From positions 62,001-126,000 of the forward strand of contig JAPJBO010000178.1 in assembly GCA_030068145.1 (NCBI GenBank): a stretch of DNA of 64,000 nucleotides. Direction: 5' to 3'. The translations under genes and the position numbers were made by a program. Under the pieces are notes generated by a model that saw only the letters and a list, made by a program, of their open reading frames with translations, was not told the DNA's origin and made no database searches. This document shows, in pieces, positions 1 through 64,000 of the stretch. This DNA is from Diplonema papillatum. Lineage: Eukaryota > Euglenozoa > Diplonemea > Diplonemida > Diplonemidae. Position 1 is the stretch's first letter. Every line of letters begins with the position of its first letter.

Positions 1-2774
1 TGGCAAGGCTGCACCACCGCTATCCGGCCACTCGCGAGGACCACGCTGCCGCTGGGAAACGACTGCAAAAATGGGGCGTGCCCGGCTGCAGTTTCCTCAC
101 CCGGCTGCCATGCACTGGCCACAGGCAGGGGGTCATGCTCCTCCGAATACACCCACGACCCGCCTTTGCACGGTCGGTGGTTTGACGGCAGCAGGTGGAT
201 CGCATGCGGCGACACGTCGAACACGCGGACGCCAACGCCTTCGTTCAACGGCCAATGCGCCCACAGCTGCGGGCACTGGGCCCGGGGCGGCAGCGACAGC
301 CGCAGGCCGGCAGCGACTTCGTCGCGGCTCCGCGCGTGGGTCCACACGCGGACTTCGGCCATCGCGCCGTGGAACTCGTGCCCCAGGATCACGTTGCTGC
401 CCGACACTCGGGGCAGCGGGCCCACGTCTGCATGCCGCAAAGACGCCTGCACATTCACCCAGCCGCCTTCGTCCGTCACGTCGCCGACAGACATGCTCTC
501 GGTCACCTCGGCGTTTAAATATATCTTAGTTTGCGCGTCTTCATGCACGACTGCCACATGCGTCCACGAGCCGATGATGCCGTCTATTCGGTGGCTCACC
601 GTATTGCTCCTGGCACCGCCGCGCCAGCCTGCCGTGAGATTGGTGCCGGTGCTGGCGACGGTGAAGTGCATGCCGGTCAAGGATCCAATGAAAAGCAAAG
701 TGCAAGGATGCAGGTCCCGGAAGCGCACCCAGGCCTCGAACGTGACTGAGGACGAGGGGGGAAACGCGGGAAGACCCCCGTTGGCTTCGCAGGAGGACAG
801 TCCTCCGTCGAACTCAAAGACTGCAGGGCAGTTCATGCGTGGCGTCACGTGCGGGTGTACACATGATTCGACCGCGAGAGAGATGGAAGACACGTCGTCG
901 GCACGCGCGAGATCGCTCCAATCGTCTGCCATAGCTTTATCACAAGAGACCCCTGCATTGCCAACGTCCATCTCTTCCCCATCGGTTAGTAAACAATTCT
1001 CATGCCTCGTTTGGTCCAACTCCGAACCCGTCTGCTCTGTACCCAGCGTGTAGTCACTAGGCTGTCTAGCGCACGAAGACTCTCGTTGATGCGCCAACGA
1101 AACCGGCGCATCGATACCGACGTTTTCGTCTTCGCCCGACGAACGCTGCGTGACGGTTGTGACATAGCAGGCTACGCTAGCTTCAAGTCCCTTGTGCAGA
1201 CGAGCCCTCGCGGCTTGTGGCGCTGCGCGAAGGGCAGTCGGGATTCGGGATAAAAGGTCTGGGGACCCTCCGTTGTCCTCTACCTGACGGCGGACGTCTT
1301 CGACGATCATGTCAAAGGGGACTTCACTGGATGACACCATTTCCAGCACCGCGGGAAGGTTCGGCAGGTGCTCTTCGATGTCTGAGAGAATAGACGAAAC
1401 TCGGCTCTCGGCTCCTTGCATTGCCGCGTCGCGAACGTGACGTGCCACGCAGATGAGCAGCCGGGGTGGGCGGTCTGCGTTGGAGTTCGCCCCGTATCCA
1501 AACGATGCCAAATGCACGTGGCTGTTGGTAGTGGGCACTTCGACTTCGCTTGGCCACGGAATCAGTTCTACGCGCGGAGTGCAAGCCGGGGGTTCAAAAA
1601 ATCCGTGCGATTCAGCCTGTTTTCGTGGGTCGAGCTCCCGGATCTTGGCTCTCCAGCCGATCACCCGGCCAAGCTGCCACTGCTCGTTGCAGATGCCAGA
1701 GACGAAGACGGTGTCGTGCACGCAGGCAATGGATGAGAGTTGGGTGAAGTCGGATTGCACTTCGAAGGATTTGCCCTCGCTGCCGCGTTCTAGAAGTGAC
1801 AACCGGACCGGGTCGGTGGTGATGGCTAAGGACGAATGGGGTGTTATCGGCGTCAGGGAGACAAAGTTCTGATCCTGGCGGATGTGCTGCACTTGGATAT
1901 CCTCAGGCTCCGTGTCAAGCACAGGCCGGTTCCGCGCTAGAGCCAGCAGCATCGCGTCCACGAGCGCGAGAGCATCTTTCGGCTTAACCGGAAACGTCTC
2001 CAGCACTTTGTCGCTTGAAGAAACCTTACTCTCTCGTCCGGTCAACGACGACCAATGAGTATCTGAACGTTGACTCGGTGACACACTTGGCCACACCTCT
2101 GCACTCCCAGAGTCTTGCCCCGTCGAATGAGAGGACAAGTGGGGGCCGATTTCCGCAAGGCGGCCGATTGTTTCCAAGACGGAGTGAGGGACACCTTTGC
2201 AGAACCCGAGGGCTGAAAATACAGACAGGGGAACCGCTTTGTCGGGGAGGCTCTGGGCGCAGCGGTAGAGGAAGGCGTTGAGATCACGCGAGAGCTGGCC
2301 GTTGGAAAGCAGCTTCCGGGCGCAGCCGACCGCGGGGTGTTCGCCCAGGATAGAGCGGAGCGGGTTCAGTACAGCGCGGAAGGCTGCCGCGTCGCCCAGG
2401 GTTTCAGCCATGAGGATGATGGACGAGATGCTCCACATAGCAGCCTGGCCGGCAGGGTCTCTGCTGGCGCAAAACGAATCCCTGGACGCCGTCTGTCCCG
2501 GAAGGGGGGCGGACTGTGCCGCGGGGGGGGTAGAAGCCGCTGTTTTACTCTTCTCCAAGCTGTTTGCCGCCTGTTGGGTTTGCTCCGCGATTTCAGCCTG
2601 GCGGGCGGACACCCGTGCTGCATACTCCATTTCAACCACGCATGTCGACTCGTTATCGGTGTCAGGGGGGCCAAAGTTGAGGTAAACGTTTGTTTGCTCG
2701 TCTTCATTGTCGTGCGGGGAGCACTCGATGATGTCCATCCGGCCTTCCCACAGGTTTGTCGCATCTTCGGCCAT
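1..2774 (-). CDS. Large LamG/concanavalin-like domain protein, partial (C-terminus outside window)
   Basis: A single uninterrupted reading frame of 924 codons runs from an ATG at 2774 (MAEDATNLWEGRM) off the left edge. The nearest upstream in-frame stop is at about 2880, which supports this start. There are no introns in 2.8 kb. Roughly residues 665-860 look like a laminin-G/concanavalin jelly roll: a strand with FEAWVRF, then GSWTHVAVVHED followed by KIYLN, then ILGHEFHGAMAEVRVWTHARS, the usual LamG pattern of 'W.hvA.v..g....lYvnG' and 'G.iaEvRiW'. The N-terminal 600 residues are helical and polar with no motif I recognise; a segment near residues 340-400 (SSIACVHDTVFVSGICNEQW) could be a beta-propeller-like repeat. 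There is no signal peptide, so a cytoplasmic or scaffold role is more likely than secretion. LamG domains of this kind occur in BEACH-type and other giant protist proteins, but I cannot assign a family. The domain call is fairly safe; the function is unknown. Confidence 0.75.
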   Translation of the reverse strand, partial: MAEDATNLWEGRMDIIECSPHDNEDEQTNVYLNFGPPDTDNESTCVVEMEYAARVSARQAEIAEQTQQAANSLEKSKTAASTPPAAQSAPLPGQTASRDSFCASRDPAGQAAMWSISSIILMAETLGDAAAFRAVLNPLRSILGEHPAVGCARKLLSNGQLSRDLNAFLYRCAQSLPDKAVPLSVFSALGFCKGVPHSVLETIGRLAEIGPHLSSHSTGQDSGSAEVWPSVSPSQRSDTHWSSLTGRESKVSSSDKVLETFPVKPKDALALVDAMLLALARNRPVLDTEPEDIQVQHIRQDQNFVSLTPITPHSSLAITTDPVRLSLLERGSEGKSFEVQSDFTQLSSIACVHDTVFVSGICNEQWQLGRVIGWRAKIRELDPRKQAESHGFFEPPACTPRVELIPWPSEVEVPTTNSHVHLASFGYGANSNADRPPRLLICVARHVRDAAMQGAESRVSSILSDIEEHLPNLPAVLEMVSSSEVPFDMIVEDVRRQVEDNGGSPDLLSRIPTALRAAPQAARARLHKGLEASVACYVTTVTQRSSGEDENVGIDAPVSLAHQRESSCARQPSDYTLGTEQTGSELDQTRHENCLLTDGEEMDVGNAGVSCDKAMADDWSDLARADDVSSISLAVESCVHPHVTPRMNCPAVFEFDGGLSSCEANGGLPAFPPSSSVTFEAWVRFRDLHPCTLLFIGSLTGMHFTVASTGTNLTAGWRGGARSNTVSHRIDGIIGSWTHVAVVHEDAQTKIYLNAEVTESMSVGDVTDEGGWVNVQASLRHADVGPLPRVSGSNVILGHEFHGAMAEVRVWTHARSRDEVAAGLRLSLPPRAQCPQLWAHWPLNEGVGVRVFDVSPHAIHLLPSNHRPCKGGSWVYSEEHDPLPVASAWQPGEETAAGHAPFLQSFPSGSVVLASGRIAVVQPC

Positions 2775-5700
2775 CACCGTGCGGGAGAGGCGGGGGTATG
2801 ATTGGGGGTCACCCCTAGGTCACCCGTCTTCCCCCCTATGCGTGCATTGGTGTTTGTATCTCCGGAACGTCACTCAGTCAGTTGTTTGTGACACATTATT
2901 TACTTTGAATAGAGCTGAAGGTAGTTGCCTCGTGTAGGTGTCAGGTGCTGATCTGCTGTGGTGCACTGAACGATAGGTGGGGTAGTTTTGGCATAGTTTC
3001 AAAAATGATACGCTACCGTCCTGTTTGATTGATGCTTACCGCGGCCGAGTCTTTGGTTTGTTCTTCGGGAACCAGGGGTTTCGCTCCCGCTGGCTCAAAG
3101 CAAATCAGACAGCGGACTGCCATGACCCCACGTTCTGTTTTCTACATGGGCAGGTTGAAAGGCCAGCAGAGCCACTCCAACCAGGCGACCAAGCCATCCA
3201 ACTTCCATACATAGAAACTGCCGTCAAGCCATTTTCTAAAAAGCCTGCAGCAAACTTGCATATCTCAATGAATCACGTTCTCACGTAAGCAATGACAGTT
3301 TCTTTGCATAATCCTGCTCAGGAAAGAGGCCCGGAAGTTGAAAGAGCTGGTTTACCCTTTGCTGGCATGTAGGTTCAGGTTCCATGGTGCCAAAAGAGAG
3401 GGGCTCTTTCCATTGTGATCAGAAGACGAGGTACATCCGAGTGTTTGTTGCAGCTTGTCGCTTTCTCGATATGCTGTGACCAACAGAAAACGAGCTAACC
3501 TCAACCTCCAGGGGTGGGACATCTGAAAGAGGAACAAGCGGGCTAAAGATGGAATAAAAAGAAGAAGAGGAAGAAACAGATCGTGGACAGGGTGCTCAAA
3601 GAGTGGCGCAGAAAGAGTGACAAAGAGTGGTGCGCAAAGAGTGGTGCACAGAGATTGTCAAAGAGTGGTGCACAGTGTCGGAGTGGACCCTTGAGGGGGA
3701 CTTGCCTCCGACCGCCCAATACCGGTTGCGAAAGATTAGCGATGAGGAGGTTGGCCGGCAGCAGCAGCAACCTTCGCACCAAAAAGCGTGCCAGGAAAGG
3801 TGGCGCCGATCCTGTCTCGTCTCCGAACAAATGAGGGGTGAGGATACGATGTTCTCTCGGGTTAGCAACGGGGAACAACCTTGTACAAGTGCTAGCTCTC
3901 GTCGGAATAGGATCAGTCTTCCGAGATCTTCGATCTTATACAGTAAAAAGAAAAGCAGAGTATTTCAAGTGGAAAGAAACAGAGAGAAGAGCGAAACAAA
4001 TCAGGAAAGTAGACGGTCAGCCCTGCGTGGCCACGACCGCAGAATTGACTGGTCACTGAAAAAGTGCCGGTTATGGTGACTTTTAACTACTTTGGTCAAG
4101 AAGCGGCCACGCCCATAGCACGTTGCCGGCCGTGTGCGTGGAGAATCGCAGCGGGAAGTAGGGATTGCTTGCTAGTAGGCTTTTCTTTTCTATCCGGCGA
4201 AAGGTTTGGAGCGGAGGATTCAAGCTAGCCCACATACCGCGTTTGCTTTTTGAATAGACTCGATTTTTTGCGTGTTTTCGCGGGGATCAAGTGGTGGGAA
4301 TCCACGATTCCACAATGCTCCCAAGCCGATTGTTTTTCGCCTGTCTCCTCCTCCAAACCCTCCCTGGTATATTCGCTCCTCATTCGTACTTGGAGAATGA
4401 AGCAGGAGGCAGGGAAAAAAAGAAGAGCTTTTTGAGGTTCTGGCCGTTTCGACCGGTGTGTATCTATTTTTTCGTTTTCTGAAAAGACAGCCGAGAATTT
4501 CCAGCAGCTTCATCGCTGACGCGGGGGGAAAATGTTGGGGGGGGGGGGTGGGTGGAAGGCGCATAGGGTGGCGGACGAGTCGCGACCCCAGACTCGCTGG
4601 GCCTTCAAGCCCCGAAATTCGCCTTTTAACTCGCCATTTGAGCGGAACGCTCGATTGCCCAAGTGCAACGACTGACGACTTGAGCCGACCGAGCAGAAGC
4701 TAGCTGGCGGCAGTCTAAAGTCCCCATATTTCCAAGTCGGACATGGGTTGAAACTCCCAGCCTCGCCTCAGGGCCAAGGTGGCACACGTCAAAGAGCGCA
4801 CTCCGCCTCGAGTCCGACGTGTTTGCTGATGCTGCCCCTTTTCCCTTTTCACAGCTGCCCAACCAACCTCTGGCAATTAGCCACTTTCGTGGTTATGGTT
4901 CCATCTGACATTTTTTTATGAACATGTGTCTTCCCCAAAATAGAGGGTTGCAGCGGCGGCGTGGTATAGCCCAAGATTCTTGTAGATAAAACCCATACAA
5001 GAAGAATCTGACCCTGCACGGTACAGACGGGCGAGTCAGGACGAGTGACAGGGCAATGCAGGCGAGTCTGGGCGGAGTCGCGACCCACCCGCCACCTGTG
5101 CCCAGGGAGGGTGGGGGAGGAGGGAGTATATTCGTTAATCATTGGAGGGCACAATCCGTAACGGAGCCATCTTTCTTTTTGTGGTTTTCAAGCGAAGCCG
5201 GAAACTGGCAATGGCACCGTCCCCATTCTCGAGCATCAGCAGGGCATTCCATCTTACAACCAACAGCCGAACACGGCTGGTGGTAGCATCCGGCGACTTT
5301 TTCACAGAACCAACAAGGCAGCGACAGCCGCTGCTAGTCGTGTCTGCTGCAAAAAAAAACGGGGCGTCGACACCCAAGTCGCCTGTATCGTCGCCTCCTT
5401 GCAGCCGCAAAACAAAGCAACCGCATCAGGACCGTCGTACGGCACCCAGCAACTCCAGGCACAGCAGTCGCAGCCACCACAGCGGCAGCAAGGCGAGCGG
5501 AAAACGTTTACAAGGCACGCTGCGGGTCATGTCGTGCTGGTAATGTTCGGCGAATTGCGGGGGTCCCGTAGCACTTGCTGGCGCGCAGGTAACTTACCAC
5601 TGTCACTTCTAAGACTCGCAGATATACTACGAACTTAAAACTCACACTTTACTTTATATGACTCCCTACGGTTTCTTGCCAAGCGGTGCATGTTCAAGAA

Positions 5701-7205
5701 CAAAAGTCTCCGGGGGGATTGCCCCTTGGTGTTGAGTAGTGCATTTTCTTATTCTCTCCGAGACTCTCTCTTTTTCTCGTGCAGAACAAGTCTTTTACCT
5801 TCACAGACCCCGTTCAGGGCGCTTGGGGCATTAACGTCTGCAGAATGCTAGGCACCAGCGGCCTTTCTGCAACTCGCTGCCTCGCTTAGCACATAGTGTC
5901 CTTCTTTTTCACCCTTCGTCCACCCATTGGGGGGATCTCGGAAACTGAGGGGTGGAGGAATGGATGTTCACTTTCTGTACACACGGTGAGGCTTGCCTTG
6001 GCGGCGCTTGATCAAGCTTGCGTTTGACACGCTTGATACGCGCTAACATCAAACTTAATTCAGCAGAGCCACAGAAACCTTGCTTTGGCCAGTCCACCCT
6101 CCTCGTCACCGCTAATACCACCCGCGCTACAAGACAGGCAAGTCCGTCTCGGGGAGCAAGCCCCTGGAACCGTGTCTGCACAATTTTGCGCACAAACACA
6201 TCGCGCATTCCCTAGACTTGGTAGAACGCACCGACTCGTCTTTTAACTGTGGCAACCGGCGAAGTAACCTCCGCACAGCAAAGAGGTCCTGGGGTTGCCG
6301 TGGATAATTGAAGACCAAAAGGACGACGGGTTTGCGAGAAAGCAATCCTGCAAGTTGAGGGCAGTGCGTATGCAATGTGCCCTTCTGTGGGAGGTATGTT
6401 TCTCTTTCGCTGGCACACGCGTTTATCAACATGGGCGGACTGGACAAGCTAATGGGTATCGGGCTGTTCTTTGAGTCATTCTTTTTCGCACGAGTCGTTA
6501 TGTAAATCTGCAAACTGGGCACAAAGAACAAAAAAGGTAAAATCGGGTTCGCTTTCGTCTGGTTGCGACGACTCTGGTTTGTTTGCAAAATGGAAACATA
6601 ATGGCAGGATCTTTTGGCGGGGAAGAAATATTTTACGTAATATCTTCTCTTTCCCGAATCAATTTGACCACTTGTGCACATGCCATTTATAATTCGAGCT
6701 CCGATTGCGTTGGTGACTGTGTCAGTGAACCGGAGCCTCATCATCGCCTATCAGATACGGTTGTGTCGTTGCTCCTGGTAGACGATAGCGTCAGACATTG
6801 TGCAATGCGTGTCTCAGTCGTTGGGTGGTTTTGACGAGGATTTTCGGACACTCGAGCGAGCTCTGTCACTACATTCCTCCGCTCTGGGAGGCTCCCGGAG
6901 CCATTGAGTACCTCACCCATGCTACGTGACCCGAAATTATCATTCTGTCGTACTACAACTAGTGGCGCTTGAAGAATGTTGCTAGAGGCGGTTCAATTTC
7001 ATCATGATCATCACTTTCGGGGGGGCATGTCGAAGAGTGCTTTCCGTCGTTATTCACACAATCATTCTATTTTGACACAACAGTGGAGAATACCGTGGCC
7101 ATGGACCCTTCCAAGGAGCGTTCGAGTGGGGATAGGCTTTTGCCAGGATACGCGTAATCGCCTACTTGTCACGCTCTTGCCTGTGACGTCAAGAAAACCG
7201 TACAC

Positions 7206-7327
7206 CGCGAGAGCAGGAGAAAGTAGAAGGGAAACTAGAGTTTTCGTTGACCGAAATACCCTGATGGCAAATTTGGCGAATGACCATGATCAGAGGGTCC
7301 TACTTGGGCGGTTCAGTTTCCTCATTT
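7206..7327 (+). repeat. Dispersed repeat family B, copy 1
   Basis: This segment matches, base for base over long stretches, the reverse complement of 49081-49231. Shared blocks include the AGTAGAAGG..AAACTAGAG core, TTTTCGTTGACC and TTGGGCGGTTCAGTTTCCTC. Shorter relatives lie at 60930-61095 and 61838-62045. No coding potential is shared, so this is probably a non-autonomous element. Confidence 0.7.
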
Positions 7328-7561
7328 CCGCGCATTTTGTCCGAACCGAAACTTTGCATTTTCTTTCGCTGACTGACTGAGTTCTTTTTGGATACACAAG
7401 CTACGTTTGCCGCAAACTAAAATCCCGGACTTGAGCAAAATAAAGATTGCCGAAACCGGATCGTCAGTTACTAGACTGTTTCTTGTAGTAAGCGGTCGGT
7501 TTTTTACTCTGAGCAATATTATACTTTTTAGCCACATGCAATGTGTGCAACCTCTGCGACA

Positions 7562-7599
7562 GCTCATGAAACGTCTTCGTCTGAAGACGTTTCAAGAGC
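7562..7599. other. Hairpin, 17-bp arms with one mismatch
   Basis: The arm GCTCATGAAACGTCTTC, a 4-base GTCT loop, and GAAGACGTTTCAAGAGC form an inverted repeat in non-coding DNA with a single mismatch; the central 12 bp pair perfectly. GAGCTCATGA then recurs immediately downstream. It may be a small fold-back element or RNA hairpin. I see no host gene around it. Confidence 0.6.
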
Positions 7600-8559
7600 T
7601 CATGACTCACGTGCGCCATGTACAGAAAAACTTTCCAATGAGTGGAGATTGGAGGAATCCGACCGGTTTCCACTGTGTCACGTGTGTATACGTGGATTGG
7701 GATTAACCGTCTGGCCTCATCGGCCCCCGTACTTTCGCGCGAAGTCTCTTAGTCAAGTCATTGCCATCCATCCATCTGCGTCTTCGGGCAACAGCAATTG
7801 TGTGATAATTTCTGACCTACCATTCGAAGATTCTGATGTTTCCAACCTTCGTTGTGGTGGGACTAAAACTGTCACTGTAATTCGCCCCGAACCCAAAAAT
7901 GGCGGCCGCGAACTCTCGCTGGCCGAAGTACACTGCTCCGAGCTGTAGTTGGCCGGAATTGTTTGCCCTTGTTTTTCGTGGTGAATGTAGCAAGGCGAGT
8001 ATCAATCAGTTTGCGGACCCGCCGCTTTCGCGGGACGATGTGCTACTTTCGTTCGAAGGCGATCCGACACTTCGTCGTGCTTTTCCAGCGCGCAAAATTA
8101 TCAATCGCTAACTTCCCTTTACGGAAGCGAGGGACGGCAATAGAGACTCTCGGCCGAACACGACCCCTGCAGTGCTCGACAATCGCCAGTCTAGAACTGG
8201 TGCACGTTCGGGCCAGTTCCGTACGTGCGCCCGGGGGCCCCGTACAGCGTCTTCTGGGCCTGTGCCGGTGTGTTTTAGGTTCTGGCGCAAACGCGCCGAG
8301 GTTCAATTTGCAGTTCGTTCTGTGTTGCGCAAGTTCACCTGTCCTGGAACCGCATCGAATTGCCTGCTGCTGTTCATCACAGCATCGCAGGCCATCGCTA
8401 CAGATATTCTGCATTCTAACCTCAAACTGTGGACGGTGTACTGGGGCACGCCTTGGTCTATCAGGGCCAGGTCCATCCTTATCCCGAAGATCCATAGAAT
8501 TGTTTGGAGCTGTGACTTACGGTACGGAAGATAATAGGTCGTTGAGAAGGTTGGCGTAC

Positions 8560-9996
8560 CTGCAAGTGCTCGTAGCGGTCGGCTGAGTGGGCTTTGCTGA
8601 AGCGCTTGCTGCCGATGGCCAACACGAAGGTGCCGAGCAGGATGGCGAACATGATGCACGCCGTCACCTGCCACAGCTGGTACATCGGGTCGCCGGTTTC
8701 ATTGCAGAAGGGCTCCTGCATGTCGGTGAAGAAGTTGGTCAGGAACGTGCAGGACGCAACGGGGAACACGACTTGCTCTATGGTCTCGAAGACAGGCAGG
8801 AACTGTCCGAGTTGCTGCACCACCTGACTGGCAGCAACCTGGGGCGCACTGCCTGCGGTGCATTGCTCGGCGCACTTTTGAACAGTGCACGGGTCATCAC
8901 ACGGGGCGAAGGCCGAGTCGCCGGGGTTGGAAGGCGAGCTCTCCGTCAGGATGCGAGCCATCGTGTCGAACTGGGGAGGAGTGCATGAGTTCGGGCACAC
9001 GAAGAGCTGCGGGGAGCAGATTTCGGGGCAGACGTCGTTGGAAAACGTGGCCTGCGCGGTCCTGGTCTGGGTGATGATTTGGTTCAAGCCGGCGTCCCCT
9101 GGGTCACAGCCCAGGCGGCTTTCGATCCTGTCGAAGATCTGCGCCGTGCTATCCGGGTACGTGTCGCAAACGTCGTCAATGAAGCTCGAACCGACCTGGT
9201 AAATTGCGACGACGTAGCAAAAGGTCACCCCGAAGGACGTGAACAACGTGACCGCGCACTGAGCCACCCCCATGCTCACGTTGCACAGGGCCATGCACCC
9301 TCCGACCGCGAACAAAAGGAACGCCACCACGGAGAACCCGATCGTGATGTTGTTCCTTGAGTACCACTTGGACCGGTCGTACCTATCGATGTCGTCCTTA
9401 ACGTTTTCGATATCCTTCGACGCACTTCGGATCACCTCGGCAGCGTCCATAATCGCTTGCTTGTCAGCCTCGCTGATGTAGTCACCCAATTGATCGAATT
9501 CAACCAGCGCCAGGTCAGTTGCGTTGTTCACTTCGTGCACCATGTTCATCATAACATCCGTCACATCGTCGACTCCATCAGACACCGAGCTGGACCTGAA
9601 GAAGGTGACCACGCTCATGACCGCGACCGAAACGCAGAAAAAGAGCAACAGGCACTTGACGGTGCTTCGCTCGCACGATGAGTACCCCGTGAATGACTTC
9701 TTGTCTGGGCAGCAGATCCCGTCACTCGGTTCCCGTCCGCCGCATGTATTGCAGCACCGGCGGCACAGCATGAACATGGGGAACAAGAACAGAAAGATCA
9801 CTGCGCAAGCGATGCTGGGGTACAGCGTGATGACCAGGCTCTTCACGTAGTCTTGGCATTGGTCTGTGATCACCCCCGTGCACCCGGTGTTCGTAGCCCT
9901 GTCGAAGCAGAGGCATTTAGCCAATTTCGCGCTTCTGTCCGCCGCGCAGTTCTGCACGAACGTCAAAAACAGCAACGCCAGAAATGCGAGCTGCAT
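8560..9996 (-). CDS. Pentaspan membrane protein, prominin/tweety-like topology
   Basis: The ATG at 9996 opens a 479-codon exon. It has an N-terminal signal peptide (about 1-19, rich in Leu/Phe, ending QNCAA) and about five hydrophobic helices near residues 54-77, 115-133, 216-237, 243-266 and 443-464. Two large loops separate helices 2-3 and 4-5, and the second is cysteine-rich (CPEICSP, CPNSC, CDDPC, CAEQC). An outside N-terminus with five helices and two big loops is the layout of prominins and of tweety-type proteins. Prominins sit in membrane protrusions; no function can be read here. The exon runs to YEHLQ and meets a splice donor (CAG|GTACGC, intron from 8559), so the short C-terminal tail lies in an exon I could not find. 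Reading through the donor adds 26 residues before a stop at 8479. Family assignment is by topology only. Confidence 0.6.
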
Positions 9997-12276
9997 ATTT
10001 TTCTCTTTTCAGTGCGCTTAGCTTCAATGGAGTCTTTTCTGGGAGGGCGAATTTAATCCTGCCAGTGTGTACTCTTTTATTCTATTCTGGTTCGATCATG
10101 GATACCAAAGAGGGAAGATAGGCGCTCAAGCTATGCTGGGGTCTGGCGAGTGCGTCTGTCTTGTTCCGAAATTCGCTCTCACGGTGAAGTGGCGTGAATC
10201 ACTGTTGCCAGCGAAATGCAAGTTGACAACAAGCTACAGAACGAGGATTCGCCTGCTTGCTATTGATGATAATGGGATTCCTCACAGTTTCCTGATGTCT
10301 CCTATCAACCCCTCCCGCAGGGGCACGAAATCTGAATCTCTTCTGGGCCCGATGCCGTGCTACATTCGAAGCAGACTTGACAGATAGTGTCCACATTGAC
10401 AGAATTACTAAGGTCCCCACCAGATGAGGCCGAACTATTGGTGAATAGTGCGTTGCTCAGGGTAGTCGAAGGCCTGACAATCACACTAATGCAACAAATT
10501 TACACATACTGGTGACGGCGTATCCGGCCACCATTGCCGAGAACGAAAGAGTGAGAGAGAGACGAGTACGATAGCAGCGACTCTACAACTCCCAACTACG
10601 GCGGGCGTGAGTCGCTTAGTCACAGGCGCGCTGCTGAGCCACGGCCCGGTTTGCGACGCCGTCCCGACTGTTCGCCTCGCGGCCGAAAGCCTCTCTGAAT
10701 TGCGGGCTCTCTGGTCCTGTGGCAGCGATGGCCAACGGCTTGATGGGAAACCGCAAGGGAAAGGTGAAAATAAAGCACTACTCGGGCCGAGCGATTCGTG
10801 ATCTTGTCAGCTCGCATCCTGTGGGAGGACGAACTGCGGGGCTGCATCGTTGCGCGGATGAAGTCTTTGGTGCAGTCTTTTTGACCGGAGACGGAGTGCG
10901 TTTATAACGAGAGACACTTCGGTGTCCGCTTATCCGAGGGTCCTCGAGTCGCTCTTGTCAACGTCTTGGCTTTTGACAACCCCCTCCGCCCGCCTTTTGT
11001 ATTTCCCGTCTTGTGTCTTCTGGGGCGATGCCATCTTCCGCTTCCGTTGCATGTCGGATCGTTCTTGTGCTTTCGTCTGGTAATCTGCTCTGCCTGTAGA
11101 CCTGCGTCTCCACTTTCTCCTGATCTGCGTGGCGACTGAACAGTGCGACTACTTCGGGACTGAGGTGTGCACACTCTCCAGATGCAGAGCGTGACAAACA
11201 GCATCGCTCCAACGTACCAACAACAACCCCATTCATTCAGCAGTCATGCACCTTGCTTAATGCAAAACTCCGCAGCACCTCGATCTACGCGCCAGACAAA
11301 CCCCAAAACCCAACGAGCCTCCTCAAAGACACGCCGCAGGCAATTACGTACTCCCAGCATGCCTTCTCGCCAGCCGCAGCAACCATAATACTTCAATATC
11401 CAGCACCAGACCTGAAGGTACACAGACGCCCCGAAAGGCCGATTCAAGTATCGCAGTGGCACATCGGGCTCTCCCGAAGGTCCTTGTTCGTCCGGGTTTA
11501 CGTTTTGCGGCTAGTCGTGCGCAAAAGGAGCAGTCTAGTCCTGGCAACGCTTTTAAACGCACTCTAACGACGACAAAGAGCTGAGGAACTGGATTGTCGC
11601 CACAGCTGCCATTCCAAGTTTGGAGCACAGGGAGGGCGAAATGCCGAGTGTTGCCTCCTATGCATCCTTCAGCAGGTTAAGCTTACTCGTCGTTGCGACA
11701 CTCTGTTGCGGTGTTGTTGCTGTGAAGTCATGAAATATACGTGCAGGGATATCTCCTTCGGCCCTTTGATTCACGCATGTGTCCCGCTGGCATTCTTGCG
11801 TCCAACGGCAGCTGGTCCTTGGGAGCGCTTGCGTTGTGCTATGGTTCGTGTTTTTTTTCAAAAGCCGGTGCCTTTTCAAGTCAGGGAAAACTAATCCGAG
11901 TAGTAATCGTGCAGAGAACCCTCAGCGACTAGTATTTGTCTTCCAAGATATTCGGACTGCGATGCTGTACGACAACAGCTATTTTGCTCGGGCGGTTCAC
12001 TTTGACATGTCCTTCAGTCTCAACGCAGGTTTCCTTGTGGGTCTTTCTTAGGAACAGAAGACGATACTGCGTTCCTTTGAATTGACTGCAACATGTCACG
12101 CTCCCAAGTCGCCTCTTTTTCCACCAGTTTGGCACTGGGTTCTAATACTCTCGGGTCTTACCGGTATCTTCGGAGCACACGGGCTAACTTCCGTAAACCG
12201 ATTCCAACTCCGCAGCAAGATTCGAGGGCGACAAAACCCCAAGAAAGAAAAAGCTGTACGAGAGACCGGATGATAC
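9997..12276. other. Spacer with repeat F, a weak LINE-like 3' fragment and a possible orphan exon
   Basis: No convincing gene. 10452-10500 is repeat F (copy 2 at 59833-59882). 10549-10620 resembles the 3' end of the LINE at 17600, with a short GA run followed by CTACGGCGGGCG, but is diverged. On the minus strand 10902-11160 follows a possible acceptor and is open in more than one frame, one of them strongly basic; it could be a terminal exon or chance. The terminal exon of the ECHDC1-like gene should also lie below 12276. Confidence 0.35.
10452..10500 (+). repeat. Dispersed repeat family F, copy 1
   Basis: About 49 bp beginning GTTGCTCAGGGTAGTCGAA is repeated almost identically at 59833-59882 in the same orientation, including GACAATCACACTAATGCAAC. 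ACACTAATGCAACAAAAT occurs again near 60250. It is the only similarity between these two distant spacers. Confidence 0.7.
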
Positions 12277-15025
12277 CTTAGTGCGAGCATTGCGCGCCCA
12301 CAGGGCAGCGAAGATTTTCTGCTCGTAAAGAAGCGCGGTTCGCGGCGTGAGGATCTCGGCAGCGGCGATGATGTCCTTGCAGCCCTTGACTGCTTCGGAC
12401 GGCGCCTTGAGGAAGTTGGTCTTGATGAAGTTCAGCGCGTCTCTGTACGTGTCCCCTTCAGGCACCACGCGGTCGACGAGTCCGAACGCGGTCGCATCTT
12501 TTGGCGCACAGGGCTTCCCAGAACATAGCAGCAAGATAGCCGCTCGCCGTCCTACCAGCTTCGTCAATCTCGTGCCTCCACCCCACCTGCAAGAATGTGT
12601 GTATATTGCAGCTTCAACCATTTCCTTTCGTGTCTTTCATAGCAAACGTTGTGGTGGTTTGTTTACGCGTGTTTGTATGGCTTGCTAGTTGGACCTTTGA
12701 GCGTGCCTGAGATGGTGTGCAGGTACACTGTCTTCTCGTATTTCGATCCTCAAGTACTTCAACAACAGTCTACCGCTACGCTTGTGTTTGCAGAGCCAAT
12801 TGCCTCGTTAGATTCTTTGTGTGGTTGAACACGGTCGATGCGTTCTGGAGATTGGGCTGAAGAAATGCAAGGCGGAATACAATTGATGGCCGAGCACCAG
12901 TTTGACATCCGGAGCAACATGATGAGAGAAGCAATCGTCAGAAAGCTGCTCTCACTTCCTTTTGTAGTTCGTGGTTCGCATACCCTGTGGACAGCCCGAG
13001 GTGAGTGTGGACGAAGTGCACGTTGCCCTTCTCACTGACGATTCGGAAGTCGCAGGCGGTGGCCAGCTCGGCCCCTCCACCAACAGCCCCTCCCTCGATC
13101 GCTGCCACTGTAATGCACGGCAGGTTGTGGAACTCAAGCAGCAGCGTCTGCATATACCGACACATGCGGAGCCCCCGCTCAGCTGACAGCAAGTGGACTT
13201 TCGCCAGGTCTGTGAGTGGAAAGTAAGTTGCATTTTAAACCCTGTTCAACAACAGCACCTTCAAAAAGAGACGACTGCATCATCCGGGGCCTGTGGACAC
13301 TGTCAACAGGATCGTCAATATGTCACCACTTCAGATCTCTGCATCCGGGTTGCACGCATTCACTTTCGGCAATCCTGCACGTCCGAGCAAGCTCGTCAGT
13401 GGCAGCTTTGAGGCGAGCAATTACACCTTGCCTTAGGACCGACTGACCCATGTCCAATTGCTGTTGACACGGAAACCTTCTCCATTTCGGCCTTCTATGT
13501 TCTCCATTGAATCTTTGCGACTACAACCAAAACATTGTTGGTGAGTGTTCTCGTAGACCGAGCAGAGAGTGCGGCTTTAGCAATCCCGTAATATGGAGTC
13601 GTGTCTGATCCGAACGTAATGGTCAAAACCAAGGGAAGTTGCCATTTTAGGGACTACATTTCAGGCACTTGCGTCCTCTTTCTGACCCCGTCTCAACGCA
13701 TTCGCACATAACGACGCGAACAAATGTCGATGCTGAAGTCTGCTTCGGTGCCTTGAAACCTTCTCCTTACAAAAGGCAAAGATTGGGTAGTGGACAAACA
13801 GAACTGAAAGGTCAGCAGGACATGCCCCCCCCCCAAGCTTGGCAAACCAGTCTGAAGAGCTACAAAAATGGTACCTGCGTGTGCTCCGGAGCAGAATTCG
13901 ACCCCCACACCTCGCAGAACTACTGCGACGCATTCCGGGTGCTTGTTTATCTCACGCACGACCTCCTCGAAGCGGCACATCATATTCGCCGTCATTGCGT
14001 TCGCGTGCTCCGGATTCTCGAGTCTGTGTGTGTGTGTGTGTTACAGTCCACGGGTAATGTCCGAAGCGAAGTATATGCCGGCGGATGGACAATACGCTTC
14101 GCGGCAATTCAAGACTTACCTGTGTTGGCGTGGGGGGGAAAGCACTTTTTTATACATTGCTACTCTTCAAAAAAAATGCTTGGATTCGCCACCCGGCATC
14201 TTTCGACGGAGGCCAGCGGGGGGAGAAACACTCGCCCCCCGACACTAAATCCACATTCCCCGTGTTCCGTGTGGGTTGCAGCACATTTCCCCCTCTGCAA
14301 TGCGGGCTCTTTTTGGGTTGGTGAAAAGTCATCGGCACACTGATGAATGGGTACTACACGTTTGCTGGTGGCCTTTTGACGAATTTCCTACAAAAAGCAT
14401 GCGCTGTTAACCCAAGAAACTAGGCATACTCGATGGCAAACACGCCGGGAACTCCTGTGTCCTTGACCAGGTGAACGTCGCCTCCATCATCAATGCTCTG
14501 CAACAGGTGGCGGCCTTGCTGCAGGAAGACCTGCGTTGGGTCTCTGGGACCGCCTTCGAGCTCTTCGTTTTCGCGCCGTTCCTCGCGGAGAGACGCACTG
14601 ACGCGTGCCTGCTCTTGCACAAGCTGTAGTGAGACAGGGGGGGGTTTAACCGTGTGCCACGTTCCAGATGCAAGGACACGACCACCTGGTAAAAATGACA
14701 GCATTTTCGGGCGCCTGCTCCTAGTATTGAACTTGGAATGGTTGCGTGCCCAACGCCGCATCGCATTTTTCCCGGACACAATAATGCAAACATCAGCGCG
14801 AGCAGACAGAACAGCGATCCTGGCCTCCCAGGGACAGCAGTGGACATGACGCACGTTGTGAGAAAACTAGAAAAAACGACACTCTTTCTCCGGAGCTTTG
14901 TAAGCCTAACAACGACAACACACCTCGGGCGGCGGATGAACGTTCTTCGGGTGCACAGCGGTCTTGTACCAACGAACGCCAGTCGTCCTAACGACCTGCT
15001 GCGCGCATACCTTGAGCATGGCCAT
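12277..15025 (-). CDS. Ethylmalonyl-CoA decarboxylase-like crotonase (ECHDC1 family), five exons
   Basis: Exons: 15025-15011 (MAMLK), 14623-14430, 14023-13875, 13209-12984 and 12586-12277. All are bounded by GT..AG and all phases agree, giving about 297 residues. The joined protein is a crotonase: LENPEHANAM, then FCSGAH (first oxyanion-hole region), EGGAVGGGAELATACDFRI (second), FVHTHLG, and WGGGTRL across the last junction. The trailing helices end in EQKIFAALWARNA. Retention of WGG.TRL and the ALW segment matches ECHDC1 better than ordinary enoyl-CoA hydratase. ECHDC1 decarboxylates ethylmalonyl-CoA, a wasteful product of acetyl-CoA carboxylase. The human protein ends within about 15 residues of this point; here the last exon ends at a donor (GTATCA), so a very short terminal exon is missing. 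The first exon is only 15 nt, so the start is less certain than the body. Confidence 0.8.
14195..14312 (+). repeat. Degenerate copy of repeat family A inside an ECHDC1 intron
   Basis: Contains GGAGGCCAGCGGGGGGAGAAAC, CACTAAATCCACATTCCCC and CGTGTGGGTTGCAGCACATT, the landmark blocks of family A, but is more diverged than the copies at 33037 and 41535. It lies wholly within the intron 14429-14024 and opposite to gene sense. Confidence 0.6.
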
Positions 15026-15986
15026 CGCCCCACCACCCCGAGTTCTTAAAGATACAGAGTGGGTTGGAAACAACAAGAAGCTGGCGATAGCCCGACACGA
15101 TGGTGATGTACAAACAACTAAATAGAACGCCCGAGCTGTCGAATGAATGAATGGAAAGATGCATAACTACAACTAAATAGAACGCCCGAGCTGTCGAATG
15201 AATGAATGGAAAGATGCATAACTACAACTCTACCCACCCTTGGGTTCCGGCCTCAGGTGTAATCCCGAAACAGCCTCAGCGAGAAAGGCAACATTACCGT
15301 TCTTTGCTCAGAGCTTTTGCTCGGTGGATAGGGTCCGGTTCAGGAAGACTTCGGGACCTGCTAGTCCTAATCTTCTGATGGAAGATTATTTCTCAACCCA
15401 GTCACATCAATCACAACTAATCGAATACATAGTAACACACACGCGATTCGTCAACAGGTCGAAACGGGAAGCGAAAGATTGACGAGCAACTCTTCTATGC
15501 GAGAGTGGTGACAAGACGCAAGCCAATGATATGGGCTAGGCCTTCAGTGTGACTTTTTGTTCTCCCTTGCCTTTGCTTGTCCAAGCATGTCTGGTCCATT
15601 GGACAATTCCCTTCCAGGGTTCGAACACTAAGGTGCCTGCACTAAGGTGCAGGCGGCCTTCAGATGCTAGCCGCGAATCCTGACGCGAATCCTGACAATC
15701 AAACATGGCCCTCTCGTCGCGTAACAAAAAGCTGGCAAAATGTGGTACTCATCTGATCAGCTGGAGTAGTCACCGCTTGCCGATGGCTCTCAATCCGCAC
15801 AAAAGGCTCGATCCATCATCACCTTTTTTGATGTTTTCCCAAACAGATGGGACTGGCGGGCACTACTCTTGTTGTCGCGTGCATGAAGGGAAGACGGCAG
15901 CAGTTCCCTCGTATACCGACAAACGGCCTGCCTGGTTGGGGCGGTGCATCTGCACGAACAGGCGTGAAGAATGCCTGTCTCACCCA
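15026..15986. other. Spacer between ECHDC1-like gene and UTP23
   Basis: No gene seen. Contains the perfect 55-bp tandem duplication at 15116-15225. The upstream trans-splice or promoter region of the ECHDC1-like gene must lie near 15026-15110. Confidence 0.5.
15116..15225. repeat. Perfect 55-bp tandem duplication
   Basis: Two identical head-to-tail copies (15116-15170 and 15171-15225), each starting AACTAAATAGAACGCCCGAG. It sits about 90 bp upstream of the ECHDC1-like ATG, so it may duplicate upstream signals. Identity implies a recent event. Confidence 0.9.
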
Positions 15987-17483
15987 TCATCGAATGTCGA
16001 CTTTCTGCTTTTTCTTCTTCGCCGCCATCGGATTGACACCCTTGACCTTGCGTTTCCGCTGTGCGTGTTTGCGTGTGTGGATGTGTGTTCGGGTACATGG
16101 CCTAAGTAGATACGGGTAACGCAAAGTATAGCCTACTCTTACCAGACGGTTTGGTTGAGTCCCCGACACTTTTGAGCTGTGACTCCTCTCCAAAGGGTCG
16201 GTCCCAGAGATGTTCACGGGGGAGCAGTTCTATGGCGCAGCGCTGGACCTTCCCAGATGGTTCGCCCGAGTGCCGCAAGAGATCGATAGAAGAACTCAGG
16301 CTTCACTTACGGGCTACTGCAAGACGTTCTCCAGGCTACCGGTATTAACAGTGAACGCGGACAAGACGCACGAGTTTAGCACGGTCAAGACCTGTCGCGA
16401 CCCACGATCTATCAGGAGAGGATGGACCGGCTGAGTCATACCTTCACATCGGGCTCCTTTTCTGCTGACGCCGCAGAGAGAGACTCGATATACGACTTGT
16501 CGACAGCGCGCAGTTCGCCGGTTGTCTTCGCTCGGCTGACGTTCTGTGAATGCTCCACCGAGGCGGGCCCAGGCTTTGTGAGGATAACGCGTCTGTTGGT
16601 AAGTTCGATTTGTCAGCAGCCGTGGAGAACAGAGAGGGAGAGAGAGAGAGGGCACATCCAAACAAAGGATGCTCCACCGTCAGGTGTGCAATAACAAAGA
16701 ATGCACCACCGCCAGAATAGATCCGGAGCAGCCCTCTGGGATCGTAGTGAACGCCGGAGCAGCCTCTCCCCCAACTCGCATGTGTTCTAGCCCGCGTGAA
16801 CAAGCTACAAACCCTGATGTTTCTCCATGCCGTGATAGGACATGAGCCTGCAAAATAAAGCAACCCACAACACAGTGTTTCGGGAGTTGCAAGTCTCCTC
16901 ACTTCTCTCCGGTATTGCTATGCGGGCGAGGCAGGTTCGGCAAATGGCCTTCGGGAGAGAAAGTCTATTCATACCTCAGATCCTCGTCCAAATGCAGTAG
17001 AGGGACACCTGGGACACGGTTGAGTATACGCCGCAGGGCTTTGTCGTTGGTGGCAACCATGTACTTTCCGGAGTTAGTGTTGCCTATCAGTCTACGGACG
17101 GACAGGGCAGCATCGGTCAAGTCGTCGGCACCAGGCTCACACGCTACAAAAACGGTATGCCGGCGCTGGGGTCCCTCCGCCTTTTCTTCGGACTGACGGA
17201 TCTCTTGACCGTCCTTCAGGAGGAAAAACGTCTTCGCATGCTTGTGGGCGGACCATTCCTTGGCTTGACGGAGCTCTTCGAGAATGGCTGGCGTCGTGAT
17301 GGGCGTCATCTTGTCGTCCAACTCCGTCAGCAACTCGTGCCTTGGCTGCAAGTCTAGATCAGCGCAAGCCCGCAGGAAGCTTGTGTCGACAACGACACTG
17401 AAAGGCGGCTTCACGCTGTAGTGCAGCTTGAAGAACGAAATCGTCTTCTTGCATTCCTTCCGATGCTTTGCGCTTTGCTTCAT
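15987..17483 (-). CDS. UTP23: UTP23-like rRNA-processing PIN protein (middle exon not placed)
   Basis: Exon 1, 17483-16975, starts at the ATG of MKQSAKHRKECKKTISFFK. It contains a Fcf1/Utp23-type PIN domain: VVVDTSFLRAC, the ITTPAILEELRQ segment, and VATNDKALRRILNRVPGVPLLHL, the last matching the 'VATQD..L....K.PGVPL' signature. The donor (GTATGA) is in phase 2. The last exon, 16058-15987, gives RKRKVKGVNPMAAKKKK and a stop, the conserved 'GPNPLS.KKKK' tail of Utp23. An exon ending TQPNRL at the donor GTAAGA near 16141 probably precedes it; the link back to exon 1 is unclear because the phases do not meet directly. UTP23 belongs to the 90S pre-ribosome and helps process 18S pre-rRNA at the snR30 site. 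The ATG lies 69 bp from a LINE target-site duplication. A C-rich tract with AG (about 17500) is a plausible spliced-leader acceptor. Confidence 0.8.
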
Positions 17484-17551
17484 CGTTCCTCTATAAACCC
17501 CCTCTTGGGGGGGGGGAAACCTAAGTTCACTGGTTGCAAGACTGCTTGACA

Positions 17552-17595
17552 CCTTCCAAGTATGACGAAGGTTCTAAAGGAAGAAGTAGAATTTA

Positions 17596-17599
<4 letters not shown>
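17552..17599. repeat. Target-site duplication, LINE 3' side (48 bp)
   Basis: This 48-bp segment, beginning CCTTCCAAGTATGACGAAGG, recurs without a mismatch at 24095-24142. The copies abut the (TC)n tail and the 5' end of the LINE, as expected for target-primed reverse transcription. Confidence 0.95.

Positions 17600-17668
<69 letters not shown>
17600..17668 (-). repeat. (TC)n microsatellite tail of the LINE
   Basis: About 34 TC units in element sense close the 3' end and abut the target-site duplication. A similar GA/TC run accompanies the truncated relative at 49467, so the tail appears to be a feature of the family. Confidence 0.85.
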
Positions 17669-17669
<1 letters not shown>

Positions 17670-17735
17670 GAGAGTTAGAGTGCAGGGACCATCTCTCCGA
17701 GGAGTATCCGGTCGCCCCACTACTATCCCGTACTA

Positions 17736-20700
17736 CTACGGCGGGCGCAAGTCGTTGCGCCGTGGGCGCGGAGCGAGCCGTGGCCCTGTCAAAGATGATT
17801 GTTGCACCGATGGTGGCGCAGCCGGGGGCGTTCTGACTGGCGGACGAGACCGCCTGGCAGGCGTGTGTTGGCACGTTGTTTCGCGGGCTCTCCTCCTTTT
17901 GGCAATAGCCCGCCCTATGGCGGCGGCTAGCATCTTGACAGAGAATCTCAACTCCCACTGAACAAAGGGTACGTCGTGCGGATATTCAGGCACGGCATCG
18001 TTCCAGCTGTTACGGGCGCAAATTGTTTCCAGCTTGCCCAACATCCACTCGGTCTTCCGTCCAGCCGCAAAGCGTGGGCGGTGGGTACAACCCGGCATAG
18101 CCGGCGCACCAAAACAGCGGAGGGAACAGACCCCCTGCCGCCACTTCCCAGGGAAGGAGGCGACTCCTGAGTCGGCGCAGCACAGGTCGTTGATAGCTCG
18201 CATAAGGTACCCAATTTGCAGCCCCTTCTCGGCGAAGGTTCTCCCTGGGAGCTTCGAACGCGTAAATGCCTCAAAATCAAGCGCGAGTTCCACGCCTGTC
18301 GTCGGGAGAGGGTTGGAGCTGACCCATGATAGACTCCGCAGCCAGAAGACCAACGTCGCTGCGAAGCGGGTTCCGATGTTGGTCGTTAGCAACTTACGAC
18401 TGTCCGTTGCTAAGTGTACGTCGTATTTCGTCGACGCACCTGAGGCGAGTTCCCAAGGGCGTGTTGCCGCAAGGCTCCGCTGCGCCTGCGCCATCTCGAT
18501 TGAGATCGTACCGATCAGCCTCTGGATCTTCTCCAGGAGGTCAGGAGGGGTCCCGTAGGGGGGTATCCCTCTAATGCACAAGCACTGGGGCATGTCCCGG
18601 ACCATCGCCTCAGCAATGCAAAACCGGGATCGCAGCTCGTTCCATCTACAACCTGGGCCCGGACATTGCCAGTAGTAATGCCACAGGGTCCCCGTCGCAC
18701 CGCTGTCGCAGAACTCGCAGTCGCCGCTCCCCGAACCCCACTTCCTGCGGCACCATTCCCGTGAGTACACCGCTCCCCCAATACATCGACTGATCGCGGA
18801 ACTCAATTTGTGGTCCGTCGCGCGGTTCAGCCAAAGCCGATTCATGGCGCGTACGTCCACCCCTCCTTCGATTCCGTCAAATCCTTGTCTCTGTGTGGTC
18901 AAGTAACGCCACGCGCGCAGACGCAGGCCCTCACGAAAGAGGTGTGGGGCTTCTTTTCCGAGTAGCGACACGGGAGTCCCGTCGAAGGACAGGGACTGGA
19001 AGCTGTGCTGCGTGGCCCGTAGGAATCTTATCTCCCGCAGAAGATTAGCCATAAGACCTACGGGACCCTTGATAGACGAGTCGGCTCCCACGCCAAGGAG
19101 AGCGTCCATCCTCACCCGAAACCTCTCTTTCCCGTATTGTTTCACGAACGTGCGGAATAAGCTGAAACCTGAGGCGCATGCCGGATCACACAGGTGTGCT
19201 TTTGCAACCAGGGAGAGAACCGCAAGAGGGCTCTTCGCCCGGTTAGATCGAGGGATCACGCAAGCGGAGAGTGCCGTTCGGAGCGTTGAGCTGTTGACGA
19301 AGCCACCTGTTGTATTCGTGCAGTAGGCCGCCCCGTAATACGCGGAGGCTGCGATCGTCTGCATTATGCGGAACTTCGTGCGATGCATGAGCGGCGCCGC
19401 CTCAAGTCTGGCCGCGGCCTCGACCGTGGCGTTGGCCCTGCGGTTGTCAACGGGTCCCTCTGTGCCCAGGGGGACACCCAAAACCTTCACTATTTTGCTC
19501 GATCGAATTATTTTGCGACCGATCACGAGGCGAGGAGGCTCTGGGGACGTCGAGAAGGAGACCGACTTGTCCTCGTTGAGGGCAAAGCCTGTCAGGCTGT
19601 CGAACACCTCTGTGGTTCGAATTCCCTCTTGGAGTAGCCTCGCAAGTTGCGACAGCAGGTACAGATCGTCGGCGAACGACTTCGGACTCACCCGAGCTCG
19701 GCTGACCAAGGCCTTCGAGAGAACAGAGAGGAGCGCGTTGATCAGGACCACTGATATCGGGCAGCCCTGGAGAATTCCGTTGGTGACAGTGAACATCTCG
19801 CCGACTCCCAAGGGGTACCGGAAGCGACGCCTCAGGTGCTTGTATATGTGGCGTAAGGGTGCCAGCACACGCTCGTGAAGCCCAAGCGCCTCCATCAAGT
19901 CGAGCACCAGGGCCTGAGGGACGCGGTCAAAGCACTTGGCAAAGTCGAGTGCGACCCCGCACAGGGGTGTACCGTTTGTCAGTGATTCCTCTATCGACAG
20001 GGCGATATCCATGACCACGTCGTCGCAGGAGTGGCCGTGCCGGAAACCATGTTGCGACCCGTGAATCCATAGCTCTTGCCAGAGCATGACATCCTGTAGG
20101 CGCACGCTAGCCCAGAGTCGGTATACCACGCTCGAGACAGTAATCGGACGCAGCTTCAGTGGATCACTCCCTTCTCCTTTAGGAATTAAGGTGACCATTG
20201 CGTCCAGGACTCCGTCGGGCCAGAAGCCGGTTTCCTCTACCTCGTTGAGCACCGCGACAAAGCTTTCCAGGATTGCATTCGGCAGAACGGCGATTTCACG
20301 CATGCGCCAGCCGTCGACACCGCAAGACGTCTGTACGCTCTTCTTTTTCGCCACCTGACGAAGCCGCTCGGCCGTGATCGGATTTAGATTGCATGGGTGT
20401 TGCGTGATAAAGTCTTTGTACTCCTGGAAGAAAGGGGCAAACTCGGGTTCCCTCTTCTCGGCGTACATGCGGAGCACTGGATCCCAACTCCTCCTCACCA
20501 ACGCGTCAACTTCTGCCAAGTTCGCAGTGAGCCGCCCATCGGCCCCAGTTACAAACGATAACCCCGATGGCGCGTCTTTCTTCACCCAAGCGAACGATTC
20601 CTTCCCCAGGGGGTCGCGAAGCTCCCGCTGACTCCTCGCGCTCTTCAGGTATCTCGAAGTTAGCGTGCTATGCGCCAGGTCACGACACAGTCCTGAGACG

Positions 20701-22115
20701 GTAAACGCGAGGCCTCTTCCGATTTTCGCTGACGGCGGCTCGGGTGGCAGAGCACACTTCCCATCCGTGCGCAGCAACACGAAACTTCGAAAGGAGCGTA
20801 TTTTCGTCCACTGTCCCTCAAGCTGGAAGGGCAAAGGGCCAGGGGAGACGATTGTGCTTTCCCATTTGGCTCTGGCGGCTGCGTACTCCCGTATGCGCCC
20901 AAGGAGACACCTGGCTCTCTTCAAAGAAGCTGTATCGGCTCCCGCACCTTCAGGGGACGGCCTCGCCGATACTCGCTGAGAGTTCAATTCCCGACGTACG
21001 CCACGGCCACAGTACCCGGTTAGGTTGCCTTCGATTCCGGATTTGAGGATGAGGTACTCTTCCGCAGCTCGCGAAGTCCGTTGCCAGAGGAAGTTCACCC
21101 GGGGGCTACCTTCGAGCCCGGGGGGGCAAGGGTCCCCGAGGCGGTACTTCTCAGAGACGTTCCGGAGGGCATTCGGGTCGTCCAGGCCGCTCAGCCCGGT
21201 GCTTGGAATTGCCCGGGGGTACCGGAGTACCGGGTTCAGTTGTTGGAATACTGCAAGATTAAAGGTGGCTCGGACCGCCTTGTGCGTAGGGAGGCCGGCT
21301 TCGAAAGTCTCCACGCGACCGAGAGCGGCAGAAGCGACTTCGTTGGTGAGAAGAAGGTCGATGCGTGACGGCTGACCGTGGTAACATGTAAACTCTGCAG
21401 GACTTCCCAGGGCTTCAGCTTGCAGCTCGGCAGAGTCCGACCAGCCGTTGCGCAAGGCGAATCGGAGCGCCGGGGAACCGAGGGGGGTCGTGTTGAAATC
21501 GCCGGCGGCGACAAGGGGCACAGCACCCAAGCGCTGGCGCAATCCCCACAGGGATCCCTCGATCAACCTTTCCCGCTCGGGTTTTTCGGAAATGCCACAG
21601 TGACCGTACAATGACACCACGTGTACGGCTCCTTTACCTACACCTGTCGCGACACGTACATGCAAGAAGCGGGCCGATTCGTAGGCACGTTGCTCGGCTG
21701 CGTCAAAAGGCTCGACGATACATGCAGGCAAGCCTTTCTTGACGAAAATCGCGACTCCTGCACTACCTCCTGTAACCTGGGATGGGACGCTGTTGCCGCA
21801 CTTCCGCCCAACACAGCAGCTGCCGAAGAAGGGTTGCCATACATCAAGGGCGCCGGCTTGTTTCAGGGCCATCCGGATACTTCTCTGCCCGGCACTCGTC
21901 AACTTCGTTTCTTGAACACAGATGATGTCCGCCGCTATGCAGATGAGGAGGTACAGGTTCTTCATCAAGGACGTGACATTTATAGTCACAATTCGAATTG
22001 GTGGAGGGCCAGGGTTGGGTTCGATACCTTGAGTCACGAGAAGCGCGTACGCTACGAGGGCCAGATAGAACTCTCTCGTCGGCTGGGGGGACAAATCGTT
22101 GGCGTGGATCACCAT
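17736..22115 (-). CDS. LINE ORF2: 2A-like peptide, APE endonuclease, reverse transcriptase, Cys-His finger
   Basis: 1,459 residues. Residues 18-37 are a hydrophobic stretch ending GIEPNPGP, a 2A-like ribosome-skipping motif. The APE endonuclease follows: TINVTSL, CVQETKL, VVSLYGHCG, AAGDFNTTP and SRIDLLLTNE, with THKAV where 'SDH' is usual. The reverse transcriptase occupies about 640-950: LIPKGEGSDPLKLRPITVSS, SQHGFRHGHSCDD, GVALDFAKCFDRVP, GILQGCPISVVL, catalytic FADD and KVLGVPLG. After the RT comes CEFCDSGATGTLWHYYWQC, the Cys-Cys-His-Cys finger of many LINEs. No RNase H is seen. The start ATG lies within ATGGTGA, which also holds the ORF1 stop, suggesting termination-reinitiation. If 2A acts, it would release a short 36-residue leader rather than separate ORF1 from ORF2. 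Confidence 0.95.
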   Translation of the reverse strand: MVIHANDLSPQPTREFYLALVAYALLVTQGIEPNPGPPPIRIVTINVTSLMKNLYLLICIAADIICVQETKLTSAGQRSIRMALKQAGALDVWQPFFGSCCVGRKCGNSVPSQVTGGSAGVAIFVKKGLPACIVEPFDAAEQRAYESARFLHVRVATGVGKGAVHVVSLYGHCGISEKPERERLIEGSLWGLRQRLGAVPLVAAGDFNTTPLGSPALRFALRNGWSDSAELQAEALGSPAEFTCYHGQPSRIDLLLTNEVASAALGRVETFEAGLPTHKAVRATFNLAVFQQLNPVLRYPRAIPSTGLSGLDDPNALRNVSEKYRLGDPCPPGLEGSPRVNFLWQRTSRAAEEYLILKSGIEGNLTGYCGRGVRRELNSQRVSARPSPEGAGADTASLKRARCLLGRIREYAAARAKWESTIVSPGPLPFQLEGQWTKIRSFRSFVLLRTDGKCALPPEPPSAKIGRGLAFTVSGLCRDLAHSTLTSRYLKSARSQRELRDPLGKESFAWVKKDAPSGLSFVTGADGRLTANLAEVDALVRRSWDPVLRMYAEKREPEFAPFFQEYKDFITQHPCNLNPITAERLRQVAKKKSVQTSCGVDGWRMREIAVLPNAILESFVAVLNEVEETGFWPDGVLDAMVTLIPKGEGSDPLKLRPITVSSVVYRLWASVRLQDVMLWQELWIHGSQHGFRHGHSCDDVVMDIALSIEESLTNGTPLCGVALDFAKCFDRVPQALVLDLMEALGLHERVLAPLRHIYKHLRRRFRYPLGVGEMFTVTNGILQGCPISVVLINALLSVLSKALVSRARVSPKSFADDLYLLSQLARLLQEGIRTTEVFDSLTGFALNEDKSVSFSTSPEPPRLVIGRKIIRSSKIVKVLGVPLGTEGPVDNRRANATVEAAARLEAAPLMHRTKFRIMQTIAASAYYGAAYCTNTTGGFVNSSTLRTALSACVIPRSNRAKSPLAVLSLVAKAHLCDPACASGFSLFRTFVKQYGKERFRVRMDALLGVGADSSIKGPVGLMANLLREIRFLRATQHSFQSLSFDGTPVSLLGKEAPHLFREGLRLRAWRYLTTQRQGFDGIEGGVDVRAMNRLWLNRATDHKLSSAISRCIGGAVYSREWCRRKWGSGSGDCEFCDSGATGTLWHYYWQCPGPGCRWNELRSRFCIAEAMVRDMPQCLCIRGIPPYGTPPDLLEKIQRLIGTISIEMAQAQRSLAATRPWELASGASTKYDVHLATDSRKLLTTNIGTRFAATLVFWLRSLSWVSSNPLPTTGVELALDFEAFTRSKLPGRTFAEKGLQIGYLMRAINDLCCADSGVASFPGKWRQGVCSLRCFGAPAMPGCTHRPRFAAGRKTEWMLGKLETICARNSWNDAVPEYPHDVPFVQWELRFSVKMLAAAIGRAIAKRRRARETTCQHTPARRSRPPVRTPPAAPPSVQQSSLTGPRLAPRPRRNDLRPP
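22005..22064 (-). other. 2A-like ribosome-skipping sequence
   Basis: Codons 18-37 of ORF2 encode a hydrophobic Leu/Val/Ala-rich run followed by GIEPNPGP. The 2A consensus is D-[VI]-E-x-N-P-G-P, so only the leading Asp differs (Gly here). 2A-like sequences at ORF2 N-termini are known from trypanosomatid L1Tc and some animal LINEs. Confidence 0.75.
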
Positions 22116-23911
22116 TGTGACTCCGGGGGGGGGACGTCGGCGGTCGCCTGCGCGGGCGAGGGAGATGAAGTTGGCGGCGTGGCCCGCGACTTAGTCCAGC
22201 ATGCGTGACAGATTGCAGCCTGGCAGGGGCCGTGCGCGCAAAGCCGCTTGGCTTGTCCGACCTGCATGCCTTTGGCGCAGACCACGCAGAGGAAAGCTTC
22301 GGCGTTCGAGTGTGCTTCCTGCCAGCTGGTGTGCCGGCAGTCGGTGACCATGTTGTCCTTGCCGTCCACCCGTGCTAGCTTTTCCTGGGACTCAGTTGTC
22401 TCATCCTCTGTGCGTCCCCTCTTTTGGCCCGGAGACGGCTCGGGCCGTTCGTTGAGGCTAGCGAAGAACTCGGGTGGGAGTTTGACCTTCTCCCGCTGAC
22501 ACTGCGTGGAGAATCCCTTCCGTTGCCTCGCGTCAGTGGAGCGGTCGTATTTCCTTATCGAAATAGACGCGCGATCGAGCCGGAAGAACACGGGTGCAGG
22601 TGGGCCCGTGTCGGCGATGACGATGCACACGGTCTTACCTTGTCGCTTGAAGGCCCCGGCTTGTTCGACCTTCCAGCCGGCAGCAGCGCAGGCGGCAAGG
22701 AGGTCGGTCGCGTGTTCCGAAGCGCACGCGGTGGTGACCACGTATTTGTCGCCACGCAGTTGGCGCTTCGACAGCTTTTTTCCGACCGCGGATTCGGTGG
22801 CGGCAACGTGTTCCGGGGTCGTCCGAATGCCGAAGACACCCGTCTTTGTGCCCGCGATTACCCCGAACGTATTCGGAGTCAGTGCCGCCAGCCGTCGCGC
22901 CTCTTCAAGGGTGCAGTCACTCACCCACACCGCCGGCATGGTGTCCGTCCCGTTGACGAAGGACAAGGCCTTCCAGAATGTTCCGGCTTTGCCGGAGCTC
23001 CGCAGCAGCTTCTGCACGTCAACGATCGGGACGCGCACGCTCACCTCACACACCCCCTGCCGGCGGTGCACCTTTGTGAACACTGCGCTCCAATCCATGC
23101 GCAGTCCTTCCGCTTCTGCGGCCTTCTTCGCCATAATCCGCACAGATTGTGCGGCCTTCATCGCGGTATCCCAGGTGGCCGCGTGGACGTAGGCGGCGCG
23201 CACCTGGAACAGGCAAACCTGTGTCGTCGGCTGGAGGGTGTCGACTGCTTTGCAATGCACCGTGGGCAGGGCCAGGTTTTGGAACCGCGACCATACGTCC
23301 TGATGACCGCCGTCAGACAAGGTGACGAGGTGCCTCACCGAACCGTCCCACGGAACGCTGCAGACGACGGCAACCTTCGCTTCGGGGTAAACCGCGACGG
23401 TGTCGAGGGCCGCACCCCATGCGGATTCCGCATCTTCGACACTTGCAGCCACGAGTAGGCCGCCCTTTCCGCTCCTCAACTCGTCGGTAGACCCGACCTT
23501 CGCCACTTGCCAGTCATGGAAGACCATACTGGCCTTCGGACGGGTGCGGCGCGTCCTCTCCGACCACGTGCTAGGCACCTGCGGTTGCTTCGTCGATGTA
23601 GAGCGGCGCATCCTTTCCGCCCATGAATCTTCGGTGGAGGGGTCCGGTCGCTTCTCGGATACCGGTCGCTTATCGGACACCGAACGCTTCTCGGATACCG
23701 GAGGTCGAGCCTCTTGTGCCCCGGAGCCATGCGTCGAAGGGGGCGCGGGTTTCTGGGCGCCAAGCGGTGCGGGCGACGATCCGGCCATCCCTGTCTCGAC
23801 CAAGGACAGGATGACGTCTAAGATAGACAGCAGTTGCTGCCTCGTCTTTTTGTCATGGCACTTCCCAGCCAAGGCGGATGCCCTGGCGATCAGTGCGTCG
23901 ACGTCATCCAT
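22109..23911 (-). CDS. LINE ORF1: nucleic-acid-binding-type protein with C-terminal Cys-rich domain
   Basis: 600 residues from ATG (MDDVDALIARASALAGKCHD) to TGA. It has a helical N-terminus and a Ser/Pro/Arg-rich linker with a repeated short motif (SEKRSVSDKRPVSEKRP). A large middle region contains alternating strands and helices without a motif I recognise. The C-terminus is a RING/PHD-like cysteine-histidine cluster (FLCVVCAKGM, RLCAHGPC, AICHACW). ORF1 proteins of LINEs bind the element RNA; here that role is inferred from position. Confidence 0.85.
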   Translation of the reverse strand: MDDVDALIARASALAGKCHDKKTRQQLLSILDVILSLVETGMAGSSPAPLGAQKPAPPSTHGSGAQEARPPVSEKRSVSDKRPVSEKRPDPSTEDSWAERMRRSTSTKQPQVPSTWSERTRRTRPKASMVFHDWQVAKVGSTDELRSGKGGLLVAASVEDAESAWGAALDTVAVYPEAKVAVVCSVPWDGSVRHLVTLSDGGHQDVWSRFQNLALPTVHCKAVDTLQPTTQVCLFQVRAAYVHAATWDTAMKAAQSVRIMAKKAAEAEGLRMDWSAVFTKVHRRQGVCEVSVRVPIVDVQKLLRSSGKAGTFWKALSFVNGTDTMPAVWVSDCTLEEARRLAALTPNTFGVIAGTKTGVFGIRTTPEHVAATESAVGKKLSKRQLRGDKYVVTTACASEHATDLLAACAAAGWKVEQAGAFKRQGKTVCIVIADTGPPAPVFFRLDRASISIRKYDRSTDARQRKGFSTQCQREKVKLPPEFFASLNERPEPSPGQKRGRTEDETTESQEKLARVDGKDNMVTDCRHTSWQEAHSNAEAFLCVVCAKGMQVGQAKRLCAHGPCQAAICHACWTKSRATPPTSSPSPAQATADVPPPESQW

Positions 23912-24081
23912 ACTCGAATGAGAGCGGGGATGGACCCCCCTTCACGCTTCTCTTAGCTGATACTTATACTCGTTCTCTCTTTTTCTGATCTGATATCCCA
24001 CCACTTCTTTTTTCTTCACCCGAGGTGAATCCGGGCAGAACCCGGAGCCGCTTTCCTTCAAGGGTAGCCACGGCAAGCCAC

Positions 24082-24094
24082 CAATAAAGTACAG
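24082..24094 (-). other. Spliced-leader 3'-end remnant at the LINE 5' terminus
   Basis: On the minus strand the first 13 bases after the target-site duplication read CTGTACTTTATTG. This equals the 3' end of the spliced-leader exon as I recall it for diplonemids and Leishmania-type kinetoplastids (T. brucei differs by one base). Its position at base 1 of the element, at the junction, makes chance unlikely. The simplest reading is that the template RNA had been trans-spliced and reverse transcription stopped 13 nt into the leader. Confidence 0.8.
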
Positions 24095-24142
24095 CCTTCC
24101 AAGTATGACGAAGGTTCTAAAGGAAGAAGTAGAATTTAATAG
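24095..24142. repeat. Target-site duplication, LINE 5' side (48 bp)
   Basis: Exact copy of 17552-17599; it abuts the spliced-leader-like start of the LINE at 24094. Confidence 0.95.
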
Positions 24143-24768
24143 TAGCAATGAGGTTGACCGGGCCCCCACGACGCCTCATGCACAACACGGCTACAACACA
24201 AGTATGCAGCCCTGCTTTGTTGTGCACTCAGTCATGACCCCCCCAAAGCTTGCCACTTGCCCTGACATACGGCCGCGGCAGCAACCTTCGCAATGAAGGC
24301 GCGCGCAGCTGGAGTGTACGTGGGCGGTTCCGGGCGAAGCCCGTACAAACTGCATCAGACGCAGCTTGATCCGGGAGTTTGCTGGGGTAGGTGGCGCTGC
24401 TTACCTGTCAGTCTCACAACTGACCGGTGCGTACCTACCATCCCCCGTGTTTAGCGTCGCCTCCATTTCTCCCGTGTTAGAGTCTTTCGGAAGGAAGAGC
24501 GAGGCGACACTGACACGGGTGCACGGTTCTCAACAGGGTTCCGTATTTTCACGAAGAAGTGACTATCACCCACACTGGTTCAAATACTGCCGTAGCAGAC
24601 AGCGTTGTTGCTTGCCACCTGGGAAAGTGCGACGGGCTTCGTCGATAAGAAGGACGCAGACCTCGTCCTTCTCCAGTGGCCACATATGTAATCAGAAACC
24701 GAAAGTCCCGTACCAACCGAAATAACCCGTCTTGCGCCCGTGCCAGGCACTAGCTCGACTGCATCTAC
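24143..24768. other. Spacer between LINE insertion and lectin/VWA gene remnant
   Basis: No intact gene. In the frame of the VWA remnant, downstream of the TGA at 24769, 24727-24765 still reads VELVPGTGARRVISV. This resembles the next VWA strand (usually '.a.kviVllTDG'), so coding-like sequence seems to continue past the stop. Nothing else was recognised. Confidence 0.4.
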
Positions 24769-26398
24769 TCAAAAGGCTTGGGCCAAGTGGTTGCTCGCTT
24801 CGAACACGCCGTTCGCGACGGCCAGCCCCTTCTCTATCTTCGAGGGGCCGCCGACGAGGTTCTGCTCGTGCCACGTCAGCGAGATCCCCCGAGAGGCTGC
24901 CCTTCGTCCCGACGTTCGAGTACTCCGTCGCGCGGCCGATTGTGGCGAAGCATTCGGACGCCGCGTACTGCACGAACCCGACTCGGAACCCTGACGGGTC
25001 TGCTGGCGCCGCCGCTCCTGCTTTTTCCCCGAAGAGGGGAACCGCCCGGATCCAGTCCCTGAGCACTTCCGTCAGAGCGAGCTTCCCGTGCGAGTGCCTC
25101 CCGAACCTCGACGCCATGGCGCCGGACCCGTCGAGCAGAACGACGACGTCCAGCGCGGGGCAGGCGGTGAACGTGGCGGAGTCGCAGCTCTTGCCAACCG
25201 GGTCCCACAGGCACGCGTCGTGCGCTTTGCACTCACACTCTGCGTCCGCGTGCAGCTGGCAGCTGAAGGTGACGCAGATGCCGCCGTGCCACGAGCACTG
25301 GGCCGTTTGCGCGGCGTGCGCCCCGGAGCAGTACGTCTGCTTGCAGTAAGCGGGCGACGACGCGAGGCTCCACTCGCACCCCCCGCTCGCATCGCAGCAC
25401 GCCTCGGAAGGATACTCCGCGCAAGGAGCCGGCGCGCAACCCGAGCCCGACCAGCGGCACCTCACGTCGGCTGTGCACGCTGCGCTGGCCGTAGCTGCGC
25501 ACCGCTTTGGCACGCACTCGTGGTCAGCCGCATCTCCACACGCCTCGTTCCAGTAGCAGCTCGCATCGAGCCCGCACGCCGCTTTGTCGCCGTACTGGCA
25601 AGGCTCATCGACGCATGCACCCTTCGTCCCCACTGTCTGGTCCCACTCGCAGGTCCCCTTCGCCCTGCAGTCTGCCTCCGTCTTAAAAGAGCTGCACCTC
25701 CCGTCCCTGTCACGCACCGTCCGTGCACGTTGCACTCGTAGACGGGACACGGCTCATCGCTCCCGATGCAGTCAAAGTCGGTAGCGCAAGGGAACTCGCA
25801 GGTGAAAGGCAGCAGCGGGCCTCCCGCGACGACGACCCAGCTGGACTTCGTCGACAGCATGCCGGCCGAACCGCGCGACGGCGGAAGATCCCACGCGCAG
25901 TAGCCCGTGTACCCCGAGTCCGCCACGTAAAAAATGTGTCCGTCGTCAGCCCACATCCACGCCACCGTGTCGGTAACGCCGTCCGTGTGCGACTGCACAC
26001 TTTGGGAAAGCTTCGCGACACGCGTGTTCTCGTCTGCCGAAGTGATGCGAGCCAGCCGGCCGTGCCTTCCGTTGTGGCAGAGGGCACTACAAACTGTTTG
26101 TGCTTCGGTCGTGGTGTATTTCAACGTCTTGGAGTGCCAAAAGGTGATGTCGGCAGATGCGGTGTCTTCGAGTGTTCCGTCAGAGGGATTGCAATTGCTG
26201 TGCTGAACGCAACGACCTGTGAAGTGGCACACATAGTCTGACCCGCTTGATTTGCAATCCCTGTCGGAAACACAAGGGAACTCACAAATCGCATTCGATA
26301 ATCGGCCGCTCCAATTGTCGTTCCAGTCGGTGTCTACTACGACCTCCAGGTTGTCTTCTCTTCCAGCTGCGTTGTTCGGCTCGTTCGCCTCGAAACCG
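24769..26398 (-). pseudogene. C-type lectin / cysteine-rich / VWA protein, frame-broken and truncated
   Basis: From a likely acceptor (CCCGCAG|CGG at 26399) the frame opens inside a C-type lectin fold: EANEPNN, TDWNDNW and NAICEFPC are the WND and C-terminal Cys blocks. A second lectin-like domain follows (TEAQTVCSALC, GRLARITSADEN, FTCEFPC), then repeats of about 45 residues with six cysteines (CEWDQ, CYWNEACG, CRWSGSGC). Last comes a VWA domain starting ALDVVVLLDGSGAM, which has the DxSxS-like metal site as DGSGA. The frame breaks near 25707-25717 and near 24865-24890, and a TGA at 24769 cuts the VWA before its later strands. The N-terminal half of lectin 1 must lie in an upstream exon I did not find. 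Extracellular adhesion or receptor proteins have this make-up. It may be a decayed gene, or a live gene with assembly indels or unusual introns. Confidence 0.6.
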
Positions 26399-26766
26399 CT
26401 GCGGGAAGGAAGCTCCTCCCTCCACATGTCCCGCTCTCTGCTGACTCGGGATTTCCACTTGTCCGACGGCAGTGAGCCCAGTCGCAGCCGGACAGCTAAT
26501 AATCCAGCCTGGTTGGTCGGACTTGTCTTAAGAGTCAGGCTGGTCGGACTGGCCTATTCGACCATACCAAGTCCTGGTGAAGGGAGGGTCCTCTGGGTCG
26601 TTGCTTTTCAACAATTCTTTTTCAGATGCGCAAAGTTACACAAGTATCCATTACTTGACCTCTAACTATCTGGTTGCTTAGGCAGTATGCGGATCTGAGA
26701 GCGCGGTACTCCGCCAGCCAGGATTCGGCCATGATCTAGCAAGAGCACAAATGCGAACGGATAGTG
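26399..26766. other. Short spacer; nothing recognised
   Basis: No ORF or repeat I can support. It may contain the intron and missing 5' exon(s) of the lectin/VWA gene and the 3' UTR of the zinc-finger gene. Confidence 0.3.
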
Positions 26767-27477
26767 TTACCAAGGCGCGAGAACCTCCCTCAGCAGCTTT
26801 GAGAACAGTGCCAGTGTTGTGGTAATCGATCTGAGTGTAGCAGGAGACAGATGGCCAGAGAACAAAGCCAACGCCGCTCTCTCCCACTCACGCTGGAGAA
26901 TGACGTATCTTAATGTACGAGTCTCTGCGTCGTGCGGAGAAAAAGGTCCAAGACACATCGGACACTTCATCTTTGTCAGTAGACTTGCGTGATAGTAAAC
27001 GATGTGTTGATTCAAGCCACGTTTAGTACAGACTTCGCACAGGCGGGGCAGCCTCCTTACACTCACATGTCACGGCAGGGCGAGGCTGGGAGTCGTAGGG
27101 TGCGTACAGACCGTACACCCGACTGAAGCTTCTTCCGCATATGATACAAGACTGCCGCCTCACCATCGCTGCTATCACTCTCAGATGCAGCCACTTTGGC
27201 GCTGTCTTCCTCTCTCTCAGGAGGACGAAGCTTCCGAGCTTTCTTACAAACGCGAAGCATTAATACACTAGTTTCAACACCCGGGGGTCGCATTGAAGTT
27301 TATTCCCCAGCGCAACCTACGTGCGCAGCAAGGCCCAGACGTACAAGACAAACAGTATTTGCGTTCACCATTCATCTGCTCGAACGCTTCATCAGATGCT
27401 ACCAACCGATGGGCATCCTGGTAATCAAACCAGTGACCCGTCTTTACCATCAAGAACAACTCCGCGAAGTCTTCCAT
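26767..27477 (-). CDS. Small zinc-finger-like protein with two frame breaks
   Basis: The reading starts at the ATG of MEDFAELFLMVKTGHWFDY (27477). It passes CLSCTSGPCC, an acidic/serine stretch (SESDSSDGE), then a finger-like CEVCTKRGLNQHIVYYH and CPMC, and stops at about 26767. Two changes of frame are required: near 27268-27287, at a five-base C run (minus strand), and near 27056-27066. Codon use and composition stay coherent on both sides of each break, so the pieces belong together. The Cys/His spacing suggests zinc binding. No family recognised, and function unknown. It could be a pseudogene, carry assembly indels, or contain very short introns (see findings). Confidence 0.4.
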
Positions 27478-28039
27478 GTTCGCGTCCTTCTTGGCACTCG
27501 CGTCAGACTCCAAGTCGCCGGACTTCTGCTGCGGGTGTCTTCGACTCTGTCTCACGTGCGCGCTTGTTCATTTTAATTTTTCGTGTATTTAAGCTGTGCC
27601 GGGGTCGCCGTACAGTGGGCGGTATTTCAGTGCAGTTCACCCGTAAAATACCATAAGGACCCTGTTAGATACACCTGAGAGAATTTGCGTAATAGAGCTG
27701 GTCCTATGCCACCAGCTCGCTGGCCATGGCCACGACTGCGGCGGCCTCGGCGCATCGCGATTCGTGCAAGCTATGCGCATGCGTTGAGTGATATCGCGTC
27801 CCCTTCTCGGCAGTTAGTTGCAGACAATGTGCGGGCACAGTGTCTGCGTCCACGTTCATAGGAGTGCATCAGACGAAGGATGCTGTGGAATATTCTGATG
27901 TTTCACTGCCTCAGTTTCTACAACATACTTCCCTTCTTGGTCCGACTGGCAAATTCCCTGCATGCATTTTGCATCTCCTCCCTCTCACTCTCTTCAGTTG
28001 AAGTTGTAGCTTCGTCAGGTTGGTTGAGAGATCTCGTGG

Positions 28040-28270
28040 CTATAAGGAACATTTCCGGAGTTGGGGCTTGCACTGATAAACGAAGCAACGGACGATCAGC
28101 ATCAACTGACCAAAGGTGATGAAAATGATAAGGCAAAAGTTTCTTGTTCTTCGCGTGCAAACCTCTCTGGGGGGGGGTTTTCCTGTATTAGCACTTTTTC
28201 GTTGGCTTCGTTTTCTCTTTCATGTGCAACCGTTGTTCCGGAAATGTTCCCGTCAGTACAGATGTACTAT
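28040..28270 (+). repeat. Dispersed repeat family D, copy 1
   Basis: Shares long blocks with 41133-41280: GGGGCTTGCACTGA, ACGAAGCAACGGACGATCAG, CAACTGACCAAAGGTGA and GGAAATGTTCCC..CAGTACAGATG. Copy 1 holds about 60 extra bases, including a G9 run, relative to copy 2. Confidence 0.75.
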
Positions 28271-28296
28271 TAAGGAATAAAATGTTGAGAAATCTC

Positions 28297-28343
28297 GTGG
28301 CTATAAGGGAATAAAATTCTTGGGAAATTTATCTTATAGCCAC
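28297..28343. other. Inverted repeat with 11-bp perfect arms
   Basis: GTGGCTATAAG (28297-28307) and CTTATAGCCAC (28333-28343) pair across a 25-bp spacer. The left arm plus flank (ATCTCGTGGCTATAAGG) also occurs at 28029-28045, so it is part of a repeated unit next to repeat D. Confidence 0.65.
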
Positions 28344-28747
28344 CCGATAATTTCTGTATTCCCTTATACCTAAAGCCCCCCGTGTTAGTGTCGCCAAAGC
28401 AGCAATGAAAGTGCAGTAAACCCAGTCGCCTGCATCACTCACGTCGACACCGACCGGCCCACACTTCTTGCGCGACGCCTTCGTGGAACAAATGTACCGA
28501 GTGCAAAAAGAGAGGAATCAACTGAGAGAGGGCAAGCGACCGGAGCCACTCAGGCAAACAAAGAGCGCTGTTGAGCGTGGCATCTCAGTGTGAGAAACGC
28601 CTGCATCAGCTGAAGGTTAGAGAGAGAGAGAGAGGGGGGGGGTACAAAATGTGTTCGTCAATATTCGCGAATTCTTCGAAGCTGCGGGAAACGGAACGGT
28701 TCAAAAGACTACCGCGAAGGTTCACTTTCCTCTTGTTTTGGAGGTTC

Positions 28748-29542
28748 TCAGCTCGTGTGGGCATCGTCGGCTTTGGATTCGTCCTGCAGTTTTGCGTACA
28801 TGTTGTTAGAAGTGTTCTGGACGGCGTCCTTCGTCGCATCCCACGCGTCCTTCGCCTTGTCGCCGAGTGTCTTCTCAGACTCTGGCGTCAACTTTCGCCC
28901 GGCTTTGTCCAAGCAGTCACTTGCCTCATCCCGAGCATGTTGGGCAGACTCCTTCGTGGTTTCCCATGTGTCCTTCGCTTTGTCACCGACCGTTTTCTCC
29001 GACTCACGCTTCACACTGCGCTCGGTCTTGTCAGCACTGTCCTTCACCGACTCCCACGTGCCCTTTGCGCTGTCAGACACCTTCTCCAACATCGTCTTCT
29101 CGCATTCTGGCTTTATCTTGCGGTTTGCCTTGTCCAACTCGTCACCGATTCGGTTTTCAGCGTTCTGAACCGACTTCTTCGTATCGTTGGCTTTGTCGCC
29201 CAGCGTCTTCTCCGACTCCGGCTTCCTCTTGCCGGCTTCGGCTGCTGTGTCCTTCACGGAGTCGACCGTGTTCTTAGCGCCATCCCGCAGTCTTTCCGCC
29301 ATCGTCTTCTCCGACTCTGGTTTCGCGCCAGCAGCATCGCTCGCCTGCTCCTGTCCGGCAACGAAAAGGTTCTGGATGGTCTCAGTTGCAGCCGCGGCGG
29401 TGTTTTTTGTGGCGTCCCACGCGCTTTGGACGGTTTCCGAAACCTTTTCGGTGGCCGCTGCTGTGGTGTTCTTCGTGGCATCCCACGTGTTGTGGACGGT
29501 CTCCTGGACCTGCTCGGTGAGGGTCTTGTGCTCGGTCGTCAT
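28748..29542 (-). CDS. LEA-like hydrophilic repeat protein (264 aa)
   Basis: Single exon from the ATG of MTTEHKTLTEQVQETVHNTW to TGA. The protein is almost entirely built of Lys/Glu/Asp/Ala/Thr-rich amphipathic helix. Five repeats of about 35 residues begin with [KT][PR]E[SC]EKT followed by GDKAKD.W..TKD-type helices, preceded by two shorter copies (TWDATKNT, AWDATKNT). No signal peptide, no membrane helix. This resembles group-3 LEA/LEA_4 proteins, which protect membranes and proteins under desiccation or freezing; similar repeats occur in unrelated stress proteins. In-frame sequence upstream extends to 29884 but is of ordinary composition; the repeat begins right after the chosen ATG, which has an A-rich AG (possible leader acceptor) just upstream. 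Confidence 0.7.
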   Translation of the reverse strand: MTTEHKTLTEQVQETVHNTWDATKNTTAAATEKVSETVQSAWDATKNTAAAATETIQNLFVAGQEQASDAAGAKPESEKTMAERLRDGAKNTVDSVKDTAAEAGKRKPESEKTLGDKANDTKKSVQNAENRIGDELDKANRKIKPECEKTMLEKVSDSAKGTWESVKDSADKTERSVKRESEKTVGDKAKDTWETTKESAQHARDEASDCLDKAGRKLTPESEKTLGDKAKDAWDATKDAVQNTSNNMYAKLQDESKADDAHTS

Positions 29543-30823
29543 CGCGCTTTTTTTCGAAAGTGTTCTCTTTGAGGGTGGTCGGAAAGACTGGTGTTTGATG
29601 ATTTGATCGTCACAACCAGAGGAGTAATTTACTAAACTTACTTTAGGAGGCTTGGAAAGCATATTCCCGGTCTTTGAGAGTAGAATCTTGAATTGCGTGA
29701 ACCGCTTTGGAGTTTTTCCGTGTTTGGAGGTAATGGACTTTGACCGAACTGGACACCGTCGCGCAGAAGGAAACCGTCGGAGTCGTGTTGCGTGAGTGTT
29801 GTCTGCCGCTTTGACTGCAGCTACTGGCTTTGCGCCTATCTGAAGAGCCTTTCCCCGTGTAGCTGGTACTCTACCGATGGGCAAGCTTGTACTGACAACC
29901 TTGGCACATCAAGCTGGCGTACTACGGCTGAAACGGGAAAGAACGGAGCAGTTGTGCAACACATACAAGGCTCACCGTCTTGAGGCGGGAGCGTGGACGG
30001 CTTCGGACCGCTTGGTGCTTGGGGCGTCGATTGTACAATGTGGCCCCAGTGAGCCGGAGGGAAAGGTATCACGCATTCCTCCCCCATTCGATCCAAATCT
30101 GGGGACGTGGTTCTTTTTTACTTTCTTCTCGTTGGCTTGCTCAGGTTCAACCAATGCAATGCTTCCGCATTATTTCTTTGGCCCTCATTGGTGGAGCAAT
30201 TGTTTGCAAACTATGAGCTCGCTGGGAGCAACCTGCTGAGTCGCATGCGAGTTGTACATGCACTGACAGTCAGCCCGGACAGACATGCCTATCAATTGAA
30301 CTGAGAGTTGTTGATGATACCAGTGGGCCCCGTTGGCTTTAAGTGATTCATCTCAAGTTTCTGCGAGCGATGCAAAACGATACTGACCCCACCGAGAATA
30401 CTTCGAGAGGCCACGATATCTTGAGTTCATTAAGAGTTGTGGGTGATGACAGCAGATGCAATTATTATTCACCCATCTCATGGCGGGACACACATGCCCA
30501 TCAACTGAGACTTCTGGATGACACCACTGGCGGGATAACGATGGCGACTTCTTCAACTCGACCATTCAGGAAGGTTGTGCGCGGCTGCGGCCCCTGCTGC
30601 GGCTTCTTCCCGCCACAAACATTCGCAAACCGGAACGGCAGTTCAGACTGAAAGCATTCTGCTGTATACACGGAGGCATGAACGGCTGCTAGGAACTGGT
30701 CTCTCAGTCGGGGGCTGCATGCAAGCAGTCAGGTGAAGCTTCTTTGGTGCATGCGTAGCAACAAGCAACTGTGAACCTCGCACGGCATGCACGTAGGAGG
30801 GACTACTGCAAGGTTCGACTTCC
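29543..30823. other. Spacer with repeat G
   Basis: No gene supported. 30355-30425 is repeat G (inverted copy at 34197-34265). The block CATGCC[TC]ATCAA[TC]TGA recurs at 30285 and 30495. Confidence 0.45.
30355..30425 (+). repeat. Repeat G copy 1, possibly coding remnant
   Basis: The translation (FLRAMQNDTDPTENTSRGHDIL) aligns with that of the inverted copy at 34197-34265 (FLRMIKNDTYSPENTLRDHNIM), with 12 of 23 positions identical including the preceding residue. It looks like a decayed mobile-element ORF. Confidence 0.5.
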
Positions 30824-33800
30824 TCACATAAGGCCGTTGAGCTGCTCATAACGTTCGGTGAGGTACGTTTTGCGTTGATTTTCCTCGTAGCGACTCCTCG
30901 ACGGGGCCCGGGCTTGCTGCGTGGGGCTGCGGTCCATGCTGCGGCTTCTTGTGCGCGACACGCTCCGCGGGTTGGACGGATGCCGGAACATGAGTGTCGG
31001 ACTGGAAGCACCGCCGCTGTCGTCCCGTGTGTAAGGGTCGACGGACGGCCGCAGGGACCTCCTCCCTGCCGTGTCCATGGCCCGCACCCAGCCGGGGACT
31101 GCTCGGACCCAGATGCTACCTTCTTCGTCTGCAATCACCCGCGTCGGGTCGACGGACACCGCGTCTCCTTTGCTGAGGACACGGAGCCTCTCCGAGCAAA
31201 CGCTGGGCTCCCTGCGGATCGCCACCCCGCTTGTACTGGCCTCTAACACTTGAGACTCTGTAATCCGGGTAGGTGACGGGCTCCGTGCAGAGAACAGCCT
31301 ACTGTACGCGGGTGTCGGGCGGTTCCGCACCAGGTGCTCAGACCGCGGGGAGATCTGTTCGTTTAGAGTTAAAAATACGCTTTTTTTGCTTCTGGGTTTG
31401 TTGCCCAGTGACCAGCAGGAATAAGACCAATTATCTATAGAGCGGAAACTGACACCCGGAACAGGGACTTTTGCGTCGCCGCGTGCAATTCAGCGTTCAC
31501 ACGCGTCCACCGCCCACGAGGCCTCGTCCCCTGACCTGACCCCTACACACTCCGGAGGGTCCGGGGGCAGCGCCCTCGGTATACGGTACCGTACACCGCA
31601 TTGACCCAAACGGGGGCATACACGGTACCCCAGGCGGCTACAGGTAGAAGGTACAATCACAGGTAGGGTTCCGATGCACACACACACCAACCGTATGGGA
31701 TTATCGATTTTTTTCTCAGTCGGTATCGATAATTCGACAACACTTGCACTCGCTGGAGGGGGCTGACAAATCGAATGGTCGTCATTGCTCACACACAAAC
31801 CCCAATAGACCAACACTAACAGCAACAGTTGAAAAAGAGAAAGCAACTTTGGCGGAGGCCGCGATAGTCAAACCGCAACCTGATAAAACAAGCGATTCGA
31901 AAGACGGCGCTCGACAAACGCTTGGTACACCAAGGTCCTCTCCGACGCGTACATCGGAACGAGTCGGTATGAGGAGTACACAACCGACAGGTCGGCATCG
32001 CACAACAACGCTGTGTGAGCGGTAAGACAGTTCCAAGACATCACCGCGATGTTCGAGTCGCACCATGGGGACGTTCTCAGACAGAAGGGGTGCCTTGCGC
32101 ATGCACGGCAAACACGGAGCCAGCGCTAAAGGTTGCGCTCAAACTGGCCGTGTGCAGCAGGAGTGGACACTGCAACGGAGATGAAGTTTGAACCGAACGA
32201 GTCACCGAGCTTCCCTGTGCCCGCGCCATTGCGGCAAGGCGCAAAACAGAAAAGGATGAGTGTTGCAAAGCTGAGGCATACAACCAGTACGGGAACGGAA
32301 TTATGCCTCTTCCAAGGCTGGATCTCGAAGAAGACGAGCTCCAGCCTCCCCCTGTTTTCAAGCGAAGAGGACGAAAGAAAGGTTGAAGTATGGCTAAAGA
32401 AAGCGCCTGCCGGATGCACGAAGCCCAGCTGTCTACCACCGACTCAGGGATAAAAACCTTTCCGAACCGCGGTTTCTGGGTGATTTCGGCGGGTATGGTA
32501 CTTTCATCCTGCGTACAGTAGCAACCTGTAAATCTTCGTTCTTGGGGTGGGTCAACTGTAGTAAGATCCATAAACTCGGGTGGTACAGCTTAGTGTCCGA
32601 GTTCGCTTTTGAGGTGGGACAATCTCCTTGTGTCCGAGCACAGTTGGAAAGTGGACTGGAGGCACTCGGGGCCTGTTGCTGTGGTGAAGGCAGCTTCACT
32701 GATGATGAATCCCTACGCGTTGGAACATAGCACACAAGCAGGGAGGAGCGTCCGTGGTTGATTACCTATGGACAAGACATTGCTCCAGTGGTGGCAACTA
32801 ATGGGGGACATGTCGTTGCACGGTGCAGGCGCCGGTACATGAGCGAAGCATGCGCATGAAGGGGTACGTCTTCCCAAAACGGGACTGGATGCTCTGGTTC
32901 GAGCTGCCAAGTCTCCGGTCATACCGGTTAAGATGATTCGGTACAAAAACGACGACTACCCTGTTGTCACGTTGCAGGCCATGTTCTCTCGAGGAGTTGC
33001 GAGATCCACCGCGCTCCTGGCGGTGCCCGAAGAAATACTCGAGGGGCTGCCTTGTGCTTACTTCGAAGGAGGCCAGAGGGGGAGAAAACAACTACAAAGT
33101 GGGTCTTTTTTGTTGAACGCTTCCGCCCGCCACTGAACCCAGATTCACCTGTGATTCGCGTGGGCTACAGCCCATTTACCTCCTTTGATATTTTGCAGCT
33201 GGCAGCCTCCTCAAGTATTTCCTCATTTGTAATGTATTACACCTACAAAGCAGGTGCTTATACAAAAAAAAAAGGGGAAAATTACAAACATGCCCCCATA
33301 GTTTGGCCGACTTCTCAAGTTTGCCCCTGGAAGTTCAGGGGCATGTTAGTAAAAAGTAGAACTATCAAGGAGCATGTTTGTAAGAAGAGCTTAGGACTGA
33401 CAAGAAAGGAAGAACACCTTCACTTCCCGATTTCAAGCTGGTGATGGAGCTTAGGTATTCGTCGGATATATTAATCTTCTAAGATCTCCAATCTTATACG
33501 ACTAAAAAAGGAAAGGCTGGTAGACCCCGGCTATGGAGAATGGCCGAGGATGTGCAAACTCACCTGCTCCAAAGCGCACCCGCTCTCCGCTTTCCGTTGC
33601 CGCTCCGTCGGGAGGTATCCATCGATCTTCCCGACCCGCCAGGTGCCTCTTCAGCATCAAAAGCTGCTGTTCCTTCGGGCCTCTGCCAAATCGAGCGCCT
33701 CGCACGAACGTCTACAAGGGAAAAAGACAGACAAGCGAAAATGATCCACGTCAGGCGCTACAGAGATAGAGTAAACGGGACCCCTGTTGCCGTCATCATC

Positions 33801-34030
33801 ATTATCCACGAAAGTCAAAGAAACCCCTGCGTCAACCCAGAAGCGAAGAAAAGACAGGAGGAATACGTTAACTTGCGCTACGCATCGTTGTACGCCGAGA
33901 GAGACAGAAAACGTAATCCAAAGCTACATACCACGGGGTGGAAGGTAAACCGGGATCTTGATGAGTGGTCCTCGGGCGACTTTTTGAAGGCGTCTCTGTA
34001 CAACCGCTTGTGGGCTTCATCGCGCTGCTT
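30824..34030 (-). CDS. Predicted multi-exon protein with C-terminal SH3b-like domain (5' end not found)
   Basis: Three exons join in phase: 34030-33932 (KQRDEAHKRLYRDAFKK..FTFHPV, donor GTATGT), 33711-33564 (TFVRGARFGRGPKEQQLL..VRFGAG, acceptor after a T/C-rich tract, donor GTGAGT) and 31257-30824 (acceptor ATTACAG). The last exon encodes VAIRREPSVCSERLRVLSKGDAV followed by SIWVRAVPGWVRAM, a bacterial-type SH3b pattern ('v.vR..Ps....v...l..G..v....W.rv...GWv'). It then runs into an Arg/Ser-rich tail (SVSRTRSRSMDRSP) and a stop. The two upstream exons are charged and unfamiliar. The 2.3-kb second intron carries repeat A. Joining exon 2 to the SH3b exon is the least certain step: the phase fits, but other acceptors exist. 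First exon(s) lie above 34030. Confidence 0.45.
33037..33275 (+). repeat. Dispersed repeat family A, copy with longest extent
   Basis: Landmarks in order: GGGCTGCCTTGTGCTTACTT, GAGGGGGAGAAA, TTGTTGAACGCTT, CCGCCACT, CGTGGGCTACAGC, TTTACCTCCTTTGAT, GGCAGCCTCCTCAAGTATTT, ACAAAGCAGGTGCTTATACA, then an A-run. The A-rich end and dispersed copies suggest a SINE-like or other non-autonomous element of about 240 bp or more. It lies in an intron of the predicted SH3b gene. Confidence 0.75.
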
Positions 34031-34196
34031 CTGTGTTGCGTGTTCATGAAATCCATATCCGGACGAACAGCAGTCGAGCCAATGGGCGCTCTTGACGCAG
34101 TAAAAACTAAAGAGTATTCTGAGGTTCAACGAAGCTGACACAAGTCAACAAAGCTGCATTCGTAGTGTCTCGGAGGGTGTCATCCATGCAAGTCTC

Positions 34197-34265
34197 ATGA
34201 TATTGTGGTCTCTCAATGTGTTCTCGGGTGAGTAAGTATCGTTCTTAATCATTCGCAGGAAGTCG
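34197..34265 (-). repeat. Repeat G copy 2 (inverted)
   Basis: Reverse complement of 30355-30425 at roughly two-thirds identity, with the shared peptide pattern FLR..NDT..ENT.R.H.I. Confidence 0.5.
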
Positions 34266-35999
34266 GAAGTGTTCAAAGCGTAAAACGACGGAAAGACGCG
34301 GCACAGAGCGGATCTGTTGCTTGGATTGAAGATCGAAGCACGGCTTTCTAGCACCAGGTGAGCGTGACTGTGAAGGAGAAAGAGCGAGAACAGCCATGCA
34401 ACAAACAAAGCTCAAGGCACCTGTCCGCAGAAGCCACAAGTGGCACCGATCATGTATTGTTGTACATGCAGTGCACCGAAAACAGGTTAGGCTGTGAAAA
34501 TGATCGTCGGGCGATTAATCTGTGCCATTGGTACGAATACCTTCCTCCTTGGAGTTTGAACACTGCGCCACCACGGTGAAGACACGTCAAAAAAGGATGG
34601 CTGCTGAATTGTTCCAAGCCAGAAAACTCTTGAGTTTGTCGCAGAAGGCTTTCCGCCCTCTGGAACCCCCTCATTCCTCATCCTCATCCCTTCCCGTCTG
34701 TGAGGGGTGAACAGTTTCCGACCAACAACGAGCTGAAAAACACGGCTTCGTCCCCCCACAAAAACACTCCTTGCTTTTTGCTCTCGCTTCCGCACCATGC
34801 GATGAAAACGTGGCGGTCACGCGAAAAAGTGACCGGCACATGGGTTCTTTCCACTTGCCTATTTTCGTCTTTCAACGGGCTGGAAGAACAACGCAACAGT
34901 TGGAGTTCTGACATTCTGTTACTATGGGGTGGTTTTGGGCGGTGTTTCGGTGCCGTTTTCGCCGATGGACGGCATCTTGGGGCGGAGCCGACACATCTTC
35001 ACAACTTCGTTCGGCAAAAGAGGAGTCTTCTTGGGTCCTTTATGGGTCAATTATGGTCACCCCGTCAGTTTGGCGACACATTTTGCGGGCGTTTTTCAAC
35101 CAGTCTGGATCAAGCTTTTCGGGGGTTTCCGAATGCTTCTGGGTTCCCTGTGGGGGTTGGGTGCCATAATATTATTGGAGCGATATATTATGGGGACGCG
35201 CTCCAAAAACAGTCAAAATCGTAAACAGACAGTCTCGTCAGGCAGCTGAAGGGGTGGACCTGGGGACCTATTTTCCTACGATAATAGGTCCACGGTTTTG
35301 GTGCACCTGCACCGCCGTGCTTACAACAACAACAACATTTTTAGCGTTATTTTAGCAACATCGCGCCGAAGGCGCGACGGAAAGTTTGGGCAAAAATAAT
35401 TCCGCCCCCCCTTTATCATGTGTGGGCCACTCTTAGCTCGTGTGGGTAACTCAACTGTCAAACAGGACCTTGGCCCAGTAATGAAGCACAGTGGTAGCTG
35501 CAACCTGCCGACCCGAAGCTGACAATACAATTGAACGGCAGCGGCTGGGTCTCAGCAGCGGAGGCTCAGCAGCCTTCCAGCATGCTACAAACACCACACC
35601 CCCCGCCTCTATTTACTTCGAACACCGTTTTCTGAACTTTTCTTTTTGTTTTTTCCCGGCCAAGTCCAGTTTGCAGATTAGACCGACGGTCTAAATCTGC
35701 AACGGAAACTAATCCCCTGCTTCAAATGAGGGCGATCTTATGCAAACAGATGTGCCTGCCCGTCCCGCCTTGGTGAAGGGTTAAGCATCTTACACGACTA
35801 AAACGACATACCGGGCTCAAGCGTGCGAAAGTGGGTGGCGAAGCAGGTCGAGGTGGCGGAGAGCAGTCTGTTGGGGTGTGCCTTCGATGTGGACCGATAA
35901 GTTCTTTGGGGAGAAAACGTTACGTCACGTGCAGCGTGGCAAACTGAACCGCCCGAAGCCAGGTCCAGCAGTAGGGGTCTAGGGGTAGCGCGGTCAACA

Positions 36000-36165
36000 A
36001 AAAAACTCTCGTCTTCCCATTCTTCCCTCAACGAGAAAACTCTCACTTCCCATTCTCCCTCAACGAGAAAACTCTCGTCTTCCCATTCTCTCCCTCAACG
36101 AGAAGATTCTCGTCTTCCCATTCTCCCTTTCAACGAGAAAACTCTCGCCTTCCCATCCTCCCCCA
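36000..36165. repeat. Minisatellite, about 34-bp unit, five copies
   Basis: Units read roughly CGAGAAAACTCTC followed by TCTTCCCATTCTCCCTCAA. Each unit contains a self-complementary CGAGA..TCTCG, so the array could fold into serial small hairpins. Confidence 0.85.
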
Positions 36166-36267
36166 GCGTTCCCTTCCGGGTTTTGCAAACTCGTTGCTCC
36201 TGCAAAAAGCTCTGGGGTTTTCTATGATGGGACACAAGTCGCTCCAAAAAAGAGCCTCGTTTCTTGT

Positions 36268-36365
36268 GGAGGGTGGAGGTGGGTCCAGATGGTCTTCGTT
36301 GCGGAGGTGTGTGCTCCCCCGGCTTCCTGGAAAAGGAGAAGACGCGCGGGTCGAGCTCTCACGCG
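36268..36365 (-). pseudogene. Partial copy of the SPRY-like exon (fragment 1)
   Basis: On the minus strand CGACCCGCGCGTCTTCTC and flanks repeat the DPRVFSFS region of the exon at 37109-37619, followed by CCACCTCCAC. Diverged and internally altered, no open continuation. Confidence 0.65.
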
Positions 36366-36414
36366 AGGACCATCCTTCGCATTCTTTCTGGCAGCCAAAC
36401 GCTTAGCCTACTTA

Positions 36415-36540
36415 CTTCGAAGGAGGCTAGAGGGGGAGAAACAATACAACTAAGTGGTCTTTTCTGAACGCTTACGCGCCACTAAACCCAGTTTCGTCTG
36501 TTGGGTGGGCTACAGCCAAATATGAGATTGGACTCCTCGA
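36415..36540 (+). repeat. Repeat family A copy
   Basis: Carries CTTCGAAGGAGGCTAGAGGG, GAGAAACAATACAAC, a shortened AACGCTTACGCGCCACTAAA and GTGGGCTACAGCC. It lies between the two SPRY-exon fragments. Confidence 0.65.
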
Positions 36541-36584
36541 TGAGTGCCACACAACTGTTCTATGACGATGGGACTAGTTGCTAC

Positions 36585-36715
36585 AACAAAGACGCACCTC
36601 GACAGCCTCGCCTTTTGTGGAGGTGGTCTTCCCGTTGCTGGAGGCCAGGACCTCAGTGTACCCAGCTTCGGGGAGAACGAGAAGACGCGCGGGTCGAGCT
36701 CTCACCCGACTTTGC
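36585..36715 (-). pseudogene. Partial copy of the SPRY-like exon (fragment 2)
   Basis: Minus-strand GAGCTCGACCCGCGCGTC, CTCCCCGAAGCTGGG and GAGGTCCTGGCCTCC repeat the end of the exon at 37109. The splice donor context (GTCGAG|GTGCG) and the start of the intron are also preserved. Confidence 0.75.
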
Positions 36716-36754
36716 ATTCTTTCTGGCATGAAAACACTTCTTCGAGGGGCTGCC

Positions 36755-36900
36755 TTGTGCTTACAGGAAGCTAGAGGGGGAGAAACAATACAACAAAGTG
36801 GCTCTTGTCCGTTGAACACTTCCGCCACCACTAAACCCAGATTTCTTTTTACCTTCGGGTGGGCTACAGCACATTTTCCTCCTTCGAAATTTCGCATCTA
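36755..36900 (+). repeat. Repeat family A copy
   Basis: Shows GGGGCTGCCTTGTGCTTAC, AGAAACAATACAACAAAGTGG and GTGGGCTACAGCACATTTTCC. It directly follows SPRY-exon fragment 2, so family A and exon fragments alternate. Confidence 0.7.
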
Positions 36901-37108
36901 TTCCATAATGAATCACTGATGGGACTAATTGCTTAGCTTCGCCCGAACTTGCATCACCCGAACTTTACTGTTTCCCGAACTGTAACTGCTGCCTCCAGTC
37001 TCGCCCCGCGCCGGCCTTTAGCCGAGCGCACGTACTCCTCTTTCGAAATTTCGCATATATTCCATGACGAATCATTGATGGGACTAATTGCTACAAAAAA
37101 AGGCGCAC

Positions 37109-37619
37109 CTCGACAGCCTCGCTTTTTGTGGAGGTGGGTCCAGATGGTCTTCCCGTTGCCGGAGGCCAGGACCTCGGTGTGCTCCCCCAGCTTCGGGGAG
37201 AACGAGAAGACGCGCGGGTCGAGCTCTGCCTGCGGGGACGGCGACCGCCTCCGCTGCCGGGGCGAGTACGGGCGCACGCCGGACCTCTTCGGCGGGCGGG
37301 CTGCCAGCGCTTCTTCGGCGACCTGCAGCCGGTGCTGGCGCAGGGCGTGTCGGGCGTCGCGGTTGCGCGTCTGCACGGCGCCGTCGGCCAGCAGCCTGTC
37401 CCAGACCAGCGGCTCGGAAATGGCGTCGTCTTCGCCGTCCCAGTCGTCTTCGAACGCGACGGCCCGCGCGGCGCTCCCGCTGCGGCCCCGCGACCGCCGC
37501 GTCGACAGGTACTCGAGCTGCTGCGAACCCACCAGCGGCACCGCGAGCCCGTCCAGTGGAGCAACTGCCTCCGGCGCCGCGACTATCCGGGCATCGTGCA
37601 GCGCGTCTTCATCCAGCAT
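37109..37619 (-). CDS. SPRY-like protein, first exon only
   Basis: An ATG at 37619 (MLDEDALHDARIVAAPEAV) lies 4 nt after an acceptor (CTCCCAG), which suits addition of a spliced leader. The exon has 170 codons, is GC-rich and ends at a donor (GTCGAG|GTGCGC). The last 35 residues, ELDPRVFSFSPKL followed by TEVLASGNGKTIWTH, resemble the opening strands of a B30.2/SPRY domain ('f....s..v.ls.nGkt'). The rest is Arg/Ala-rich. Later exons should lie below 37109 but that DNA contains two duplicated pieces of this very exon, so the remaining gene may be displaced or lost. Confidence 0.5.
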
Positions 37620-40023
37620 GTGTCTGGGAGAACGTCTTAGTTTAGTGTTTGTTGGGGAAGGAGGAAGAATTAGCGCAAGAGGGAGAGAGAGAGAAATCCT
37701 AGCATTTCATGTTTTAGCGAGAGAGTTAGAATAGTCTGTCGTACTATAGAGCATCTATTTGGTATCGGAAAGTTAGGTGCGAGATCAGGCAAACCTTGCG
37801 CGCTTCGTTCAACCGTGAATGTAACACAAGCTTACCCCAAATTCTCGCTTTCATTTCACAGAGAGAGAAACCCTAACACTTACTGCTGACACAGTGTTCC
37901 GGTGCCTACGGCACATGTGTGCCTTTGGAAGGTGCACCTGGCAGTCAAGCGCGCCCGTTTCTTCGCACTCGCACCTCACCCCTTTTAATGTTTGACTGAG
38001 GAAGTTGATGCACCACGAGGTGTGAGAACTTGACACAGCCTGCAGGATGTGGCTGGCCAAAGAAGGTTCCGTTCAACGCCGTCCCTCACACCCTTGCAAA
38101 GTGATATCAGTTACAAAAACGTTTCTTGGCAGTTCTGGCAGACGAGACGAGAGCAGAAACTCCTGCCCCGATTAGGGCACCTCGACCCACTCTTTTCCAC
38201 GCAACCTTACATCGTCCTGGGCGCTTGCTGCCGCCTTCGTGCTATCCACACTGCCTGCGCGAGTACGAGTAAACCCTGAGAGATTGAGCGCATTGCCGGA
38301 TTCACTTCTTTTGAGGCATGAAAGCGTGATTAAACCAGTGTGAGACACCGCCACGCAGCGGAGCTCTTGTGTAGAAGCAAGATGGTTAACCGAACGAAAC
38401 CAGCGTCTGCGTGCTCAAAAGAAAAGACGGGGGGGTTATGATGCTCTGCCCTCGATCCCAACTCTCATAGGAACCACGAGGGACATCCTAGAAGAATGGA
38501 ACAGAAACCCGCGCAATTACAGAAGAGCTGTGGCTCTTCCCAGCTCCTCGCGTCCTCCGCATCTCGGCGTTCCTGTCGGCGCAAACGAGAACGCGAAGAC
38601 TCCGATTCCTTTTCGGATTATGAACTGGTCAGTAACTTCCGACAACAGTTGCAACCGACAAGGGTCGCACGACGAAAGCGCGGCAAAAGTTACCCCCTCT
38701 GGAGTCACGTAGCGAAGAGCTGGCATAGTGTGGTACTCATTTGCTTGCAAAATGACCCCCACCAACGCAACAGGAAGAAATTGTTGAGCCTCTAGCTTTT
38801 TGACAGCCTTTCCCGAGAGGATGCAAGGTGTATGAGTGGGAAATGGTATGTGCTCAACATCGTGTGCTGTCTGCACCGTGTGTCGGTCCTTTAGGTCACG
38901 GCCGCCAAGTGGCGGCCTCCTCGAGTATGTCCGCAAGAACAAGCGGGGGAGCCTGTTCGAAAAGAAAAGAAAACAGAAACGGAGCACGTAAACGTCAGTC
39001 TGATCAAAGAGGGGAAGGGTTAAAAGGAAATGCTTTGGTCCTTGTGCAGGACGACGCACTGCAGATTCTCTGCTTTTGACGAACCTCGGCCGGGGTTCAG
39101 CCTCCCCTGGCTTTGGTCCAGGCAGAGTTCTCCTTGGGGCCCCAACGTGTACTTGACCTCAGACTATTTTCGAGTAAATCATGCAGCTCGGAACAGAGTG
39201 TCCACTCAAGGAAATCTTCATGCCATAGCTCTGGAACAGACCATCGCCGTGGGTGATTGAGGTAGGAAGTTGGCACGATACCTCTCGACGGCAAAAAAAA
39301 GGACCCTCAGGAGGCTTGTACCCCATGCATATTTAGCGATTGGTCACACCTCCATCTTTCGGTGTGCGGCTCGTGTGCCGGCCAATAAATACTACCGCTG
39401 AACTCCTTCGCTGGCTGCCCTCCGAAGTACTGGAAATCTAGTTTTTCAACGCTTGCGCTGCGGTGGTAATGTCGGCAACGAAGACGCATCTCTGCTAATG
39501 GACCTCCTGCACGCGCTGGGCCGCACCAGCGCTGGTGGCCCGTGTCATTAATATCACTCAGGTCCTATCGACGCCAGCCTGATCGCGAAACACGCCAAGC
39601 ATCGGAATAGGTGTTCTTTTACTACGATTCCAACAACTTGTCGACCAGCCGTGTCGTCATGTGCTTGGAGCGAACCTGCGTTATTTGGAAGGCTTGCAGT
39701 TTGCTAGACTGTCTCGAGCTTTAAGCGTGTCTACGGTCGACTGTCAAGGCGGGTTGGTAGTGTTCTTTCTTCGGGGTGTGGGTATAGCAGGTAGCTGTTA
39801 GTTCGTCTGTTGGGTGGTCTTTGCAGCTGTGTTTTTGTATGTCGCTACTCACACTTTGTGGTTGCGGTTTTCTTTTTGTTCCCGGCTCCGTTCGATCAGG
39901 CTAGGTGGCGGCGAGTTCGAGGGCCTTGTGATGGCTGACTTTTCTCCCCTTATTTCTGTGTGAAGCGTCTGCGGCGCAACTTGAACCCACAGTGCCACCA
40001 CCACTTGTCGATTATGCTGGTCG

Positions 40024-40470
40024 GGGATAACCAGGAGACCGTGTCGGAAGGAGTGTGAAAACGGGGTTTTGCCGTTGGGCTTTTCGTGTTATTCTGCAGA
40101 TGCTTTGAGCTATATTTGTGTCTACGTTTTCTAGCGTTATTTGTGGATTAGAAGGTCGGTGTTTTAAAGTCGTAGAGGCTTGGGTTGAGAAAAGTGAGAG
40201 GGTGCCGCTCGTTTCTGGTGATGTGTCACTCCGTTGTGAAACCTTGTGAAGTTCCCTAACGCGTTTAGGGGGTGTTTGGGATTGGGTAGGGTGTGGTCGT
40301 TCTGCTACTGAAAAGCCAGGAAGTTTCGACGTTAATCTTCGACACTTGATTATCGGGGATAAAACCATGAGACCGTGTCGGAAGAAATGTGAAAACGGGG
40401 GGGTTTGCCCAGAGGCTTTTTCGTGTTATTCTGCGGATGCTTTGAGCTATATTTGTGTCTAGGTTTGTCG
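40024..40470. repeat. Direct repeat pair, about 113 bp each, 334 bp apart
   Basis: 40024-40137 and 40358-40470 share GAGACCGTGTCGGAAG, TGTGAAAACGGGG, TTTTCGTGTTATTCTGC and GATGCTTTGAGCTATATTTG at about 85-90% identity. No terminal structure seen. Confidence 0.8.
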
Positions 40471-40554
40471 TTCGTTTTCTTAACCATGGTTAGGTGCGCA
40501 AATGGTGTCAGCCCAAGCTGGTGAAGCTTCGGCGCCGCCCATGAAACATTCGGT

Positions 40555-40790
40555 GCTGAGGAGGTACACCAATTCTTTGTATAAGCACCTGCTTTGTAGG
40601 AAATACTTGAGGAAGCTGCCAGCTGCAAAAGATCAAAGGAGGTAAATGTGCTGTAGCCAACACGAAACACAGGTGCATCTGGGTTTAGTGGCGGGCGTAA
40701 GCGTTCAACAAAAAAGACCCACTTTGTAGTTGTATTGTTTCTCCCCCTCGAGCCTCCTTCGAAGTAAGCACAAGGCAGCCATCGAGTATT
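40555..40790 (-). repeat. Repeat family A copy (inverted)
   Basis: Full-length match to 33037-33275 in reverse complement, from GGCTGCCTTGTGCTTACTTC through TACAAAGCAGGTGCTTATAC. Confidence 0.8.
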
Positions 40791-41132
40791 TTTCGTACGC
40801 CTCACCGAGGAGAGTCGGCTGAACCGGGAGCTACCGGAGGAAGTGTTATGTTTCAGCTTAGTGCGAGTTTGATCATCATGTTTCAAACCCCCGATTGCGC
40901 GTAACCTGGAAGCACCCAGAGGGTGTCGGTGGTACAAAAGTGCCGTTGCCCGCATCCATCCGGCAATCAGCTCGCATCGGGGAGGTGACGCTATCCACCT
41001 GGACAAGGTGTCCTGCTGCCCCAACCGGGAGCTACCGGAGAGTGTATATGTGCTTGGGTGTTACAACCTCGTTCTATTGCGGGACACTAAACCCTCGGGG
41101 ATAAACGACTGCGTGTTTTTCCCGTTCAAGAG

Positions 41133-41280
41133 GATTTCTGGAGCTGGGGCTTGCACTGACAACGAAGCAACGGACGATCAGTTTCAACTGACCAAAGGTG
41201 AAATGAATAGGCAAAGCTTCTTGTTCTTCATAGTATGAACAGTTGTCCCGGAAATGTTCCCTCAGTCAGTACAGATGACT
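41133..41280 (+). repeat. Dispersed repeat family D, copy 2
   Basis: Shorter partner of 28040-28270, with the internal G-run segment missing. Confidence 0.75.
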
Positions 41281-41534
41281 TTTCAAAGACCGCGGAGGTC
41301 AGCGGACCGGGAGCTACCGGAGAGGGTGTGTATGCATTGTGTGGGAACCTGATACGTGTGTGTGTTTGACGATGTGGGCTTGCGTGGCAGCCTGATACGT
41401 GTGCGCTGGCTGTTACACGAACTTGATGCTCCGCATGGATGCTTGGTGCTGTGTGCCGTGGGCACCGCCCTTTCACACGGGGACTCGTTTGCGACAATAA
41501 AACCTCGGAGGGAAAAAGACTCGCGTGTTTATTT

Positions 41535-41698
41535 TTGTTGAACGCTTACGCCCGCCACTAAACCCAGATTTACCTGTGTTTCGTGTGGGCTACAGCACAT
41601 TTACCTCCTTTGATCTATCGCAACTGGCAGTCTTTTCAAGCATTTCCTACAAAGCAGGTGCTTATACAAGAAAGTTGAAGTATGGCTAAAAAAAAAAA
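41535..41698 (+). repeat. Repeat family A copy with A-tail abutting a DNAAF5 splice donor
   Basis: Runs from TGTTGAACGCTTACGCCCGC to GTTGAAGTATGGCTAAA and an 11-base A-run ending at 41698. The tail shows the element's 3' end; a related end (GGTTGAAGTATGGCTAAAG) occurs at 32381. Only GTGTGC, the first six intron bases, separates it from DNAAF5 exon 6. Confidence 0.8.
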
Positions 41699-41704
41699 GC
41701 ACAC

Positions 41705-44700
41705 CTGCTGTGCATGCTTGACGACGACGGCCGGGTGGGTCTGCTTGACCTGCACGAGGCAGTCGCAGACAGTTTCCTTGAGCTCGACGTTGGCGTCGTC
41801 CATGTGAAGGAGCAGAGTGCTGACCCACCCGCTGGCTTTCTCATCCGAAAACGCCTTTGCCACGGGCGCAGGCAGAGCAGCTTTGCTGAGGATCGCGAAT
41901 ACACTTTCCACTGCGTGAGCCGCTTGTATGCGCACGATGTCATTCGAGTCATCGAACCGGAGCATCAGCTCTTTCATGCCGTCTTCTGCTTCCGTCGTCA
42001 GGATGGGCAACTGCCGGGTTGTTTAGAGTGTAAGTTCGCTTAGAAACCCGGAGGTTTAAAGTCTCCGGATGATGGTTGTCGAAAACCTTTCGCGCGAGAA
42101 GCTATTGATACACGGCGGAGCCCAGCCTCAGAAGCTGGAGCTAAGGAGGGTGTGCTCGAGACACACCCGAAAAGCAGGCGGGCGACCCTCTTTCTTTTTT
42201 AACTTTAGCTTTGGCTCCGGCTTCTGAGGCAGTACACCCACCCCTCCTACTGACCTAACTTTGAAAGATGGCCACCGTCAACCGGCTCATGATCTTTGCG
42301 CGATACTACGGTCAGCATCGCAGCGGTTAGTCTCTTCAACGGCGTGGTGAAAGCGACAGACCTGTATGACGTACGGACTCATCTTCACGACGATGGCCCG
42401 CAGCTCGCTGTCGTCGGCGTCCAAGGAGTTCTTCCACGTGTCGAAAACCGACGACAGGAGCTCTCGGCCTCGTTCGGCAGCCCGCCTCTCGTCGTCGGTG
42501 TCGGCTTCCCCGTTTGCCGGCCCCCAGAGCTCGGGCGGCAGGAGCTTCTGCACGAGGAGGGCGGACAGGCAGCCGAGGGCCACTTTGCGGAACAAGTGGG
42601 CGGCCCCGCCGACGTGCCACCTGCCGTGCGGCACGATCACCACCCGGATGATGTCCTCCAGCTGCGCGAGCGCGAACGACACCCCGGTGGCGCTTACATC
42701 GAGGATGAAGTCTTGCAGCACCATCATGCACTTCAGCTGGCTCCGCACGTCGACGTCATACCGCACCTGATTATTCGTTGGAAAGCGACTGGCGATTCTC
42801 TTGCAAACACACGTCCGAAGAAATCAACTCGATTCTACCGCCACCCGGTGGCCTTTCAAATGGGGTCGAGGTGGATACATTCGAGACACGAACCGACGCT
42901 GGCAATAGCAGCAGGGGGCGGGCTGCGCGAAACCGGTCCATTGGGCCAGCCAACGATGGGGGGGGGTGTTTCCTGGTCCCCTGGAATCCGCATTTTCTGC
43001 CGAGGAAAACACTGTGCTGTAACGGTTGGTCGGTCTGGTGCCCCTGTGTGCGGCTCCTGTTTCAGACCTCGTGGGCCTTGATCAAATCAGGCAGTGCACC
43101 TTCGTCAGCCTGTTGGGACCGGTGCCTAGAATAACGACTCTCAGAGGTCGCTTGCTTATCAGCTTTGTCCCTTGCCAGTGTTCCCAGTCGTACTAAACAG
43201 AAGCTGGTCATCGCGATGGGCACTGTATGCAACGTCGCAGAGGTACCGGTAGGGGAGAATGTATTTCCAGAGCAATTATTCGTGACAGAACTCTCTTGGG
43301 TCCGTGTGGGTCCGCGCCTGGTGCTTCTACAACAGAAGAAGAAGAAGGAGAAAAAGGCCGTTCCTGCTCCAGGAACGTGACGGTCAACCACAGCTTGCAA
43401 AGCTTGAGTCGGAGGCAGCACAGTGCCACAACCCCGTCCGCTTTGCCCTGTGGCTGACCGTCTCGACGAGCTTGTGTGCAGCGCAAGCGCCAAGCCCCAA
43501 GGTGCTCCACGCCTTGATGCTTTAGTTTGGGAAATCGGTAGCCACTTGAACCGTAGGCCCGTGGCTCTCTCCAGTACCGCCGAACACGTGAAGCTTGGCT
43601 CCCGTGTAGCACGCTTTCCCTGGTACCTTATACAACAGAAAAAAGAGTAGAGCAATGCATACGTTGCGCAGGTGCGCGACGAAGACGCGGACGATGCTCT
43701 CAGTGTGACGGCGAAGCATCGGGCCGCCATGAGCCAAGAGTTTGCTGAGGACGGAGAGAGGCACGTTGTTGATGTCCGAGATGGCGCGCGCGAAATGGCG
43801 GACGTACAGTCCCTTGGGGTCCTGCGTCAGGTCAGCTGACATCTTGTCCAGCACCTCTTCCGAGCGGGCGATCACACGCACGTCCACACACGTCTGGATC
43901 TCCAACAGCGTGAAGAAAATGTAGAAGTCGAGTGGCGCGTTGACCTTGTCTTTTGCTTCCTCCGTAGGGGGTTCCAGCGACTCGTACGGCTTCACATGCT
44001 CGAACTTCAGCAGCAGATTCTGGTTTACGTTTCGCCGGTACAGGAATGAAGGCGCCCACAACAACGCACAGACAAACACAAACCCACACTAAGTTGGAGG
44101 GGTAAAGCGAAAAGCGACAAAACGCATCCCGCGCCCCCGCCGGTTGCCCCGTTTTCTGTGTACTCTTTTCCCGAGTCTATTCGTCCTATCTCTGACGGGC
44201 GTTTATCTGACCACGTTTTCCTGTCCTCGTCTTCTGCTCGTGAATTAGAGAAACCTTCATTTTCCCCCTTGCCGTTAATCAGAAGGCTTCCGGCGTAAGG
44301 GTCTTGCACGGGCAAAACGAACGGATCTCCCTTCTTGCAGTAGTGTCGCATTGGTCTGCAGGAAAGGATAAGTAGAAGTTGTCGTGGGCATACGTGCAAG
44401 ACCATGATGAGGTCAAGGAGGGCAAGCAGCTGTTCCGGCGCTTCGGTATCTGCTATGTCCGCAGACGTGACGGCTTGCGTGATGATCAGCGCCTGGTCCG
44501 CGGTGAGAACAACAGTTCCGAGGAGGAGATACTTGAAGGCGATCAGGATGTTGACGCGCGTTGTGTTCGCCGTCGTCGAAAACACTGTCAGAGTCCGCTT
44601 TCGTAACTCTCGGTGCTCAAGCTGCGCGAGGGTTTGTGTGTGAGAGGGTATCAAAATTCATCGCCAAGAATGGGGGTAAAATGCTCTGTAGGGCAAGCTC

Positions 44701-47235
44701 GAGGTTAGACACAAAGAACAGTATGTACTCAACATCGCATCGTTCTACACTTTTCTTCGGTTCTTTAAGCCGCGGAGCGGACAGCGTGGAAGCTGAGAGG
44801 CGTAGTCAACTATTCCCTGCAGGATTCGCACACTTTCGAGAAAGAAAAGCACACGTCGTCAGGATTCTGCTGGTGGTCCTTGACGGACATTTCGCCCTCG
44901 GTGTTGCGCGAGAGGATGAGCGGGATGTAGTTGTCCGGCGTGTGGAACTTGCCGATGACTTGCAGGCAGAAGAAGGCCTCCCTGCGCACGTCGGCGTCGT
45001 CGTCGCGCAGGACCTTGTACAGCGCGTCGAGGATCTCTTGCAGGAACTGGAGCGCGTTGCTCTCGACGAACCACAGCATCACGATCAGCGTGCGGATGGC
45101 TGCCATGCGCCGGTTCACGGTCGAGTTGGGAATCGCCCATTCCAAGGCGACGATGTCGGACAGCAGGTTCGGGATGACGGTCCTGCAGCACTCAGCGACC
45201 ACGGAACGAGCCCCAATGGGCGGCCGGTCGGTGAAGGTGGTCCCGGGCAGTTTCGAGGGCAACTCGAAGGTCATGTCCGGGTAGGTGTCGTCGCCGTACC
45301 ACTTGATGTCCTTCAGCGTCACGCGCCGGGAGTCGAGGTCGATGCGGTTGTCCTCGTTGTCCATCTCGAAGAACGCGGCGAGGCCCAGCAGGATCTGCCT
45401 CGCCTTCTCGCGCACCGACGCGATCTCGTCCGTCATCGCCAGCAGGACGAGAGGCACGAAGTGTCGGTGCATCTCCGTCCGCTCCGTTATCTCCATCGTC
45501 CAGTCCTGCGCGATTGTTTTTCTAAACGGCACAACGTTACTGTTACTGGTGGCTTTTCGAACTTCTTCGGTCGCCGGTTTTTTTAAGCCACCGGCTGACC
45601 GTCCAGGTTTGGGGCGGCATTGCACAACCGTGCCGACGTTTCGTTCCTACGCGACCCCAGGGCTAAACCCGGATTTCCCTGCGTTTCGCGTGGGCTACAG
45701 CACAGCTCCTCCTCCGAGAATTGGAATACTGTTGCGATCGTGGGGAGTCACCGGCATGCCGATGTACCACACTAAACGAGAATTGGGACCGTGTTGCGCT
45801 AACAGTAATAAAAGACGTCATTGGCGCATGCTGATGAGAATCACACTGCACCGGCCTTTCGCTACGTGACTCCGGAAGGGTCACTCTTGGCGCGCTTGAT
45901 CGGGACAAGCTGCATCGCTACGTGACTCCGGAAGGGTCACTCTTGGCGCGCTTGATCGGGCTGCAAAGGCAACCTCTTGAAACCCACCAATGCCTTCCAT
46001 TCTAATCGATCGAGTAAGATCGTGCCAGATCATTTTGAATATGAGAGTGACAGACGAGTGCTTGCGCCATCTCTCCGGGGTCCGGCTTTCGATGCGCGGG
46101 GCTTCTGCTACTCCTTTCATGTCTGGTTAACCCTTTTTCTTTTCAGTAATAAATTCATGTTTGTGCATTCTCCAGCCCCGCGAGCATACCGATATGACTT
46201 CGAGCGTCGACTGTCTGACAGATTCGGAACGATCGCACACGAGCGCTTTTATGAAGGATCGCTGTGTGTATAGGTAGTTGTTGCACACGCACAATGAATA
46301 CGTGCAACATGCACAATGATCTGTGGCATGCAGAATACGGAGAGTACCTGAGCAACACTCTCGACCACCTGCCCGCCTGCCGCGCGCCGTATGGTTGGAG
46401 TAAAGGTGAACCCAGAAAGCTGCCGGTCTTGCTGCTGACCACACTCAAGGGGTGCACACAACTTTATTTTCCTGCACCAAAAGAATACTTGGTTTAATGT
46501 ACACTCTCTTTGTGCCTATTCCGATCTATGCACTTGGGCAGGCGCATGAGGAGAGGGTTCCAAAAGGCGTACCGTCGTCAAGGTGTCGTTCGGCTCGTCT
46601 CGGTAGTCGTAGATGATGTCCAGGGCGCCGTTGCAGATGAGGTTCCCGAAGGCTTCGATGCACGCTTTGCGCACCTTCCACTGCTTGACGCGGAGGTTGG
46701 GTTTGACGGCTTTGGCCAAGTCGAGTGCGACCGCCTTCGTCTTCTCCCGGCACGCCGTGCACAGGAGACGGATGCAGCGGCACGATTCCAGCTTCATGTC
46801 CGGATCGCCGTCTTTGATACACGCCTTGATGACCGCCGCGAAGTAGTCGAGAAACCCCCTTGGGAAGATGTCGTGGGGGAAGGTCTCGAGGCACGTGCAC
46901 AGCAGCTTCATGGCTTCCAGCCGGACAGGCTCGGCTTGCTCCGCTGCCGGCTCGCTTGCGAGTCTCGCGACCACGACCGGTAGGACCCATTCCATGCACT
47001 CGTACGGCTGGTGGGACACCATCTCCCTCACCAGTTGGACGGCCTTCTCCCTGTGCCGGTCGCGCTTGTCGTCGAACATCTTCAGGAGCGGCTTCATCAG
47101 CTCGTTCGCGTACACCTTCTGCGCGTCGGGAGTCGACAGGCCCGTGTAGTACTGCTCGACCCGCTGCAGCGCCTTCCACCGCGTGTCGATGCGGGGGTCT
47201 TGGAGGCAGTTGACATCGTGCCGGACGCTCTCCAT
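41705..47235 (-). CDS. DNAAF5: DNAAF5/HEATR2-like dynein arm assembly factor, six exons seen
   Basis: Exons: 47235-46573, 45505-44855, 44621-44394, 44019-43663, 42766-42362 and 42010-41705. All introns are GT-AG and all five lie in phase 0. Together they give 870 residues, close to the 855 of human HEATR2. The protein is a HEAT-repeat solenoid throughout. Matching landmarks are ESCRCI.LLC and KQWKVRKACIEAFGNLI near residue 180-210 (human 'ESCSCAAAL' and 'HQHWKVRVAAIEATGAVI'), FVPLVLLAMTDE..SVREKA, and near the end MLRFDDSNDIVRIQAAHAV with LLLHMDDANVELKETV. DNAAF5 acts in the cytoplasm in preassembly of axonemal dynein arms. ATG 47235 (MESVRHDVNCLQDPR) was chosen because upstream sequence is minisatellite. 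Exon 6 ends at a donor (GTGTGC), so a short last exon is missing; a repeat-A element sits immediately inside that intron. Confidence 0.85.
45650..45785 (+). repeat. Repeat family A copy (variant)
   Basis: GGCTAAACCCGGATTTCCC, GCGTTTCGCGTGGGCTACAG, then a distinct 3' half (GAATTGGAATACTGTTGCGA) shared with 49755-49800. It lies in the first DNAAF5 intron. Confidence 0.6.
45860..45960. repeat. 45-bp perfect repeat, period 56
   Basis: CGCTACGTGACTCCGGAAGG and the following 25 bases occur twice without change. A related CGCTACGTGACTCC occurs in reverse at about 38702-38715. It lies inside the first DNAAF5 intron. Confidence 0.85.
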
Positions 47236-47282
47236 AATTGTTGTTCGGGGGGCTTCCCCCTGCCCCGCCCTCGCTGTATTGT

Positions 47283-48650
47283 AGTGCATGGGGGTACCGT
47301 GGGGTGGCATGGGGTGCATTGTAAGGTCCCGTGGCATGGGATGCATTGCGGGGTACATGGCATGGGGTGCATTGTGCATGGGGTGCATTGTGAGGTACCG
47401 TGGGGTGCATGCGGGGTAGTGCATTGTAAGGTACCGTGGCATGGGGTGCATTGTGCATGGGGTGCATTGCGGGGTACATGGCATGCATTCTGCATGGGGT
47501 GCATTGTGGGGTACCATGGGGTGCATTCGGGGTAGTGCTTTGTATGGTACCGTGGCATGGGGTGCATTGTGGGGTACATGGCATGTGGTGCATGGGGCAC
47601 TGGGGTGCATTGCTGGGTAGTGCATTGTAAGGTACCCTGGCATGGGGTGCATTGTGGGTACATGGCATGTGGTGCATGGGGCACTGGGGTGCATTGCTGG
47701 GTAGTGCATTGTAAGGTACCGTGGCATCATGGGGTGCATTGCGGGGTACATGGCATGGGGTGCATTGTGCATGGGGTGCATTGTGCATGGGGTGCATTGT
47801 GGGGTACCGTGGGGTGCATGCGGGGTAGTGCTTTGTAAGGTATCGTGGCATGGGGTGCATTGCGGGGTACATGGCATGGGGTGCATTGTGGGTACATGGC
47901 ATGGGGTGCATGGGGCACTGGGGTGCTTTGCTGGGTAGTGCATTGTAAGGTACCCTGGCATGGGGTGCATTGTGCATGGGGTGCATTGTGGGGTACCGTG
48001 GGGTGCATGCGGGGTAGTGCTTTGTAAGGTATCGTGGCATGGGGTGCATTGTGGGTACATGGCATGGGGTGCATGGGGCACTGGGGTGCATTGCTGGGTA
48101 GTGCATTGTAAGGTACCCTGGCATGGGGTGCATTGTGCATGGGGTGCATTGCGGGGTACATGGCATGGGGTGCATTGTGCATGGGGTGCATTGTGGGGTA
48201 CCGTGGGGTGCATGCGGGGTAGTGCTTTGTAAGGTATCGTGGCATGGGGTGCATTGCGGGGTACATGGCATGGGGTGCATGGGGCACTGGGGTGCATTGC
48301 TGGGTAGTGCATTGTAAGGTACCCTGGCATGGGGTGCATTGCGGGGTACATAGCATGGGGTGCATGGCATGTGGTGCATGGGGCACTGGGGTGCATTGCT
48401 GGGTAGTGCATTGTAAGGTACCCTGGCATGGGGTGCATTGTGGGTACATGGCATGTGGTGACTGGGGTGCATTGCTGGGTAGTGCGTTGTAAGTACCCTG
48501 GCATGGAGTGCATTGTGGGGTACACAGCATGGGTGGCATGGGGTGCATTGTACCGTGGCATGGGGTGCATTGTACCGTGGCATGGGGTGCATTACGGGGG
48601 AGTGCATTGTGAGGGGGTACCGTGGCATGGGATGCATTACGGGACTGCCA
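47283..48650. repeat. Complex minisatellite, about 1.37 kb, upstream of DNAAF5
   Basis: Built from variants of GGCATGGGGTGCATTG, GGGGTACATGGCATG and GTAGTGCATTGTAAGGTACC in a higher-order pattern: blocks with CCGTGGGGTGCATGCGGGG and blocks with GGGCACTGGGGTGCATTGCT alternate. It lacks stops in more than one minus frame, so very long artefactual ORFs arise, one running in frame into DNAAF5. The array ends only about 50 bp before the DNAAF5 ATG, so it must include or displace its upstream signals. Confidence 0.95.
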
Positions 48651-48954
48651 CCTTGACTGCGAAGAATGAACAAAGGAACGACGAAGAGGCCAAACTAACT
48701 ACCCAAAGCTTTTACAACCGGACGCAAACAAATCTAAAACCTTTTTTTGTGCTTTTTTCGTGTTTCCGACGAACACCCGTTTTTCCCCCGTTTTTTTTTG
48801 AAAATCCGAGAAGGAGAGGCTTTCCGTCTTTTCGCCCCAAGAGGAGCCCATGCTTTCTTTTCTCGCTTTCGTTGCGGCCCCCTGCTAACGCAAGACAAGC
48901 GAGTGTACGTGAGGCGTCCAGCGTGGGGGGAGACGCCCAAGCGCTCTGGAAATA

Positions 48955-49060
48955 CTCGAGTGGCCGCCCGGCGCTGCTCTTTGTGAAGGCTTGCCCTAAA
49001 CTCGCCTGGCCCAGATTCACCTGGATGCACCTGTGTTTCGTGCGGGCTGCAGCACATTTC
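48955..49060 (+). repeat. Repeat family A fragment
   Basis: Shows CCAGATTCACCTGGATGCACC and TGTGTTTCGTGCGGGCTGCA followed by GCACATTTCGTTTCAGCC. Immediately followed by inverted repeat B. Confidence 0.55.
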
Positions 49061-49080
49061 GTTTCAGCCACATGCAATGC

Positions 49081-49231
49081 GTGAGGAAACTGAACCGCCC
49101 AAGTAGGACCTTCTGATGATGATCATTTGAAAATTTGCCACCTGCAACCACGTCCAGGATTTGGGCTCAGGAAGGGTAGTGGTCAACGAAAACTCTAGTT
49201 TCCTTTTCTACTTTCTCCTACTCTCGCGGTG
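49081..49231 (-). repeat. Dispersed repeat family B (inverted copy)
   Basis: Reverse complement of 7206-7327 with an extra 30-bp internal segment; begins GTCACCGCGAGAGTAGGAGA on the minus strand. Confidence 0.75.
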
Positions 49232-49466
49232 ACAGACGGCCTCCTCGGGTATTTCCTACAAAGGGTGCTTATACAACAAAACAACAAGACGAACAACACT
49301 ACATGCGGTGGTTGTTCCCAGTAGCACTTCTCACACTATCACCCCGTACTACAACGACGGGAGGGGGTCACGAAGTCTCACTTGGGGAGTAAAAAAGAAA
49401 GCGGCGCCTGCACCACCATTTGTTGCTGTATCCATGGTGAAGACGCCCGAGCGCGTGACATAAATG

Positions 49467-49620
49467 ACAAGAGCGAGAGAGAGGAGAGAGAGAGCGAGAG
49501 AGACGAGTTAGAGTGCAGGGACCATCTCTCCGGGGAGGGAGTTTCCGGTCTCCTCACTTCTCGTACTGCTACGGCGGGCGTGGGTCGTTTCGGAGGCAGG
49601 TCGCGGCTCTGGCACAGTGG
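49467..49620 (-). mobile_element. LINE 3'-end fragment with GA/TC tail
   Basis: GAGTTAGAGTGCAGGGACCA, ATCTCTCCG, a degenerate middle and CTACGGCGGGCG match 17668-17750 of the full-length LINE, with the same adjoining GA run. Upstream LINE sequence is absent, as in a 5'-truncated insertion. Confidence 0.75.
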
Positions 49621-49654
49621 ATGACGGTGCCGGAGTTAGGCATCACTAAAAAGT

Positions 49655-49915
49655 ACTCGAAGGGCTGCCTTGTGCTCATTTCGACGGTTTTCGACGGTTT
49701 TGTTGACGCTTACGCCTGCCACTTAACCCAGATTTTTGTGTTCCGTGTGGGCTACAGCACATTTTTACCTCGTTTTAGATTGGAGTATTGTTGCGATAAC
49801 GACGGGAGTCATCAGCATGCTGATGAGTACCACACTATGCAGCCTCCGAGATTTCGCCACCGGCAGCCTCCTCAAGTATTTCCTACAAAGCAGGTGCTTG
49901 CACAAAAATGAAAAG
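49655..49915 (+). repeat. Repeat family A copy (long variant)
   Basis: GGGCTGCCTTGTGCTCATTT, GTTGACGCTTACGCC, CCGTGTGGGCTACAGCACAT, an inserted GGAGTATTGTTGCGATAACG segment, then GGCAGCCTCCTCAAGTATTT and TACAAAGCAGGTGCTT. Confidence 0.75.
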
Positions 49916-50451
49916 TCAGATTTCTGAAAGTGTGCACGCGCTTCCGCCGGGAATGAAAGGCGCACTCCCCTGCCTTCCGCCGCTGCGTCGGGCATGCGGA
50001 CTTCCGAATCCAGGGGTCCGAGCACGCGGGCTCGCCTTCTTTTCCTTTCGTTCGTTGTTTGTGCTGAGCTTAATTCTTGTGCCTCCGGACTGTGAGTACA
50101 AACGTGGGCAGGGGTATCGTGTCCAATCGACGCAATAGGAAATCGCAGCAACCAGAATTCATTGCAGTACGCCTAACGGAAAAACGCAGCCAGGCAATGT
50201 TGTTTACGCGCAAGAAGCTTTCGTTGGCGCACTCATAGATTGTAGGGAGGCCCGTGGGATCTATTTCTCGAAGCGAGAGAGAGGAGAGAGAGAGGGTGGT
50301 GCGCGAATGTGCGTGTGAAAAAGAAAGAGAGTGAGAGAGAGTGAGAGCTTGTCTAATACAATACTGACGGCTATTCATCGCCGCCGCTTCCCTTTTTTGA
50401 TGTGCGTTGCACGCTTCCATATTCCGCAGCAGCACACACAACTCATTTACT

Positions 50452-53400
50452 TCACGTTTCGGATGCCTTCGAGCTGCGCGTGTCTTCATCGTCGATGTCT
50501 CGCAAGAGCTGCATCAGGTCTGTCGTCTGGTCTCCTTGTGCCAATGCTGAGAGTTTTACGTTGGACGTGGCCGCTCGGAGTTTGACGTGCGCGAAGGACA
50601 ATTCTCGCTTGACCCGCTCGAGTTCGGACGACTTGTCCGTAAGCTGCTTGCCGAGGGCGGTGATCTGGAAGTGCTGCTCCTCGTACCGCTGCTCTGCCAT
50701 CACCAGCAGCGACGTCTGCTTCTGCAGCTCGTCCGCGACGCCGCGCCCGTCGGCCTCGCTGTCTCCGAGCCGCCGCTTCAGCGCCGCGACCTCTTCGCCC
50801 GCGGCCTGCAGCCTCTGCTCGTGCGACTGCTGCTGCGTCTTCGACGCGAAGCAGTCGTCGCGCGTGTCGTCCAGCTCCGTCTCGGTCTCCCGCAGTTTCT
50901 CGCGGACCTCCTTCAACTGCCGCACCGCGTCATCCCGCTCCTTCTCGAGCTGCTCGTTCAAGGCCGCCACCTGCACGGCCTCGGTCAGTCGTTCGGACAA
51001 CACCGCCACGGTGCCGGTCACCTGCTCCTCCTGCCTGTCGAGTCTTTCTTGCAGCGCGCGGGTCTCCCGCTTTGCGGCGTGCTCCGCCTTCTTCGCGTCG
51101 CCCGCCTCTTTTTGGGCCTGCTGCATCTCGTCTTCGCTTTGCTCGAGCTCGCTGACGAGCTTCGCCTGCCGCTGGGTGACCTCCTCCAGCTCGAGGCGGA
51201 CGGCCGCCAGCTCCTGCTCCGACGCCCCGGCTGTGCTTTTGAGGCCGGCCAGCGCCGCTTGGGTGTCCGACAGCGCGGCGGTGAGCCGGTCGTTCTCCTG
51301 CTGCAGCGCCTCGCACTCCGCCGCGTGGGCTTCGCCCTGCCGCTCGGCGGCGGCGGCGAGGTCTGTCAGGTCGCCCTGGCGCGCTTCGTTGGCGGCGGCA
51401 GCTTCCTCCGCGCGGATCAGCCGCTCCTCCAGGTCGACGCACCGCAGCCGCTGCACGCCGAGCTCGTCGTCCGCGGCGGCGGAGTGGCCCTCGAGCAGGT
51501 CGAGCCTCCTCTTCAGCTCGCCGGCGGCCTCCGCGAAGGCGTCGCGCTCCGCCGCGACGCCCTCCTTCTCGCCGAGGTCCGCCCGCATCACGATGACCTC
51601 CGTTTCCAGCCGCGAGCGCTCCTCTTCCAACGCGCGGACGTGCCCTGAGAGGAAATAGGGATTGTTCGCCGGACAGAAACCCAGGAGGAGGGTGTTGGGG
51701 GACTTTGCGGCACGAATGTCTGCGCGCTGAGCATTAAGTATCCCTTTCGAAAGATCGCGAAAGACTTGTTCGTAGTCCTCCTTTGATAGTATTCTCTTTT
51801 TAGTAGTAATAACAAACGCGTTTGTTACCATCATAAAAACGAGAAGAGTCCAAGACGTTCCGTGAGAAAGTCGACCCCACGAGGGACTCGCCCGAACATC
51901 TCCGTTTGTAGTTCACATTGCCTCTCATGATGTTTGTGGTGGGGGAAAGTCTTAGTTTAACGTTCAGGCATGACACTCTCATGCATGTTTGTTGCTACCG
52001 CCAAGGCTGCTTCGAAAACAAGAGGGGGAAGATCTTAGTTTAATGCACAGGCAAAGAACACTGTCTCATGCATGCTTGATGCTATAATCATGATGCTGTA
52101 TAGAAAAGGGGCGCAAGAAGAGAAAAGGGGGAGTGCACGGCTTCCAAAGTGGGAAGCCTTGAGGGACTAGGTGGTGGGGGTGACAGACAAATTCTCTACC
52201 TGAAAGCGTCTCCGCTTCGGCGTCCCTTGCTTCGAGGTCTGCGCGGGTGGCGTTCAATTCGGCGCTGACGCGCTTCAGCTCGTTTCTCGCTGCGTCGAGC
52301 TCGGCCTGGACGGCGGCCGTGCGGCCGTCGGCGTCGCGGAGCAGGTCTTCGAACTTCTCGAGCTTCGCGTGGATGATGTCGCGGTTCTCTTCGACGGCAG
52401 CCGCCTTGAGCCGACCGTCCTTGAGCTCGCAGATGGTCGCTTCGGCGGTTTGAAGCTCGGATTCGAGGCGGGCGATCATGTCGGTCTCGGCCTGAAGCCT
52501 CTGCACGGCTTCGGTCGTCCTCCTTTTCGACTCCTCAACTTCGAGCGCCAAGTGCTGGCAGCGGGTCTTCCACTGGTGATAGTCCCGCTCCGCTTCGGAG
52601 ATGCCCTTTTGGTACTCGTCCTTCGCCTTCGCGGCCGACGCCTCGAGGTGCTGCACCTTCGCCTCGGCGCCGGAAATCTCGGCCTTCACCCCCGCCAGCT
52701 TGCCTTCGGCTGCCGCGAGCGCCTCTCGGGCGGCTTGCGCCTCTTTTTCTACCGATTTCGCCTTGCTTTGCTCGACGAGCACTTCGGCTTCCGCGGCCTG
52801 CAGAAGCCGTTCCGTGTCGGTGAGTTGCTCTTCGAGGGAGGCCTGCAGGCGGAGCCTGGAGCGGACTTCGTGCTGCAAGCGGTTGTCGGCTTCGACGTGC
52901 TTGGAGTTCGCCTCGAAGATGCGGGTCTCCATGTTGGCCATCTTCGCGCACGCCTTGCGGATCTGGTGCTCGAGGGCGCGCTTGTCGGCGGCGAGCGCCG
53001 CCGCGCGGTTCTGCGAGTGCTCGTGCGCCGCGGCGGCGTCGCCGTTCGCCTTCAGCACGGCCTCCAGCCGCACGGTCTCCTCGGCGAGCTGCCGCTCCAG
53101 CGCGGTGTACGCCGCTACGGGCACGAAGTCTCCCTCCCCCCCGGCTGGCTGCGTGGCAGGCGACCCCGGGGATGCCGGCGACCCGGCAGCCTTCGACCGC
53201 CGGCGCAGCTGCTGCTGCTGCGATAGCTGCTGCAGGACCTCCTTCGGCGTATTCGACGCCTTCCGCTGCGCGCAGCCGGGGCACGCGAACGGCGCGGTGT
53301 TGACGCCGACCGAGCGCTGGAGTCCGGGGGGAGACGGCGAGCGGGCTTCGAACGCGCCCTTCGCCCGTGAAAGCGAGGGGAGGGGCTGCTCGTGGACTTC

Positions 53401-56400
53401 GTGCACCACGGCAGACCCGCGCTTTCTTGCACTCTCCGCGGCGGGGGGGTCGACCTGCACTCCGATGCTGCAGACCGTCGGCGTCCTCCTCTGCAGTTCC
53501 AGCTCGTCCTTGACGCTCTGCAGCTGGTAGAACAGCGTCCGCTCCTCCTCGTCCTGGCGGCGGAGCTGGCTATCGAGCTGCTCCTGGATCTTCTGGATCC
53601 GGTCGTCCAGCACCACGTCCCGGAAGCCGGCAGCCCTGGCCCCGCTGCCAAACCCGGGCCTGTTCACTGGCGACATCCGCGCGGCCTCCGTGTGCCGTGC
53701 GGAGTCTGGAGGTTCGAGGTAGTGCGGGGAGACGCCGTCCTGGTCCGGAGACGGGGCGCGGGAGAGCGGCTTGAGGCTCGGGACCGACTTTTTCTTCGCG
53801 GGCGACTGGCTTGCGGTCTTTTCGCTGAGGGCCTGCGTGCTCTGCAGGTCGCGCTCGAGCTGGTTGATGACGCCGGTCAGGCGTTCAAGCTCGGCGGTGC
53901 GCTCCATCAGGGCCGCGAGGAGGTCCTCTTTTTCGGCCTCGAGCGCCGCCGCGCCGCCGCGGAACTCCGCCGCCGCGGCGGCGTGCTCCGCGCGGAGGTC
54001 GGAAAGCGCGGCCTGCAGGGCTTCGTTTTCCCGCTGTGCTTTGCGGACGGCGGCGTCCGGGCTGGGGGGGGTCCCGTCGTCTGCGAAGTCGTGGAACGTG
54101 TCGGGGTCGGTCGCGGGCGGCGGCGAAGGGTTGCGCAGGTTGCCGAGGGCGAGGGCCAACGCCTTCGCCTCGTCTTCCTTGTCGCGGAGATTGACTCGGG
54201 TGCCTGCCAGCTCCGCTGCAGTGGCGGCGAAGCGCGCCTCGGATTCGCCGAGGCGGACCGCCGTCCGCATCGCGGCTTCGCGCGCTTCGAAGTGCAGCGC
54301 CGCCTCGGCGGCGGCCGCCGCCGCCAGGGCTGCGTGCGCCTGGTCAGCCCTATCGCACGCGGCCGCCAGCCGCGCCACCTCCGCGCGCAGCCTCTCCTTT
54401 TCCCTCCGGCAGTCCTCAAGCTCACCACCCCCCTCTGCCCCCTCCGAATGCCCCGCGCCGTCAGGCCTGGCGGACGGGGTCCCGCGGGTTTCCCGGCGGC
54501 TGCTGCCACTGTCTGGATTGCCCTGGTCCTGGCTCCCGCCCCCCGCAGCCTCCGGCTCGGATTCAGTGGCAGGGGCGGTCGGGTCGGCTGGCCCGTCACC
54601 TCGCAGACGCGAAGCTTCGGCGAGGAGCCGGGCCACGTCGCCGCGCAGGCGGTCGTTTTCCGTCCGGTATTCCCTTTCGAGTTCAGCCTCCTTCGGGTCC
54701 CCGGCCAGGCCCTGGTTCTGGCCTTGCGGCGGTGGCTTCCGCTCGCTTTGCAGGCGGGAAACCTCGGCTTCGAGCCGGGCCACGTCGGCGCGCAGGCGAT
54801 CGGCTTCCGTCCGGTGTTCCCTTTCGAGTTCAGCCTCCTTAGTGTCCCCGGCCAGGCCCTGGTTCCGGGCCGCGTCGGCTTGCGGCCCGGCGGTGCCCTC
54901 TGCCTTCCGCTCGCTTTGCAGGCGGGAAACTTCGGCTTCGAGCCGGACCGATTCGGAGGCGAGTCTTTCGCACTTTTTCCGCAGCTCGCAGGCCTCGGCG
55001 TGCAGGCCGTCGGCTTCGGTTTTGCACGCGTCGAGGACGGTTTCGGCTTGTTTCCGGCTGGCCTCCGCGTCTGCTCGGCTCTTCTCCAGCTCCCTGCGCA
55101 GGGCCGCGCATTCACTTCGCAGGCGGTCGGCTTCCTCTGTGCGGGCGGTTGCGGCCCGCTGCTCGCTGGTTGCTCTCCGTTCGTCGTCCAGCCGTCGCGC
55201 TTCGGCGAGCTGGCGCGTGGCCTCCTTCTCGGCTTCCGCCTGGCGCTCGCTTTCGGCTTGCCACCTTTCGGCGTCCTGCTTGCACTCGGCCAGGCGCTGC
55301 GCCAGGTCCTTCGCCTTCGCCTCGCCGTCCCTCAGCGCCGCGCGCAGGCTCTGGGCGGTTTCCTTCGAGGCTTTGAGCTCGGTCAGCAGCTTCATCGTCT
55401 CTTGCTGCCCGGCGATCACAGCAGCGTTCCGAGCCTCGAGTTGGTCCGTCGCAAGCTGGAGGCCGTCTTCGGCCGCCTTCGCCCGCGCTTCCGTCTCGGC
55501 GGCACGCGCTTCGGCGGCTTTGAGCTCCGTCTGGAACCGTTCTTGCTTGAGCTCGGCGGACGCCACCTGCGGGAGGGGGGGGGGGGGGGGGGGGGGGTTG
55601 TTTTCTTCGTTTTGGTGGCGCGAGCAAATATGCGCGCAAAAAGCACTGCGGGGCGTGAAGGGAATGACTAACTAGGACCCCTGCCGATCGAGCTGATCCA
55701 GCCGAATAAGATTCTGGCAGGTTGGCCGAGAAACTTGCTGCCCAGTGCAGGACGCTTTCCCAATTCCAGCTTTGTTCGTTGACTGACTGACGCGGTTGGT
55801 GAAACGCTTCTGCGCAGCCAGCAGCACAAACCTGCCCGATTACGATTCTTCCGGGGTTTGCCCGTGTCTCGCCACAATCTACCGAGGAGATCTTGCTCAT
55901 GTGAAGAAGGACCATCAAGGACTTGGGACAGAGAATGGGACATTGGGGAGACTTTGTGGCTCATCTGCACAAGGGGTAAAGGTAGGGAGTTCGGAGAGAA
56001 CCAGGGATTCGAGAGTAGACGGGTGTGAAGAAGGCCCACCCAGAAGTGTCAGGAGAGAATAGGCGGGGCAAGGGAAGACACCCTGTTCCTCCACTCGAGA
56101 GTCGACGTCTGAAGAACCCACCCAGAGGTATCAGGAGGGAAAAGGCGGGGCAAGGCAAGGGAAAAGAAGCGCGACCTGTTCCTCGGCGAGGGAGACCTTG
56201 TGGCTCATCTGCATGCGGGCTGCGCTTTCTTCGAGGGACCCGGCTTCCGCGCGCGCCAACGCGTTGCGGAGGGCTTTGCTGCCTTGGAACTGCTGGTGCA
56301 GGGCGGAAAGCTCGTTCTCCTTCGCCTGCCTCCGCTCGAACTCGGCGGCAAGCTTCCGCTTGAAGCTGGCGAGGTCCTCCTGGCTCGCTACCAGCAGCTT

Positions 56401-58744
56401 GCCCAGGTGCTCTTGGGCGGCCCTCGCCTCGACTAGGCTGGCTTCGGCGGCTTCCTTGTCGGCGCCTTCTTCCTTTGCCTGCTTCAGCTGGCCCTCCAGC
56501 TCTTCCGTGATGCGCTCGGTCGCGGCTTCGTGGTCCTTCGCCGCGCGTTCGAGAGCGGCCACGCGCTCACGGCTGGCCTGCAGGTCGTCGACCTTGGCCA
56601 GGATTTCGGTGCGCTGGTCGGAGACGACGTCGAGCAGCTCCTGCAGCTGCTGCTTCTTCTCCGCGATGCCGCGCTCGAGGAGCTTCGCCTCGGCCTGCGA
56701 GAGCGCGACCTGGGCTTCGAGGCTGTCCTTCCGCTCCTCGGCGAGCGCCAGCTCGGCCTCGGCGGTCGCGAGCGACTCGCGGTCGTCGCGCGACGCGATT
56801 TTGAACGTTTCCAAGTCGTTCTGTTTTGTTAGAGTTCGCTTGCGATTCCTGGGACTTTTGAAGTCTGTCGTTTCCAAGACGTCCTGTTTTGTTAGAGTTC
56901 GCTAGCATCCCGAGTTTTCGAAGTCTGTAAGGAAACGTTTGTTTCCGTCTGCACACCACCTCTCGGCACGCCGCGTTTCCGCGGGCCTGGATGCCAAACC
57001 GGCGGCAGAGCGACTCGCCAGCTTCTTAGTCTCCACAGATCACATCCGTGGAGGCTGGGGGGCTCTGGTTCGAAAGCAAGGACTGGCGCTGCAACAGCTG
57101 ACCGAGAATGTGAATCGCAACACACTCGGGCTGAACCTCATCAAATGGGTTGTACTGAGCTCGCTGATATCCAGAAACCAACCACGCATGAAATGAAAAT
57201 CAAAGACTGGCAAACGAAAGAGACTGGTATTCATGAGGCAAGAACGCTCATCACTAGAGTGAGTCAATCACATTCTGAATCGGAGCAGCACTCCGCTCTA
57301 CTGACATAGCTAACTAATCTGGCATGACCTCGCCTCGATAATCTCAAATGGCGGTGTTAACATTCCACGGAAGGGATCGTTCGCGATTCAAGAAGAGGGA
57401 TGCCGATTAGAATGCGTATGAATCTTGGTTTCGCTTGTCTCCAATGAGCCAACCCCTTGGGGACGGCTGTGATGAACCTCGCTTCTTCGTACCACACACG
57501 CACAGGAAAGCACGAAAAAAAACAGGCGTTTCGTTGTTTGTGCGTGCCGGCTGATCGTTTTCCCACTTGCATTTATCCGGTGTCATTTCGGGTCCTGAAT
57601 TCTGATCAACCACTAAACACGCTTCGTTTTCCATACCCCGCGTTGTCGCACTTCCGCATAATGAGGCCGACCGGACAAACGACCGCAAAATCACTCTCGC
57701 AATCCGGAGTGGGAGTGTACGAAACCCGCAGGGCTGCAATGCCCAGCAGCTATGCTTGACTGCAATGCCCAGCAGCAATGCTTGACTGCAATGCCCAGCA
57801 GCAATGCTTGACTGCAATGCCCAGCAGCAATACTTGACTGCAATGCCCAACACTGAGGAAAGCCGATAGAGCTTCTCTGCTCGCATTGAGTGTTCCCTCG
57901 TCTGGAGTACCCTTCATGATAGCTAGCAACTTCACGATGAATCTAAAATCTCTGATTCTTCGGAAACGCCGGAGCGTACTGAAACTGTAACAAAGCCATA
58001 CTTGCAAACGAGCAATAATGGTGTCCTTTTCTGCGTTGTCGACATCCAAAGACATCCTGTGTGAGAGGTGGAGGAGACGTTGCTGCCGGATATCCATGAC
58101 AGAAGGTAGCTGGAGGCACTCGCCTTCGCGTTCAAATGGAGGGAAGCATGTTCAGGATCCGTTGGAAGCCAACACCATAGGGTGGCCGACGACGTTGGAC
58201 GCACGTCACATTTCACAAAATGTCCCATGTCTTGCCATGTGGTTGGTCCTTTGGACGGGGAAAGATCTAGAATTAATGTTCAGGCAGGACACTGCCTCTC
58301 ATGCATGTTTGATGCTAGCATGCTAGCATCAAATCATCTTCGAAGAAAATGTAAAACAGAAAAGGGAAAAGGGTCAGGGAGTGTAAGACTCCGCAGGTAG
58401 GTTATATGAAAACTTGAGGAACTGGTCCTCTTTCCTTTCACCACGGTGTTGTGTCGTCTCGGTGGGGGGAAAAACTTAGTTAAACGTTTAGGCAGAACAC
58501 TGCCTCTCATGCATGTTTGATGCTAGCATCAAGTCTTCGTCGACGAAAGTGTAAACTAAAATGGGGGAAGGGAAGCAGCATACATCTGGGATTGAACGTC
58601 TTCCAGCCTTTGGAGGTGCTGTTCTTCCTGCTTCTTTGCCGTCTCGCTGGCGGCCGTCTGTGCCTGGAGGAGGTCGCGCAGATTCTGCAGTTCGTCTTCG
58701 AGCTTCACGATCTTCTTCTTGCTCAAAATGAGCTCGCCCTCGAT
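50452..58744 (-). CDS. Giant coiled-coil cytoskeletal-type protein, at least 1,797 residues (5' end not found)
   Basis: Exons: 58744-58584, 56848-56176, 55566-52200 (3.4 kb) and 51644-50452. Phases fit at every junction (2, 0, 1), and the last exon ends KASET-stop. Nearly all of it is heptad coiled coil rich in Ala/Glu/Lys/Arg/Leu (REAEVSRLQSERK-type repeats occur three times around 54600-54900). The break in the coil, about 53160-53700, is Ser/Pro-rich. It holds SIGVQVDPP and SVGVNTAP, the short 'S-[IV]-G-V-[QN]' motif seen in several cytoskeletal coiled-coil proteins, plus CPGC. Rootletin-, golgin- or flagellar-root-type proteins look like this; no specific orthology can be claimed. The intron before exon 3 ends in an almost pure C tract. 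Upstream exons should lie between 58745 and 62300. Confidence 0.8.
51933..52095. repeat. Repeat family E, two adjacent copies
   Basis: GGGGGAAAGTCTTAGTTTAA, CGTTCAGGCATGACACTCTC and ATGCATGTTT, then GATCTTAGTTTAATGCACAG and GTCTCATGCATGCTTGATGC. Relatives are at 58262-58335 and 58455-58545. All lie in introns of the coiled-coil gene; CGTCTTAGTTTAGTGTTTG near 37633 is a further partial copy. Confidence 0.7.
55573..55607. repeat. Poly(G) tract, C-rich on the coding strand, at an acceptor
   Basis: GGGAGG followed by about 22 G's and TTG. On the minus strand this is the polypyrimidine tract of the exon 3 acceptor, ending CCCGCAG. Confidence 0.85.
56820..56945 (-). repeat. Imperfect tandem duplication of a splice-acceptor region
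   Basis: Minus-strand ACAGACTTCGAAAACTCGGG, then GCGAACTCTAACAAAACAGGAC and TTGGAAACG, is followed at once by a second version (ACAGACTTCAAAAGTCCCAG and so on to AACGACTTGGAAACG). Units are about 60 and 63 bp and each contains AG acceptors. The phase-compatible acceptor for exon 2 (CCCAG|G, start 56848) lies in the downstream unit. Confidence 0.75.
57735..57850. repeat. 26-bp tandem repeat, 4.5 copies
   Basis: Unit TGCAATGCCCAGCAGCAATG followed by CTTGAC; near-perfect, in the first visible intron of the coiled-coil gene. Confidence 0.95.
58262..58545. repeat. Repeat family E, two copies, one with a 26-bp perfect palindrome
   Basis: Both copies carry GCAGGACACTGCCTCTCATG or GCAGAACACTGCCTCTCATG and TGCATGTTTGATGCTAGCAT. 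In the first, TTTGATGCTAGCA|TGCTAGCATCAAA (58308-58333) is a perfect palindrome; the second has only the left half and CAAG. Just downstream of the first visible coiled-coil exon. Confidence 0.75.
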
Positions 58745-59832
58745 CTGGGGTGTTTTGAGGTATACACGATGAAGGGTTAAGGGGTCAACCGGACGAGTGA
58801 CGGAAGCCACCCCGGAAAGATGGTTCAAGCACTCTAGCGAGACTCTCTTTCTCTCTATCTCTCATACTCCAAACGATCTAGCACGATCATACCCGATCGT
58901 TTGGAGTAGAAATGCAGAGCACTTGTCGATCGTAGTATTACAGGGTGGTCGCCACACGGTTGTGTCGATTCATTCGTGGGAATGCTAAGCGCGTAACGAA
59001 GCACTAACTAAGAAGGTGTTGGGCACCGGATTCAAAGGAATTGGACAACAAAAGTTTCCGCAAGTTAAAGAAGTTCTCTCACCATTCAGCGGCTATCTCG
59101 GGGGGTTACCCCATCGTAAGTGCAATTCGTTTAGTTTTCTACCTTTCGCGTTCAATTCATTGTCAGTGAAGCGCACAAAGCATTCCCACGTGTGGCCCAC
59201 ATTTGCCGCACGAAAATGAAAAAGTCGTGTGGCGGATGTGGCGCATTTTCCCGGTTTTTTTCCCCCCTGAAAACCAGCCGCAATCGCCGTATAACCACCA
59301 TATCCCCCTTTTCTTTGTGTTTTCAGAGTTAAAAGTTCGCTTGAAATTCCGGGGTTTTAGGGTCTCCGTGTGACCGTTCATGAATGGGTTCTCTTAGAGC
59401 AAGAAAGGACTATATGGTTACGGGTTGTATATTTAGTGCACGCTTTCGTTATGGGTAATAGCTAGCCATGTCCGGGACTGTTTATGACCGTTGTCTTTGG
59501 AGTTTTCTTTGGGATTCTTACGACAGGTACCCGATCCCAGCCAGTACAAGCTGCTTTGTGGCCCGGTGCTGCAGTAACCAGTTCTGCCGACATCTGGTGA
59601 AAGTCGCCGTATGCCACTGTATTACGGTCGTGCCACCGCGAAATGGATGTTCCGCGAAGGCAGCGATGTGTCGTTCCCGTTCCGAAAAACGGCTCAAAGT
59701 CAAAAAGCTCCACGCATAGGGTCTGACCAGTGAGACACCCAGAATGGCGTGGTTTGGAATGGTCTTCCAAACTTTAATCTCGACTGCTCTCTTTTGACTC
59801 TATTTGGGAACCACCACACTTGATGGTTAGTA

Positions 59833-59882
59833 CGTTGCTCAGGGTAGTCGAATGCCTGACAATCACACTAATGCAACAAAAT
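59833..59882 (+). repeat. Dispersed repeat family F, copy 2
   Basis: Partner of 10452-10500 with a single G/T change in the core. Confidence 0.7.
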
Positions 59883-60929
59883 TAGGGCAGCAGCCAGGAA
59901 CACACTGGTAGGTGAGCAGCGACACCTCCCGAAAGTGAGCCAAGGGCGAAGGACGTATCTGCGGCGGCTGCGGCAGTTGCCCGGTGGTAACCCCACACGC
60001 AGAATGCGGGGAAGGGGAACGTGTTTTTCCAACTACTTTGAAGCCCCTTCCCGACCGTAGCATCCGAGGAAGGTGCAAACATGGAGGGTGCTACGGTAGC
60101 CGTGCACGGGTCTTGGGCACCTGCCTCGTGCAGTTCTCTCCTGATGCAGTCCGGAGAGACCGGCGCCAAGTTTTAGCACAGCCGGTTCCCTCGGGCGCAA
60201 CCTTATGGGAGAGAGAGAGAGAGAGCGCAGACACAATCCATCTTAAAAAGGACCACACACTAATGCAACAAAATCTTTTACAACTTGATGGTGGTGAGAG
60301 CTGTTGCGGACGCCGAGGCAGGGCGCAGGAAAGCTGCGCGCGTTTTACCATGGGCATGAGGGTTGCGGACAACCGACCTGATACATGAGCTGGCATACCT
60401 CTTGGTGCTGTGTTACAAACGCGCCATCGTCTGTTGGATCCTCGCTCATTTCGACCACTAGGCGCGGAATCGACTCAATGGGCGTGTACCTTCCGCTGAT
60501 GATCTGTCGGGTGGGGAGAATTTCAGTTGAGTGGAACTATAGGACATGGACCAACCGGATCGTCGACTGTTCACGCCGAGCTGCTAAAAAGATCTCTCCT
60601 CGCCTTTTCGGCAGTCCTGCACGTCCGAGTGCTCGGTGTCAAACGTTGAACTGGGCAAACAACTGCCCGTGCCTGATGTGGAAACCTTGTCCGAACAACT
60701 GGTTGGTCATCACTCTGCAGCCAATGGAGGCAGACTGCGAACTGTCTCGCAATATCTTACCCACTTATACTGTTTGGCACTCAATTGCGTGCAGATGACA
60801 CCCCACGAACGCAACTCGCAAGAGTAGGGGAGATGCTGCAGAGATACTCGGAAGGGCAACTGGTGGCCTGCTTCCTCGAGTGCTTTTCGACAAACAGATG
60901 CCTTTGGTCTGTGCACACTTTCAGGTGGA

Positions 60930-61095
60930 AAATTGGCAAATGAACATGATCAGAAGGCCCCACTCGGGCGGTTCAGTTTCCTCGCGCACTGCATGTTCTG
61001 TTTTGAGCAGGCTTCAGGTAGATTCTTTCCTTTTTCACCTAATATGCCTTGAGCTACTCGAGCAGGGATCTCCATGTGAAGCTTGGATATATAAG
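60930..61095 (+). repeat. Dispersed repeat family B, 3'-extended copy
   Basis: GAACATGATCAGAAGGCCC, GGGCGGTTCAGTTTCCTCGC, TGCATGTTCTGTTTTGAGCA, GGCTTCAGGTAGATTC and TTTTTCACCTAATATG. About 92% identical to 61893-62045. Confidence 0.8.
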
Positions 61096-61580
61096 CTGTG
61101 CGGGTTCGCACCTCTCCAGGTAAGTTGTATGCGGAGGTACGCAGCCGACTATCACGACACAAAATAAGCTGAGCCAGCAAATTCGTCCTTTCCACCATAC
61201 CTTCGGAAGCCCCGAAGCCACTGGAGCAAGCGCGGCAGCCTGAGAACGGTTGAACGCTCGCAGGGCGCTGTAAAACGGACCAACAACTGCTCGGGCAGTC
61301 GACTCGCGAAGCATCCGCAACTGTGGTTGAAATTGGTATTTTCTTGGGGATTCGTTTCTTCCTCCCCCGCCCCAATAGTGCTGCGCTCGGCTCGGGTCTC
61401 GGTGCCGCTGCAGAAAAAGGATGCTCAAACGGCCCAACTGAGCGGGTGTGTGAGGGATAGAGAAGTCCTGTACAGTGGACTGCCTTTTTCTTGTTGTTTT
61501 TTTACCCATGTGCTGGCATCTGTGGTTCCTGTTTTTGGCCATGCTGCGAAAGGGGCCTCCACGCCAGCACCGATGGGGAT

Positions 61581-61795
61581 TCAGTACGATCATCAGCTTT
61601 CCATCACGCAACCGAAGAAGTCGGTCGAGCAGCGAATGAGGAGAGAAGCACCAAACGCGACGATCAAGACGAGGTGCAGAAGCTACTCCTTCAATACGAT
61701 CATCAGCTTTCCATCACGCAACCGAAGAAGTCGGTCGAGCAGCGAATGAGGAGAGAAGCACCAAACGCGACGATCAAGACGAGGTGCAGAGGCTA
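61581..61795. repeat. 110-bp tandem duplication
   Basis: TACGATCATCAGCTTTCCAT through GACGAGGTGCAGA occurs at 61585-61680 and again 110 bp on, with at most one or two differences. One frame of each unit reads like a coiled-coil segment (DDQDEVQ), but no splice context ties it to a gene. Confidence 0.9.
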
Positions 61796-61837
61796 AAAGA
61801 TGACAATTCACGTGCAAAAGGAACGAAGAAGGGAATC

Positions 61838-62045
61838 CTAAATTTCGTTGACCGCACTACCCTGAACCCAAGTTCTCAACGTGGTTTCAGGTGTAATGAA
61901 CATGATCAGAAGGCCCTACTCGGGCTGTTCAGTTTCCTCGCACATTGCATGTTCTGCTTTGAGCAGGCTTCAGGTAGATTCTTTCCTTTTTCACCTAATA
62001 TGTCTTGAGCTACTCGAGTAGGGATATTCCATGTGAAGCTTGTAC
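61838..62045 (+). repeat. Dispersed repeat family B, long copy
   Basis: Includes the TTTCGTTGACC..ACTACCCTGA 5' block of 7206/49231 and the 3' block of 60930-61095, so it links both halves of family B into one element of about 210 bp. Confidence 0.75.
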
Positions 62046-62059
62046 ATGAAAAGGGGGGG

Positions 62060-62140
62060 GTCGAATAATAACATTTATTCGACACACGCCTGGCTGGTCA
62101 TTTTTTTGTTATTATTTGACCCTGTTATTATTTGACACAC
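62060..62140. other. Candidate terminal/subterminal repeats of the DDE transposon
   Basis: GTCGAATAATAAC (62060-62072) faces two tandem copies of GTTATTATTTGAC (62108-62120 and 62124-62136), an inverted arrangement with one mismatch. Two occurrences of GACACACG flank them. Located about 170 bp beyond the transposase stop. Confidence 0.45.
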
Positions 62141-62309
62141 GGCAGTCTGGATGCAGTTCAGAGCCAAAGGTTGTCGCCTCATCCGTTCAACTGGGAAGCA
62201 ACCGCGCAGGATAGAAAGGAATGATGAGTCGATTCAAGTTGCGGCGTGTCGCGTGATGAAGAAAACGTAGAAGGCAGATGACAAGACATGGAAGGTGCAG
62301 CGAAGTAGC

Positions 62310-64000
62310 TCACTTCTTGAAGAAGCGCATGAGGTTGTTCTTCGTACAGTGACCTTTCCAGTGTGGGCACACTTTGGTGTGAGGAATCCAGGTTCTCTGT
62401 TGTCCAGCGGTGAACTTGCATGGCGCAACACAACTGTACTTCCTGCTCGAGCTGTGGAACTGCGATTGTGGCACGTCGACCTCTTCCTCAGGATCCTCTT
62501 CGCCTCCAGCTCCTGCGTTCACGTCAACCTGTGACTGGGCATCTTGTGAAGGCTGTGGCGCTTGGCACGGCGCCGAGCCAGAGCCGTCGCATTGGCTGAT
62601 GTGTTCGTCAAGGAAGGAGGTAACGACATAGAGGTTGCACCTTGGACAGCAGTTCAGTTCAGAAACGGGTTTCGGAGCTGCGGTAGAGCACACGTTCATC
62701 CCCGTAGTTGAGTGCTTGCCTGTCTGTGGTGTCCACACGTAGTCTGGCAACGTACGGAGTTTGACATCATTCGCCGAACTCCCCGGGCACCCAAGGAAGT
62801 AGCCCAGTTTCTTGAAGCTAGCATGCACATTAATCTTGTCGAGGGTTTTCGCAGTTGCCTGGGCCACCCACTCCGTCATTCTCACTCTTCGAGTGGCACT
62901 GTTCATCTTGGCCATTGCTTTGTCCAAGAAGTACTTAGATGAACAGACATCGTAGTAGTGTTTGAGGACGAAGAATACGTCCAGGTCACAACACTGGACG
63001 TCTTGAGTGCAGCCAGATGGAATGATGATAACGGAAATTCCACGGTCGGCATAAAACTGTGCAGCAGCTTCGGTGACGTGAGAAGTAGCAGAGTCAACTA
63101 TCAGTAACACTCGCTGTCCCTTATATTCCTTGGCCAGGTATTCGCCGTACTCCAAGGTAAAAAAATTGCTCGTGGTGACACCGCACTTCGTGAATGCTAC
63201 GTTCACGTCTTTGCTGTAGGCACTGGCCTCTGCATCTTTCACGGTGCCAGCACCAGAGAAAATCAAGAAGGGGTTCGGTTGTTTCACGGAAGAGCCGTCT
63301 GGTTTGGCAGCCACACCAAAGAGCAGTGTTGCAAAGCGCTTTCCGTCACACGGGGACAGTCGCTCGTTTGCTACTTCAACCAACTTCCCTTTGTAGGTTA
63401 TTGTGTACAACAGGGACCTCCCAGAAGGACAGAGAGGCGACTCGTCGGCATTGATGATCACGTCAAAGCCGTGCAAGGCATTTGCAGAGTGCAGCTTCCA
63501 GTGAAACTGATGAACCTTCTTCTCGCGCTCGGAGGGAGCTTGTTTAGTGGCGAGATTCACCCTTTTCTTGACCGCATCGAGGCGCTTCTTGACACCCGAC
63601 ATCAATTCCCTCGTCACATCAGTTTCGAGCTCCGTCGGGTTCGTTGTACTCAAGAATTCCCAGAACTTCTCCTTCAGTAGTGCTGATGTCACCTGCTCCT
63701 TCGCCTCCACTTTCTGCTCGAACCACTCTTTCAGCAGTTTTTCCGCCTCTGGGTACTTCGGCTTCCTCCCACCTCCGGCACACCGCTTCCTCGTTCTGGC
63801 GGACACGGTGGGATCGGCTAGGATGCGCTCGCATTCATCAGCCTTCGCCAGAATTTGCAAGAGCTGTGTAGCGCCACCAGATAAGTTCCAGAACGAGATG
63901 AGGGAAACCTTTTCGACGCCGCTCCGACTCGCCCTGCAAATGGCAATCTTCTCGAGCACTGAGAGATCGCGTCGCCGCCTCTTCTTCGGATTGTCGTCAG
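62310..64000 (-). CDS. Pogo/Tigger-like DDE transposase with C-terminal zinc finger, partial (N-terminus outside window)
   Basis: The frame is open to the right edge and stops at 62310. At the edge it begins DDNPKKRRRRDLSVLEK: a nuclear-localisation-type basic run before a helix-turn-helix-like segment. The catalytic core shows the DDE_1 pattern: FDVIINADESPL (first Asp), LLIVDSATSHVTEAA (second) and IIPSGCTQDVQCCDLDVFF (third, as Asp, in the place of 'IPP.tT...QPLDvgvF'). A C-terminal CPRCNLYVVTSFLDEHISQC is a small zinc finger, followed by an acidic stretch (EEDPEEEVDVP) and another Cys/His cluster (CVAPCKF, HTKVCPHWKGHC). Such enzymes cut and paste DNA flanked by short inverted repeats. 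The core motifs are intact with no stop, so the copy may be active or domesticated. Confidence 0.85.
   Translation of the reverse strand, partial: DDNPKKRRRRDLSVLEKIAICRASRSGVEKVSLISFWNLSGGATQLLQILAKADECERILADPTVSARTRKRCAGGGRKPKYPEAEKLLKEWFEQKVEAKEQVTSALLKEKFWEFLSTTNPTELETDVTRELMSGVKKRLDAVKKRVNLATKQAPSEREKKVHQFHWKLHSANALHGFDVIINADESPLCPSGRSLLYTITYKGKLVEVANERLSPCDGKRFATLLFGVAAKPDGSSVKQPNPFLIFSGAGTVKDAEASAYSKDVNVAFTKCGVTTSNFFTLEYGEYLAKEYKGQRVLLIVDSATSHVTEAAAQFYADRGISVIIIPSGCTQDVQCCDLDVFFVLKHYYDVCSSKYFLDKAMAKMNSATRRVRMTEWVAQATAKTLDKINVHASFKKLGYFLGCPGSSANDVKLRTLPDYVWTPQTGKHSTTGMNVCSTAAPKPVSELNCCPRCNLYVVTSFLDEHISQCDGSGSAPCQAPQPSQDAQSQVDVNAGAGGEEDPEEEVDVPQSQFHSSSRKYSCVAPCKFTAGQQRTWIPHTKVCPHWKGHCTKNNLMRFFKK

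Follow-up and report, generated by a model that had tools for sequence, protein, structure and literature searches.

Retrotransposons of the SLACS/CRE group insert into spliced-leader (SL) genes, and the LINEs that we describe here from Diplonema papillatum, a marine flagellate of the Euglenozoa, are likewise linked to SL sequence. Unlike SLACS/CRE, they take the spliced SL to unrelated sites; a fixed insertion site in SL genes was not seen, the flanks being unrelated in the loci that we read. The trypanosomatid L1Tc/ingi elements resemble them as euglenozoan LINEs with an endonuclease, a reverse transcriptase and a CGTG close to the 5' end. Yet, according to the available portion of the L1Tc study (PMC4748587), the RNA made from Pr77 is not spliced and has an HDV-like ribozyme as its 5' end, whereas the D. 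papillatum LINE has the SL in this position and no Rfam ribozyme match. We dropped an HDV-like ribozyme as the LINE 5' end because no Rfam HDV family matched, up to an E-value of 5, the 601 bases around that end, in a search that could miss a divergent ribozyme.

SL-tagged retrocopies are known already from dinoflagellates, whose retrogenes carry DNA-encoded relics of the DinoSL (PMC6050394, PMC12014239, in the portions available); TG was proposed as a non-canonical acceptor within these relics (PMC12014239, likewise in part). The retrogenes are host genes that were found by their relics, some of them in tandem, and the accessible text gives the mediating enzyme as unknown (PMC6050394, PMC12014239). 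The D. papillatum copies share with the DinoSL retrocopies, as these are described there, the DNA-encoded remnants of a trans-spliced leader, but here the LINE families themselves are SL-headed, and they have target duplications and end points peculiar to each family. SL-headed LINEs in D. papillatum are a new variant. No report of them was found in the open-access literature, searched by titles and abstract openings, and the D. papillatum genome paper (PMC10161547), in its consulted sections, mentions LINE ORFs and SL genes and draws no connection between them.

Anatomy of the LINE and identity of its leader

The window, which is the 64-kb stretch of DNA that we analysed (contig C178:62001-126000), contains a LINE on its minus strand, from 24094 to about 17600 (Table 1). 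ORF2 holds an Exo_endo_phos endonuclease and a reverse transcriptase in a single ORF and the element has target-site duplications, as in APE-type LINEs, 8 of the 16 window-type copies tested having no convincing duplication. In ORF2, Pfam gave only RVT_1 and Exo_endo_phos, without the RNase H domain that marks L1Tc/ingi elements, and in ORF1 no match; PDB chains of LINE-1 ORF2p and R2 also match the reverse transcriptase region. In the sense of the element, the relic CTGTACTTTATTG is followed directly by GTGGC. The sequence-only reading had placed the start of this 13-mer where the duplication ends, and the two repeats are indeed identical over 48 bp, one of them starting at the base directly after the 13-mer (24095).

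Table 1. Features of the LINE, in positions of the 64-kb window
Feature	Position	Strand	Remark
SL relic, nt 27-39 of the host SL exon	24082..24094	-	CTGTACTTTATTG, exact match to exon
48-bp target-site duplication, 5' copy in LINE sense	24095..24142	.	exact repeat
48-bp target-site duplication, 3' copy	17552..17599	.	exact repeat
LINE 5' UTR, start GTGGCTTGCCGTGG at the splice junction	23912..24081	-	similar starts in other LINE families
ORF1, 600 aa from ATG	22109..23911	-	homologues downstream of SL in other LINE families
ORF2, open frame of 1484 aa, overlaps ORF1	17736..22190	-	
Endonuclease domain PF03372, ORF2 residues 86-286	21333..21935	-	E 1.6e-12
Reverse transcriptase domain PF00078, ORF2 residues 669-907	19470..20186	-	E 7.3e-19
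(CT)n tail in sense, 3' end	17600..17668	-	length varies among copies

The SL exon was read from the SL RNA genes of the genome (L017, L027, L037, L038): it has 39 nt (AACCAACGATTTAAAAGCTACAGTTTCTGTACTTTATTG) and is followed by an intron of about 75 nt, counted to the T-run at which we chose to place its 3' end. Genes for 5S and U2 share three of these loci (L017, L027, L037). These exon and intron lengths, and the vicinity of 5S and U2, agree with the genome paper in the part available (PMC10161547). The reverse transcriptase region of the LINE is 100% identical to a D. papillatum protein. Because the genes give this exon, the 13-mer is its exact 3' third, nt 27-39; the exon of the organism terminates as had been predicted from the first bases of the LINE. 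The window contains the 13-mer once, also when as many as 2 mismatches are permitted, and the 271-Mb assembly has 944 exact matches (491+453), against 2 (0+2) for the reversed control. A 36-mer ending in SL plus GT gave 358 matches, SL RNA genes included, and none in its control. At one locus (L153, G000:C759:71300-71560), a tandem repeat has an SL, with 35 nt matched, every 81 bp.

Other copies, splice junctions and retained leader

We sought further 5' ends with a 27-mer (up to 2 mismatches) that covers two related LINE families with about their first 50 nt in common; it found 146, and none in the control. Exact TTTATTG lies at the junction in 130 copies, counted with a pattern that has a shorter element stretch and is not nested with the 27-mer, and in 93 of the first 100 ends listed of the 146 (window family and relative). 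The other seven are altered relics (L057, L180, L182, L062), the extended end of L150, and two copies with a relic no longer than 0-1 nt (L053, L181). Members of the window family (L041-L070) are 98.9-100% identical to the window element over the first 1.4 kb, except for L057, which aligns in two pieces; in the related family (L150, L005, L024) the ORF1 protein is 64% identical to theirs. Upstream flanks are unlike between sites, save for a few duplicated stretches. The comparison of other copies, which had been set beforehand as a test, showed that copies inserted at unrelated sites also start with this SL 3' end.

Window ORF1, compared by tblastn with 33 loci, matched 3' of the SL at loci of the gtggctta family (L002, L004, L006, L011), the gtgtc family (L021) and family C (L001, L008), and at L014 and L007. 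The gttgt family (L019, L022, L026, L030-L032) had no such match within 1.5 kb, and its class is unassigned. One locus, L138, has the SL, 10 nt of LINE 5' end and then 3' UTR-like sequence, and is a copy with an internal deletion. Most gtgtc LINEs lie in or adjoin a GATTACACTC-like minisatellite (L101, L105, L126, L128, L133, L163, L164, L166, L178; exceptions L135, L142, L162, L170), which suggests a target preference of this family. Separately, a AACTCAATGCTTAAC-like sequence repeatedly precedes family C and some gtggctta copies (L001, L004, L100, L114, L120, L130).

Unspliced genomic counterparts of the junctions were accepted if they matched over at least 30 nt at 90% identity or more, started at the junction base and had no exact SL before it. 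Fourteen junction 14-mers had such a counterpart, 12 of them with AG throughout. We excluded L062 and L106 (non-AG) and L109 (AG), whose counterparts themselves bear an SL, and two of the 12 AG junctions are variants of the window junction. At the remaining distinct sites, AG immediately precedes the junction in the unspliced counterpart in 10 of 10, the window junction being among them through L053/L149, where the AG may be due to chance, and L150. These AGs show that the SL was trans-spliced on before reverse transcription, as the sequence-only reading had proposed for the RNA template, and near-complete SL copies point the same way. Copies with the 3' portion of the SL at their 5' end and AG in the unspliced counterpart have the marks of SL-relic-tagged retrocopies; since a piece of the SL heads their 5' ends, the LINEs were re-copied into DNA from leader-tagged RNA.

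LINE 5' UTRs contain two of the ten sites (L122, L130) and the unclassified gttgt repeat contains one (L111); in these elements, splicing therefore took place at AGs farther downstream. L122 combines its alternative AG with an SL of the 13-nt class. Further sites are in other repeats and transcripts. Neighbouring AGs of one CAGCAG were used at L093, L094 and L109. A looser list of counterparts, with rows below our criteria, has AG in L014, L094 and L146, and none in L016/L048, L025/L046, L095 (a low-complexity self-match) and L130/L001 (a deletion).

The length of the SL was read at 76 of 100 listed 13-mer sites (of 944), all of which, by the way they were selected, have 13 nt or more. It was 13-16 nt at 32 sites, 18-34 nt at 11 and 36-39 nt at 33; in the last class, L017 is an SL RNA gene and L013 an SL RNA fragment. 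The distribution is bimodal, with peaks at 13-16 and 36-39 nt, and in the intermediate group L095 and L124 resemble near-full leaders with substitutions. The commonest long length is 38 nt (18 sites); besides L013 and L017, 39 nt was read five times, about the number expected from a chance A. By exact match, the whole assembly has five window-type 5' ends with an SL of 25 nt or more. Among distinct 13-mer sites, the short class makes up 12 of 13 in the window type, 7 of 8 in gtgtc and 4 of 6 in gtggctta, but 0 of 12 in family C, so that a stop dictated only by the SL does not suffice. Different reverse transcriptases or different promoters both fit this difference between families.

The SL is predicted to fold into a hairpin, TACAG-TTT-CTGTA (nt 14-17 paired with 32-35, nt 19-23 with 27-31; -5.1 kcal/mol, z -1.98), and the ends of the short class (nt 24-27) fall at its loop. 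Extra stutter-like CTGTA/GTACT units at the stop (L051, L118, L182, partly L096) suggest slippage there. The short class may reflect a stop of reverse transcription; in part, it may instead be a relic that is inherited and serves as the element's 5' end. For the cause of a stop, we infer that the template might refold at the predicted hairpin and displace the new cDNA end. The trypanosome SL has a pseudouridine at 28, which is not an exact fit to a stop at nt 26/27, and we prefer the predicted refolding to a base modification.

Some copies, in other LINE families too, have the SL up to about nt 2, and the cases read are flush with target duplications: a 19-bp repeat abuts SL nt 2 in a 38-nt-SL copy at C1774, and a CCCTTC duplication the 38-nt SL at L005. 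This flush position argues that the SL was part of the inserted cDNA. The duplication score of 16 window-type copies was 84, whereas 2000 permutations averaged 55.6 and reached 75 at most; of the 20 copies tried, two continued beyond the end of the contig, and the 3' flank was unreadable in L057 and L063. The window copy was omitted because its 48-bp repeat exceeds the scored stretch (it scores 2). Eight copies score 5-9 (L046, L050, L053, L055, L058, L059, L062, L069) and eight score 4 or less (L042, L047, L049, L051, L054, L056, L060, L061), the latter counting against the explanation that we favour.

Proposed mechanism and competing readings

Very probably, trans-spliced LINE RNA was reverse-transcribed into the SL and inserted flush with the target, and the same holds for other LINE families and for other transcripts. 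The LINE RNA would be trans-spliced like a host mRNA, with the 39-nt SL joined at an acceptor just 5' of GTGGC, as the junctions indicate. To judge from the anatomy and the target duplications, the LINE's reverse transcriptase would copy the RNA from its (CU)n tail in a target-primed reaction, and continue through the element into the SL. There it would presumably halt after 13-16 nt at the predicted hairpin loop, or reach about nt 2, short of the cap. The cDNA end would then be joined to the target, which would leave the SL piece flush with the duplication. Against this explanation, SL-bearing copies read TTG, not AG, before GTGGC.

Daughters could regain an SL either from rare acceptor-bearing sources that were missed or because the relic itself is sufficient. 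The terminal TG of the relic may be a candidate acceptor. We tentatively raise the possibility, which we do not favour, that the leader is a captured working part: the polypyrimidine-like relic with its TG end would be the element's own 3' acceptor, and the stop at the SL loop would keep what the next round needs. The relic would therefore be removed in each round and a fresh capped SL gained at the same base.

A form of the trans-splicing explanation compatible with it, but in our estimate rather unlikely, is that the SL-tagged daughters can no longer be trans-spliced themselves and all derive from master copies with an acceptor. Two AG-flush copies exist for the window 5' end, one per related family (L149/L053 and L150). 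L150 (G000:C645:69647-69673) keeps 27 extra nt before GTGGC, as an unspliced copy would, ending in CTTTGTCTGTACTTTAG / CTGTACTTTAG, then a 10-bp repeat; this 27-mer has one match in the assembly with up to 3 mismatches. The end looks like an SL relic turned AG acceptor, or like an unspliced copy, and over its first 107-108 nt L150 does not differ from five SL-bearing copies. Yet, over 1.4 kb its identity to L005 and L024, which have a full SL, is no more than 95.8-95.9%, and exact patterns found no AG-flush copy in three other families. None was found among 30 gtgtc 5' ends read either, all of which have an SL or, by eye, a mutated relic. L053, with no SL and a short TCAAG repeat, may have its AG by chance, and we dropped it as a certain master copy because of this repeat.

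It is less likely still that the 13-nt relic is now heritable, with trans-splicing having occurred once or rarely. An internal promoter would start at CTGTAC, and most copies would therefore just repeat the relic. This accords with a sharp 13-16 nt class where CGTG lies 10-13 nt past the junction, which is +23 to +26 counted from CTGTAC and close to the Pr77 CGTG at +25 to +28 in trypanosomatids (PMC4748587, in the portion available). It also accords with the missing short class of family C, which has no CGTG there, and with the lack of AG at most junctions. But these families also have nearly full SLs at this junction, L122 has its 13 nt with no CGTG, and L138 has 15 nt ahead of a deletion that removed the CGTG. 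Moreover, in loci chosen by LINE sequence and not by SL, the relic mostly equals the current SL exactly. As for the window copy, its direct parent RNA may have been freshly trans-spliced or the carrier of an inherited 13-nt relic.

Template switching onto SL RNA, or a SLACS/CRE-like insertion beside an SL gene, would also set SL sequence next to the element; it is very improbable, as the junction is exactly the exon end, unspliced counterparts have AG, and the flanks read are unrelated and hold no SL RNA genes. A chance match, conceivable for the 13 bases of the window copy, has a negligible probability in view of the excess of genomic matches over the control and of copies with 38 nt of SL.

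With trans-spliced RNA as the template, several euglenozoan LINE families would be copied from such RNA, in contrast with L1Tc, whose published transcripts are unspliced. The insertions, which number in the hundreds, would form a fossil record of reverse-transcription end points on capped SL RNA (about nt 2 and nt 24-27). The expectation that SL tags could find and orient retrocopies genome-wide was borne out; they give the orientation, mark splice acceptors, and make the recovery of LINE 5' ends a directly testable question.

Leader sequences on contig C91

Contig C91 has stretches of 34-40% GC at about 16.5-36 kb (L009, L010, L159) that look virus-like; L159 matches DUF5767, a Dda-like helicase and a lipase. 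Two ORFs there have no Pfam match, one of 491 aa in a 4-copy tandem array and one of at least 355 aa. We first read the 1994-bp tandem array as SL RNA genes and rejected this. A complete DNA-encoded 39-nt SL precedes both ORFs (with one substitution at the 491-aa ORF), 30 nt past the start of a GAATTATCTTT motif, and the combination looks like a promoter with a built-in leader rather than a retrocopy.
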